DNA of 64,000 nucleotides, taken from the NCBI GenBank assembly GCA_019426215.1, contig CM033396.1:21157101-21221100 (forward strand). The letters run 5' to 3'. The position numbers were made by a program, and so were the translations under genes. The stretch is from Buddleja alternifolia (taxonomy: Eukaryota > Streptophyta > Magnoliopsida > Lamiales > Scrophulariaceae). Positions within the stretch are counted from its first letter, which is position 1. Every line of letters begins with the position of its first letter. The notes below the pieces were generated by a model. The model was given only the letters and a program-made list of their open reading frames with translations. It made no database searches and had not been told where the DNA came from. Positions 1 to 64,000 of the stretch are shown piece by piece.

Positions 1-1036
1 AGATTTCTATGTCCTGCAATTTTCGAGCAACACAAGAAAATAAAATAAAAATTCCTCTCTTCTCTCTATGCCTAAAAATCGGCCATCACCCTTTCCCAAC
101 AAGAAGTGGTTTCATTTATGTGTTGAATTTAACCATTCACTATATATTCCTTCCCTTCACATATTAGCCTAGGTTTTAGTCTAGAACTATTTCGTTGGCT
201 AGCACCGGAAATAAAATAGTTGATGATTCGAAAGACATGTAGATACACCTTAGAGGCGCAACGCGTGGAGTTTTGCTTGGATATGAAAAATGAGACAGGC
301 GATTTTGGTGATAAAATCATGTGGAATTGCTACAGTGGGTAGCGAAGATCCAACCGTTGACAAAGAACGAAGGAGTTTTTATATTACTAGGTAATATTAT
401 AAATCATTCTCTGTATAGCTTAATTGAGTGAATCATTATTCCTATTTCGGGCCACCCGGGGAATTTTAAACTATTTTATGGGATTATTCGTACGTTTTAT
501 TTATGCTGTATGATTATGTAAATGGAAGCATGTTTAAATACAAGATGTTCATTGAATATGTTTGGTTGAATTGTAAGTTTGAGATTTAATATGTTTTTTG
601 AAAAGAAAGGATTTTCTGTAAAAACGAGTTTGGTTTGATGAATCAAGTTAAAAAATTTTGGGCTGGAAATTCGTGAACAGTTCTGAATTTGTGCGGGATG
701 CTCGAACGTTGCAGGGGAGCATGCTCGGACTTCGAGCACCTAATCAAAATTCACGTACAGGTGCGCACGTCCGAACGTGCATGTTGCGGCACAGAATGGA
801 CGTCACTCAGTTTTGTGATATCCATAAGTCGAGGAACCCAAAACCAGACCCCGCATGATTCTAAAATAATTTATTTTTCTGAAAATTGGATTTTTGGAAG
901 TTGGAAATAATCTTCTGAAAAATTAAATATATCCCAAATAAAATTGCAATCAAGTCTAAGACGACGGATCGATAAATTTTGGATATCCCATTTTATATTT
1001 TGCTTGGGATGCTTATGTGATAGGAAATGAACCATG
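1..1036 (+). repeat. Unclassified retroelement-derived flank, left arm of the long duplication
   Basis: No coding region is seen. The segment matches 35303-36340 nearly base for base, with scattered substitutions and small indels, and so marks the visible left edge of the duplicated block. The first half, with its TC-rich run, a variant of the phrase 'ttggctagcaccggaaat' and a stretch on GACAAAGAACGA, reads like the R/U5 end of a copia LTR, but I could not define its ends. Around 745-785 it carries CACGTCCGAACGTGC, a palindromic motif that recurs in other elements here. The class is an inference. Confidence 0.5.
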
Positions 1037-2590
1037 TGTTAGGCAAATGCCCTAGATGCCAATGAGAAATTAGATTGTATAAGGCTATTTACATTATTCT
1101 ATACAAATTAAATATTTGGAATAAAAGACATTTTATATTTGTTCACATAAATCTTGATTGGCATCAATAGTCTTGAACATACATGCCAATGGTGATCTGG
1201 AGAAACCTTATATTCCTTAGATACGAGGAGAGGGACACTAGAAGTGTTAGATTACACAAAATGAGTTCACAGGTCAAAAAGTCTTAATTGGGCATTAAAA
1301 CTGGACTTGTATAATATGAGTTTTGACAAGGAGTGTCAGTCGGTCATTATGCACTAGTAAGGATCACTATGCAATAGTGGGAGCATATAACATAGATATA
1401 TCAATGAAATTGATATATTCGAACAGGGCTCGCCGTAATCCTGCCACATGGATATTTACTCGGTGATTGTCAACGGTAGGATCACTGGTCATGATAGATA
1501 CGCGTGAGCCTTAGACCTGAGAAATCACGAACAATGTACTTATGACACTAAACTTGTTATTAGAGTAGCAATTGTTCGGTGATTACAAAGATGGAATTTA
1601 CTGTCTCGAGTAGTAAACGAGTTTATGTCCTATGAGATATATGAAATGACAAGTCTTTAGCCAAAGCATACAAACTATCCTGTGTGGAACATAGATGATA
1701 GTTTGGTAATTTCATAGTACTGTGGTTGAATGTCGAGTCCTGTGAGTTTCATACATTCCATGACTCTCACTCGATTGGATATAACAGTGAAGGGCTTATG
1801 CTCATATGGTATTCATTACTGGAAAGGTTTGTAATGATCTTGTCATTTCGTACTCAATTGCATTCCAATGTGTGCCCACGGGACTGAATAGGTGACACCC
1901 ACATCCTTGGCTTCCTCCCATTGTCAATTGAGACGAACCTAGAGAGTCGCGATTTCAAGGATGAAAGAAGGAAAAGCTTCAATTGTTTTTTGAAAGGATG
2001 TTTTGATAATTTTTTATTTGACAAGCGAATTTCAACATCTAAAGCGTTAATTAATTAATCTTAATTTTATTTAATTAATTGGAATTAATCATGTGATTAT
2101 CTAATTGGCAAATCTTAATTAGGTTAATTATTTGATTGTTTGATACATTATTTAGTTGGGCTAGATAATCAAATAAACATTGGACTAAGTTGATAGCTAA
2201 CTTAGCCCAATTGTCAAGCCATAGGCATGTGGGGACTACAGATGGGCTTGGGATTTAACAAAATCCTTATGCTCATTTTAGACAATCTATCTCTACAACC
2301 CTATTGAAAAGAACGTGAAAATTCTCTTGCCTAACAATAGACTAGCCGTCGTTCTTCAAGGAAGAAAAGGAGGAGGATTTTTCCAAATTTCATCTGCGCA
2401 ATATCTACAGGCAGGAGCTTAGAGTTGCTGATGCGCAGAGATTGAAAAATCCAACCGAAGAAGAACGGTTAATGGTTTTTGCATTTTCTTATTTATTTTT
2501 GCTTTAAACTCATAAATCCTAGAAGTAGTCCATGGATTGGGATTCGTATCTGTTTTATTTCCATTGCACACGGTGCGATAAATCCCAACA
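1037..2590 (+). mobile_element. Copia A LTR, copy 1
   Basis: The segment starts TGTTAGGC and ends ATCCCAACA, the TG..CA ends of an LTR, and is followed directly by a primer-binding site. About 1.55 kb long. The same LTR occurs at 36341-37737 (plus), 20511-22323 (minus) and, truncated, at 56763-57447 (minus). No polypurine tract lies upstream, so it is a 5' LTR. No plus-strand 3' LTR partner exists in the window. The site near 1148-1160 is the empty counterpart of the MITE insertion found in the 20511-22323 copy. Confidence 0.85.
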
Positions 2591-2606
2591 GTCGTATCAG
2601 AGCCAA
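2591..2606 (+). promoter_or_regulatory. Primer-binding site (initiator tRNA-Met type), copia A
   Basis: GTCGTATCAGAGCCAAC directly follows the LTR end. It differs by one base from the plant copia site TGGTATCAGAGC, complementary to the 3' end of initiator tRNA-Met. Its position fixes the LTR boundary and the plus orientation. Confidence 0.85.
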
Positions 2607-2959
2607 CTTTAGGAGGATTTATGAATTTTATGTTTATTTTGGTATTTTTTTTTATTGAATATTTGGTTTTTGATGTTAGGGTTTGTTATAAAATTTGATT
2701 TTAGTGCATGACATATAGTTAGTTATATGTCAGACGTGTTTTGGGTTGACCGGATTCAACAAAAACAAACTTGGGGAGTCGTTGGAATTGATGGGGCCGT
2801 TGTTTTTCAAAAATAGCAGAACAGGCCGACGTTCCAACATGCATGGTGCAATATTCAAACGTCAAGTACAACACAATTTTTCAAAAGTATTCTACATCCA
2901 ACATTCGAACGTCCTTAGAGACAAGTTTAGGCGTTGGACGCACCAACGCTTGAGCGTCT

Positions 2960-5916
2960 TGTCGCGCCCCAATTTTTAGTCCCAAAAAGGCCCAAACTGA
3001 AAGCGTGAACCTTTCAATTAAATAGTCCAATCCAAAATCTGACACACTTTCGACAATTTATCAAGTAGGTCACAGCCCTAACGTCAACCAAACATATTAA
3101 GTAAACTTACTATTCATGACTCAATCAGCAATACTCACCTCTAGGAATGTCCATGTCTATACACATGATCCTCCAAGCCAGTGTCATTACTCAACTCACC
3201 TCTAACTGGAAGGAAGAAAGTGAAATACATAAGCAAAGGCTTAGTGAGCACCAGTGTTTGTGTGAAAAGTGCTTAAAACAGTTTTTAGACCCAAAAACCA
3301 CAAGTTAATGAGGTGAAATCAATAATACTTTTTATTTTTCAGAAAATCATTGAAATAGTTAAAATGACATTTGCTTTCATACTAGTAGTTCAACAATAGG
3401 TGATATTACACCAAAACTTTAGTATATGCATTCAATCAATAGGCAGTTACAGTAAACTTTACATTTCACATTTAAGCAGTAGAGGGCCATGTTAGCAGTA
3501 GCATCGCGTCCGATGACTTTGCTCATAGCACTTTGGGTCCCGTTGTTCTTCCTTGTCACCCCTGAACAATCGGCTTAAAAGCCATCACCTTATGCCTCCC
3601 CACTTAGGCTCGCGAAGCCCATTTGGTCATATCCCGGGTATGCCACAATTCAATTCCTACGACCCACTCACCTTCAGAACACTCCGTCTTTAGGTGTTGG
3701 GATTTGGCTGTGGATAGCGGGAACCGTTTTAAGACTGCAGGCCCATGCCTGTCCAGCCGAACCCTAGCCCTATCCACGCTTGACACTTGGGCCCGACACT
3801 TAACCATATATAATATGCAATCACATAAATTCACAGTTGATGCAATAGTGGCCTTTTGGCTCATAATACAATAATTAGTCAATTTTAGTGAATAAGTGTT
3901 TGTTGGAAATCATTTTCTCCAAAATATGCATTTAAAACGATTCATGACTTTGGAAAAATGTACAATGCAATGGTTTAGAAAAAGTACTTTTGATATTATT
4001 TGAAAACATTGAGATTCATTTATTTGAAATGGTAAAACCATGACAGATTGCATATAAATATATACATAGGGCATAGTAAAACTTCCTTCCAGTTCTGAAA
4101 GACAACTCACGGTACACTTCTGAGTTAGTCAAAATCATAATACAATAATCAGTCAACTCTACCAACTCATCAAATTGTGTTTCCTCGAATAGTGTTGTAG
4201 AGAATGAACCTATTCCAAATAAAAACATAAACACTACTACACTTACGTAATCAAGTTATCTTAATTCTAATTCCCAATATAATACACACTTAATTGGAAA
4301 TAACCAAAGGTTAATGCTAAGACAACTTACCCAACACTCACCCATCTTTAGGAATATGTGTAACTCGGATCAAAGAAGCTGAAAACCTCCATTGTTCATA
4401 CGTGAACAAGATTGCACCAAATCGCTTCACCGTGTGACTCGTTCAATTGGCACGCGTCTTTGCCATTATCCTTTGTTCGTCCCTTTAACATTTCAATAAA
4501 CAACAAACTTAATATATATATATATATATATATTTAGATTCCCAAATAACTAAGCTTTCTTAATATTCAAATTCAATTTCAAGAACCTAAACGAAATAGG
4601 GTAAATTGGGCCTTCAAAATCAACATCCCAAAGCTGCCAGATTTAGCCACCTCCTAGCACCTTATAATCAAATCAACTGTTCGGTCACATTACACCATGG
4701 ATTTTATCAAGACTTACCCGTGTCAACATCTAAACTTAAAGGGCTATCTAGTGGTTGTCTTGAATTTTCAATAGAACCATGAAAAGGGGTATTTCAAAAC
4801 AAAGAAACATGAACGATAGTTTCTGGAAATTAAAACAGCACACTGGCATAGATCGTTTGGTGGCCATTTCTGACTATTTCCTCATCAATTTTGAACAAAC
4901 TTTATCATTCAATATATCTACACTAAATAAGGATTCTAAATATGATTTTGCATGTATAATCAGAGCATAAAAAAAAGGTTTCTGGGCAATTCAATATGAA
5001 ACATAGATTCTGAAATTCAATAAAAATTACTGGCAGTGATGATTTGATTGAGAAGATTGAAATATTTTCTAAACGATTTCTAACAAAACTTATTAATAAT
5101 AATATCTACACTGAATGAAATTTCTAGGAATGGTCTTGGATAACCAATTGGATCGGTATAAGGAACATTTCAGGGGAAAAAGAAATGGTAGATAGTTTTT
5201 GAACTAAACATCGGCCAGTGGCTGTGATTCTTTAACCGACAATTTTGGATTATTTACTGAACCAAAAATAGCAAAACTCACCATTAACATCATCTACGCA
5301 AAGAGATCTTTCCAAAGGTGGGTTTGCATGAACGATCCGATCAGTGGAGGATATGATTCCGGCAAAGAAAACTGGAGGCATGTTGCTGGAATTAAAAACA
5401 GGGAAGATGAGGTGGTGTTTGCATGTCCAATTCTGGAAATTTGGTAGAATTTAAGAGACATCAGAATTCACATTATTGTTCCTCATCATCTTAGGAAGAA
5501 TGTGAGCTAAAGAACACTCAATTTGGACATCATTTGCTATCTCAAATCTTGAAGAACCAAACACTGCCAAGGCTAAAGCTACTGCGGGAATTGCTGAATT
5601 TTTTGTGCACTTAAATACCTTTTAAGGTTGTGAGGGAAATGGGGAATGCATAGGGTATATATAGAGTGGAAATAAGGACATATATGCAAATACTTCTTCC
5701 TTTTCCTTTTTAAATGTGATCCCTCATTCAAGTATATTTACATTCAACCCCAACATAGATATTATTTAGTAACGAATTCAATCCACTTGTTTAAATAATG
5801 TCTTGACATATTAGTATGAAAACTAATACATACTAAATCAAGTAATTTCCAATAGATTATACTACTAGCCGTCAAATTACTATATAGTTATTTAAACAAA
5901 AAACTCAGTTATCACA
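2960..5916 (-). mobile_element. Solo LTR, Ty3/gypsy-type (Tekay/Del-like), ~2.96 kb
   Basis: The insert starts TGTCGCGCCCC and ends TTATCACA, with CGTCT on the left and CGTCC on the right as a 5-bp target duplication with one change. The sister locus at 38098-38106 reads through without it, giving the empty site. It shares long blocks with the solo LTR at 48841-51985, for example the run around 3195-3245 and the GCATCGCGTCCGATGACT block near 3500. The minus orientation is inferred from the CTCACTAAGC-type phrase and GGCTTTTAAGCC, which I associate with forward Tekay LTRs. No internal domain or second LTR is present, so it is a solo LTR left by LTR-LTR recombination. Confidence 0.78.
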
Positions 5917-6000
5917 CGTCCTTAGAGGCACGTTTGGACGTTGGACATTTCAATGTTCGGACGTCCTTAGAGGCACGTTTGGCCATTGGAAACAGAATGT
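5917..6000 (+). repeat. Tandem units in the copia A leader
   Basis: Imperfect ~45-bp units built on GTCCTTAGAGGCACGTT, then GGACGTTGGACATTTCAATG. Two units are visible here and another at 2895-2959 on the other side of the solo LTR. The inverted copia A leader at 20085-20300 holds four to five units and 38050-38170 holds three. Copy number therefore varies between copies. Confidence 0.7.
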
Positions 6001-7052
6001 TTTGGATTAATTGTAAGGGTCACGTTCGAACATGACAAATTGGACGTTCGGGCATGCGATGCAGTGTGTTGGACACTTATACAATCCATAAGCATGAATG
6101 TTTGGATCATCTATGCCATTGGGATTGACAAACGAGAATCATACTCGGTATGTTTCAATTTCGGGTGTTATCTTGATTAGCTAGGTGGGTCAAATGGTTG
6201 ATGACCTGGATTAATAGGATCTAACCCAAGTAGGAATCACACTAAGAATGACCCGACCCACCTCCATCAATGGGTTGACCCGTGTGTTGACCTATGGATA
6301 GTTTTAACTTTGAAATATTATTAAATTTGATTTATTTCGATTTTAAAATTATAATTAGGATTTATCAAACATTTTGGAAATAAGATAAATTTAGTAAATG
6401 CCATCATCTCTGAATCCCTGGGATAGTTGAAATTGGATTTCACTTATACCTACATAAATGTAATGCATTCTTTTATGCTTTGATGCATATGGTGGGATTT
6501 ATTCCATGTATTAGATTTTTGTGCTTTGGGTTTTATCTGGGTTGTATTGGGCCGAAGTTTGAGCCCCACAACTTATCCTTTTCTTTTAATAGATTTTTGT
6601 GTAGGATGCATTCATCTATGTAAATACTAGATTAGGGTTTCTAACTATGAAGATCTTCTTGGAGCTTGGAGACCCGGCGTTAGATGTTAGGCGTAGATCT
6701 TTTAGGACTGTATCCCCTTACCCCTAATTCGGCCATTGGCTTGGCCCAATTTAGTTCAAGTCCATGGAATGCATGTGTGGTCGATTGCTAGGCTTTTATA
6801 TATATATATATTCTCCATGTCTGCGTGCTAAACCGGTTAATGTGCAAAGTGACGCTTAACACAAACGCGAAAAATTATCCCATTTTTAATAAACACTGAA
6901 TTTTAAAAGACAATTGGATGTCCCGACTCTTCATCAACCTTCACGAAAGACGAGTGTGCATCTAAGGCATAATTTTTTCCAGTTAGTAAGGGTTATGCAC
7001 TAAGATATGCATTTGGATTTCTCAAGAGCATTAAATGCCATCAGTCGAAATA

Positions 7053-7283
7053 AATTCTGCCCCATATATCATTAAAGGGTTGTAAGGTGGGATTAAATTG
7101 TTTGATTGATACGGGTTATTGGGATCAAGTACAGATAGATCACAACCTATATATCATTAAAGGGTTGCGATCTCATGATCAATGAGCTGAATGGAGATTG
7201 AATCGCTTGTTAGATGAGGCTGGCAAGGATTGCCACTTTGATTAATCAGTGAGCCATATATCTTTAAAGGGTTGCAACTCACT
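7053..7283 (+). other. Three conserved-loop hairpins upstream of copia A gag (copy 1)
   Basis: Hairpin 1: arms 7053-7061 (AATTCTGCC) and 7086-7094 (GGTGGGATT), 9 pairs counting G-U, loop 24 nt. Hairpin 2: arms 7137-7141 (AGATC) and 7169-7173 (GATCT), loop 27 nt. Hairpin 3: arms 7248-7253 (AGTGAG) and 7278-7283 (CTCACT), loop 24 nt. All loops contain ATATATCATTAAAGGGTTG or a one- or two-base variant. The array lies about 200-430 nt before gag. The same three hairpins with different stems occur in copia B. The structure is seen in the sequence; a role in packaging, dimerisation or translation is inference. Confidence 0.72.
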
Positions 7284-7844
7284 AGACTTATCAGAGAACT
7301 CGATCACTCACTACGAAGCCTATCCAATGAGGTTCCGATTATTGCAGTAGGAGTGCGATGAATCGAAAAAATGTAGTGGGAACCAAGTTAAAATAAAAGT
7401 CCTATTTTACTGGAATTTACAAAATAACGACCTAATTCATTCTTATTTATTTTCTGCAGTTTAATATTTCTCTCAAAATGGTTAATATTACTTAAAGAAA
7501 TGCTTGACAAGAATGTCCTCACTGGACCAAATTATGTTGATTGGATCAGAAGTTTGAGGATTTTCCTCAATGATGAACCACTGGAGTACATACTGGACCA
7601 AATAATTTAACTCGACCGCTGGGTTGATGAGGACGAAAGGGTTCGTACTTTCTATCTGGACTGGGTCACTGATAACCATAAAGGCAGGGGGTATATGGTG
7701 AGCTCTATGAGCAGTGAGGTACAAAGCTCCCACGTGAGAATGGATAGATCATGCTTCATTTAGAAGAGCTTTTTGGAGAGCACATCAGGACCGCTCGGTA
7801 TGTTATATCGTGGGTGCTCTTCAACATGAAGATGAAAGAATGGG

Positions 7845-8952
7845 TAAAAAAGAATAGATTACGCAATGACTCCTTTTGGAGTGTATCGATACCATCCTCA
7901 TGCCTATGGAGTTGGAGGCAATTGCTTAAATTGAGGCCACTAGTGCGTGAAGCGTTCCAACATAATATTGGGAATGGATCAATGTACTTTTTTTGGCGGG
8001 ATCCGTGGCATAAAGATTGTGTACTTGGAAACAAATATCCGAATGGACCACTAATATCGGGAATACCTATGGATGCAAAATTATCGAGTGTTCTAGGTCG
8101 AGGAGAGTGGGAGTGACCATCCTCTACACATTTCGAGGTTCAGCAAATAATGGAATCGCTTCCTCCTACAGCTCCAACTAGAGAAAATTGGGTGGGTTGG
8201 AAATTAACCAAGTCGGATAAGTTCACTATGAAATCAGCACTTACAATTTTTCGTAATCAAATACCTAGGGTTGAATGGTCCGCTTTGTTACATGGCCCGG
8301 GAAAAATCCCAAGACATTTATTTTATACTATGGCTGGCTATCCGAGAAAGGCTTCCAATGAGTGACAAAGAGTGGATTGGACATGGGGAATATAAATGTG
8401 TATTGTGTGATGAAAGTCAGATTGAGAATCATAATCATGTCTTCTTTGATTGTTCTTTCTCACAAAGATGTTTATCTACTCTAAAAAAAGAAGTCAAGTT
8501 CACGTGGCCAACATTGGTATGGGAACGAGGAGTTGTGTGGGCATCAAGAAGATGGAGAGGTAAACATTTGATCAATTGTTGTTATCGAATCTTGTTGAGT
8601 ACATTGGTTTACATGATATGGAAGGAGAGAAACACTCGGATTTTTGAACAAAAGAAGAGCACTCCGGAAGTAGTAACTGACCGAGTTCTAAACATAATCA
8701 AGGATAAAATGCTATCATTATTGTTGAATGATTCGCTACAAAGCATGGCAGTAAAGAGATTGTGGCACATAGCTTGGTAGATGTTTTTCAATTTCAATTT
8801 CTGAAAATCTATGTATCGTGTAGTTTATGCTTTTGGAGTCATGGAGTAGCTAGCATGTTAGCTACTATGGTACGGTAAGGGCCATACCCTTATGCGCTTT
8901 TTTGTACCGATTTTATATTCATATATGCAATTGAACTTTTACCCAAAAAAAA
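7845..8952 (+). mobile_element. 5'-truncated LINE (L1-type) 3' end with zf-RVT
   Basis: Bounded by an 11-bp duplication GAAAGAATGGG at 7834-7844 and 8953-8963, ending in an A-run, so a target-primed insertion into copia gag. It encodes the end of LINE ORF2: the post-RT linker (IGNGSMYFFWRDPWH), then the zf-RVT finger (CVLCDESQIENHNHVFFDC: Cys-x2-Cys, His, Cys), ending VKRLWHIAW and a stop at 8778-8780. It is broken by a TGA at 8116-8118 where copy 2 has TGG, and by an extra T near 8327. Its start happens to be in frame with gag, giving a 121-codon gag-LINE frame. Same insertion as 40274-41380, so it predates the block duplication. Confidence 0.9.
8845..8892 (+). other. Double hairpin in LINE 3' UTR
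   Basis: Hairpin 1: AGTAGCTA (8845-8852), loop GCATGT, TAGCTACT (8859-8866). Hairpin 2: TAAGGG (8876-8881), loop CCATA, CCCTTA (8887-8892). Both sit about 60-110 nt before the poly(A) tail and recur at the same place in all four zf-RVT LINE copies. LINEs that need their own 3' end for reverse transcription often carry such stem-loops; that role is inferred. Confidence 0.75.
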
Positions 8953-9163
8953 GAAAGAATGGGAAGATGTGTTGATATCCTTGTTGGAGAAATTGAGGTT
9001 TGAGGATTACTGCATGGACGTTCATCATCAAGTTGATCTCATTCTTCAATCACTCTCCAAATATTTCTCTACCGGTGTCATAAATTTTGATATGAATAAC
9101 ACTGAGGGATCATTCGTTGTGTTGATCGACAAGCTGAAAAATGCATAAAGGAAATGGGGTGCA

Positions 9164-10676
9164 TGTTGGGTTTTAATGCATAAAAACGCAGCGGAAGATA
9201 AAATTGAAAAACCCACGTGGTTCATCTCGATTTTACATATTCAAATTGTGTTTCGAATTCATGTAACTTTCTTCACGTTTGTTGAATTCTGAACCAGCTT
9301 TCTTGATCCTTTTTTGAACAGTAAAATCCTCAGTGTCTCTAAATTGCCACACCGGAAATCAAAGCAAAAAATCCTCTTCTTTTCTTTCCTTGAAATCGGC
9401 TAGGGGAGAGAGAGAGAGAGAGAGTTGGAAGACTTCTTGACTTGGAGAGAAAGTTAATGTAGGAGACTTGTTATTATTTCCACTAAGTAGTATATTTATA
9501 CTACACTAGAAAATAATAACCCTAGGCTTCTTTTTGTTTAATTAATTAAATAATTAATATTATTTGTCCAATAAATAAATTAATTAAATAACTAATTAAT
9601 CTTTGTTAATTCTATAATTAATTAATTCATTAACTTAATTAATAAAATCATCGAATGATTAATTAATTAATTAATTTTGATATCCAATACCAAAAAATTC
9701 TCTCAAGTCTATTCCATGATTTTTCCCTTTGCAATTCTTTTAAGCGCAACTCTTTAGGTTCGTCTCAAAAGGCAATTGGGAGGAAACCAAGAGGATGCGA
9801 GTAACACCTAGCCAAACCCGTGGCTCATATCGTACCCCAATTGAAAACCTTTTACGCTGTGAATACCGTACGAGTATTAACCTTTTATTAATATATCCCA
9901 GTCAAGTGAGAGTCATGGTTTAGTCAAATTCATAGGACTTGACCATATGCTTAGCTCATAATGAATCGAGGTCTATGAGTATACCTTCATGTCTAACATG
10001 AGTATCAAAGTCTTTTAACCTCACTCATTCATGACTGCATAGGATATTTAGCTCATCCACTTATGAGAGAATAAATCCCATTTTGCTAATCAGTTAAGAC
10101 TGCTACTTGCTCATCAAGTCGCACTTCGAGGTCGATCCCACCAAAGGGTGAATTGGATCTAACTACTGTAATGACAAACTTGATGTCACAAGTACATCTT
10201 TAACTTGATTCCTCAAGTTTAAGGTTCACGCGTACCTATCACAACTTATCAGTTTTATTATTGACTGTCAGTGAGTGAAAACCCATGTGATGAAACCGAT
10301 GCGAGTCGTATTCGAACATATTAGTCCTACTAAAATGTCTATGACATAAGTTTCCACTACCACTCCCATAGTAATTGACTGGCACTTTCTCAGTCAAAAC
10401 TTACATCATACAAGTCTTTATCCCAGTATTGATGTCCAGTCAATACTCTCTTCGACTTGCTAACAAGTTTTAGATAATAAGGATCAAACTTTTCTAGTAC
10501 CATTCTCCCTAACCCATAGGAAGTAGAAAGGTTCGCCTTATTATCAAGGACTTTACGTTGTTTATTAAAACCTTACAAATGTCTATAAGAAAACAAGATA
10601 ATAATGCCTTATATACTAAAAGATATTGTATAGTAATCTATCCCCTTTATGGTATTTGAGGGCATATACTCTAACA
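9164..10676 (-). repeat. Copia B1 3' LTR
   Basis: In sense it reads TGTTAGAGTATATGCC to AAAACCCAACA, 1513 bp. The flank at its plus-strand left is the target duplication rather than a primer site, which makes it the 3' LTR. It contains the palindromic TATA box at 9487-9504 and a TC-rich run near 9410 (GA on the plus strand). Confidence 0.9.
9487..9504 (-). promoter_or_regulatory. Palindromic TATA box of copia B LTR
   Basis: GTAGTATATTTATACTAC is an 8-bp inverted repeat around TATAAATA (minus strand 9500-9493). It lies about 330 bp before the LTR 3' end in sense, where a U3/R boundary is expected. It is intact at 15361-15378 and 41911-41928 and nearly so at 46950-46966. Core promoter assignment is inferred. 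Confidence 0.6.
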
Positions 10677-10700
10677 ATCTCCCATTTGTACTCAATGCCA
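10677..10700 (-). promoter_or_regulatory. Polypurine tract of copia B1
   Basis: On the minus strand a purine-rich run ending GGGAGATTG abuts the 5' end of the 3' LTR, where plus-strand DNA priming occurs in LTR retrotransposons. Confidence 0.65.
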
Positions 10701-11803
10701 TTTGCCATGGTAGTTAATACCCATCCCTTCGAGATGTTTATCTAGCATCGCCCGTGCCAATGGTTTGGTCAATGGATCAGCGACATTGTCAGTTGAGGCT
10801 ATTTTCTGAACATATATTTCTTCTCGTGCAACGATCTCTCTTATGATGTGATATCTCCTCTCGATGTGTTTGGACTTGTTGTGAGACCTAGGTTCCTTTG
10901 CCTGCGCTATTGCTCCAGTGTTATCACAATAAAGTGGCAACGGGAGCTTTATGCTAGGAACCACTTGAAGTTCTTCTATGAACTTGCTTATTCTTCTATG
11001 AACTTCCTAAGCCAAAAAGCCTCTTTAGTTGCCTCAAAGGCAATTATGTATTCAGCCTCAGTTGTGGAGTCCGCAGTTACGCTTTGCTTAGAACTTTTTC
11101 AAGTCAGCGCCCCACCATTGAGGGTGAATACCAATCCTAAGGTGGATTTTTGGTCATCGACATCTGATTGAAAATCCGAGTCAGTGCACCCGTTCACTCT
11201 CAGATCACCACTCCCATAGAAGAGAATCATATCCTTAGTTCTCTTCAGATACTTTAGGATATTCTTCACAGCTATCCAATGTTTCTTGCCAGGGTTTGCC
11301 TGAAATCAACTAACAATGCTTACTGCATAAGCTATGTCAGGTCTAGTACACAACATCGTCTACATGAGGCTACCCACAGCAGATGCATAGCGTATAGTGC
11401 TCATCTCTTTTCTATCTTCCTCACTTTGAGGACACATAGATTTCGAGAGATGTATCCCATGCCTCATTGGAGGTGTGAGCTGTAATACTATACCATTCTC
11501 TCTAAGGTATACATCAAATTCGTCGCTCATATATTCTCCTCCTAGATCCGATCGAAGAGTTTTTATATTTTGACCAGTTTGATTTTCCACTAAAGCCTTG
11601 AATTCCTTGAACTTTTCAATAGATTCAGACTTGTGCCTCATCAGGTACACCGGACGACATCTTGAATGGTCATTAGTGAATGTGATGAAGTAAAGGAAAC
11701 CTTCTCGAGCCATTTCTCCAAATGGTCCACAAACATCAGTATGCACTAAACCTAAGATTTGTGAAGCTCTTTCAAAAGTCCTTGTGAAGGGAGATATAGC
11801 CAT
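10692..11803 (-). pseudogene. Copia B1 integrase joined to RNase H (RT deleted)
   Basis: In sense from 11803: start of the integrase core (VHTDVCGPFGE, then FITFTNDHSR and [14 protein letters not shown]), up to VLQLTPP. It then jumps directly to MRHGIHLSKSMCPQS and YASAVGSLM, which lie after the RT domain. The first ORF (11803-11360) runs through the junction without a stop, so the deletion of the integrase C-terminus and nearly all RT was in frame. Downstream, broken by frameshifts, come RNase H segments ending LPLYCDNTGAIAQAKEPRSH, then 'DNVADPLTKPLAR', with the stop at 10692. Integrase and RNase H signatures are clear; YVDD is absent. Confidence 0.85.
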
Positions 11804-12379
11804 CTTGCCTTTGAGACAAGATTCACAAGTAGGATAGATCCAATCCCAATGGATTAATTAGTCCATCTTTCTCCATTTTATGAATTTTATGTTTGCCGGC
11901 ATGGCCTAGTCTAAGATGCCAAATCAATCTTTGGTTTATTCCAAGCCTACTACGTTTCCTTTGTATAGTATTCACAGAACACTCATTCTGGACATTACGG
12001 TGATACAATCCATTTACTAAAGAAGCAAAGCCTACAAATTTATTACCATAATAAATGTTGCGATGTTCAACAATAAAATGGAAAGTATAACCAATTTTAA
12101 CTAAAACGGGAATTGAAACAATGCTTTTAAGACTATTGGGCAAAACTAAAACACTATCTAGAAAAGTGATGTCCAAAATTTAAAAGCAATGAGGTAGATC
12201 CAATTCCAATAGCTGCGACGCATTGCCCGCTGCCTACTCTGATCTTTACCTCATCAGGACTCAATTTCCTACTTCTTTCCAGATTCTGATTCACACAACA
12301 TACATGAGTATTAGCTCTTGAATCAAGAATCCATGAAGAGGAAAATATGGTAATAGAGCAATTAGTTTCAAAACATAAA
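11804..12379 (-). pseudogene. Copia B1 protease and GAG-pre-integrase region
   Basis: In sense: WILDSRANTHVCC near 12335-12300, where the retropepsin signature should be DSG. Copy B2 keeps DSG, so B1 has a Gly-to-Arg change at the active site. Next come RVGSGQCVAAI, then the pre-integrase domain ending LIWHLRLGHAGKHKIHKM, with the His-His of the integrase zinc site. Frames shift at least twice. Inactive. Confidence 0.8.
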
Positions 12380-13195
12380 GTTCTTTACCTTTTGCTCGTT
12401 TGTTAGGACAGTCTCTTCTCCAGTGGCCTAGCTCACCGCAGCATAAGCATATGTCCTGGTTTCCAGCCCTCTTATTCCTCCTTTGTTGTGCTTTGTTGTA
12501 AGTCGGGTTGGATGCTCACTCTTCAAGATGGTTGTTATTCTTCCTTCCTCCATCCAATGAATTAGGAAAAGTAATTGCCATCGGATTGTTCCATCTATCC
12601 GCCCTCATTTGTTTTTGAGTGACTTTGAGTTTTTCTAGAAGCCCAGCTAATGAACCCTCAATGTCATTCATGTCAAAATTTATGACGAAGTAATAGAACA
12701 AATCAGGGAGTGACTGTAGGATGAGGTCAACTTGGAGATGTAGGTCCATTTGGAAGTTTAAGATTTTAGTTTTTCTATCATGGTCATCATTTTGAAAACG
12801 TGTTCTCCAACATCCTGTCCTTCAATCATCTTAGTTCGAAAAAGTTCTCTTGATATGAAATATCAAGTGGCCCTACCGCGTTCTCCAAACAACTCATCCA
12901 AGTGTAGGATGATGTCTCTTGCATTATCCATCTTGTCATGAGACCTCTGCAACTCAATGCACATGGAACTTAAGATGTACACTCTTGCTCTATTATTGTC
13001 ACAACACTAATCCCAACGGGCCAGGCGAACTTCATAACCCTCGTCTTTTCCGGGAATGGGAGGACGACCAACTTCCAGTACATAGTCTATGGATTCACTG
13101 CTAAGGACCATCCTCAGCTTTGTGAGCCACTCTATGTAATTTGGACCCGTGAGAATCGTGTTCTCCATTAATTTTGACAGTGGTTTGGAAGACAT
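12380..13195 (-). pseudogene. Copia B1 gag
   Basis: Starts at ATG 13195 (MSSKPLSKLMENTIL, then LTGPNYIEWLTKLRM), the same gag N-terminus as copia A. Mid-gag follows (DKLKS region, then NDIEGSLAGLLEKL), and a CCHC knuckle CLCCGELGHWRRDC at about 12450-12410 fits C-x2-C-x4-H-x4-C. Frame breaks occur near 13007 and 12749. About 270 residues if joined, usual for copia gag. The start is fixed by homology to B2 at 44800. Confidence 0.82.
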
Positions 13196-13408
13196 TTTTA
13201 GATTTGAGAAAGATAAATCAAATAACTGTAGAAAATAAACCAGACTTAATTAGACGTATGTAACTAAACTAAAACCAAGTTTAAAATCAAGGACTTCGAC
13301 TTATAACTTGGCCCCCACTACATTTTTCGAGATTCACACTCCCACTGTGAAAAACAGAAGTGATCGTTGTTTATAGCTAAGTAGTGAGGATTGAGTTCTT
13401 TAATTAAT

Positions 13409-13642
13409 GTAATGGATGGCAACCCTTTAACGATATTTGGTCCATTACTTAATTATAGTGATGTCCAACATTAATCTATCCAATAGACGGTCCAATCTTC
13501 TTTTTCCCATAACCCACCAAAACCGCAACCCTTTAACGATTTATAGGCTTTGTGGACTATCTAAGTTTATTCTCACTAACTCCCCATAATCTAACATTTG
13601 AATTTCACCTTGCAACTCTTTAAACGATATTTGGGGTGAAAT
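13409..13642 (-). other. Three conserved-loop hairpins upstream of copia B1 gag
   Basis: Plus-strand coordinates. (a) GTAATGGA 13409-13416 with TCCATTAC 13441-13448, 8 perfect pairs, 24-nt loop. (b) CCACCAAAACC about 13514-13524 with GGCTTTGTGG 13546-13555, one bulge and one mismatch. (c) ATTTCACC 13602-13609 with GGTGAAAT 13635-13642, 8 perfect pairs, 25-nt loop. Each loop holds GCAACCCTTTAACGATAT or a close variant, which in sense is ATATCGTTAAAGGGTTGC, the copia A loop. Compared with copia A, several stem positions changed on both sides while remaining paired. Confidence 0.75.
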
Positions 13643-14689
13643 ATGTCTCGATTAAAGCATCAAATGCGCTTAATAAAATTTTAGAATTAAATCTTGATAT
13701 ATGACCCCCACTTACTGGGAAGATTCCACATACTAGGTTTAAAACTTAATTCTATTAAGTTTAGTGGAGGGAAAGGATGCCTAGCACCCCTTACTAACTT
13801 AGTATAATTTTTAATTGGGAGAATTCATGTTCTAAATATTTATCTAAGTCTCACTTTGCGCATTATCAAATTTATATAGCGCATATTGATAACATACATG
13901 CTTCACATAATTAATGAACATGCATCGAAAGCAATAAATCCAACACATTTATCCATGGGCTTTATATAGAGGGCCAAGCCAATGGGCCATCATAAAGATG
14001 AAAAATAAGCCTAGCTATTCTTCTTGGGCTCCAAGATCCTTCTTCTTTTGGATTGATCTCCTCTTAAGAAGGGCCTATTCTATTTCTATCTATTACATGA
14101 GATTAAATTAACAACCTATACCTAATTCTAGAAATAAAATAAAAGGGCTCAAATCCGGCCCTTACAACCCATTAAAAAGAAATACAATAAAAAAAAAACA
14201 ACCTAAGCCCATGAATAAATGTCACCATCATATAATACATGTTCGCGGTACTTAAAGCAACTATGTTGGTGATTAAGTTGATAAATAATTAGTCCAACTA
14301 ATTAATTTTCACAATAAAATTCCAAACTTTATTGATACTTATGGTAATAAACCATCTAGTGAGAATTTATTATTTAAATAAATTAATTAATTAAAAAATC
14401 CTCCAAGAATGATTAATTAATTATTTCACTTAAATAATAAATATTCAATAAAAACAATTTGGGCTCGATTTCATCAAATATAAATTACCAACCATTGGCA
14501 TATTTAATATTCAATTAATTAAGCCCAAAACTAATTTATTGAAGGTCCATAATTTTAATTAAAACAATTTGGGCTTATTTAATTAAATCCGGGTCATCAT
14601 CCTTTTGACCCACCCAAAAAATTAAAATAGCCCAAAACCCATTTATTTAAAATTGGACCCGAGAAATTTGGACCCAAGCCCATTGGTCC

Positions 14690-14850
14690 TGATGCCGTGC
14701 ACTGTGTGGCCTCGTCGTGCGCCCAACGCACAACGTGTGGCCTGGCCGTGTGCTAAAAAGCACATGGCGCTACTGCGCACGCCGTGCGCGCAGCGCGCAA
14801 ACTGCGCAAGCAGAGCGTGTCTCGCTCGTCTCGGGGTTTTTCACCCCCAA
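14690..14850 (-). other. GC-rich, self-complementary block in copia B1 leader
   Basis: An island of GC in AT-rich DNA with nested short palindromes such as GTGCGCGCAGCGCGC and repeated TGCGC/GCGCA steps, 180-350 nt downstream of the primer site in sense. The same block, shorter, is at about 46270-46420 in B2. Retroelement leaders often hold dimerisation or packaging structures here; that function is inferred. Confidence 0.5.
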
Positions 14851-15025
14851 TTCTCGCATAACTTTGATTTTTCAATTCACATATCATCATACTACAATAT
14901 ACATGAATTAAAACGCAAAAAAATCATGGTTTTCATATCATAAAAACATATTCTAATAACATGCTTCAAAAATACAAAAATAACATAAATCACGTATTCA
15001 ATTAAATACGAAAATTAGAGAAAGA

Positions 15026-15037
15026 CTCTGATACCAC
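15026..15037 (-). promoter_or_regulatory. Primer-binding site of copia B1
   Basis: CTCTGATACCAC on the plus strand, i.e. GTGGTATCAGAG in sense, directly abuts the 5' LTR at 15038; initiator tRNA-Met type. Confidence 0.9.
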
Positions 15038-16552
15038 TGTTGGGTTTTAATGCATAAAAACGCAGTGGAAGATAAAATTGAAAAGCCCACGTGGTTCATC
15101 TCGATTTCACATATTCAAATTGTGTTTCGAATTCATGTACCTTTCTTCGCGTATGTTGAATTCTGAACCAGCTTTCTTGATCCTTTCTTGAACAGTAAAA
15201 TCGTCACTGTCTCTAAATTGCCACGCCGGAAATCAAAGCGAAAAATCCTCATCGTTTCTTTCCTTGAAATCGGCTAGGGGGGGGGGGGAGAGAGAGAGTT
15301 GGAAGACTTCTTGACTTGGAGAGAAAGGTAATGTAGGAGACTTGTTATTATCTCCACTAAGTAGTATATTTATACTACACTAGGAAATAATAACCCTAGG
15401 CTTCTTTAACTTAGGCTTTAGAAAGCCTTTGGGTTTTAGTCCATGTTTGTTTGTTTAATTAATTAACTAATTAATATTATTTATCAAATAAATAAATAAA
15501 TTAAATAACTAATTAAATCTATGTTAATTCTATAATTAATTTTCTCTAACAAATTAATTAAATCATTAGCTTAATTAATAACAATAACATCATCTAATGA
15601 TTAATTAATGAATTAATTTCGATATCCCATACCGAAAAATTCTCTCAAGTCTATTCCATGATTTTTCCCTTTGCAATTCCTTTAAGCGCGACTCTTTTAG
15701 TTCGTCTGAAAAGGCAATTGGGAGGAAACCAAGAGGATGTGAGTAACACCTAGCCAGACCCGTGGCTCACATCGTACCCCAATTGAGAATGAATGATTAG
15801 AATCATTCCAAACCTTTTACGCTGTAAATACCGTACGAGTATAAACCTTTTATTCATACATCCCAGTTAAGGATATTTTGCTTTGGCCAAAGTCTTTAAA
15901 CCTCACTCATTCATGATTGCATAGGATATTTTGCTCATCCACTTATAAGAGAATAAATCCCATTTTGCTAATCAGTTAAGAATGCTACTTGCCCATCAAG
16001 TCGCACTTCGAGGTCGATCCCACCAAAGGGTGAATTGGATCTAACTACTCTAATGACAGACTTGATGTCACAAGTACATCTTCAACTTGATTCCTCAGGT
16101 CTAAGGTTCACGCATACATATCACAACTTATCAGTTCCATCATTGACTGTCAGTGAGTGAAAACCCACGTGATTAAACTGATGCGAGTTGCTTTCGAACA
16201 TATCTGTCTAACTGAGATGTTTATGACATAAGTTTCCACTACCATTCCCATAGTGATTGACTAGCACTTTCTCTGTCAAAACTTACATCATACACAAGTC
16301 TTTATTATTGATGTCCAGTCAATACTCTATTCGACTTGCTAACAAGTTTTAGATAATAAGGATCAAACTTTTCTAGTGCCATTCCTCCTAGCCCATAGAA
16401 GTAGAACATTTGCCTTATTATCAAAGACTTTTACATTGTTTATTAAAGCCTTACAAATGCCTATAAGAAAACAACAAAACAATGCCTTATATTACCAAAA
16501 GATATTGTTTAGTTACAAGTCTTTATGATATTTGAGGGCATGTACTCTAACA
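15038..16552 (-). repeat. Copia B1 5' LTR
   Basis: 1515 bp, TG..CA ends, flanked by the primer site on one side and by GTGCA (16553-16557) on the other. It contains the palindromic TATA at 15361-15378 and a G11 run near 15277. Differs from the 3' LTR by substitutions and indels. Confidence 0.9.
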
Positions 16553-16557
16553 GTGCA

Positions 16558-17757
16558 TTCAGTGTTCCAGTGGCTGGGCCATTGGGTGTGTCCAAATTGG
16601 TTGAGATTCAGAGGTTCAAGGGTAGGAGCCCAATGAAGTCAGACATATGCCTTCATTGCAAAGCGTGACTACCCCAAGCTAAAGGCTGAGGCTGCTGCAG
16701 GTATAGAACTTAATATTTTAAAAAACTGTTCTATTACATTATTTTCTACTTCTTGGATTCTAGATTCTGGAGCTAGTGTTCACATTTGTGTTTTGAAGCG
16801 GGACTTGGAAAGAAGTAGAAAGCTGAAGAGTGAGAAGTGCTGATCGAGTTTGGTAGTGGACATAGTGTAGCTGCAACTCAGATAGGATCCACTTTTTTTA
16901 CATTAATGTCTGGACATATTGTTTATTTGGATGATTGCCTAGTTTTGCCCAAGCGGCTGAAAAACATTTTTCAATTCCTGTTTTGGTTAAAAATGGTTAT
17001 GATTTCTATTTTTCGAACAATTGTTGAATATTTATTTTGAAAATAAATGCATTAGCTCTGCATCTTTAATGAACGATTTGTATTACATTAATGTACAAAA
17101 TCAATGCACTAAAAAAACTATAACCAAGAAACGTGGTATGCCAAATATAAACCCTTTACTTATCTGGCACCTAAGCCTAGCGCATGCCGATGAGGACAAG
17201 ATTCGCGAGCTTGATCACCCTTCACAGAGCAATTCGAGAGGGCTGGTGAAGTTCTTAGTTTAATACATCACATTCACCGATGACCATACTAGGTATGCTC
17301 TGTATTTAAAGGAGTGCACGTTTGAATCCATTGAATGGTTCAAGGAATTCAAGACCTTGGTTGAAAACCAAACCGGCAAACGTATCAAGACTTTGATCGG
17401 ATCGAGGTGCACATACATGAGTGCCGAGTATGGAGAGTTCCTAATTGAACACGATATAGTTTTACAATTGAGTCCTCCAGCGACTCCACAGCTCAATGTG
17501 GTTAGCTGAATGACGGAACAAAGCTCTATTAAACATGGTTCGTTCCAAGTTTAAACCTGGATTTACCCATATCACTATGGGGCCATGCATTGCTTACAGT
17601 AGCTCACATCTTGTACATAGTCCCTCTAAGTCTGTTCCAAAGACTACTTTGCGATATGGAGTGGAAAGAAACCTAATCTTAAACACATAAGGATATGGGA
17701 TTGTCCAGCCCATGTGCAAAAGACAAAGGTAGAGAAACTCGAGACTAGGTCTTTAAG
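16558..17757 (+). pseudogene. Copia A1 gag end, protease and integrase
   Basis: Continuation of the copia A coding region after copia B1. A gag zinc knuckle starts CLHCK but has lost 17 bp compared with copy 2 (CLHCKEANHWKHDY at 48311-48355), giving a frameshift. Protease follows with WILDSGASVHIC at about 16755-16795 (active-site DSG kept). Then the pre-integrase domain with LLIWHLSLAHADEDKI at 17156-17200, and the integrase core (ITFTDDHTRYALYL, then VENQTGKRIKTLIG and LQLSPPATPQLN). Stops and frameshifts throughout. It ends at an abrupt junction with LINE sequence at about 17760. Confidence 0.84.
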
Positions 17758-18725
17758 GGTAGTACAAAAGTGCAGAAGGAGATTTCTTGCCACAACTAAG
17801 CACCTACATTAGGACAACATATAAGAATAACTAGAGCCTAACCAATCTACTCTACATACTAACACCTACCAGAATCAAGTAGACGCACGTTCGAACGTTT
17901 ATAATGCACGTTCAGACGATTACAAATAATAGCCTACCACGCTATCATCCAAATTCTCCTAATGCTACTAATAGCACCATCACTCCTAAAAGCTAAATTC
18001 ATCAATTAGAACTCTTCGCAAGGGCATTCTTGCTTATAGGCCCGCTCAATGAATTAGTCTACTTTTTCTTCAATTCAGATTGAACCTGGAAGCTTTGTGA
18101 ATTGCCCGAATCATAATCCAATATATCAACTAAACCTGCAAATTTATTCTTGACCAGTAATGTATCCTTACTTGAATTCCTTGACGGGACCGTTTGATCA
18201 CTCTTCGTTTCTTCTTTTCTTGTAGACGGATTTTTACTTACACTGATCCACTCATCCATCTTAGGCTTCGATTTTGGAATTTTATTGCTTAGGAACGTAC
18301 ATACACAATACCGGAACTTTCTTATGCTCCTTCTTCTCAAGTGTCATTCCCATCCGCCATTTCTCAATGAACGCTCGGCCTTGATATAACCTAGGTCCTT
18401 CCCTCAAGAATTTCAATCATAGAGCCTCTGATTCAAATTTGAAGACTAAAAATCCGGTGCTAGTTGCTTTTACCACCTTTAGCCCTTTCTAAACCGAGAG
18501 AACATTGACTCCAAGGAAGTATGGCTTTTTACCAATGAAGTAGCTCACTAGAGTATTCTCCCCCCAATTCAATCCAGCTTTCATATGATCCCAAGTTGGA
18601 CGAACAAAACATTTACCATTAATTGTTTTTGGTGGAATATATCAAAGAGATGTTCATTTAGATTCATTGAATTGTGAAGAATCAATCATTGACCGGTCAC
18701 GGACCCACATCTTACAGATCCTCCT
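17758..18725 (-). mobile_element. ORF1-only LINE copy, inserted in copia A
   Basis: Minus-strand copy of the sequence at 59100-60330, with an internal deletion. It encodes the C-terminal part of a DUF4283-type ORF1 (KPKMDEWISVSK, then LLVKNKFAGLVDILDYDS) and then passes straight into a 3' untranslated part shared with 60090-60330 and 22420-22560. ORF2 is absent. It interrupts copia A between integrase and RT. Its 3' end stops at GTACTACC, without the A-tail seen at 22587. Confidence 0.72.
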
Positions 18726-18734
18726 GAAGTGTTT

Positions 18735-19640
18735 AAATGGATATACATGAGAAAAATTGGTTTGGATGACAAGGTGGATACCTATAAGGCCAGACTCGTA
18801 GAGAAAGGATATAGTCTAAAGCTTGCATTAACTATGAGGAAACCTTTTTGCACGTGGCCATGATCAGATCCATTAGGATTTTGCTTGCCATAGCCACATA
18901 CCTGGCTTATGAGATCTGGCAGATGGATGTGAAGACTGCATTCCTAAATGGATACCTCGAGGAGGATATCTATATAGAACAGCCCAAAGGTTTCATATCC
19001 AAAAAGGATGCTCATAAGGTATGTAAACTGAATAGGTCTATCTTTGGACAAAAACAAGCCTCTTGGAGCTGGGATCTTCATTTTCATGAAGAAGTTAGGA
19101 ACTATGGCTTCATCAAGAACGTCGATGAACCATGCGTAAACAATAAATCCAGTGGAAGCAAAATATCATTTCTGATCCTATATGTGGATGACATTCTTCT
19201 TATTGGAAACGATATAGGGCTGTTGAATTCGGTCAAGACATGGGCTCTTAAGCATTTTCTCCATTAAAGACTTGGGAGAAGCCACCTACATCATTGAGAT
19301 TTGCATCTACAAGGATAGAGCAAATAGAATGATGGGACTATCTTAAGCCCTCTTTTTAGAGAAAGTTTTGAAAGAGTTTAGAATGGAGAACTCAAAGAGG
19401 ACTATTACCCTTGAGACATGTAATTTATCTTTCCAAATCCATGAGTCCTCGCAATTAGGCGGATCAAAAAGAGATGAATACCGTGCCCTATGCATTAGTA
19501 GTAGGGAGTCTCATGTATGCCATGTTATACATGAGACCGGACATAGCCTACGCTGTGAGTGTAGTCAGTAGATTTCAAGCTACCCTGACAAGAAGCACTG
19601 AGATGTGCTAAAATGTAATTTGAAATATTCATAAGAACAA
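18735..19640 (+). pseudogene. Copia A1 reverse transcriptase and start of RNase H
   Basis: The frame 18848-19267 reads IWQMDVKTAFLNGYLEEDIY, then KGFISKKDAHKVCKLNRSIF and ILYVDDILLIGND: both copia RT aspartate motifs, including YVDD, are intact. Upstream 'DKVDTYKARLVEKGY' is readable around 18765-18810. After a stop at 19265, broken frames give the RT-RNase H linker (VVGSLMYAMLYMRPDIAYAV) up to about 19640. No RNase H end, polypurine tract or 3' LTR follows; the sequence turns into an inverted copia A leader near 19705. Confidence 0.85.
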
Positions 19641-19704
19641 AGCATTTGTTCCTCATTTATGGACATGGAGCATTAAAAGTGGAAGGAAGTCAGACATATG
19701 CCAA

Positions 19705-20494
19705 TTATCTTATTTCCAAAATGTTTGATAAATTCTCATTTTAATTTTGAAATCAAAGTAAATCAAATTTATTAATATTTCAAGATTTAAAACTATCCAT
19801 GGGTCAGCCCGTTGATGGAGGTGGGTAGGGTCATTCTTAGTACGTTTTCTATTTGGGTTAGATCCTATTAATCCGGGTCATCAACCATTTAACCCACTCG
19901 GTTAATCAAGATAACACCCAAAATTGAAACATACCAGTATGACTCTCATTTATCAATCCAAATGGCATAGATGGTTCACCCATTCAAGCTAATAGATTAT
20001 ATAAGTGTCCAACGCACTGCATCGCACGCCCAAACATCTAATTTTTCACATTCCTATGTGTCGCTTACAATTAATTCAAAATATTCTGTTCCAACGTCCG
20101 AACGTGCCTCTAAGGACATCTGAACATTAAAATGTCCAACATCCAAACGTGCCTTCGAGGACATTCTAATGTTGGTGCGTCCAACGCCCGAACGTGCCTC
20201 TAAGGATGTTCGAACTTTGGATGCAGAATAATTTTGAAAAATTAAACTGTGCCCGACGTCCGAACGTTGCACCATGCACGTTCGGACGTCGGCCTACAGC
20301 CTGTTTTACTGATTTTGAAAAATAGCAGCCCCATCAATTCCAACGACTCCCTGTGTTTGTTTTTGTTGGATCCAATCAACTCAAAACATGTCTAACATGT
20401 AACTAACTATATGTTATTCATCAAAATCAAATTTCAATGAAAAACATACCAACATAAACATATTCATTCATAGAACTCATAAATCCTCCTAAAG
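19705..20494 (-). other. Inverted copia A leader
   Basis: Reverse complement of the leader at 2607-2959 joined to 5917-6375. It holds four to five GTCC-TTAG-AGG type tandem units (20085-20300) with ACGTTCGGACG motifs. There is no coding region. It belongs to the minus-strand LTR at 20511. Confidence 0.75.
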
Positions 20495-20510
20495 TTGGCT
20501 CTGATACCAC
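20495..20510 (-). promoter_or_regulatory. Primer-binding site, minus-strand copia A
   Basis: GGCTCTGATACCAC on the plus strand, abutting the LTR that starts at 20511. Confidence 0.85.
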
Positions 20511-22323
20511 TGTTGGGATTTATACAGTGAAAATAAAATAGAGAAGAATCCCAATCCATGGACTAGTCTGGGGATTTATGAGTTTAAAGCGAAAACAAAG
20601 AAGAAAGTGCAAAAACAATTTTATGTTGTTCTTTGGTGGGATTTTACAATCTTCGCGCAGTAGCAACTCAAAGCTGCTGCCTGTAGATATTGCACAGATG
20701 AAACTCAAAAATATCGTCCTCCTCGTCTTCCTTGAAGAACGATGGCTAGTCTGTTGTTAGGGGGAGATAATTTTCACGTTCTTTTCTATAACCTATAGAG
20801 AATGATTGTCTAAGATGAGCTTAAGGATTTTGTTAAATCCCAAGCCCATCTATGACTACCCACACACCTGTGGGCTTGGCAATTGGTCTACGTTGGCTTT
20901 CAACTTAGTCCAATGTTTAATTAATTATCTAGCCAAACTAAATAATTTATTGAACAATCAAATAATGAATCTAATTTATTATTTACCAATTAGATAATCA
21001 CATAATTAAATCCAATTAATCAATTTTTAAATTAATTAAATAAAATTAATTCTATTTAATAAATCTAATTAATTAAATAACCCTTTAGGTGTTGAAATTT
21101 GTTTATCAAATAAAGAATTAACAAAACATCCTTTCAGAAGACAATTGAAGTTTTTCCTTCTTTCATCCTTGAAAGTGCGACTCTGTAGGTTTGTCTCAAT
21201 TGGCAATGGGAGGAAACCAAAGATGTTGGCGTCCTAGCCAGTCCCGTGGACCCACATCGAAACCTTGTTGAGAATGAAATGATAAGATCATTATGAACCT
21301 TTCCAATCATGAATTTCATACGAGTACAAGTCCTTCACTTTTATATGCAATCGAGTGAGAGTCATGGAAAGTGTCAAACTCACAAGATTCGACGTTCAAC
21401 CATAGTACTATGAAATCGCCAAACTACCCTATATGTTCCACACGAGATAGTTTGTATGCTTTGGCCAAAGACTTGACACATTTCATATACTCATGTCTCA
21501 TAGGACATAAACTCATTTACTACTCGAGACAGTGAATTCCAATTGGTAATCACTGAACAACTGTTACTTGCCACTAACCAGTGAATTAGATCTAACTACT
21601 CTAATAACAAGTTCAGTGTCATAAGTAGATTATTCATGGTTCATCAGGTCTAAAGCTCACGATACTATCATGACCAGTAATTCTACCATTGACAGTCACT
21701 GAGTTAACACTCATGTGGTAGGATTACGACGAGCAATGTTTGAATAGTGATCCTTACTACTACGTAATGACTGACTGACATTTCTTGTCAAAGCTCGTAT
21801 CACAAGTCCTGTCTTAATGCCCAATTAAGACTCTTTGACCTTCGTACTCATTTTATGTAATCTAACGCTTCTAATGTCCCTTTCCTCATATCCAAGGAGT
21901 AGAAGGTTTCTCTAGATCACATTTGGACTGTATGTTCAAGACTATTGATGTGAATCAAGATTTAGGGAAAATCTCATTTTTAGTACCAAAAATGAGATTT
22001 TACTATTAATTTTCATATACACGTGCACAACATGCGCGAGTTAACGGCCACGTGGATGGCACGTAACATTTTCCGTTACCTGGTTCACAGAATTACCAAA
22101 GTGATACAAATAGGCAAAGTTTGTATCAAAAGTGAGATTTGAAAAATGCTTGGTATCAAAAGTGTACAGGTGCTCAATTACGCTATGAAAAATGCGATTT
22201 TCCCCAAGATTTATATGAACAAATATAAATGCCTTTTATTTCAAATAATTAGTTTGTACAAAATAACATAAATATCCCTTTACAATCTAATTCCTCATTA
22301 GCATCTAGAACATATACAGAACA
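20511..22323 (-). mobile_element. Copia A LTR, minus strand, with nested MITE
   Basis: In sense TGTTCTGTATATG to AAATCCCAACA. It is about 1.57 kb once the 240-bp MITE at 21965-22204 is removed, matching 1037-2590. A primer site lies on its 3' side and a polypurine tract on its 5' side, so this LTR is flanked by internal sequence on both sides. That arrangement is expected from LTR recombination between elements rather than from a simple insertion. Confidence 0.85.
21965..22204 (+). mobile_element. 240-bp MULE-type MITE inside copia A LTR
   Basis: Terminal inverted repeats GGGAAAATCTCATTTTT and AAAAATGCGATTTTCCC (one mismatch in 17), bordered by an exact 9-bp duplication CAAGATTTA (21956-21964 and 22205-22213). 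Copia A LTR copies at 1148-1160 and 36443-36455 show the unoccupied target. The 9-bp duplication suggests Mutator-like transposase. No coding capacity. Confidence 0.85.
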
Positions 22324-22343
22324 ATCTCCCACTTGCACTCAAT
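22324..22343 (-). promoter_or_regulatory. Polypurine tract, minus-strand copia A
   Basis: In sense, purine-rich GAGTGCAAGTGGGAGATTG directly precedes the LTR 5' end. Confidence 0.7.
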
Positions 22344-22404
22344 GCCAATCGTTGTGGTATGTAATGCCCATCTTGTCAAGATGGCGTTCTAGCACCTATT
22401 ATAA

Positions 22405-22588
22405 TGGCTCCTATTGTACCTTGCTGAGCGTACGAACATGGTTCTACTTGTTTCTGGTAGATGTTGGTCTATAGACTAGATTGGTTAGGCATTACTATTT
22501 TTATTTTGGTTAGGCAAGAAATCCCCTTGTGCACTATTTGGTACTACCACCTTTTATTTTTATGCAACTAATTTTCCTAAAAAAATAC
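22405..22588 (+). mobile_element. 3' tail of the ORF1-only LINE
   Basis: Matches 60190-60360 (TGTTGGTCTATAGACTA stretch, then CCTTGTGCACTA and the TTTTATTTTTATGCAAC stretch) and ends with A7. Flanks TATTATAATGGCT and TACATTAATCGCT look like a decayed ~13-bp target duplication. About 180 bp, 5'-truncated, inserted in copia RNase H. Confidence 0.65.
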
Positions 22589-22682
22589 ATTAATCGCTGA
22601 ATCTATTCTCTGCACGACAACATTGCCTCTTCCAATGATCTCTCTAAGAATGTGAGGCCTTGGTTCTTTAGCCTGAGCGATA

Positions 22683-23175
22683 TGTCACGCCCCGGGAGTT
22701 TTCAAGAACTCCTCCCAACAAATGAGGCTCCAAAAAGTCCATGGAGTTACACAACCTTGTATATATAGTTGAGGATAGAATAATCTAGAATGTATCTAGA
22801 TGTGTAGAGAATGGTAGGAATTCTCTAGAATTGTGTAGGAGTGTTAGTTGGTAAAATTCTCTAGATTAGTCTTGTAAAATATCTAGAAGAATTATCTAGA
22901 TGTACAATATTAGCCGTAGGATCAAGATGATCTCAACCGTCCATTGAGGAGGTGGATCACTATAAATAGGTGGTAGCCATTTCATTTGTAATCATCCAAG
23001 AAGTTGTGAGCAATACAAGCATATAAGTTTTCTCTAAGCTTTCTTGAGATCTTTGCCACATTCCCTTTAGCACACGAGCACGAGTGGGCGAGGCTGACTT
23101 AGCACGAGTCACTCAAGAGGCGGGTCGAAGCTAAGTGCCGCACGAGACTTTAGTATTGAGGCTAAATCCGTGACA
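22683..23175 (+). mobile_element. 493-bp solo LTR
   Basis: TGTCACGCCCCGGGAG to AATCCGTGACA, inserted in copia RNase H and flanked by GATA at 22679-22682 and 23176-23179. A promoter-like CTATAAATAGG lies at 22960-22970, followed by a TC-rich leader, so it looks like a complete plus-strand LTR. It is not similar to the ~3 kb solo LTRs except at the termini. Family unknown; Ty3/gypsy is possible. Confidence 0.7.
22961..22968 (+). promoter_or_regulatory. TATA box of the 493-bp solo LTR
   Basis: TATAAATA in CACTATAAATAGGTGG, 207 bp before the LTR end. Confidence 0.55.
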
Positions 23176-23757
23176 GATAACTCCATTGTTGTCACAAAAT
23201 AGTGGCAATGAGAGCTCCATACTAGGACCCACTTGAAGTTCAACCACAAACTTTTTAATGCAAATAGATTCCTTGGCAGCCACATACCCAGCTGTGCTTT
23301 GCTTGGAACTTTTTCACGACACTGCTCCTCCATTAAGAAGAATATGACCCAGAAGTGAACTTTCGATCATCGACATCTGCCTGGAAATCGAATTTCGTGT
23401 ATCCTTCCAATTTTAATTCTCCATGTCCATAAATGAGGAACAAATCCTTTGTTCTTCTCAAATATTTCAAAATACATATTACCGAATCCTAATGCATCTT
23501 GCCAGGGTTAGCTTGAAACCTACTAACTACACTCACAGCATAATCTATGTCCGGTCTCGTGCATAACATGGCATACATGAGACTCCCTACTGCTGATGCA
23601 TAGGACACGATATCATCTCTTTCCGATCCACCTCACTTTAAGAACTCATGGATTTGGAAAAATAAATTGCATGTCTCATGGGTAAAAGTCCTCTTTCAGA
23701 ATTCTCCACTCCCAACATTTTTAGAACGTTTTCTAAAATAGAGGGCTTGTGATAGTC

Positions 23758-25597
23758 CTAACAAAAACAGGTGAGGGGGGGGGGGGGCAATTTTTCCCTC
23801 TAATGGGTGGTTTTTTGCACTCTAAAACTCAACTATGGCTACTTCATCTTCTTCACCTATTCATATTGGTTCTTCATCAATCCATCAATTTCAAGATTTT
23901 GATTCCATCTCTCAAAGAGTTTCGAATTTTGGGGAAAAATTTGATATATAAAAATTTAATGTTGTGTTTGATACGATAGAAGGAAACTCGAAAAACATGG
24001 CAATCTCTACTCCATTGAACCAATCAGTTTATGGTAATCTATCGGACAATTCATCACCCCCGGTCACAACTCAGTTTGCAAACGCGGTTTTATAACCCAT
24101 ATTGTATAAAAATCGAACTCAGTGTTATAATGGTCCAGCAGGAGCACAACATATGGTAAATTCATTGTTGAAGGTAGATGAAACACAGGATAAACCCAGT
24201 TTTGCCCCAAAAAATTGACGAAGCGGATGAAGATTTCGCACTAGTTTCGCAGTCGACATTCTAATGTCACGTAGCGGCGCACTAAAAAACCCTAATCTGC
24301 CAACATTCGAACGTTGGACCCAGACGTGCAATTTTTGGAAAATTCCCCTACTTTAACCAAGAAAGATTTAGTTCATCAAAAGCTAAAGAAGGCGAGAGGT
24401 TGTTTTCTTTCTCGGTCCGTAATTTTCATAATTTCTCTCCAATGTCTAAGTCACATAAGTCGGGAGTGGGAGCGAAAGCGGGAGCGGCAATTTAAAAAAA
24501 AATGAGAGCGGGAGCGTCTTAGAGCATCTATTTAAAATAAATAAAAAATAGTATTAATCAATATAAAAATAAATATTAATATGTATTTATACTATTATTA
24601 TTAGTTTGCTTGACAATTTTGTAACTTAGAAATCAAAGCATCCCATTACACATAAAGGTAGCTCAAGTGAGACTATTATAAATAACCCGTTAATTAATTA
24701 ATTACATAAATGGCCTGGCCCACAAGAATTTTTATTCACTATTCCTTGCATCAAATTAAATTGTTTGTAAAGAAGCCCAACACCAAGTTGAAAAGTAAAA
24801 CCCTAATACATTCTAATCATATTAGCAGCAAATCTCCTGCTCTCATCTGCCGCTATCAGTCGAGGACCTCCATTTATTTTCCTTCTCCTTTTCTTATCAT
24901 TATCCTTCATCCTCTTATTTTCAAACACTCTTTTATCCTTCTTTTTTACTTTTCCTTTCACCTACATGCCCTTTTCTTTGTATGAGTGTTTGCAACTTCT
25001 CGGAGGGCTGTCTATGCGACCTCGTTTGGCTGTTTAAGACCACCTCGCAGGCACCTTGTTCCCACCACCGTACTTCAGATCATGTGAGAAATAAAGTCGC
25101 GACTTAGTAAGATTTGATGTGCGACTTAAGAAATATTAAATCGCCAAAGAGCGGCGCTCCCGCCCTGAAGTCGCCGGAGTGCGACTCGAGCGCCGAAGTC
25201 GCGGACGTCTCCGGCGAATTATGTGACCTAGATTGGTGTTAAGGGTAAAGTTGATAATGTCGGAGTCGAACCAGATTCAACACCAAAGATCACATTCGAA
25301 CGTCCTAGTCCTAACTTTCAAACATTGGGACTAGTAGTTGAGGAAAATACGAGTAATTTCATGTACGAATGTGACAAGGGCAACGTTTGAACGTTGTGTC
25401 ATGGTTAAAGGTTCAATTTCCAGTGGCTAAAAAAGCAGATGAACCTATGGAGTTCTTCGTCGGAGACATTATGGTGGGAATGAATGTTAATAATGCTTGT
25501 CTGGACAAAAGAACTACACTTCGGTATATACCCCCAAAAAAGATAAATGGTAAAAGTTTTGTTCATGCAACTTGGAAACATGTGAGGGCTGTATAAA
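23758..25597 (+). mobile_element. LINE ORF1 copy (ORF1-only family), with MULE-like insert
   Basis: A G-run leader near 23765, then ATG at 23835 (MATSSSSPIHIGSSSIHQFQ), a Ser-rich N-terminus like the LINE ORF1 at 61810 (MANSSSTCG). A stop arises after 38 codons. The frame recovers further on, e.g. YGNLSDNSSPPVTTQFANAV, and after the insert at 24446-25228 the start of DUF4283 appears at 25430-25596 (LRYIPPKKINGKSFVHATWK). Homology with 57448-59142 stops at 25597. Several stops: a pseudogene. Confidence 0.75.
24446..25228 (+). mobile_element. MULE-like non-autonomous DNA transposon, copy 1
   Basis: Same insertion as 57982-58777. Ends CTAAGTCACATAA and TTATGTGACC form an inverted repeat. The right target copy GATTGGTGT is kept; the left one has decayed to CCAATGT. 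The interior has a TC-rich part, a short GC-rich segment with CCACCT, and near the right end a run of GCGCGACTT/AAGTCGC type repeats. Confidence 0.65.
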
Positions 25598-25973
25598 GAT
25601 CACAAAAGGCGTATCTTATAATCATCTATATCTAGGTCTTCGTGGGCTATTGCAAGACGGTTACCATGATTTGTAAGTGCCAAGAATTAATGGGGTGGTT
25701 GATTCGATGCTTGATTAAAACAAAGGGATGATTTAATCTAGTGTTTTCTATTTTGGGAAAGTACACTAGCACTTTGGGAAAGTGAACTTACTGCTAGAAT
25801 ATGGATGAATCACACACTTAACTCTGGAGAGTTACCGCTAAAATAGTGTGATTTATCAATTTATAGAAATTGAGATACTTAGGAATGTGTAGTACATTTC
25901 TCTTATGGAATATTAATTAATTGGACTTTTAATTTAATCTAGGTGAATTAATTAAATTAATGAACATTGAAGA
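25598..25973 (+). repeat. Unclassified AT-rich sequence left of the LARD
   Basis: No ORF or known domain. A local duplication, GGGAAAGTACACTAGCACT followed by a similar GGGAAAGTGAACTTAC, is the only structure seen. It continues across the LARD at 34853 and is probably part of the same unclassified LTR-like repeat. Confidence 0.35.
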
Positions 25974-28719
25974 TGTAGTGCCCCACATTTTTAAGCGGTA
26001 AGTTTAGTCATCTATACACTTACATAATTTTAATTTGAAGAATTGAGTACATTTTAATTGACATGTCTTTGATTATATTTTACTCTTGATCTGTCTCGCT
26101 TGATTATAGTGAATTACGTGAGATACATGTGCTCCAGTACTATATGGGACATTTTCATTGTTAACGTTATCTTGTCGAGGCTTGTTGAAATTTGGGTTGC
26201 ACAAATCATGTAATTAAAGCTTTAAGGATCAAAATGGCACTATTGAAAAGCAAAGCATCACATTGAATGTAACACAGAGTATGCCTTTTTGGAGTTGAAA
26301 TGAAATATGTACATTAAGTTTAATGGACTGATTTGCAATTTATTAAAGTTTGTGGGTTAAATTTTAGTAGCTGAAATGTCAAGGACCAATTTGTAAATTC
26401 TATAAAAAAAAACAAATTATGGAATTGAGGATTAGATTTGCATGGGGTTGAACATCACACGCTGCCACCTATCACCCTAAGCAGATGCCACCTTGCATGC
26501 TATACACATATATTTCTATAATGTAAAATGTGTATACATATATATATATATATGTATAACACTTTCCTCCCTTCATTTGGGCGGCAGGTACGTCTCCAGT
26601 TCTTTCTTCTTGTTCCATTATTTGATTAGCTCATTCTTAAAGTAATTTAACTCTTAATTAATTAGTGTATTGTTTTGATTTAGTTTCATGCTTTGCATTT
26701 AGTGGGTAGCTTTACATGTTTGGTTAACTAATTTCATTGAAGGGTGGGGACGTATACCTGTTATTTATTAACTTAATTAGGATTAGTGATTTAAATATAA
26801 ACAACCGATTAGTTTCTTTAGATAATGTCACTTAATCACTAAATAGTGAAATAACATTAACTACAACCGATTAATATGAGAATCATTGGATTAATACTTC
26901 AGTTAGATTTATCAATTAATTAATTAACTTGCTTAATTTTGTGAGCATGACTAATATTAACACTTCATTTTTTCAAGGTTATGCAACCAAGTACGAGTTG
27001 TCACTTAGTTTAATAATAGTTATTTCATTAACGATTGTCCTATTAATCAGTCGTAATTGACCTTTGTTTCATGAAAATTAAGAGATCAAATAGTTTGTGT
27101 ATCCCTTCATGTGTTTAGCTCATTACCGAATGCATAAATTCACTACATCAACTAAATTAGTCACAAAAGAAGGGTAGAATGGTATATGTAAAGAAAATAT
27201 ATCTCACCTAAGGTGATGGGATATGTTCGAAGGACTGGAATAAATAATATGAAATCCATCTATAATTATCTTAGTATGTGTATACTTATGTCATGTAGGT
27301 ACTCTACACTACACGGTTGAAGAGTTGTATCTTCCAGAGAGTTTCTGAGTGCAAGATTGATTCTCGAGATATCCCTTTTGAGCCACAATTTTTTTATTGA
27401 TGTGAGTACTTTATTTATTAGTTTGTCTCATTCTGCAATATTCAGTGTCATTGTCATTCATGTGGACCTGATCACATCATAAATGCGATTCATATAAATT
27501 GTTGAACATGCTTATGTGACTTTATGGTTCAAATTGCTTGCAATTGAAATAATCATGGAAAAGGTTATTTGGTCATGAAAATTATTCTATCGTGGATATC
27601 AATTGTTCATGGTTGGTTCGGACAAAGCAGTCCTGGATATGTTCTACAAAACGGTCTTAGATATGATAATACGAAGCGGTCCTAAATATGTTCATGTCAG
27701 GCGGTCTTGGATATGATCTACAAAGCGGTCCTAAATATGTTCTTTCAAAGCGGTCTGGATTCGGTCTGGGCCCGGGGCTGAACGGTTCGCGGGGCACGCT
27801 TGGGTAGCATTGGGCTGCTAGTAGAGGCTTCGTCGTTCAGTGTCCACTTAGGTGTCCTTTCACGGCCGAGTTGGAGGTTGCTACGGCTGTGATTGGCGCC
27901 GCCATGTACCTAGGCATGGCCAGTTCAATGCGGTTCGCGGGGTCGCTCCTTGCAAATGGAGGATAAGGTAGTAAATGTTCGATTGTGATGGGAGTCACAA
28001 GGTGGTTTATCTGATCTGCTTCTGATTTATTCCTGGTACACCTGACTCACAGGCTTTGTATGTTCAATATGATACGGCTCTCGCTTGATCTGATCTTCAC
28101 AGGCTGCCTATTCTATATGATATGGCCCTTCGCTTGTTCCGGTCTTTGCAGGCTTCGTTTGGTTATTCATAATATGGTCTTCAAACTCATATCGCTTGAA
28201 CTGATCTTTAAAAGCTTCTCGTTCGTATATGAACATAATTGTTTGATTGACTTATTTAACAGTTATTGATGCACGCTTGTGTGAGTCATGCATCATCACG
28301 AGAACAGTATTATGTACATGCATAACCCCGCATATGCACACACCGGCGCTCACTGGGCTTAGTAGCTCATCACTCGTGTCCCCCGGCCCCTTCCCCAGGA
28401 TAGGATGGAGTGGGTGGATCAGTGGCGGATCTTCGAGAGTGATGTTCCAGGACAACTAGAGTGCTAACTCATATTAGTAAAGAGGTCTTGAGCTACCGAC
28501 CTTAAAGAGATCCACAGAAGTCAGCATGGAGGATCCGCTAAGTCAAAAATTAGATAGAACCAGATAGATGAAATGAAATGTCATGTCCTGTTTCACTAGT
28601 GATCTTGTATTTCAAGTTGTAGAACTCTGAACCATTTTATTGGAATATTGAATTTGTTTAAAAATAATTTATATGAGTTGAATTTTTTTTACCTAGTTAT
28701 AATAGCAGACAGCGTTACA
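25974..28719 (+). repeat. LARD 5' LTR, 2746 bp
   Basis: TGTAGTGCCCCACA to AGCGTTACA. It contains a short TA microsatellite (about 26520-26555) and a ~930-bp block (27612-28540) missing from the 3' LTR, which includes six short tandem units. It lacks 11 bp (GTGATTCGGGG-like) before the terminal CGTTACA that the 3' LTR keeps. Confidence 0.88.
27622..27766 (+). repeat. Tandem ~25-bp units in LARD 5' LTR
   Basis: Six imperfect units built on ACAAAGCGGTCCTAAATATG. Next to them (28040-28170) are two or three longer imperfect units around TCACAGGCT and TATGATATGGC. In U3 such arrays are often enhancer-like; function is inferred. Confidence 0.7.
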
Positions 28720-28722
28720 GAG

Positions 28723-28735
28723 TGGTATCAAAGCT
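28723..28735 (+). promoter_or_regulatory. Primer-binding site of the LARD
   Basis: TGGTATCAAAGCT, three bases after the LTR end; one mismatch to the initiator tRNA-Met site TGGTATCAGAGC. Confidence 0.85.
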
Positions 28736-31064
28736 TAGGTTACTACCTAGGCTACGTCGGGAGATGTTTCTCGGACTGTGATAATGTAATTGATTAGAAG
28801 TTTGATTCAACGATAGTATTTTGAAATCTTAGGATGTTGGTGCTTAAATTGTGATGGATTACTGTTCGAGTGGCCAACCAACAACGATTAATTACAATTG
28901 TAGTACTTAGTTTAGAATCCCACCTTAATCAAAGGCTCTTGGATCATTCGTTATTGAGGTAGGAAGATAGAAATGGTTGAAGATTGATTTAGGTTTAAAG
29001 TAATAAGAGAATTGAGGCGAGCGAGGTCAAATGCCGAACTAAGTTAAGTTCATTTCATCATTTGAGTGCATGCATTTATTATATGATCTTCTTGAATTTT
29101 TAAGACTTTTATGTTTTAATTTGTGTGTAACCACATTGTCTCTTTGTATCCCACTTAATTATTTATTGTTTGCTCTCAGAATCTAAATCAATCTCAGAAT
29201 CTGAATCAATTTCACACGCTCACCCCCCCCCCCCCAACGTCACATAGGTATACTACTCCACTAGACACTAATTCTCGACATTAGCTTTAGATTTTCTTGT
29301 TTGTACTCATCATATGCAAATATTTCAAACTTTAGTGAAAATTTTATCCGAACCTTTGTGTTATCTTTCCGATCACTTACCGGTGTGTCTATAATAATTT
29401 ATTCCAGTAGTTTGACCTGACCCATCTTATAAAATAATAGGATCCTCAAATCCCTTGAATGACTATTAGGCGTTTACCTTTTATATCAATTTGTTTGGTG
29501 AAAATAATTTCACTCCTCTTGTTTTATACTACATACATTGAGACTGACTTGTGTTGAATTTATAGCATATATCTGTTTAAGTTGTAAAGTCTTTGATTGA
29601 ATAGTTACATCACAAAGCATAACTAGGAAATAAGATTAATATTTAGTTGTTTCGATCTTGAGAATAGTTTCATTAACTTTAATTGATTTTTTTGAAATTT
29701 GTGCGTAAAGGAATTTTTTTTATAAAATTGCTTGTGCATGAACTAGTTTTTCATCACTTCACTAGTGGTGCATACCATCATCTTAATCCTTTTGAGTAAA
29801 AACTCCTATATCTCTGTAATGATTATGTGAATGAAGTAATATGCATTTTGCTATAGAGTTGATTGACTCGTTTCTGATTTTTTTTTTTTTACTTCCTGAT
29901 ATGCAATAAAAGAAAGAACCAAGAGAAGGTCCTGTAGAAATGAATAGTATAGGAAGTAGTGGTGGAAGCAGCATGAACTCATAGTGATGAGATACTGAAA
30001 ATGAAAAAGGGTTGCGCGTACTTCCCATGATTACGTAGTAGTTTTTCTATATAGACAAATCCACAAAAATATGTAATCAGTACTCCTTGAGAACATAAGT
30101 CATTATTATGTAATGTCGTCATTGTTTAAAGTGTCAATACAGCCATATCATCTTGTTAAGGTTTTAAGATAGTTATCCAGAAAGGAGCTAAGACTAAGGT
30201 GTTAGTATTCCAAGTAACCCATTCATGGATTCTTCCTTAATTATCCAGTTATTGTAATCCTTCTAAGAATATAAAAGTAACTCCATTTTATTTCTAAAAC
30301 AGTCCTATTCTAGGTTTCTACATTACATTTATGCTGCTCAATAGATTTGGAATTTTCATTATGCTATATCATGCTCAATTTCTCTTATTCAATTCTTCAT
30401 AACTTGCATGTGGCTATAAACTAATATCCTCGTTAGTATATTGTTTGTAGTGCTTCATTTTAATCTCTTAGTTTGCTATCCCAGTGTTTGATTACATTAG
30501 ACTGTGTGTTTTCATGGAATTTGTTTATTGGTATTGTTATTATTATTATTATTTTTGGCTGCACATAATCAACGTTCTGCACTTCTAGTAATTGCTTTGT
30601 GATCATTCGAGTTCTAACATGTGGTAATTTACTAAAGTTGAATATCTAGTAATATGTTCGATATTTGATAACTCTTTCCTATTTCATAACAATCATAATT
30701 GAATCGCAATTCATGTCATAATTTGTTGACTTATACCGATTTCTTGATCAAAATGTATCAAATTCATTCTTTCTTGAATATTCAGTTAAGAAATCGTGTG
30801 TTCATAATTCTTAATTGTCCACCTTTATTATTTTCTAATGTTACTAAAATTTTCTTGTGCTGACTCTTAAAAACTTTTCAAGCTCCACAGTGAAATATTA
30901 TTCTTTAGTTTTAGCACCAATTAGAATAGTCAGTGATCGGAGGCTTTTCCGTTTAAAATCAATCATTATGGAGTAAAAAATATGCGATGCCTTTGCATGG
31001 CTTATTTCTTTTTGGAAATCAATTAGACCATTACTAGAAATTCCATTCAGTTGCTTGACTCCAA

Positions 31065-31104
<40 letters not shown>

Positions 31105-32923
31105 TAAAAATTAAATTGTATTTGTTAATTAATTTGGATGCACATTTCTCTATTTATTTGCTCGACTTTGTAAGGAACCACATGATGACATATGAAACAA
31201 TAGAGGAAATTAAAATGCTTTTGAATTCAACTGTGAGCTTCTTATAGCTTAAAGATATTTAATTGATATAGAGTTGTATTGATTTTATAGATTGACCATC
31301 CTACTACTTCATTAATTTGTTTGCGAATTGAACTTGACTTTCAGATATCTAGTAAAAATGTTCATGTAATATTACTATAGCTTAGAGATCGGATCATATT
31401 AAATTAATAAAAAGTTGTAATGAAAATATAATTGACTAGATTCAGCTAAGCTAATTGTAACGATCTATTATTTGTATAACTAATTGATGTCACTCTATCT
31501 TCATCTTGTAACAGTATATGTATCTCTTACGTGATATAATTGAGAATCTGTCGTGTAATTACTGTGAGAGAGAAGGGTGAAATGTGACATACGAGTTTAA
31601 TAATTTCACTATTTGATTTTGGACGAGTAATTGCCTTCTATTTGGTCATTCCTAAAGAGTGCCCCATCGATATTCCTTTTAAGCAGTGTACCACTTCAAA
31701 ATGTTTGTACATGATTTCTCTGATAATTTTTGCTTGAATCTGTCCAAAACTATTCAATAAGTAATTTGTTTCATTGTTCATTTCTTCATTGAAGAACAGA
31801 ACAGTTAATTCATGGACATATGAGACCTTATCGACTCTTGTGGTAACTTTTTCTGTGTCTAATAATCCTTTTCATTTGATCAAAACTTTAAAAGTGTTTT
31901 AACTTCTTCAAATATCCATCATTTTTTTTAACCGTTTTACAATCTTGTTTAGTTATCTTAGTTTCAACTATTTGTTTTGCCATTCATTTAGACTAGTGCA
32001 CTTAATTTAGATCCCTATTTTGACTTACATATTTCACTTCAAGGTACATATTCTCAAATACTCAAGTTGATACTGAATTTTCTTGACAGCATTTTCAGTT
32101 GTATTGTCTAATTTGTTCATCACTTGACAATGTCTTACTTATGAACTTTATCAAGGTTTAAATTTATCCTCATACTGATCATTTATCTCAATCTCCATTC
32201 ATCCTATTAAATTGTTATACCTTGTAATTGATTATCACTTATTTAGTTTATATTTCTTACTTCCTGAAAATACATTCTAGTTGCCCAAGTGCACACTGAA
32301 GATCTAAATTGAATTTTCTCACTTGGTCATTACTTGGGAAAACTTTACTTGAGAATCCCTAGAACCATGATGCTATTTTTGTGATGATCTTCTAGATTGC
32401 TTAATTATGTTGAATCTTATATATCTTGTTTTCATAATCACTACTCAATTGTCTCTAATGTTTTCCTACATTCAAAGTTATTCTAATTTCAGGAGCAACT
32501 ATATTTAGCTAGTGATAGATTCTTTCGTAACTAGATCATATTCATCAATCCTCTAGGGAGGCGATCGTTTTAGTAGTTATTCTTTTAGCCTAATCTTCAG
32601 AGACCAGTTGTACGTAATGCCTTCATGATTTCAGAACGTTTAAACTTATATAAAAATTATCTTTCTTATTGATATCTAACTTCATGTGATTCTATGGACA
32701 TCTATACACACGGATAGGATTGAATGTGTTTTTCTATTTCCTTAACCTTCAGAATTAGCTAGTTTTAAACCTTTCATTCTTTCAACCTCAAAAGTGATGT
32801 AATCTCATTAAGAACTAGGAATTTGAAAATTATTTTAGAATAATTATGACGACAGGGTGAAAGGACATGTGAGAAAATGAACCGTCCAATAAGTTGGTGG
32901 GAATTCGGGGGCCGAATTCCTTT
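28736..32923 (+). other. Non-coding interior of the LARD
   Basis: 4.2 kb, AT-rich, stops in all frames. It contains a C13-type run at 29223-29236, an AAT microsatellite at 31066-31105, and short homopolymers. I see no residual protease, RT, integrase or chromodomain motif. Gypsy and copia interiors normally encode 1200 or more residues, so this is either a LARD interior or replaced sequence. Confidence 0.7.
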
Positions 32924-32947
32924 AGGGGGGGGGGGGGAGAGGGAGGA
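32924..32947 (+). promoter_or_regulatory. Polypurine tract of the LARD
   Basis: A G13 run then AGAGGGAGGA directly abuts the 3' LTR start TGTAGTG. Confidence 0.85.
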
Positions 32948-33560
32948 TGTAGTGCCCCACATTTCTAAGCGGTAAGTTTAGTCATCTATACACTTACATA
33001 ATTTTAATTTGAAGAATTGAGTACATTTTAATTGACATGTCTTTGATTATATTTTATTCTTGATCTGTCTCGCTTGATTATAGTGAATTACGTGGGATAC
33101 ATGTGCTCCAGTACTATATGGGACATTTTCATTGTTAACGTTATCTTGTCGAGGCTTGTTGAAATTTGGGTTGCACAAATCACGTAATTAAAGCTTTAAG
33201 GATCAAAATGACACTATTGAAAAGCAAAGCATCACATTGAATTTAACACAGAGTATGCCTTTTTGGAGTTGAAATGAAATATGTACATTAAGTTTAATGG
33301 ACTGATTTGCAATTTGTTAAAGTTTGTGGGTTAAATTTTAGTAGCTGAAATGTCAAGGACCAATTTGTAAATTCTATATCAAAAAAAAAAAACAAATTAT
33401 GGAATTGAGGATTAGATTTGCATGAGGTTGAACATCACACGCTGCCACCTATCACCCTAAGCAGATGCCACCTTGCATGCTATACACATATATTTCTATA
33501 ATGTAAAATGTGTATACATACATATATATATATATATATGTACATATATATATATATATA

Positions 33561-33603
<43 letters not shown>

Positions 33604-34852
33604 AACACTTTCCTCCCTTCATTTGGGCGGCAGGTACGTCTCCAGTTCTTTCTTCTTGTTCCATTATTTGATTAGCTCATTCTTAAAGTAATTTAACTCT
33701 TAATTAATTAGTGTATTGTTTTGATTTAGTTTCATGCTTTGCATTTAGTGGGTAGCTTTACATGTTTGGTTAACTAATTTCATTGAAGGGTGGGGACGTA
33801 TACCTGTTATTTATTAACTTAATTAGGATTAGTGATTTAAATATAAACAACCGATTAGTTTCTTTAGATAATGTCACTTAATCACTAAATAGTGAAATAA
33901 CATTAACTACAACCGATTAATATGAGAATCATTGGATTAATACTTCAGTTAGATTTATCAATTAATTAATTAACTTGCTTAATTTTATGAGCATGACTAA
34001 TATTAACACTTCATTTTTTCAAGGTTATGCAACCAAGTACGAGTTGTCACTTAGTTTAATAATAGTTATTTCATTAACGATTGTCCTATTAATCAGTCGT
34101 AATTGACCTTTGTTTCATGAAAATTAAGAGATCAAATAGTTTGTGTATCCCTTCATGTGTTTAGCTCATTACCGAATGCATAAATTCACTACATCAACTA
34201 AATTAGTCACAAAAGAAGGGTAGAATGGTATATGTAAAGAAAATATATCTCACCTAAGGTGATGGGATATGTTCGAAGGACTGGAATAAATAATATGAAA
34301 TCCACCTATAATTATCTTAGTATGTGTATACTTATGTCATGTAGGTACTCTACACTACACGGTTGAAGAGTTGTATCTTCCAGAGAGTTTCTGAGTGCAA
34401 GATTGATTCTCGAGATATCCCTTTTGAGCCACAATTTCTTTATTGATGTGAGTTCTTTATTTATTAGTTTGTCTCATTCTGCAATATTCAGTGTCATTGT
34501 CATTCATGTGGACCTGATCACATCATAAATGCGATTCATATAAATTGTTGAACATGCTTATGTGACTTTATGGTTCAAATTGCTTGCAATTGAAATAATC
34601 ATGGAAAAGGTTATTTGGTCATGAAAATTATTCTATCGTGGATATCAATTATTCTATCTAAGTAAAAAATTAGATAGAACCAGATAGATGAAATGAAATG
34701 TCATGTCCTGTTTCACTAGTGATCTTGTATTTTCAAGTTGTAGAACTCTGAACCATATTATTGGAATATTGAATTTGTTTAAAAAGAATTTATATGAGTT
34801 GGAATTTTTTTTACCTAGTTATAATAGCAGACAGGTGATTCGGGGCGTTACA
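32948..34852 (+). repeat. LARD 3' LTR, 1905 bp (internally deleted)
   Basis: Matches the 5' LTR except for an expanded TA microsatellite (33518-33602) and loss of about 930 bp at 34648. The deletion joint carries a short extra ATTCTATC, a copy of sequence found about 25 bp upstream, which looks like templated filler DNA. Confidence 0.88.
33518..33602 (+). repeat. TA/TACA microsatellite
   Basis: Alternating TATA and TACATA runs of about 85 bp; the 5' LTR counterpart has only about 35 bp. Frames that appear as Tyr-Ile repeats on both strands are artefacts of it. Confidence 0.9.
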
Positions 34853-36340
34853 GATGAGTCCAAGTGTTTTATTTAATTAAGTTAAGCGCACTAAATTAAA
34901 TAAATAATAAGTTGGGAAAAGGAATATAATTAAATTAGATTTAATTATATTTATGTTTAATTAATGGGCTGGACCTATAATTAAATAAGGAGTCAATAAT
35001 TAAATTTTTGGACTCCTAGTACATGGCTTCGCCGATTTTATGTAGAGAGTGAAGGGGAGAATTCGAACTCCCTTATGCACTAGGAGAGGAGTTCGAATTC
35101 TTTGTGGAAAAGAATTTGGATTTCTTTTCCTCGAAGTCTTGAAAATTAAGGAAGAGGAGATTGCTAAGTAACTTTCTCTTGCCTTATATTTGATGGAAGA
35201 TGACTTTAATTAGGAAGAAGAAAAATCTAGGAGATTGTTTTCTTCTTCCACCAAGACTCTAAATTAAATATGCTTCTATAAATACAAGACAAAAATAAAT
35301 CCTAGATTTCTATGTCTTGCAATTTTCGAGCAACACAAGAAAAGAAAATAAAAATTCCTCTCTTCTCTCTATGCCTAAAAATCGGCCATCACCCTTTCCC
35401 AACAAGAAGTGGTTTCATTGATGTGTTGAATTTAATCATTCACTATATATTCCTTTCCTTCACATATTAGCCTAGGTTTTAGTCTAGAACTATTTCGTTG
35501 GCTAGCACCGGAAATAAAATAGTTGGTGACTCGAAGGACGTGTAGTATACCTTAGAGGCGCGACGCGTGGAGTTTTGTTGGGATATGAAAAATGAGACAA
35601 GCCATTTCGGTGATAAAATCATGTGGAATTGTTACAGTGGGTCGCGAAGATCCAACCGTTGACAAAGAACGAAAGAGTTTTTATATTACTAGGTAATATT
35701 ATAAATCATTCTCTGTATAGCTTAATTGAGTGAATCATTATTCCTATTTCGGGCCACCTGGGGAATTTTAAACTATTTTATGTGATTATTCGTACGTTTT
35801 ATTTACACTGTATGATTATGTAAATGGAAGCATGTTTAAATACAAGATGTTCATTGTCTATGTTTGGTTGAATTGTAAGTTTGAGATTTAATATGTTTTT
35901 TGAAAAGAAAGGATTTTCTGTAAAAACGAGTTTTTGGTTTGATGAATCAAGTTCAAAAATTTTGGGTTGGAAATTCGTGAACAGTTCTGAATTTGTGCGG
36001 GACGCTCGAACGTTGCAGGGGAGCACGCTCGGACTTCGAGCACCTAATCAAAATTCACGTACAGGTGCGCACGTCCGAACGTGCATGTTGCGGCACAGAA
36101 TGGACGTCACTCAGTTTTGTGATATCCGTAAGTCGGGGAACCCAAAACCAGACCCCGCATGATTCTAAAATAATTTATTTTTCTGAAAATCGGATTTTTG
36201 AAAGTTGGAAATAATCTTCTGAAAAATTAAATTTATCTCAAATTAAATTGCAATCAAGTCTAAGACGACGGATCGATAAATTTTGGATAACCCATTTTAT
36301 ATTTTGCTTGGGATGCTTATGTGATAGGAAATGAATCATG
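34853..36340 (+). repeat. Unclassified LTR-like repeat right of the LARD
   Basis: From 35303 it matches 1-1036. At 35277-35284 there is TATAAATA in GCTTCTATAAATACAAGAC, followed by a TC-rich region, as in a U3/R border of a copia LTR. The palindromic CACGTCCGAACGTGC block is at about 36068-36082. Ends of the element could not be set and no coding region was found. Confidence 0.5.
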
Positions 36341-37737
36341 TGTTAGGTACATGCCCTAGATGCCAATGAGAAATTAGATTGTATAAGGCTATGTACATTA
36401 TTCTATACAAATTAAATATTTGGAATAAAAGACATTTTATATTTGTTCATATAAATCTTGACTGGTATCAATAGTCTTGAACATACATGCCTATTGTGAT
36501 CTGGAGAAACCTTATATTCCTTAGATATGAGGAGAGGGACACTAGAAGTGTTAGATTACATAAAATGAGTTCACAGGTCAAAAGAGTCTTAATTTGGGCA
36601 TTAAAACTGGACTTGTATGTATGATATGAGCCTTGACAAGGAATGTCAGTCGGTCACTACGCACTAGTAAGGATCACTATGCAATAGTGGGAGCATATAA
36701 CATAGATATATCAATAGAATTGATATATTCGAACAGGGCTCGCCGTAATCCTGCCACATGGATATTTACTCGGTGACTGTCACCGGTAGGATTACTGGTC
36801 ATGATAGATACGCGTGAGCCTTAAACTTGAGAAATCACGAACAATGTACTTATGACACTGAACTTGAGAAATCCTGTGAGTTTCATACTTCCCATGACTC
36901 TCACTCGATTGGATATAACAGTGAAGGGCTTATACTCATATGGTATTCATTACTGGAAAGGTTCGTAATGATCTTGTCATTTCGTACTCAATTGCATTCC
37001 AATGTGTGTCCACGGGACTGCATAGGTGACACCCACATCCTTGGTTTCCTCCCATTGCCAATTGAGACGAACCTAGAGAGTCGCGATTTCAAGGATGAAA
37101 GAAGAAAAAGCTTCAGTTGTTTTCTGAAAGGATGTTTTGGTAATTTTTTATTTGATAAGCGAATTTCAACATCTAAAGGGTTAATTAATTAATCTTAATT
37201 TTATTTAATTAATTATAAATTAATTAATTGGATTTAATCATGTGATTAGATAATTGGCAAATTCTTAATTAGGTTAATTATTTGATTGTTTAATTGATTA
37301 TTTAGTTGGGCTAGATAATCAATTAAACATTGGACTAAGTTGATAGCCAACTTAGCCCAATTGTCAAGCCATAGGCGTGTGGGGACTATAGATAGGCTTG
37401 GGATTTAATAAAATTCTTAAACTCATCTTAGACAATCTATCTCTACAACCCTATTGAATAGAACGTGAAAATTCTCTTGCCTAACAATAGACTAGCCGTC
37501 GTTCTTCAAGGAAGAAAAGGAGGATTTTTCCAAATTTCATCCGCGCAATATCTACAGGAAGGAGCTTAGAGTTGCTAATGCGCAGAGATTGAAAAATCCA
37601 ACCGAAGAAGAACGGTTAATGGTTTTTGCATTTTCTTCTTTGTTTTTGCTTTAAACTCTTAAATCCCAGAAGTAGTCCATGGATTGGGATTCGTATCTAT
37701 TTTATTTCCATTGCACATGGGGCGATAAATCCCAATA
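36341..37737 (+). mobile_element. Copia A LTR, copy 2
   Basis: Starts TGTTAGGTACATG and ends AATCCCAATA (CAACA in copy 1). About 190 bp (1540-1735 of copy 1) is deleted at 36856. A primer-like site GTCGTATCAGAGC follows at 37738. Confidence 0.85.
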
Positions 37738-38884
37738 GTCGTATCAGAGCTAACTTTAGGAGGGTTTATGAATTTTATGTTTATGTTGGTATTTTTTTTA
37801 TTGAATATTTGGTTTTTGATGTTAGGGTTTGTTATAAAATTTGATTTTGGTGCATGACATATAGTTAGTTATATGTCAGACGTGTTTTAAGTTGACCGGA
37901 TTCAACAAAAACAAATTCGGGGAGTCAATGGAATTGGTGGGGCCGCTGTTTTTCAAAAATAGCAGAACAGGCCGACGTTCCAACATGCATGGTGCAATAT
38001 TCGGATGTCAAGTATAGTACAATTTTTCAAAAGTATTCTACATCCAACATTCGAACGTCCTCAGAGACAAGTTCGGGCGTTGGACGCACCAACGCTTGAG
38101 CGTCCTTAGAGGCACGTTTGGACGTTGAACATTTCAATGTTCGGACATCCTTAGAGGCACGTTCAGCCATTGGAAACAAAATGTTTTGAATTAATTGTAA
38201 GGGTCACATTTGAACATGACAAATTGGACGTTCGGGCGTGCAATGCAGTGTGTTGGACACTTATACAATCCATAAGCATGAATGTTTGGATCATCTATGC
38301 CATTGGGATTGACAAACAAGAGTCATACTCGGTATGTTTCAATTTCGGGTGTTATCTTGATTAGCTGGGTGGGTCAAATGGTTGATGACCTGGATTAATA
38401 GGATCTAACCCAAGTAGGAAATACACTAAGAATGACCCGACCCACCTCCATCAATGGGTTGACCCGTGTGTTTTTCTTTTAATAGATTTTTATGTAGGAT
38501 GCATTCATCTATGTAAATACTAGATTAGGGTTTCTAACTATGAAGATCTTCTTAGAGCTTGGAGACCCGACGTTAGATGTTAGACGTAGATCTTTTAGGG
38601 CCGTAACCCCTTACCCCTAATTCGGCCATTGGCTATGTATATATTCTCCATGTCTGCGCGCTAAACCGGTTAATGTGCAAAGTGACACTTAACACAAACG
38701 CAAAAAATTATCTCATTTAATAGACACTGAATTTTAAAAGAGAATTGGATGTCCCGGCTCTTCATCAATCTTCATGAAAGACGAACGTGCATCTAAGGCA
38801 TAATTTCTTCCCAGTTAGTGGGGGTTATGCGCTAAGATATGCATTTGGATTTCTCAAGAGCATTAAATGCCATCAGTCGAAATA

Positions 38885-39101
38885 AATTCCGCCCCATATA
38901 TCATTAAAGGGTTGTATGGTGGGATTAAATTGTTTGATTGATACGAGTTATTGGGATCAAGTTCAGATAGATCACAACCTATATATCATCTCATGATCAA
39001 TAAGCTGAATGGAGATTGAATTGCTTGTTAGACGTGGCTGGCAAGGATTGCCACTTTGATTAATCAGTGAGCCATATATCTTTAAAGGGTTGCAAATCAC
39101 T
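38885..39101 (+). other. Leader hairpins of copia A2 (two of three left)
   Basis: Hairpin 1: AATTCCGCC 38885-38893 with GGTGGGATT 38918-38926. The copy-1 U-G pair is a C-G pair here, so pairing is kept. Hairpin 2: only AGATCACAACC and the loop start survive; ATTAAAGGGTTGCG and neighbouring bases are deleted after 38987. Hairpin 3: AGTGAG 39066-39071 with ATCACT, closing pair lost. Confidence 0.7.
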
Positions 39102-39138
39102 AGACTTATCAGAGAACTCAATCACTCACTACGAAGCC

Positions 39139-39734
39139 TGTCACGCCCTGAGCTCACGAGCCCGTTGGACCAGAGAAATCCCATCGAACTCACTGAGCGT
39201 AACCTGTAGTTGGGCATTTGAACCACGGCCCAAAATGGATATCCATTGTTACACTTGAATCCTAGGGTTCTCTTTATAAACTAATTTTATTTTCATTCCT
39301 TTTCCCATGTGGGACAAGGGTCTTACAATCAACCCCCCCTTCGAGGAGCGACGTCCTCGTTGCAGCGTGACTCAGTTCAGGATCCGTTGTCAGGCGTCGG
39401 GACTCTCTAGGCTACCACCGGATTTGCCTCGGACTATTCTTCATAGCGGATCCGAGAACCTCGGGCTACTTCATAGCGGATTCCGAGATTTCACGTTGTA
39501 GCACCGAACTCCCAATTCCGGCTGACAAGCGGCTCTGATACCATTTGTCACGCCACGGGCTCACGAACCCGTTGGACCAGAGAAATCCCATCAAACCCAC
39601 TGAGTGTAACCTGTAGTTGGGCATTTGAACCACGGCCCAAAATGGATATCCATTGTTACACTTGAATCCTAGGGTTCTCTTTATAAACTAATTTTATTTT
39701 CATCCCTTTTCCCATGTGGGACAAAGGTCTTACA
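39139..39734 (-). mobile_element. Complete TRIM (596 bp) with two 189-bp LTRs
   Basis: LTRs 39139-39327 and 39546-39734 are nearly identical. An exact 5-bp target duplication AAGCC lies at 39134-39138 and 39735-39739. The primer site (GGCTCTGATACCA on plus) is at 39531-39543, next to the right LTR, and a G-rich polypurine tract (CCCCCCCTT on plus) at 39333-39341, next to the left LTR, so sense is minus. The interior is 218 bp and non-coding. The sister locus near 7337 lacks it, giving an empty site. LTR in sense starts TGTAAGACC and ends GGCGTGACA. I saw no 5S-like boxes, so it is not called Cassandra. Confidence 0.93.
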
Positions 39735-39897
39735 AAGCCTATCCAACGAGGTTCCGATTATTGCAGCAGGAGTGCGATGAATTGAAAAAATGTAGTGGGA
39801 GCCAAGTTAAAATAAAAGTCTTGTTTTACTTGGAATTTACAAAATAACGACCTAATTCAATCTTATTTATTTTCTGCAGTTTAATATTTCTCTCAAA

Positions 39898-41591
39898 ATG
39901 GTTAATAAACCACTGAAAGAAATGCTTGAAAAGAATGTCCTCACTGGACCAAATTATGTTGATTGGATCACAAGTTTGAGGATTGTCCTCAATGATGAAC
40001 CACTGGAGTACATACTGGACCAAATAATTTAACTCGACCGCTGGGTTGATGAGGACGAAAAGGGTTCGTACTTCTATCTGGACTGGGTCACTGATAACCA
40101 TAAAGTCAGGGGGTATATGGTGAGCTCTATGAGCAATGAGATACAAAGCTCCCACGTGAGAATGGATAGTGCATCAATCATGCTTCATTTAGAAGAGGTT
40201 TTTGGAGAGCATGTTGAGACCGCTCGGTATGTTATATCGTGGGTGCTCTTCAACATGAAGATGAAAGAATGTGTGAAAAAGAATAGATTACGCAATGACT
40301 CCTTTTGGAGTGTATCGATACCATCCTCAAGCCCATGGAGTTGGAGGCAATTGCATAAATTGTGGCCACTAGTGCGTGATGCGTTCCAACATAATATTGG
40401 GAATGGATCAACGTACTTTCTTTGTCGGGATCCGTGGCATAAAGGTGGTGTACTTGGAAACAAATATCCGAATGGACTGCTAATATCGGGGATACCTATG
40501 GACGCAAAATTATTGAGTGTTCTAGTTCAAGGAGAGTGGGAGTGGCTGTCCTCTACACGTTTCTAGGTTCAGCAAATAACGGAATCGCTTCCTCCTACAG
40601 CTCCAACTAGAGAAGATTGGGTGAGTTGGAAATTAACCAAGTCGGGTAAGTTCACTACGAAATCAGCACTTACAATTTTTCGTAATGAAAATGCCTAGGG
40701 TTGAATGGTCCACTCTGTTACATGGCCCGGGAAAAATCCCAAGACATTTATTTATACTATGGCTGGCTATCCGAGAAAGACTTCCAATGCGTGACAAAGA
40801 GTGGATTGGACATGGGGAATATAAATGTGTATTGTGTGATGAAAGTCCGATTGAGAATCATAATCATGTCTTATTTGATTGTTCTTTCTCACAAAGCTGT
40901 TTATCTTTTTAAAAAAAGAAGTCAAGTTCACGTGGCCAACATTGGAATGGGAACGAGGAGTTGTGTGGGCATCAAGAAGATGGAGAGGTAAACATTTGAT
41001 CAATTGTTCTTATCGAATCTTGTTGAGTACATTGGTTTACATGATATGGAAGGAGAGAAACACTCGGATTTTTGAACAAAAGAAGAGCACTCCGGAAGTA
41101 GTAACTGACCGAGTTCTAAACATAATCAAGGATAAAATGCTATCATTATTGTTGAATGATTCGCTACAAAGCATGGCAGTAAAGAGATTGTGGCACATAG
41201 CTTGGTAGATGTTTTTCAATTTCAATTTCTGAAAATCTATGTATCTTGTAGTTTATGCTTTTGGAGTCACGGAGTAGCTAGCATTTTAGCTACTATGGTG
41301 CGGTAAGGGTCATATCCTTATGCGCTTTTTTGTACGGATTTTATATTCATATATGCAATTGAACTGTTACCCAAAAAAAAGAAAGAATGAGAAGATGTGT
41401 TGATATCCTTGTTGGATAAATTGAGGTTTTAGGATTACTACATGGACGTTCATCATCAAGTTGATCTCATTCGTCAATCACTCTCCAAATCCTTCTCTTC
41501 CTGTGTCATAAATTTTGATATGAATGATAATAAGAGATCATTCGTTGTGCTGATCGACAAGCTGAAAAATGCATAAAGGAAATGGGGTGCA
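39898..41591 (+). pseudogene. Copia A gag, copy 2 (split by a LINE)
   Basis: ATG at 39898 opens MVNKPLKEMLEKNVLTGPNY, the N-terminus of copia gag, followed by LRIVLNDEPLEYILDQII and a stop at 40030. Mid-gag (IMLHLEEVFGEHVETARYV) is readable from 40117 and runs in frame into the LINE at 40274. Gag resumes after 41391 (HHQVDLIRQSLS) and is cut by copia B2 at 41592. Better preserved than copy 1 at the start. Confidence 0.82.
40274..41380 (+). mobile_element. 5'-truncated zf-RVT LINE, copy 2
   Basis: Same insertion as 7845-8952, flanked by GAAAGAATGTG (40263-40273) and GAAAGAATGAG (41381-41391). Long stretches are identical, e.g. about 140 bp before the stop. Encodes the same linker (HNIGNGSTYFLCRDPWH) and finger (CVLCDESPIENHNHVLFDC). 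Frameshifts differ from copy 1: an insertion near 40688 and a changed A-run near 40910. The 3' double hairpin is at 41273-41294 and just after. Confidence 0.9.
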
Positions 41592-42800
41592 TGTTGGGTT
41601 TTAATGCATAAAAACACAGCGGAAGATAAAATTGAAAAGCCCAAGTGGTTCATCTCGATTTCACATATTCAAATTGTGTTTCGAATTCATGTACCTTTCT
41701 TCACGTATGTTGAATTTTGAACCAGCTTTCTTAATCCTTTCTTGAACAGTAAAATCGTCAGTCTCTATATTGCCACACTGGAAATCAAAGCAAAAAATCC
41801 TCTTCTTTTCTTTCCTTGAAATCGGCTAGGGGAGAGAGAGAGAGAGAGTTGGAAGACTTCTTGACTTGGAGAGAAAGTTAATGTAGGAGACTTGTTATTA
41901 TTTCCACTAAGTAGTATATTTATACTACACTAGGAAATAATAACCCTAGGCTTCTATAACCATATGGACGCCCACTTTAGGTTTTAGAAAAGCCTTCGGG
42001 CTTTAGTCCATGTTTGTTTGTTTAATTAATTAAATAATTAATATTATTTATCCAATAAATAAATTAATTAAATAACTAATTAAATCTATGTTAATTCTAT
42101 AATTAATCTTCTCTAAGAAATTAATTAATTCATTAACTTAATAAAGTCATCTAATGATTAATTAATTAATTAATTTCGATATCCAATACCAAAAAATTCT
42201 CTCAAGTCTATTCCATAATTTTTCCCTTTGCAATTCTTTTAAGCGCAACTCTTTAGGTTCGTCTCAAAAGACAATTGGGAGGAAACCAAGAGGATGTGAG
42301 TAACACCTACCCAGATCCGTGGCTCACATCGTACCCCAATTGAAAACGAATGATTAGGATCATTCAAAACCTTTTACGCTGTGAATACCATACGAGTATT
42401 AATCTTTTGTTGATATATCTCAGTCAAGTGAGAGTCATGATTTAGTCAAATTCATAGAACTTGACCATATGCTTAGCTCATAATGAATCGAGGTCTATGA
42501 GTATACCTTCATGTCTAACATGAGTATCTCTTTATGCTTTGGTCAAAGTCTTTTAACCTCACTCATTCATGACTGCATAGGATATTTAGCTCATCCACTT
42601 ATGAGAGAATAAATCCCATTTTGCTAATCAGTTAAGACTGCTACTTGCCCATCAAGTCGCACTTCGAGGTCGATCCCACCAAAGGGTGAATTGGATCTAA
42701 CTACTCTAATGACAGACTTGATGTCACAAGTACATCTTCAACTTGATTCCTCAAGTCTAAGGTTCACGCGTACCTATCACAACTTATCAGTTTCATCATT
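41592..42800 (-). repeat. Copia B2 3' LTR, truncated
   Basis: Corresponds to 9164-10256 of B1. The U3 start and polypurine tract are lost by the deletion joint. Palindromic TATA at 41911-41928 retained. Confidence 0.85.
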
Positions 42801-43449
42801 TGAATCGTCGTGCAGGTAAAAGAGGTAACTCATTGAATCCTCAGGATATCCAACAAAATGCCCTTTCAAGGATCTAGCCTCCAACTTGTCCACTTTAGTC
42901 TTTTTGACATAATCCGGACATCTTCAAATCTTGATGTGATTAAGAAGGCTTGGTTTCTTGTTTCTCCATATCTCATATGGAGTCTTAGGAACGGACTTGG
43001 ACAGACATCTATTTAGAATGTGTACAGCTGTAAGTAGCGCATGACCCCACAGTGAAATAGGTAAGTCAGTGTAGCTGAGCATGGAGCGAACCATGTCTAA
43101 CTGTGGTGTCGCTGGATGTGTGAGCTGTAATACTATACCATTCTCTCTAAGGTATACATGAAACTCGTCGCTCATATATTCTCCTCCTCGATCCGATCAA
43201 AGAGTTTTTATATGTTGACCAGTTTGATTTTCCACTAAAGCCTTGAATTCCCTTGAACTTTTCAATAGATTCAGAGTTGTGCCTCATCAGGTATACTGGA
43301 CCATATCTTGAATGGTCATCAGTGAATGTGATGAAGTAAAGGAAACCTCCTCGAGCCTTTTCTCCAAATGGTCCACAAACATCAGTATGCACTAAACCTA
43401 AGATTTGTGAGGCACTTTCAAAAGTCCCAGTGAAGGGGGATCTAGCGAT
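42801..43449 (-). pseudogene. Copia B2 integrase
   Basis: Frames 43392-43147 and 43175-42924 give the integrase core: MHTDVCGPFGEKARGGFLYF, DDHSRYGPVYLMRH, then after a frameshift [39 protein letters not shown] and [12 protein letters not shown]. The core D,D region and the C-terminal 'W..KPS' part missing from B1 are present here. One frame break near 43175. Confidence 0.85.
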
Positions 43450-43908
43450 CTAGCCTTTGAGACAAAATTCACAAGTAGGATAGGGATCCAATCCCAATGG
43501 ATCAATTAGTCCATCTTTCTCCATTTTATGAATTTTATGTTTGCCGGCATGGCCTAGTCTAAGATAGCAGATCAATCTTTGGTTTATTCCAAGCCTACTA
43601 CGTTTCCTTTGTATAGAATTCACAAAACACTCATTCTGGACATTAAGGTAATACAATCCATTTACTAAAGAAGCAAAGCCTACTAATTTATTATCATAAT
43701 AAAGGTTGCAATGTTCATCAATAAAACGGAAAGTATAACCAGTTTTAACTAAAACGGGAATTGAAACAATGTTTTTAAGCCTACTGGGCAAAACTAAAAG
43801 CAATGAGGTAGATCCAATTCCAGTAGCTGCGACGCATTGCCCGCTGCCTACTCTGATTTTTTCCTCATCAGGGCTCAGTTTCCTACTTCTTTCCAGATTC
43901 TGATTCAC
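43450..43908 (-). pseudogene. Copia B2 protease end and GAG-pre-integrase domain
   Basis: A 152-codon frame: MNQNLERSRKLSPDEEKIRV, SGQCVAATGIGSTSL, then the pre-integrase domain with LGHAGKHKIHKMEKDGLIDP. Just upstream WILDSGVNTHVC keeps the protease DSG. A deletion after STSLL removes about 20 residues relative to the 12140-12200 region of B1. Confidence 0.8.
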
Positions 43909-44800
43909 ACAACATACATGAGTATTAACTCCTGAATCAAGAATCCATGAAGAGGAAAATATGGTAATAGAGCAATTAGTTTCAAAAACATAAAGTTCTT
44001 TACCTTTTGCTCGTTTGTTAGGATAGGTCTCTTCTCCAATTGGCCTAGCTCACCGCAGCATAAGCATATGTCCTGGTTTCGAATCCTCTTATTCCTCCTT
44101 TGTTGTGCTTTGTTGGAAGTCGTGTTGGATGCTTCCTCTTCAAGATGGTTGTTATTCTTCCTTCCTCCATCCAATGAATTAGGAAAAGTAATTGCCATCG
44201 AATTGTTCCATCTATCCGCCCTCATTTGTTTTTGAGTAACTTTGAGTTTTTCCAGAAGCCCAGCTAATGAACCCTCAATGTCATTCATGTCAAAATTTAT
44301 GACGAATTAATAGAACGAATCAGTGAGTGATTGACTTGGAGAAGTAAGTCCACGTGGAAGTTTAAAGATTTTAGTTTGTCTATCATGGTCATCATTTTGA
44401 AAATGAGTTCTCCAACATCCTGTCCTTCAGTCATCTTAGTTCGGAAAAGATCTCTTGATATGAAATATCTAGTGGTCCTACCGCGTTCTCCAAACAACTC
44501 ATCCAAGTGTAGGATGATGTCTCTTGCACTATCCATCTTGTCATGAGACCTCTGCAACTCCATGCACATGGAGCTTAAGATGTACACTCTTGCTCTATTG
44601 TTGTCACAACACCAATCCCAACGAGCCAGGAGAACTTCATAACCCTGGTCTTTTCCGGGAATGGGAGGACAACCAACTTTCTGTACATAGTCTGTGGATT
44701 CACTTCTAATGACCATCCTCAGCTTTGTGAGCCACTCTATGTAATTTGGACCCATGAGAATCGTGTTCTCCATTAATTTTGACAGCGGTTTGGAAGACAT
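43909..44800 (-). pseudogene. Copia B2 gag
   Basis: ATG at 44800: MSSKPLSKLMENTILMGPNY. A 167-codon frame covers most of gag (ILSSMCMELQRSHDKMDSAR, ILHLDELFGERGRTTRY), with a break near 44297. The second frame continues NDIEGSLAGLLEKLKVTQKQ and reaches the knuckle ICLCCGELG, where a one-base insertion destroys the His-Cys half. Confidence 0.82.
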
Positions 44801-46613
44801 TTTTAGATTTGAGAGAGATAAATCAAATAACTGCAGAAAATAAAACAGACTTAATTAGACATATGTAACTAAACTAAAACCAAGGACTTCGACTTATAAC
44901 TTGGCCCCCACTACATTTTTCGAGATTCACACTCCCACTATGAAAAACGGAAGTGATCGTTGTTTATAGCTACGTAGTGGGGATTGAGTTATTTAATTAA
45001 TGTAATGGATGACAACACTTTTAATGATATTTGGTCCATTACTTAATTAAAGTGATGTCCAACATTAATCTATCCAATAGACGGTCTAATCTTCTTTTTC
45101 CCATAACCCACAAAAACCGCAACCCATTAACAATTTATAGGCTTTGTGGGACCATCTAAGTTTATTCTCACTAACTCCCCATAATCTAACATTTGAATTT
45201 CACCTTGCAACTCTTGAACAATATTTGGGGTGAAATATGTCTCGATTAAGGCATCAAATGCACTTAATAAAATTTTAGAATTAAATCTTGATATATGACC
45301 CCCACTTACTGGGAAGATGCCACACACTAGGTTTAAAACTAAATTCTATTAAGTTTAGTGGAGGGAAAGGATGCCTAGCACCCCTTACTAACTTAGTATA
45401 ATTTTTAATTGGGAGAATTCATATTCTAAACATTTATCTAAGTCTCACTTTGCACATTATCAAATTTATATAGCGCATATTGATAACATACATGCTTCAC
45501 ATAATTAATGAACATGCATCGAAAGCAATAAATCCAACACATTTATCCATGGGCTTTATCTAGAGGGCCCAAGCTAATGAGCCATCATAAAAATGAAAAA
45601 TAAGCCTAGCTATTCTTCCTGGGCTCCAAGATCCTTCTTCTTTTGGATTGATCTCCTCTTAAGAAGGGCCTATTCTATTTCTATCTATTACATGAGATTA
45701 AATTAACAGCCTATACCTAATTCTAGAAATAAAATAAATGGGCTCAAATCCAGCCCTTACAAACCATTAAAAAGAAATACAATCAAAAGAAAACAACCGA
45801 AGCCCATGAATAAATGTCACTATCATATAATACATATTCACGGTATTTAAAGCAACTATGTTGGTGATTAAGTTAATAAATAATTAGTCCAACTAATTAA
45901 TTTTCTCAATAAAATTCCAAACTTTATTGGTACATATGACAATAAACCATCTAGTGAGAATTTATTATTTAAATAAATTAATTAATTAAAAAAATCCTCC
46001 AAGAATGATTAACTAATTATTTCACTTAAATAATAAATATTCAATAAAAACAATTTGGGCTCGATTTCATCAAATATAAATTACCAACCATTGGCATATT
46101 TAATATTCAATTAATTAAGCGCAAAACTAATTTATTGAAGGTCCATAATTTTAATTAAAACAATTAGGGCTTATTTAATTAAATCCGGGTCATCATCCTT
46201 TTGACCCACCCGAAAAATTAAAATAGCCCAAAACCCATTTATTTAAAATTGGACCAGATAAATTTCGACCCGAGCCCATTGATCCTGACGCCGTGCACTG
46301 TGTGGACTGGCCATGCGCCCGACGCACGGCGTGTGGCCTGGCCGTGTGCTTTTTAGCACCCGGCGCCGCTGTGCACGCAGCGCGCAGCCTGCGCAAGCAG
46401 AGCGTGTCTCGCTCCTCTCAGGGTTTTTCACCCCCGATTCTCACATAACTTTGATTTTTCAATTCACATATCATCAGACTACACAATATACATGAATTAA
46501 ACGCAGAAAAATCATGGTTTTCATTTCATAAAAACATATTCTAATAACATGCTTCAAAAACGTGAAAATCACATAAATCACGTATTCAATTAAATACGGA
46601 AATCAGAGATTGA
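44801..46613 (-). other. Copia B2 leader with triple hairpin
   Basis: Hairpins: GTAATGGA 45002-45009 with TCCATTAC 45035-45042; CCCACAAA 45107-45114 with TTTGTGGG 45143-45150; ATTTCACC 45197-45204 with GGTGAAAT 45229-45236. Stems are perfect, while loops have picked up several substitutions compared with B1. A GC-rich block lies at about 46270-46420. No coding region. Confidence 0.72.
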
Positions 46614-46625
46614 CTCTAATACCAC
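46614..46625 (-). promoter_or_regulatory. Primer-binding site of copia B2
   Basis: CTAATACCAC-type sequence (one change in the CTCTGATACCAC motif) abutting the LTR start at 46626. Confidence 0.8.
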
Positions 46626-48215
46626 TGTTGGGTTTTAATGCATAAAAATGCAGCGGAAGATAAAATTGAAAAGCCCGAGTGGTTCATCTCGATTTCACAT
46701 ATTCAAATTGTGTTTCGAATTCATGTACCTTTTTTCGCGTATGTTGAATTTTGAACTAGCTTTCTTGATCCTTTCTTGAACAGTAAAATTGTCACTGTCT
46801 CTAAATTGCCACTCCGGAAATCAAAGCGAAAAATCCTCTTGTTTTCTTTCCTTGAAATCGGTTAGGGGAGAGAGAGAGAGAGAGAGTTGGAAGACTTCTT
46901 GACTTGGAGAGAAAGTTAATGTAGGAGACTTGTTATTATTTCCACTAAATAGTATATTTATACTACACTAGGAAATAATAACCCTAGGCTTCTTTAACTT
47001 AGGCTTTAGAAAGCCTTCGGACTTTAGTCCATGTTTGTTTGTTTAATTAATTAAATAATTAATATTATTTATCCAATAAATAAATAAATAAATTAAATAA
47101 CTAATTAATTCTAGGTTAATTCTATATTTAATTTTCTCTAACAAATTAATTAAATCATTAACTTCATTAATAAAATCATCTAATGATTAATTAATTAATT
47201 AATTTCGATATCCAATATTGAGAAATTCTCTCAAGTCTATTCCATGATTTTTTCCTTTGCAATTTCTTTAAGCGCGACTCTTTAGGTTCGTCTCAAAAGG
47301 CAAATGAGAGGAAACCAAGAGGATGTGAGTAACACCTACCCAGATCCGTGGGCATCGTACCCCAATTGAGAACGAATGATTAGGATCATTCCAAGCCTTT
47401 TACGCTGTGACTACCGTACGAGTATAAACCTTTTATTCATACATCCCAGTTAAGAGTCATGGTTCAGTCAAATTCACGGGACTTGACCATATGCTTAGCT
47501 CATAATGAATCGAGGTCTATGAGTAGACCTTCATGTCTAACATGAGTATCTCTTTATGCTTTGGCCAAAGTCTTTTAACCTCACTCATTCATGATTGCAT
47601 AGGATATTTTGCTCATCCACTTATGAGAATAAATCCCATTTTGCTAATCAGTTAAGAATGCTACTTGCCCATCAAGTCGCACTTCGAGGTCGATCCCACC
47701 AAAGGGTGAATTGGATCTAACTACTCTAATGACAGACTTGATGTCACAAGAACATCTTCAACTTGATTCCTCAGGTCTAATGTTCACGCGTACCTATCAC
47801 AACTTATCAGTTTCATCATTGACTGTCAGTGAGTGAAAACTCATGTGATGAAACCGATGCGAGTCGCGTTCGAACATATCTGTCTAACTGAGATGTTTAT
47901 GACATAAGTTTCCACTACCATTCCCATAGTGATTGACTGGCACTTTCTCTGTCAAAACTTACATCATACAAGTCTTTATCCAGTGTTGATGTCCAGTCAA
48001 TACTCTCTTCAACTTGCGAACAACTTTTAGATAACCCATAGAAGTAGAATGTTTGCCTTATTATCAAGGACTTTACATTGTTTATTAAAACCTTACAAAT
48101 GCGTATAAGAAAACAACAAAACAATGCCTTATATTCTAAAAGATATTGTTTACTTACAAGTCAATGCCCTATAAATCTATCCCCTTCATGGCATTTGAGT
48201 GCGTGTACTCTAACA
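46626..48215 (-). repeat. Copia B2 5' LTR
   Basis: 1590 bp, TG..CA ends, TATA at 46953-46962 within a slightly damaged palindrome, GA repeat near 46870. Confidence 0.88.
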
Positions 48216-48840
48216 GTGGATACAGTGTTCCAGTGGCTGGGCCATTGGGTGTGTCCAAATTGGTTGAGATTCAGAGGTTCAAGGGCAGGAGCCCAATGAA
48301 GTCAGACATATGCCTTCATTGCAAAGAGGCTAATCACTGGAAGCATGACTACCACAAGCTAAAGGTTGAGGCTGCTGCAGGTATAGAACTTAATATTTTA
48401 AAAAACTGTTCTATTACAATATTTTTCGTTTCTTGGATTCTAGATTCTGGAGCTAGTGTTCACATTTGTGTTTTGAACGGGGACTTGGAAAGAAGTAGAA
48501 ATATCAAGTGTGAGAAGTGCTGATCGAGTTTGGCAGCGGACATAGTGTAGCTGCAACTCATATAGGATCCACAAACAATTAGTCTGGACATATTGTTTAT
48601 TTGGAGGATTGCCTAGTTTTGCCCAAGCGACTGAAAAACATTTTTCAATTCCTGTTTTGGTTAAAAATGGTTATGATTTCTATTTTTCGAACAACTGTTG
48701 CGATATTTATTTTGAAAATAAATGCGTTATCTCTGCATCTTTAATGAACGATTTGTATTACATTAATGCACAAAATCAATGCACTGTAAAAACTATAACC
48801 AAGAAACGTGGTATGTCGAATATAAACCCTTTACTTATCT
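48216..48840 (+). pseudogene. Copia A2 gag end, protease, pre-integrase start
   Basis: Frame 48146-48523 reads KGRSPMKSDICLHCKEANHW, then KHDYHKL: an intact C-x2-C-x4-H-x4-(Y for C) knuckle with Tyr in the last position. It continues to protease WILDSGASVHICVLNGDLER. Pre-integrase follows (KNGYDFYFSNNCCDIYFENK) and is cut by the solo LTR at 48841. Confidence 0.83.
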
Positions 48841-51800
48841 TGTCACGCCCCCCCAATTCAGTCCGTAAAGGGCCAAAATCTGAAAGCGTGAGCTTATCGA
48901 AACAACAGTTCAATTTAAAATCTCCAAACAACTCAACTTCTAGTAGGTTCCCAACTCTAACACCGTTAACCAGATAAGGTGGACTAACTATCCATGTCTT
49001 AATCTGCATCTGCCACATCTAGGATTGTCCATATGTACACTCATGATCCTCCGAGCCAGCCCCACCGCTCAAGTTACCTCTAACTGGAAGGAAGTAGTAA
49101 AATATGTAAGCAGGCTTAGTGAGCGCCAGTGTACGTGTGAAAGGTACTTAAAATAGTTTTTAGACCCAAAAATGATAAAGTAATGAGGTGAAGTCAATAA
49201 TAGTTTCTATTTTTCAAAGGTTCATTGAAAATGCGAGTAAGAATGGCATTTGCGTTAAAGCAATAGCTGGTATGACACCAAGCTCTTAGTATATGCACGA
49301 TAAAGTTTTGATCAAGATCATTTAAAATATGTGTGAAAAATGATTTTACATTTAAAGTGGAAATGAGTGACATGATACTCAAGTTTCAAAACATGTATTT
49401 CAATAGCAAGCATTTTAATTCAAGTAACATGTACAAGGCACGCTTAAGGAGGAGGGGGCCATGTTAGCAATACCATCGCGTCCGATGACTAGCCCACGGC
49501 ACTTTGGGTCCCGCTGCTTCTTCCTTATCACCCCTGAACACGCGGCTTAAAAGCCAAGACCTTATACCTCCTCACGAAGGCTCGCGATGCCTGATTGGTC
49601 ATATCCGGAGTATGCCACACGATCTAGTACCCACTCACCCTCAGAACACTCCGTCTTTAGGTGTTGGGATTTGGCCATGGATAGCGGTAACTGTTTAAGA
49701 CCGCAAGCCCATGCTTGACCTGCCGAACCCTGCCCTATCCACACCCGACACTTGGGCCCGACAATTAGCCACGTAATATGCAACACGCATCACTTTAATA
49801 TAGTCACGATGTATGATCACGATTGATGCAATAGTAGCCTTTCAGCTCACGATAGAACATTCCTTGAATCACGTAGTTTTCAAGATATTTGGCAAAGAAT
49901 ATATTCATTGAAATCATTTTCACAAAATATGCCTTGAAATTATTCATGCAGTTAACATTTGGCACATGAACTGGTTAATGCAAATGAGTTCGTGATTTGC
50001 TTATGAAAGTGTTGAAACTCATTTTCATGTGAAGTATCGAAAGCATGATGAAAGTACATAGATATGTATATGACGTGATAAAATTTCCTTCCAGTTTGGA
50101 AAGACATATAACACTATAAGTTTGAGAGGCAACTCACCCCGTCCAATCGAATACCAAGCTCAATTCGAGAATTTGAGTGATGCTCAACCTATCTCGTAAG
50201 TGCAATTAACTATTCCAAATAACTATACTCATCAATACGATCATAATATCAACTCAATTGATAGTAACCAAATACTATACGGTTAATATCGAATTATCAA
50301 AGGTCGAGGAAAGATATATAATCCAATACTTACCTCATCCACAAAGAAACCAGAAAATTGATTTGGATCGGTCGAAATTTACACGAGATAACTCAACCAT
50401 GCGCTTCCGCCTACCATCGTGCATCCTCACCGTTTCTATTTTTTTGTTCTTACATTTAGCATAATAACCCAACACAAAATTTTTAACTACGGATTCACCA
50501 TGACCACAGCTTTCTCATCCTATAAATTTTATCCCAAAACCCACTCGATCAATGGGTAAATCGGGCCATCGAAGTTGACCTCCCAAATCTGCCAAATTCT
50601 CGCACATCTTGCCATCTTGTAACCAAATCCCGTTTCTGGACCCATTTCACCATTGATTTTGTCAAATCTTATACCTATAATTATCTACATTCACAGGGCT
50701 TTCCAATGGTAGTCTTGCATGTGCAATCGGACATGGGGACGGTCCATTTCAGGTCAAAATAAAGTGGATGATCATTTCTGAAAATTGAAACAGGGCACTG
50801 GCAGTTATCTTTACGTGATGTTTCTTGCTTGTCCACGAATTGGATTTCCACAAAACTCAGCATTATAGGTATTTAGACTCAATAAGCTTTTTGTTGGTGG
50901 TTTCGGATGAGTGATCGGATCATTGGAAGAGTAGTTTCAGGCAAAATGAAAATGTAAACAGTTTCTGGAATTCAAAACAGCACACTGACAAGAACTCTTT
51001 GGTGGCCATTTTTGAACTATTCTCGAATTCTTTTTCAGAAAGCTTTACCATATAACATATCTACACTGGACAAGGATTCTAAAGGTGGTTTTGCATGTAC
51101 AATCAGAGCAAAGAAAAAGGGGTTTTAGGGCAATTGAATATGAAACACTGATTCTGGAATTGAAAAGAGATTAGTATCAATGATGGTTTAAATCCAGATT
51201 CTATAATGTTTGCATAACGATTTCCAAAAGAAATTACCTGTCATGATATCTACACTCATGGAGGTTTCCAAATATGGTTTTGCATGTATGATCAAACCAC
51301 GGAAAGTAGTATTTCTGGGAACAAGAAGATGAAGCAATGTTTCTGCAATTGAAAATTGTGCACTGTGGTGGTGCTTTGGTGACTGATTTTGGAGTTTTAA
51401 GGAATTAATTAGACAATTTGGACTTAATATAACTGTTCCTCGTCCTCTTAGGATTACTTTGAGCTAAAGAACTCCAATTTTGGCCAACATTTCACTATCT
51501 AAATCGAGGCTGCAATGGAACTGCCACGAAAATTCTGAAGGGGGAAAAATGAGTAGCCAAGTACACTTTTTCCCTTAAATATGCAAGTGTACTCCACTTG
51601 TACCAACACTATGAAGTACAAAGTCTTAGTTCTCAACTAGTTGGCTGAGGTTGGAGACAACAAAGCAAATATTTGCTATTTTCCCATTGATCCCTTGAAG
51701 TTTGCTTAACCTCACTTGAGTTCTACTATAAACTAATGTACACATAATTGACCCACTTTTCTCATTGTACCAAGTGTGTTGGTGTTAGTAAGATCTATAT

Positions 51801-51985
51801 AGACATATACAAGTCCAATAAACTCCGGGACCTGAGAATTCCTGATGAGTCCATTAGATTTCGGTTATGGCACATAAGAATAAAAGAAACTAGAACACCT
51901 GGCCAAAAGTGTGCTCTATAGTTATACTATTGATAAATAAATAATATTTGTGCCAAATTCGTAAAAGAAAAACTGGGGTGTCACA
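48841..51985 (-). mobile_element. Solo LTR, Ty3/gypsy-type (Tekay/Del-like), 3.15 kb
   Basis: TGTCACGCCCCCCC to GGGGTGTCACA, with an exact 5-bp duplication TATCT at 48836-48840 and 51986-51990. The copy-1 sequence at 17155-17175 reads straight through (empty site). It shares blocks with 2960-5916. No internal region. Minus orientation by the same argument as for the other solo LTR. Confidence 0.85.
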
Positions 51986-52590
51986 TATCTGGCACCTAAG
52001 CCTTGGGCATGCCGGTGAGGACAAGATTCGCGAGCTCGATCACCCTTCACAGGGCAATTCGAGAGGGCTGGTGAAGTTCTTAGTTTAATACATCACATTC
52101 ACCGATGACCATTCTAGGTATGGTCACTAGTGTATTTAAAGGAGTACACGTTTGAATCCATTGAATGGTTCAAGGAATTCAAGACCTTGGTTGAAAACCA
52201 AACCGGCAAACATATCAAGACATTGATCGGATCGAGGTGCACATACATGAGTGCCGAGTATGGAGAGTTCCTAATTGAACACGGCATAGTTTTACAGTTG
52301 AGTCCTCCAGCGACTCCACAGCTCAATGTCCCAGCTGAATGACGGAACAAAGCTCTATTAAACATGGTTCGTTCCATGCTTAGTTACACGGATTTACCCA
52401 TATCACTGTGGGGCCATGCATTGCTTACAGTAGCTCACATCTTGAACATAGTCTCTCTAAGTCTGTTCCAAAGACCCCTTATGCGATATGGAGTGGAAAG
52501 AAACCTAGTCTTAAACACATAAAGGATATGGGATTGTCCAGCCCATGTGCAAAAAGACAAAGGTAGAGAAACTCAAGACTAGGTCTGTAC
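51986..52590 (+). pseudogene. Copia A2 integrase
   Basis: Resumes WHLSLGHAGEDKIRELDHP-like sequence, then frame 52130-52342: ESIEWFKEFKTLVENQTGKH, SAEYGEFLIEHGIVLQLSPP. It continues to the 'SVPKTPYAIWSGKKPSL' equivalent at about 52450-52520 with frameshifts. Homology to copy 1 ends at AGACTAGGTCT (52576-52586), 15 bp before the CACTA end. Confidence 0.8.
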
Positions 52591-52621
52591 AAAAAGAGGG
52601 CCACTACCACAAAAAAGTCCT

Positions 52622-52995
52622 ATTACAGCGCACCTATGACAGCGGTTTTGAAAACTGCTGTAAAAAGTGGCATTCGGTTCGGACCTATGACAGCGGTTCG
52701 AGCCAAAACGCTGGCATAGGTTTCAGAAAAAAAAAAAAAAAAAAATATTTTGAATGTGGCAGCGGTTCGGCCAGAACCGCTGCCAAAAAGCACACGTATG
52801 GCAGCGGTTCGGCCGAACCGCTGCCACAAAGCGCACGTATGGCAGCGGTTCAGCCGAACCGCTGCCAGAAGTGTACTTTGTGGCAGCGGTTCTAGCCGAA
52901 CCGCTGCCAGAAGTGTACTTTGTGGCAGCGGTTCTAGCCGAACCGCTGCCACAAACAGACATGTGCCAGCGGTTCGACCGAACCGCTGGCACAAG
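52622..52995 (+). repeat. CACTA subterminal palindromic repeats
   Basis: Eight palindromes based on GGCAGCGGTTC and GAACCGCTGCC, spaced about 30-45 bp, the first two degenerate (52630, 52685) and the next five regular. The last one (52975) switches to CCAGCGG/CCGCTGG. In En/Spm such repeats bind the TNPA-like protein. Confidence 0.88.
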
Positions 52996-53019
52996 GGCCG
53001 GGTTATCTACAACCCGGCC

Positions 53020-53500
53020 CCCCTCACTCTCACTCTCACTCTCACTACATCTCACCTACTCACTCTCTCTCTCTCTCAACTCTCTCACCACCACCACCAC
53101 CACCACCACCACCACCACCACCACCACCATCACCACCACCACCACCACCACCTCCACCATCGCGAGACCACCGTCCGCCGCCCCCCTAGATCTCTTTTTC
53201 TCTCTCTAGATATCTAGCCCTCTCTCTCGGTTTTTCTCTCTCTCTCTCTCTCTCAACTCTCTCACCACCACCACCACCACCACCACCATCACCACCATCA
53301 CCACCATCCGCCGCCCCCCTCCCGTTTTCTCTCTCTCTCTCGGTTTTTCTCTCTCTCTCTCGGTTTTGCTCTCTCTCTCTCGGTTTTTCTCTCTCTCTCT
53401 CTCTACCACCGCCGCCGCCGCAGCCGACCTCCGCCGCCGCCGCCGCCGACCTCCGCCGCCGCTGCCCCTGCCGCCCACCTCCGCTTCCGCCGCCGTGGTC
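53020..53500 (+). repeat. Simple-repeat block (CTCT, CAC, GCC)
   Basis: CACTCT runs, a CAC run of about 70 bp (53080-53150), a second CAC run (53262-53310), CTCTCTCGGTTTTT units repeated four or five times (53320-53400), and GCC-rich sequence to 53495. Long open frames with poly-His, poly-Thr or Arg-Glu repeats here are artefacts. Probably transcribed 5' part of the CACTA. Confidence 0.85.
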
Positions 53501-53536
53501 CATTTAGTTTTGGTATTTTCTTTTAGATAAATATAA

Positions 53537-53567
<31 letters not shown>

Positions 53568-53582
53568 TAGAGTATGTATAGA

Positions 53583-53745
53583 TGTATGTATATGTGGGTG
53601 TATGCATATATGAGTGTATGTGTATATATTTGTGTATGTGTGCTTGTATTTGTGTATATGTGGGTGTATGCATATATGAGTGTATGTATATATATTTGTG
53701 TATGTGTGCGTGTATTTGTGTATGTGTGGGTGTATAAAAAATTTA
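53583..53745 (+). repeat. ~70-bp tandem repeat, about 2.3 units
   Basis: Units start GTATATGTGGGTGTATGCAT and end TGTGCTTGTATTTGT; the second unit has G for T near its end. Preceded by a TA run at 53535-53555. Confidence 0.8.
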
Positions 53746-54197
53746 AGGGAACTAGGAATTTGACTGAATTTAGTATTAATTTTAGTTAGTCGGGTGTTAA
53801 TTCCGTTTGATTTGAGATTAAATTGTGGTTATTTGGTGGTTTAGGGTACATTGATCCAACTGGTGATCTATATTTATACTTAGTTGCTGAAAATATAATG
53901 TTTTATCTATAGTTTTATGTGATTTATGTGATCCGACTGGTGATCAATATTTGTAGTTGCTGAAAATATAATTAATTAAGATTGAAATTGGATTTTAGCG
54001 GATCGTCAGATTCGAATTTTGTTGGATTCAACCTACCCGGGTGAAGATTAAGTCGAGAACTTGGTAGTAATTTTTGCGTTGTTACTCTGCTGAATTTTTT
54101 CTAGAATAATGGGAAATAAATTAAAATACAAATTATTTAATTAATTTAACTATCAACTGATGATAAAATTGTTTAATTTGATTAATTCAGAATCAAA

Positions 54198-56210
54198 ATG
54201 GATCGAAGTTGGATTTTAGCAGATCGTATGTCGGAACAGTATGAGAAAGGTGTGAAAGAGTTCATAAAGTTTGCGGTTGACCATGCACCAGATCGAACTA
54301 GGATCACTTGCCCGTGTTTACGTTGTTGTTTTGGAAAGAGAATTAGTCCACGTGAGTTGGAAGATCATTTGGTGTGTAATGGAATTGATAAAAGCTACAA
54401 ACGTTGGACAAGACACGGTGAAAGCAGTGTCCCGTTGGATGATTTGGGTGGTACATCATATCCATCACACGATTTCAACATGAATGATTATGAGCCTGAT
54501 CGTTTGGAGGAGATGACAAATGTGATTGAGGAGGATTTGCGAAATTGTCCTAAAATGTTTGACAATTTGACAAGTGATTCAAAGACACCACTGTATAGTG
54601 GTAGTAAATTCACTAGATTGAAAACAGTTCTTAACCTATACAAGTTAAAAGCCAACAATGGGTGGAGTGATAAGAGTTTCACAGACTTGCTTGGTTTATT
54701 AAAAAGCATGCTACCTGAGGATAATGTGTTAACTAATCGTACTTATGAGGCTAAACGGATGTTAACCTCAATTGGCATGGGATATGAGAGGATACATGCG
54801 TGTCTCAATGATTGCGTATTATTTAGAATTGACTATGCATCATTGAAGGCCTGTCCAAAATGTGGCGCCTCACGGTACAAGAAGAATGGATCTACGCCTG
54901 TCAAAACCATGTGGTATTTGCCTATAATACCACGATTTAAACGCATGTACAGTAGTAAAGAGTTAGCCAAGGACTTGACATGGCATGCTGATAGAAGGTT
55001 TGAAGAAAGGATTGAAGATGACAAGATTCGACATCCCTCAGATTCTCCTCAATGGAAAAAGATTGATGATGATTTCCCTGAATTTGGTGAAGAATCAAGA
55101 AACCTGCGCCTTGTATTGGCTACAGATGGCATGAACCCTCATGGCTTGCAAAGCAGCTCACATAGTACATGGCCGGTGATTTTGATGATCTACAACCTTC
55201 CCCCATCGCGATGCATGAAGCGAGAGCATATAATGATGCCTATACTCATTTCTGGGCCGAAACAACCTGGAAATGATATAGATGTCTACTTGACCCCTTT
55301 AATTGAGGATTTGAAGGTGTTGTGGGACACCGGTGTTCAAGTATATGACGGGTTGAGAGAAGAAAATTTTAATCTCAGAGTCATGTTATTTGGAACAATC
55401 AATGATTTTCCGGCAAGAGCAAACCTCGAGGGATATGGTGTACATGGCCAATGTGGATGCCCCATATGTGTGAAGAGTACAGATCAATATCGATTGACAC
55501 ACTCCCAGAAATATGCATTCCAAGGGCATCGGAGATGGCTAAATCGGAACCATCGATATCGTCGGTGGAAGAAAGCTTTCAATGGGAATATAGAAGAAGG
55601 TCGAGCTAATAGAGATGATTGGGTGAGTTGGAAGCCAAATACTTCAGGTAAGTTTACTACAATATCAGCCTATAAGATTTTTCAAAGAAATGCTCCAAAT
55701 GTAGAATGGTCTTCCCTACTCATGGGGCCGGGGAAGATTCCTAGACATTTGTTCATTTTATGGCTTGCAATTCGAGAGAGACATCCAATGAGGGACAAAC
55801 AATGGATAGGGCATGGAGAGGACAAATGCGTGTTATGTGATGAGGATGAGGTGGAGAATCACAACCATATGTTCTTTATGTGTGATTTCTCTCGGAAATG
55901 TATGACTATTTTTTGTAGCGAGGTGAAATTTTGTTGGCCATATACGGATTGGAAAAGAGGAATACGATGGCCAGCCCGAAAATGGAGGGGAAAACACTTG
56001 ATCAATTGTTCATACTGGATTCTTTTAGGTACATTGACATACATGAGTTGGAGGGAGCGGAATTCAAGAATTTTTGAGCAAAAAAAACAAACACCGGAGG
56101 CAGTTGCTAGACGTGTCCTCAATCTTGTAAAAGATAAACTCATCTCAATGAATCTTGAAGACTCCTTACAAAGTAGGGTTGTTAAGCGTCTTTGGCAAAT
56201 AGCATGGTAG
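54198..56210 (+). CDS. TNP2-type CACTA transposase fused in frame to LINE zf-RVT (670 codons)
   Basis: One uninterrupted frame. Residues 1-80: transposase-associated domain (MDRSWILADRMSEQYEKGVK; Cys-rich CPCLRCCFGK). Residues about 140-470: TNP2 core with CPKCGASRYK, the first catalytic Asp in LATDGMNPHG (D310) and the second in GTINDFPAR (D403), and CPICVKSTDQ. It stops at NHRYRRWKKAFNGNIEEGRA, before the third acidic residue expected in TNP2. From about 471 the sequence changes to LINE: WVSWKPNTSGKFTTISAYKI, finger CVLCDEDEVENHNHMFFMC (C544, C547, H557, C562), ending VKRLWQIAW. Start chosen as the TNP2 N-terminus. As a transposase it is truncated and probably inactive; whether the chimera is expressed is unknown. 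Confidence 0.85.
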   Translation: MDRSWILADRMSEQYEKGVKEFIKFAVDHAPDRTRITCPCLRCCFGKRISPRELEDHLVCNGIDKSYKRWTRHGESSVPLDDLGGTSYPSHDFNMNDYEPDRLEEMTNVIEEDLRNCPKMFDNLTSDSKTPLYSGSKFTRLKTVLNLYKLKANNGWSDKSFTDLLGLLKSMLPEDNVLTNRTYEAKRMLTSIGMGYERIHACLNDCVLFRIDYASLKACPKCGASRYKKNGSTPVKTMWYLPIIPRFKRMYSSKELAKDLTWHADRRFEERIEDDKIRHPSDSPQWKKIDDDFPEFGEESRNLRLVLATDGMNPHGLQSSSHSTWPVILMIYNLPPSRCMKREHIMMPILISGPKQPGNDIDVYLTPLIEDLKVLWDTGVQVYDGLREENFNLRVMLFGTINDFPARANLEGYGVHGQCGCPICVKSTDQYRLTHSQKYAFQGHRRWLNRNHRYRRWKKAFNGNIEEGRANRDDWVSWKPNTSGKFTTISAYKIFQRNAPNVEWSSLLMGPGKIPRHLFILWLAIRERHPMRDKQWIGHGEDKCVLCDEDEVENHNHMFFMCDFSRKCMTIFCSEVKFCWPYTDWKRGIRWPARKWRGKHLINCSYWILLGTLTYMSWRERNSRIFEQKKQTPEAVARRVLNLVKDKLISMNLEDSLQSRVVKRLWQIAW

Positions 56211-56375
56211 AATTTTATTCAAATACATTTGAAATGTATAGTAAATGTCTTTTTTCGGTATGATGAGTAGCTAGCATGTTAGCTACTTTGGTGCGGTAGG
56301 GGCCATTTCCCTTATTCGCTTTCTTTGTATAATTTCTTTACTTTCATATATGAAATTGAACCTTCAACCAAAAAA
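55606..56375 (+). mobile_element. 5'-truncated zf-RVT LINE, third copy
   Basis: LINE ORF2 C-terminus and 3' UTR ending ACCAAAAAATAAA, with the conserved hairpin at 56266-56287. The 55910-56375 part is nearly identical to 63450-63904, so both belong to one younger subfamily distinct from 7845 and 40274. The flank after the tail is inverted copia leader, not CACTA, so no target duplication can be matched. Confidence 0.85.
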
Positions 56376-56762
56376 TAAAATGTCCAACATCCAAACGTGC
56401 CTTCGAGGACGTTCTATTGTTGGTGCATCCAACGCCCGAACGTGCCTCTGAGGATGTTCGAACGTTGGATGCAGAATAATTTTGAGAAATTAAACTGTGC
56501 CCGACGTCCGAATGTTGCACCATGTACGTTCAGACGTCGGCCTGCAGCATGTTTTCTTGATTTTGAAAAATAGCAACCCCATCAATCCCAACAATTCCCC
56601 GTGTTCGTTTTTGTTGGATCCAATCAACTCAAAACACGTCTAACATGTAACTAACTAACTATATGTTATTCATCAAAATCAAATTTCAATGGAAAACATA
56701 CCAACATAAACATATTCATTCATAAAAGTCATAAATCCTCCTAAAGTTGGCTCTGATACCAC
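56376..56762 (-). other. Inverted copia A leader, copy 2
   Basis: Matches 20129-20510 with few changes: tandem ACGTCCGAACG-type units then the primer site GGCTCTGATACCAC at 56749-56762. Non-coding. Confidence 0.8.
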
Positions 56763-57447
56763 TGTTGGGATTTATACAGTGGAAATAAAATAGAGAAGAA
56801 TCCCAATCCATGGACCAATCTGGGGATTTATGAGTTTAAAGCGAAAACAAAGAAGAAAACGCAAAAAACCATTTTACGTTCTTCTTTAGTGGGATTTTAC
56901 AATCTTCGCGCAGTAGCAACTCAAAGCTGCTGCCTGTAGATATTGCACAGATGAAACTTGAAAATATCGTCCGCCTGTAGATATTGCAAAGAACGATGGC
57001 TAGTCTGTTGTTAGGGGGAGATAATTTTCACGTTCTTTTCTATAACCTATAGAGAATGATTGTCTAAGATGAGCTTAAGGATTTTGTTAAATTCCAAGCC
57101 CATCTATGACTACCCACACACCTGTGGACTTGGCAATTGGTCTAAGTTGGCTTTCAACTTAGTCCAATGTTTAATTAATTATCTAGCCAAACTAAATAAT
57201 TTATTGTACAATCAAATAATGAATCTAATTTATTATTTACCAATTAAACAATCTCATAATTAAATCCAATTAATTAATTAAAGAAAAATTGGAAAATTTA
57301 AAAAGCAGTATTTTCGAGTTCTAATAATTTTTAAAGCAAAAACAAAATTTATTAATTAATTGAATAAAATTAATTCTATGTAATTAATCTAATTAATTAA
57401 TTAACCCTTTAGGTGTTGAAATTCGTTTATCAAATAAAGAATTAGCA
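56763..57447 (-). mobile_element. Copia A LTR, minus strand, truncated
   Basis: TGTTGGGATTTATACAGTG start as at 20511, homologous to 21115 or so. Then a jump within AGAATTAGCAAAAG to LINE ORF1 sequence (equivalent to 23936). About 2.8 kb present in copy 1 between these points is missing here. Confidence 0.82.
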
Positions 57448-60369
57448 AAAGAAGAATTTGATATATAAGAATTTAATGCTGTGTTTGATAGGATTGAAGG
57501 AAACTCGAAAAACATGGAAATCTCTACTCCATTGAACCAATCATTTTATGGTAATCTATCGGATAATTCATCACCCCCCGTCACAACTCAGTTTGCAAAC
57601 GCGGTTTCATAACTCATATTGTATAAAAATCGAACTCAGTGTTATATTGGTCCAGTAGGAGCACAACATATGGTAAATTCATTGTTGAAGGTAGATGAAA
57701 CACAGGATAAACCTAGTTTTGCTCCAAAAATTGACGAAGCGGATGAAGATTTCGCACTAGTTTTGCAGTCGAGATTCTAATGTCACGTAGCGGCACACTA
57801 AAATACCCTAATCTGCCAACATTCAAACGTTGGACCCTGATGTGCAATTTTTGGAAAATTCCCCTACTTTAACCAAGAAAGATTTAGTTCATCAAAAGCT
57901 AAAGAAGGCAGAAAAAGCAAGCATCGAGAGATAGTTTTCTTTCTCGGTCTGTAATTTTCGTAATTTCTCTCCGATTGGTGTCTAAGTCACATAAGTCGGG
58001 AGCGGGAGCGTGCGAGCGGCAATTTTAAAAAAGAATTGAGAGCAGGAGCGCCTTATAGCGTCTATTTAAAATAAATAAAAAATAGTACTAATCAATATAA
58101 AAATAAATATTAATATGTATTTATACTATTATTATTAGTTTGCTTGACAATTTTGTAAGTCAGAAATCAAAGCAACCCATTACACATAAAGGTAGCTCAA
58201 GTTAGACTATTTTAAATAACCCGTTAATTAATTAATTACATAAATGGCCTGGACCACAAGAATTTTTATTCACTATTCCATGCATCAAATTAAATTGTTT
58301 GTAAAGAAGCCCAACACCAAGTTAAAAAGTAAAAACCAAAAGCCCTAATTCATTTCTAATCATATTAGCAGCAAATCTCCTGCTCTCATCCGCCGCTATC
58401 AGTCGAGGACCTCCATTTCTTTTCCTTCTCCTTTTCTTATCATTGTCCTTCATCCTCTTATTTTCAAACACTCTTTTATCCTTCTTTTTGACTTTTCCTT
58501 TCACCTACATGCCCCTTTCTTTGTGTGAGTGTTTGCAACTTCTCGGAGGGCTGTCTACGCGACCTCGTTTGGCTGTTTAAGACCACCTTGCAGCCACCTT
58601 GTTCCCGCCACCGTACTTCAGATCATGTGCGCGACTTAAGAAATAAAGTCGCGATTTAGTAAGATTTGCGCGACTTAAGAAATATTAAATCGCCAAAGAG
58701 CGGCGCTCCCGCCCAGAAGTCGCTGGAGCGCGACTCGAGCGTCATAGTGGCGGGAGTCTCTGGCGAATTATGTGACCCCGATTGGTGTTAAGGGTAAAGT
58801 TGATAATATCGGAGACGAACCAGATTCAACACCAACGATCACATTCGAACGTCTTAGTCCTAACATTCAAACGTTGGGACCAGTAGCTGAGGAAAATACG
58901 TGTAATTTCATGTACGAACGTGACAAGGGCAACGTTTGAACGTTGTGTCATGGTTAATGGTTCAATTTCCAGTGGCTAAAAAAGCAGATGAACCTATGGA
59001 GTTCTTCGTCGAAGACATTATGGTGGGAATGAATGTTAATAGTGCTTGTCCGGACAAAAGAACTTCGCTTCGGTATATACCCCCAAAAAAGATAAATGGT
59101 AAAAGTTTTGTTCATCCAACTTGGAAATATGTGAGGGCGTGATTGAATAGGTGGGATAATACTCTGGTAGGTTACTTCATTGGTATAAAACCATACTTCC
59201 TTGGAGTTAAGAAGATAGTTCTATCGATATGGAAAGGACTCAATGAGGTAAAGCAACTAGCAGTGGATTTTTCTTCAAATTTGAATCAGATTGTGCTATG
59301 GCTGAAGCTCTTGAGGAAGGACCTTGGTTATATCAAGGCAAAGCTTTGTTCCTTCATAAATGGCGGACGAGAATGACTCACGAGAAAAAGGAGCATAAGG
59401 AAGTTCCGGTATGGGTTAAATTGCGAAATTTACTAGCGAAATTTTGGACAATAGATGGGTTGAGTGTTGTTGCAAGTGCATTAGAACGTCCATTATATCC
59501 TGATGCATGTACTTTATCTATGGAACAACTTGATTATGCTAGGGTGTGTGTTCTTATGGCAATTGGGGCTGAATTTCAAGAGGAACTTTATATGTTGCTA
59601 CCATCGGAATCAGGAGAATTCAATGGTTTGTATATATGATAGGAGTTGAATATGAATGGAAACCTACGACTTGCAAAATTTGTAACTCTTTTGGACATAG
59701 TAGTCAACAGTGTCCTAAAGTTAGAAAAGATGAGAAACCACCAGTGATCATATATGTTCCAAAGCAACAAATCATCAATCGGAGTTCGAAATCGAAAGTT
59801 ACGAGGGATGAATGGCTCAATGTAAAACACAATTCCGCAACAAGAAAAGAACAAACACAACAATTGAAGAACTCTACATAGGTCCCAGTGAGGAATGTGG
59901 TGAAGCAAAGGATACATTACTGCTCCAAAATTAGGTTGCCCGTTTGGTTAAAGATATATTGGATTATGATTCGTGCATTTCTCAAAGCTACCGGGTTCAA
60001 TTTGACCCCAAGGGAATGAAGAATAATTCATCGAGCGGGCCTATAAGTGAGGATGCCCTTGCGAAGGGTCGTAATTGATGAATATAGCTCATAGGATATC
60101 ACTGCCCAAGTTCTTGGAATTAAGCAAATTTGGATGATAGCATGGTAGGATACTTTGGTGTTTGCAAATCACATAGTCCGTTTGTTGTAAACGTTCCAAC
60201 GTGCGAATGTGGTTTTCCTTGTCTTCTAGTGTATGTTGGTCTTTAAACTACATTGGTTAGCACTAGTTTATCTAGCTGGTTTCTAGTGTAGGTGCTTGGT
60301 TAGTGGCAAGGTAAACTCCTTGTGCACTAACCCTTTTATTTTCATGTAATTGACTTTTCCATAAAGAAA
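57448..60369 (+). mobile_element. ORF1-only LINE, longest copy
   Basis: It carries the ORF1 N-terminal region (from the equivalent of 23936), the MULE-like insert at 57982-58777, then DUF4283 in pieces: 58936-59142 (RYIPPKKINGKSFVHPTWKY), 59143-59376 (DNTLVGYFIGIKPYFLGVKK), 59298-59639 (EVPVWVKLRNL, MEQLDYARVCVLM). Then the CCHC_4 knuckle at about 59690-59715 (CKICNSFGHSSQQC), and a tail domain to 60060 ending LVKDILDYDS-like sequence. At 60080-60369 comes a 3' UTR ending in an A-containing tail (CCATAAAGAAA). No endonuclease or RT region exists between ORF1 and this tail. Confidence 0.78.
57982..58777 (+). mobile_element. MULE-like non-autonomous DNA transposon, copy 2 (796 bp)
   Basis: Exact 11-bp duplication CCGATTGGTGT at 57971-57981 and 58778-58788. 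Ends CTAAGTCACATAAGTCG and CGAATTATGTGACC form an imperfect inverted repeat of about 14 bp. The duplication length fits Mutator-like transposition. The interior is non-coding: left and right subterminal GC-rich CGGGAGCG/GCTCCCGCC sequences, a TC-rich middle and a segment around 58540-58610 that looks gene-like but has no recognised domain. Could be a Pack-MULE; not shown. Confidence 0.78.
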
Positions 60370-61495
60370 TGAGATAGTCCCATCATCCTATTTGCTCTAT
60401 CTCTGTAGATATGAATCTCAAGGATGTAGGTGGTTTCTCCTAAGTCTTTCATGGAGAATGTGCTTGAGAGTCATGTCTTGACCAAAAGTCAACAGCACTA
60501 TATCGTTTCCAATAAGAAGCATGTCATCCACATATAGGACCAAAAATAATATTTTTCTCCCACTGGATTTCTTATATACGTGTGACTCATCGACGTTCTT
60601 GATGAAGCCATCGTTCTTCATTTCTTCATCAAAACAAAGACTCCAGTTCCGAGAATCTTGTTTTTGTCCATAGATGGACCTATTTAGTTTACATACCTTA
60701 TGAGCATTCTTCTTGGATATGAAACCTTTGGGCTGTTCCATATAGACATCCTTCTCGAGGTATCCATCTAGGAATGCGGTCTTCTCATCCATCTGCCAGA
60801 TCTCATAATCCATGTATCCGACTATGGCAAGGAGAATTTTGATGGATTTGATCATGGCAACATGCGAAAAGGTTTCCTCATAGTCAATGCTCTCCTTTTG
60901 ATTATATCCTTTTGCTACGAGCCTGGCTTTATAGGTATCTACCTTGCCATCCGGACCAATCATCCTTTTGTCCATTATACCCTATTGGTCTAACACCTTC
61001 GGGATGATGTGTAAGAGTCCAGTCTTGGTTCAAATACATGGAATCTATCTTTGTTTTCATAGCCTCAAGCCACTTCTCAGAGTCTATATCCGCATGGTAA
61101 AAAGTAGAGGGATCATCTCCATGGTTTTCCTCTGCCCCAACATGAAGATCATGCTCCCCTGTAACAGATAACCATATCTATTAGGTGGTAGAAATACTCT
61201 ACCTGACCTACGCGATGGCGGTTGCGTATGGGTAGGTTCAGTTCAGGTTTCTTGTACAGTATTCTCAGGCGGTGTTTCATTTTGTTCTTCCAGAACAATC
61301 TTTCTACCTGCGCCTTCTTTACGAATGAACTCTTCTTCAAGAAAGTATGCCTGTAAGGCAACAATGACCCTTTGACCTTGTAAAAGAGGTATCCAATTGA
61401 ATCCTCTTGGAAACGTATGAATCGACCCCTTAAGGACCTAGTCTCGAGTTTCCCTACCTTTGTGTTTTTCACATGGGCTGGAGGATGTGTTTAAG
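60370..61495 (-). pseudogene. Copia RT fragment, minus strand
   Basis: In sense: integrase tail (MKNTKVGKLETRSLRGRFIR, then the frame to 61149), a gap with frameshifts, then RT 60975-60418: GPDGKVDTYKARLVAKGYNQ, IWQMDEKTAFLDGYLEKDVY, KVCKLNRSIYGQKQDSRNW, LVLYVDDMLLIGND. YVDD and the first RT Asp are present, with Val-to-Glu next to the latter. It ends at TGGGACTATCTC next to the LINE. Sister sequence of the 17740-19330 copia A region, in opposite orientation. Confidence 0.84.
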
Positions 61496-61735
61496 ACTAG
61501 GTGTTGTGAATTCTGTTTCATGAGCAGCGAAAGAAAAATATATCCGGATTCACAAGTCAGATCACTATTGGTGTTTAATAACTTTTCATATTAAAAGATC
61601 AAATCAAATTTTATCAATTTACTAACTTTGTTGTGGAATTCGTTTTCTTTGACTTCAAGGTAGTAGCAAACCCGGATCCTTGCCTCTAGATATTATGCTG
61701 GAAAAAAAAAAAGACTTGATGTACAACATAGAAGG
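61496..61735. other. Short unassigned stretch
   Basis: AT-rich, with an A11 run at 61701. No domain and no clear element end. It resembles neither neighbour. Confidence 0.3.
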
Positions 61736-63245
61736 GATGATGGTTTCTCTCTCTAGAAAAAGCGCTCTCATCTCTCTCTAGAATTTTTTTTGAATTTTCT
61801 TTGATTCTCATGGCAAATTCATCATCAACATGTGGTTTATTATCATCTACTACATTAATTCATACACTACAACATTTCTCACTAGATTTTGATTCATTTA
61901 CTAAGCGTGTACCATCTTTTGGAGAACATTTTAAAATTCCAGATTTTTTGAAGTTAGTTGAACGTGTTGAAGGTCATGAGAGTATCAAAGATGATACTCG
62001 TTCTTCTCCATCGTCGAATAGTTCGACACTTGCTTTGGTGGTGAAAGAATCTCCGAGTCTATACCTCTTTCTACGTCAAGATTTGCAGATCTTGTTCCCT
62101 CTTCGGTATTGTTACGTGAAAAATGGAACTTGGATCTAAACAAGGGATGATGGGTGCAAGAATGAATGGAAACATGGAAAAGCATGGATCAATTCATAGG
62201 GTTGCGGATGAATCTAGTCCCATGGAGGCACATATGCATGATTTGGTAGCGGATTTGCTACCAAGAAAGGAGAGGGTGGTGGATCTTCCCAAAAAAGAAG
62301 AGATTATGGCAGTTCTAGATTTGAAATCTTCCCCTAGTCTTAGTCTAGAAATGGATCACATATATTTTGGTAATGTCAAGGATTATTAACTAATATGGCA
62401 AATCCAATGGATTGAACTTGTTTCCATATCTACTCGTGCTACACTAAGATACTTTGAACCGGAAATTATCAATGGTATGGTGTTTGTTCGACCAACATGG
62501 TAAGTAGCTTAGGAGGGCATGAAGATCACTCACATGACTGTTGGATATTTCTTGGGTAAGAAATTATTGTTTATGGCTATTAAGAACTATGCATTCTCAA
62601 TTTGGAGTGGACATAAAGAAGTAAAAGCTACATCTAATGGCTTCTACTTCTTTAAATTTGAAAATGAGCATGAAATGATGAATGCCACTAAAGGAGGACC
62701 GGTTATATGCAGGGTAGCCATTATTTCTTGAATGTTGGATGGAAGGAATGCCACTTGAAAAAATGGTTCATAAGGAGGTGCCAATATGGGTTAAATTTCA
62801 TAATATCCCGACGGAATATTCCATTTGGAGGGATTTAGCATGGTGGCTAGTGCTATTGGGCGTCCTCTCTACGCGGTTGCATTCACATCAACAATGGAAA
62901 GACTAGACTATGCGCGTGTGTGTTTTTGATATCAATTCGAAGTTTATGGATCATGTTTTCATGCTTTTACCATCAGTGGATGGAATATATAATGGGATGT
63001 GTAAAGTGCATGTAGAATATGAATGGAGACCGGCCCTATGCAAAATCTTGTCAATCATTTGGACATGTTGAGGGAGTGTGTCCATTAGCTAAAAGGGCAG
63101 TCCAACGTCCTAAACCGGTACAAATGTACCAAAAACAAACATGGAAAACCCATGCAATGAAAAACAATGCAACAACAAGAAGGAGAATTCAATTACGAAA
63201 CAAGAAATTTCGAAGGCTACGGTGGTTTCTTCACCTAAAGGTGAT

Positions 63246-63249
63246 ATAC

Positions 63250-63285
<36 letters not shown>
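63246..63285 (+). repeat. TA microsatellite in LINE ORF1
   Basis: About 40 bp of ATATAT broken by two G; it inserts a Tyr-Ile run in the ORF1 frame. Confidence 0.85.
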
Positions 63286-63286
<1 letters not shown>

Positions 63287-63444
63287 TGTCTAATAAAGGA
63301 AAGGGTGTTGTGGTGGATCAAAATGCATTCGCTATTTTGGATACACTTGATATGGATGATACGGGTAATGGAGCGATAATGTTGAAACAAATGAGCGTAT
63401 TGAATCTTTTCGGGGTCCTATGAAAGCATCCCCATTGAATGGTG

Positions 63445-63904
63445 CGAGGTGAAATTTTGTTGGCCATATACGGATTGGAAAAGAGGAATACGATGGGCAG
63501 CCCGGAAATGGAGGGGAAAACACTTGATCAATTGTTCATACCGGATTCTTTTAGCTACATCAATACATGATTTGGAGGGAGCGGAATTCAAGAATTTTTG
63601 AGCAAAAAAAGCAAACACCGGAGGCAGTTGCTAGACGTGTCCTCAATCTTGTAAAAGATAAACTCATCTCAATGAATCTTAAAGACTCCTTACAAAGTAG
63701 GGCTGTTAGGCATTTTTGGCAAATAGCATGGTAGAATTTTATTCGAGTACATTTGAAATGTATAGTAAATGTCTTTTTTCGGTATGATGGAGTAGCTAGC
63801 ATGTTAGCTACTTTGGTGCGGTAGGGGCCATTTCCCTTATTCGCTTTCTTTGTATAATTTCTTTACTTTCATATATGAAATTGAACCTTTAACCAAAAAA
63901 AAAA
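63445..63904 (+). mobile_element. Young 5'-truncated zf-RVT LINE nested in LINE ORF1
   Basis: Exact 8-bp duplication GAATGGTG at 63437-63444 and 63905-63912, A10 tail. It carries only the last ~90 codons of ORF2 (EVKFCWPYTDWKRGIRWAAR-like, ...GVVRHFWQIAW-like end) and the 3' UTR with the hairpin at 63791-63812. A frameshift lies near 63565. Nearly identical to 55910-56375. Confidence 0.9.
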
Positions 63905-64000
63905 GAATGGTGTTAGATGATTCCTTTGGCTTATTGGAACGATCCTGGTCTTAACAAATTAGACTACAAACAAGCGACTCGTGAATTATTCCCCGCTTTT

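Follow-up and report, generated by a model that had tools for sequence, protein, structure and literature searches.

The leader of a plant Copia retrotransposon family contains a module of about 300 nt that would fold into three successive hairpins, whose stems vary yet stay paired and whose 22-nt loop is near-constant. Comparison of 81 copies makes it very probable that these three like-loop hairpins have been kept by selection acting on RNA, a conclusion supported about as far as sequence alone permits. The preliminary description had reached the same conclusion from two copies; it is the larger sample, not the two-copy comparison, that supports it. The function of the array is a matter for more tentative argument. 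Packaging of genomic RNA is our first choice for the main job of the hairpins, with somewhat less than even confidence.

Cis signals that mark the genomic RNA of plant LTR retrotransposons seem poorly known. A threefold hairpin with strong evolutionary support offers a handle on two questions: which protein binds the 22-nt loop; and whether it serves packaging, export, or splicing.

The elements and their leader

The window, the 64-kb stretch of DNA that was analyzed, contains four Copia elements in two pairs: B1 and B2 on the minus strand, and A1 and A2 on the plus strand. Copia identity was established through Pfam matches in a better-preserved relative, copy L097, whose pieces correspond in order to Retrotran_gag_2, zf-CCHC, gag_pre-integrs, rve, and RVT_2. 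Judged by these features (gag, integrase before RVT_2, LTRs, and an adjoining primer binding site, PBS), the element is a Ty1/Copia LTR retrotransposon. B1 itself matches rve above the cut-off and gag_pre-integrs below it, and is without an RT piece. Its integrase runs straight into the RNase H region (10692-12179, minus strand), most of RT being deleted. A non-autonomous, trans-mobilized B1 subfamily was considered and rejected: the deletion junction is private to B1 among the best 40 of 3477 candidates.

The B1 gag start codon lies at 13193..13195 (minus strand), as placed by tblastn gag homology with a piece of L097. The primer site, TGGTATCAGAGT (15025..15036, minus strand), is a motif that we take to be of the tRNA-iMet type; it has seven matches in the window at no more than one mismatch, where 0.18 are expected. 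It adjoins the end of the 5′ LTR, whose approximate bounds (15038..16552, minus strand) come from direct repeats about 5.88 kb apart. Among upstream pieces, 16 of 24 contain a PBS candidate, two of these at two mismatches. The B1 leader, from primer site to gag ATG, thus measures about 1.8 kb and includes 47 upstream ATGs. Within this AT-rich leader, a very GC-rich stretch was noted by eye at about 14700-14850 of the window.

The three-hairpin array

The array is a leader module placed between primer site and gag. In A1, A2, B1, and B2 alike, hairpins with a near-identical 22-nt loop directly precede gag; the middle one of A2 is damaged. Here they are numbered H1 (gag-distal), H2 (middle), and H3 (gag-proximal). 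In B1 (minus strand), H1 occupies 13587..13654, its inner arms (13602-13609 and 13635-13642) enclosing a loop at 13610-13634; H2 occupies 13509..13560, with its loop at 13525-13546; and H3 occupies 13398..13458, with inner arms at 13410-13416 and 13441-13447, outer arms that extend to 13398 and 13458, and a loop at 13417-13440. The A1 hairpins (plus strand), drawn from sequence and folding, lie at 7040..7110 (H1; arms 7054-7061 and 7086-7093), 7125..7190 (H2; loop 7147-7168), and 7230..7299 (H3; arms 7248-7253 and 7278-7283). The A2 array, recognized by sequence, lies at 38870..39120 (plus strand), and the B2 array, with three hairpins by sequence and fold, at 44990..45253 (minus strand). The stems exceed those of the preliminary description: H3 has about 10 additional outer pairs, and H1 has middle and outer helices.

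Compared with dinucleotide shuffles, B1 hairpins H1 and H3, which also show covariation, are clear (z −3.36 and −3.18), and H2 is less so (z −2.07); the three A1 hairpins are less clear (z −2.20, −1.47, and −2.44). The B1 H2 fold is ambiguous when taken from the single copy, but its outer stem pairs covary. In A1 the modeled H2 fold differs from the single-copy fold, and single-copy folding recovers the modeled H2 in only about 40 of 81 copies.

The genome searched comprises 853 Mb in 429 contigs. The loop core, ATATCNTTAAAGGGTTGC (18 positions, one of them free; up to one mismatch allowed), has 5234 matches there; the reversed core, as a control, has 2. Given two to three loops in each copy, the former number suggests about two thousand copies. 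When the B1 and A1 arrays were used as DNA queries, each scored at least 40 places. We examined 91 copies: the four in the window and 87 other loci, of which the B1 search supplied 7, the A1 search 20 (out of 40 places), and the loop matches 60. The first 100 loop matches listed, all on contig C1, correspond by hand count to about 73 distinct places, of which these 60 come first. Locus L001 is window B1 itself and was omitted.

A regular triple array is present in 81 of the 91 copies. The other ten have no regular triple and were left out: L010, L029, L031, L036, L045, L055, L075, L082, L083, and window A2, dropped because of its damaged H2 loop. The L045 array has four loops, its middle hairpin being duplicated. 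The 81-copy alignment spans 301 columns, with a mean pairwise identity of 0.79 and a minimum of 0.62. A tree made without the arms yields subfamilies A (32 copies), B (32), D (5), and E (5); the remaining 7 copies, C, are a remainder and not a clade. Support within B is weak on the array tree. C as a separate coding lineage was considered and rejected, its low tblastn identity being put down to decay: copies L102 and L103 are 86% identical to each other in DNA, and L102 is 66% identical to L097 over the RT piece.

Selection keeps the stems paired

The analysis covered 48 pairs in seven helices, suggested by single-copy folds of the same copies. Changes were placed by parsimony on the tree made without the arms, as means over 20 to 30 random resolutions. 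Internal branches are assumed to represent lines that were still copying, and terminal branches mostly decay after insertion. Of the stem changes on internal branches, 63 preserve a standard pair and 14 break it (82% kept); on terminal branches, 84 keep the pair and 157 break it (35% kept). The mutation spectrum of unpaired spacer columns predicts that 32% would be kept on internal branches and 35% on terminal ones. The difference between the two classes of branch is pronounced (Fisher p 2.7e-13). The preliminary description had held that independent change of the two arms in further family members would speak against selected pairing. Such change does occur on terminal branches, where the arms drift as neutral decay predicts, so that this argument is valid for internal branches only; there, changes are mostly paired.

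Double changes number 12, compared with a mean of 1.3 and a maximum of 5.67 in 300 re-matchings of arms within helices; in these re-matchings the kept share averages 0.63 and reaches at most 0.79. A repeat with 500 re-matchings gave 12.4 double changes versus a largest null value of 6.5. On a tree built from the downstream stretch, 66 changes keep and 15 break the pair, with 21.6 double changes versus at most 8.0. The effect is present in the C1 sample (52 rows, p 6.7e-8) and in the rest (29 rows, p 3.5e-10), and also in the A clade (p 7.6e-5) and the non-A clade (p 1.7e-7). Taken singly on the downstream tree, helices H1mid, H2out, and H3in have p < 0.01; the other four of the seven (H1out, H1in, H2in, and H3out) are above p 0.05. 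All of these p values serve as guides, because branches are partly dependent and support within B is weak.

R-scape was the check first suggested for the stems. In a comparable test, all 44253 column pairs were scored under a null that preserves the substitutions of each branch; no pair reached E < 0.05, and the best, an H3 pair, had E 2.9. The test is low-powered here: the few deep splits between subfamilies cause many unpaired columns to change in concert, and R-scape applied to a sample of this kind would probably also give a negative result. Restricting the comparison post hoc, by arithmetic, to the 48 proposed pairs brings three (226-270, 228-267, and 231-264) below 0.05. Six proposed pairs are among the 120 top-scoring, versus 0.13 by proportion.

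Sense RNA or DNA?

When a transition replaces one partner of a Watson-Crick pair, the result is either G-U or A-C. Since G-U on one strand is A-C on the other, an internal excess of G-U indicates that selection reads the sense strand. Internal branches have 27.6 G-U versus 6.3 A-C (p 1.9e-4; 1.0e-3 on the downstream tree), whereas terminal branches, with 63 versus 74, are unbiased. The selected pairing appears to lie on the sense RNA, and not in DNA. This bears on the proposal that the arms have no RNA function, being matched instead through DNA-level inverted-repeat correction, through a template switch that copies one arm, or through a role as a DNA cruciform or protein-binding site. Arm-to-arm copying also yields double changes. 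However, the G-U bias of internal branches and the single-pair steps between subfamilies, described below, both count against a DNA-level origin, which we consider highly improbable. Comparing internal with terminal branches, and G-U with A-C, provides a simple RNA-structure test that can be applied to any family of repeats, including those in which covariation is blurred by dead copies.

Stem pairs and loops across subfamilies

In the gag-proximal hairpin, the arms first described (TAATGGA/TCCATTA in B1 and AGTGAG/CTCACT in A1) are confirmed in the sequence, as is the change on both strands of pairs 1, 2, and 5 counted from the loop. These three pairs are GC,AT,GC in A (23 of 32 copies); GC,GC,GC in C (5 of 7); AT,GC,GC in D (5 of 5); AT,GC,AT in E (4 of 5, the fifth having the D state); and AT,GC,AT in B (30 of 32). 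Along the series A-C-D-E/B, neighboring subfamilies are one base pair apart, with both sides changed. Such single-pair steps argue against a one-off replacement of the whole arm.

The gag-distal hairpin is a different case. One double change and three wobble-to-Watson-Crick changes, presented as A having become B, do distinguish the A1 and B1 copies; they do not distinguish the families, and the direction is not polarized. Pairs 3-6 of H1 are most often AT,CG,CG,TA in A (16 of 32 copies), whereas 29 of the 32 B copies have AT,CG,TA,TA. The family difference is thus confined to pair 5, which is C-G in A and U-A in the other subfamilies. Wobbles are present at pair 3 in 4, at pair 4 in 4, and at pair 6 in 12 of the 81 copies.

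The loop, which had been described as kept, is nearly but not perfectly so. H1 of B1 has one extra base and one change; the B2 loops contain three changes in H1, two in H2, and an insertion in H3; and A and B loops differ on the 5′ side. Loops undergo 0.57 changes per site on internal branches and spacers 1.26, versus 2.85 and 3.02 on terminal branches; loop constancy is partly ascertainment, because an exact loop match served to find 60 of the 91 copies. The slowest-changing part is TTAAAGGGTTG. It lies outside a palindrome, ATATAT, that was seen by eye in the loops of A and, for most C, D, and E copies, in that of H2. In typical B loops (AAATAT in H1 and H3, ATAAAT in H2), a 6-nt palindrome is absent by eye.

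An apical variant, ACAGAG for TTAAAG, was seen by eye in H1 of 11 of the 32 A copies (14 with near forms). It occurs mostly in H1, for example in A copies L022, L033, L035, L049, and L081. Pairing between the loop and its own element is not evident: in 14 pieces the longest complementary runs are 9-13, within the shuffled-loop range of 8-14. The loop has no matches in the viral contigs searched, and the window has none to Rfam at the gathering cut-off.

One array, two types of gag

Two gag types, about 45-51% identical, occur among close relatives whose pol pieces are mostly 80-95% identical. One type is present in L092, L093, L095, L096, L099, and window B1 and B2; the other is present in L090, L091, L094, L097, L098, and L100. 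The switch point lies near the gag ATG, and leaders are similar across types. Gag could be typed in 41 copies; the other 40 are A-like or untyped. On the array tree, gag type requires 15 changes for the 41 typed copies, versus a shuffled mean of 13.3, and both types occur within every one of three B subgroups. Because gag type is placed no better than at random on this tree, leaders and gags appear to have been exchanged often; the number of exchanges is rough, given the weak support within B.

Template switching, in retroviruses, needs both RNAs in one particle. If the same applies here, exchange between leader and gag makes it likely that both kinds of element were packaged together. Co-packaging, in turn, makes the shared array a candidate for a common packaging signal.

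A possible leader intron

Two sites in B1 resemble splice sites. A predicted acceptor-like tract, TTTATTTTCTACAG, lies about 30 nt before the gag ATG (13226..13239, minus strand), and a weak donor-like site (AAAG/GTACAT) is predicted in U5 (15135..15144, minus strand). The U5 site was compared in two separate alignments, one of 9 B, D, and E copies and the other of 7 A and C copies. By reading, 13 of the 16 have GT at the matching site, which lies about 100-140 nt upstream of the PBS. Eight of nine donor consensus letters match in 5 of 16, all of them A or C copies; the B, D, and E copies, 9 in all, fall short of this. In L060 and L088 the site reads AAGGTAAGT.

A tract resembling TTTATTTTCTGCAG passes the acceptor-like rule before gag in 49 of 81 copies, compared with 41 of 81 in a control stretch just upstream and 11 of 81 on the antisense strand. 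CTAAT-like letters precede it in 47 of the 49, and the next ATG follows 18-33 nt on in 42 of the 49. Upstream ATGs between 125 nt before the PBS and about the first hairpins number 38-60 in 16 copies. Before the U5 site, ATG density is 0-0.6 per 100 nt in 13 of these 16 copies, and 2.3-6.9 in three C copies. A search for spliced retrocopies found none, as is expected for spliced RNA without a PBS; this result lends the intron no support. Together, these features weakly suggest that the array may sit in a leader intron that runs from the donor-like site in U5 to the acceptor-like tract before gag. If such an intron is used, spliced mRNA would lose the array, the PBS, and dozens of upstream ATGs, and unspliced genomic RNA would keep them.

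What might read the loops?

In our proposed model, the three loops would form a joint, multivalent site through which Gag, the presumed loop-binding protein, selects genomic RNA for packaging. The array lies where a packaging signal would be expected, between PBS and gag on genomic RNA. The model also entails that two very different Gags must both read the loops. That the same loops serve two unlike Gags would fit a host reader at least as well. Our second choice, clearly less probable, is of that kind: a nuclear-export or intron-retention element, whose three loops are read by a host RNA-binding protein that exports unspliced genomic RNA. Transport elements export the unspliced RNA of some mammalian elements. 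Near-identical loops repeated within a predicted intron, and unchanged despite switches of Gag type, favor export, although the intron is itself a prediction from sequence. Moreover, NXF1, the mammalian reader, is not the plant route according to the available part of a 2025 review, which describes the export of plant LTR-retrotransposon RNA as not directly studied (PMC12786077). A broader version is marginally less probable again: the three loops would be a multivalent platform for a host protein that both exports and protects unspliced genomic RNA. The array would then be the plant equivalent of the mammalian transport elements and would have persisted while Gag types changed.

Other readings are unlikely to varying degrees. 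The array could drive or regulate gag translation from the 1.8-kb leader, by internal entry or ribosome shunt; indeed, ATG density drops across it: the preceding 300 nt have 3.2 per 100 nt (79 copies) and the following 160 nt have 1.1 (81 copies). However, we know of no shunt design with three equal loops, and the predicted leader intron, if used, would remove the array from gag mRNA; this function seems unlikely, even though structured leaders of plant pararetroviruses act by shunting, as stated in an extract of one report (PMC5902531). We are more doubtful still about dimerization through kissing loops, a model proposed for Ty1 in the portion of the report available (PMC5454406). The ATATAT palindrome would suit kissing in A loops and in H2 of most C, D, and E copies, but not in typical B loops, and the slowest-changing part of the loop lies elsewhere. 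Finally, the array could be targeted by host small RNA or give rise to it, and be either tolerated or used as a decoy. Hairpins and a repeated 22-nt segment are compatible with this, but a silencing target should presumably escape rather than stay constant across subfamilies, and we rate the idea as low as the absence of any RNA function. Packaging by Gag remains the preferred reading.

Comparison with known systems

To our knowledge, no described family matches the array. A literature search by title and start of abstract, among the papers listed, found no report of it; part of the loop sequence appears in two papers, which by title concern unrelated subjects. The gammaretroviral packaging signal, psi, contains several stem-loops with the same loop motif. 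The array resembles psi in its position between PBS and gag, its several hairpins with like exposed loops, and its covarying structure. It differs in its much longer loops (about 22-24 nt), its three spaced copies over about 300 nt, and its plant Copia setting. The CTE of MPMV is likewise a structured cis element on unspliced RNA, with repeated loops. Ty1 is itself an element of the Copia superfamily.

The packaging and dimerization domain of Ty1 is similar in being structured RNA at the 5′ end; as described in the portion available, however, it comprises a pseudoknot and complementary loops in the 5′ terminus, with a 5′ UTR of 53 nt (PMC5454406). The array instead consists of three separate like-loop hairpins in a long untranslated leader. 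BARE, also a plant Copia element, generates by splicing a gag-only mRNA apart from the packaged RNA, and packaging signals are said to be conserved in the parasitic BARE2 subfamily, according to excerpts of one paper (PMC3735527). The BARE intron, in the same excerpts, is 104 nt and lies inside gag (PMC3735527), whereas the intron predicted here would span the leader, beginning in U5 and ending shortly before gag. Sireviruses provide another case of conserved, repeated non-coding motifs in plant Copia elements. In the passages available these motifs are not leader hairpins: palindromic boxes occur near the env-like gene and within the LTR, and the PPT has an inverted repeat (PMC2829016). The mouse RTE/MTE, too, are structured cis elements on unspliced retroelement RNA, although the plant export pathway differs, by the partial text of the review (PMC12786077). 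RTE/MTE and CTE are likened to the array by description, not by sequence.

Further features of the window

In A1, gag is broken at 7748-8780 (plus strand), where open frames resemble, by eye, a remnant of a non-LTR retrotransposon. Elsewhere in the window, a 673-aa open frame at 54189-56210 (plus strand) contains Transposase_21 and Transpos_assoc domains; presumably it encodes a CACTA-type transposase.

A further hairpin, H5, lies nearer to gag (B1 13276-13312, minus strand) and at the same place in many relatives: CCAAGT pairs with ACTTGG, and the loop contains AAGTCCT. H5 is plausible, with 86% of cells paired in the 81 copies. Its changes comprise 4.0 that keep and 2.3 that break the pair on internal branches, and 9 and 33, respectively, on terminal branches.
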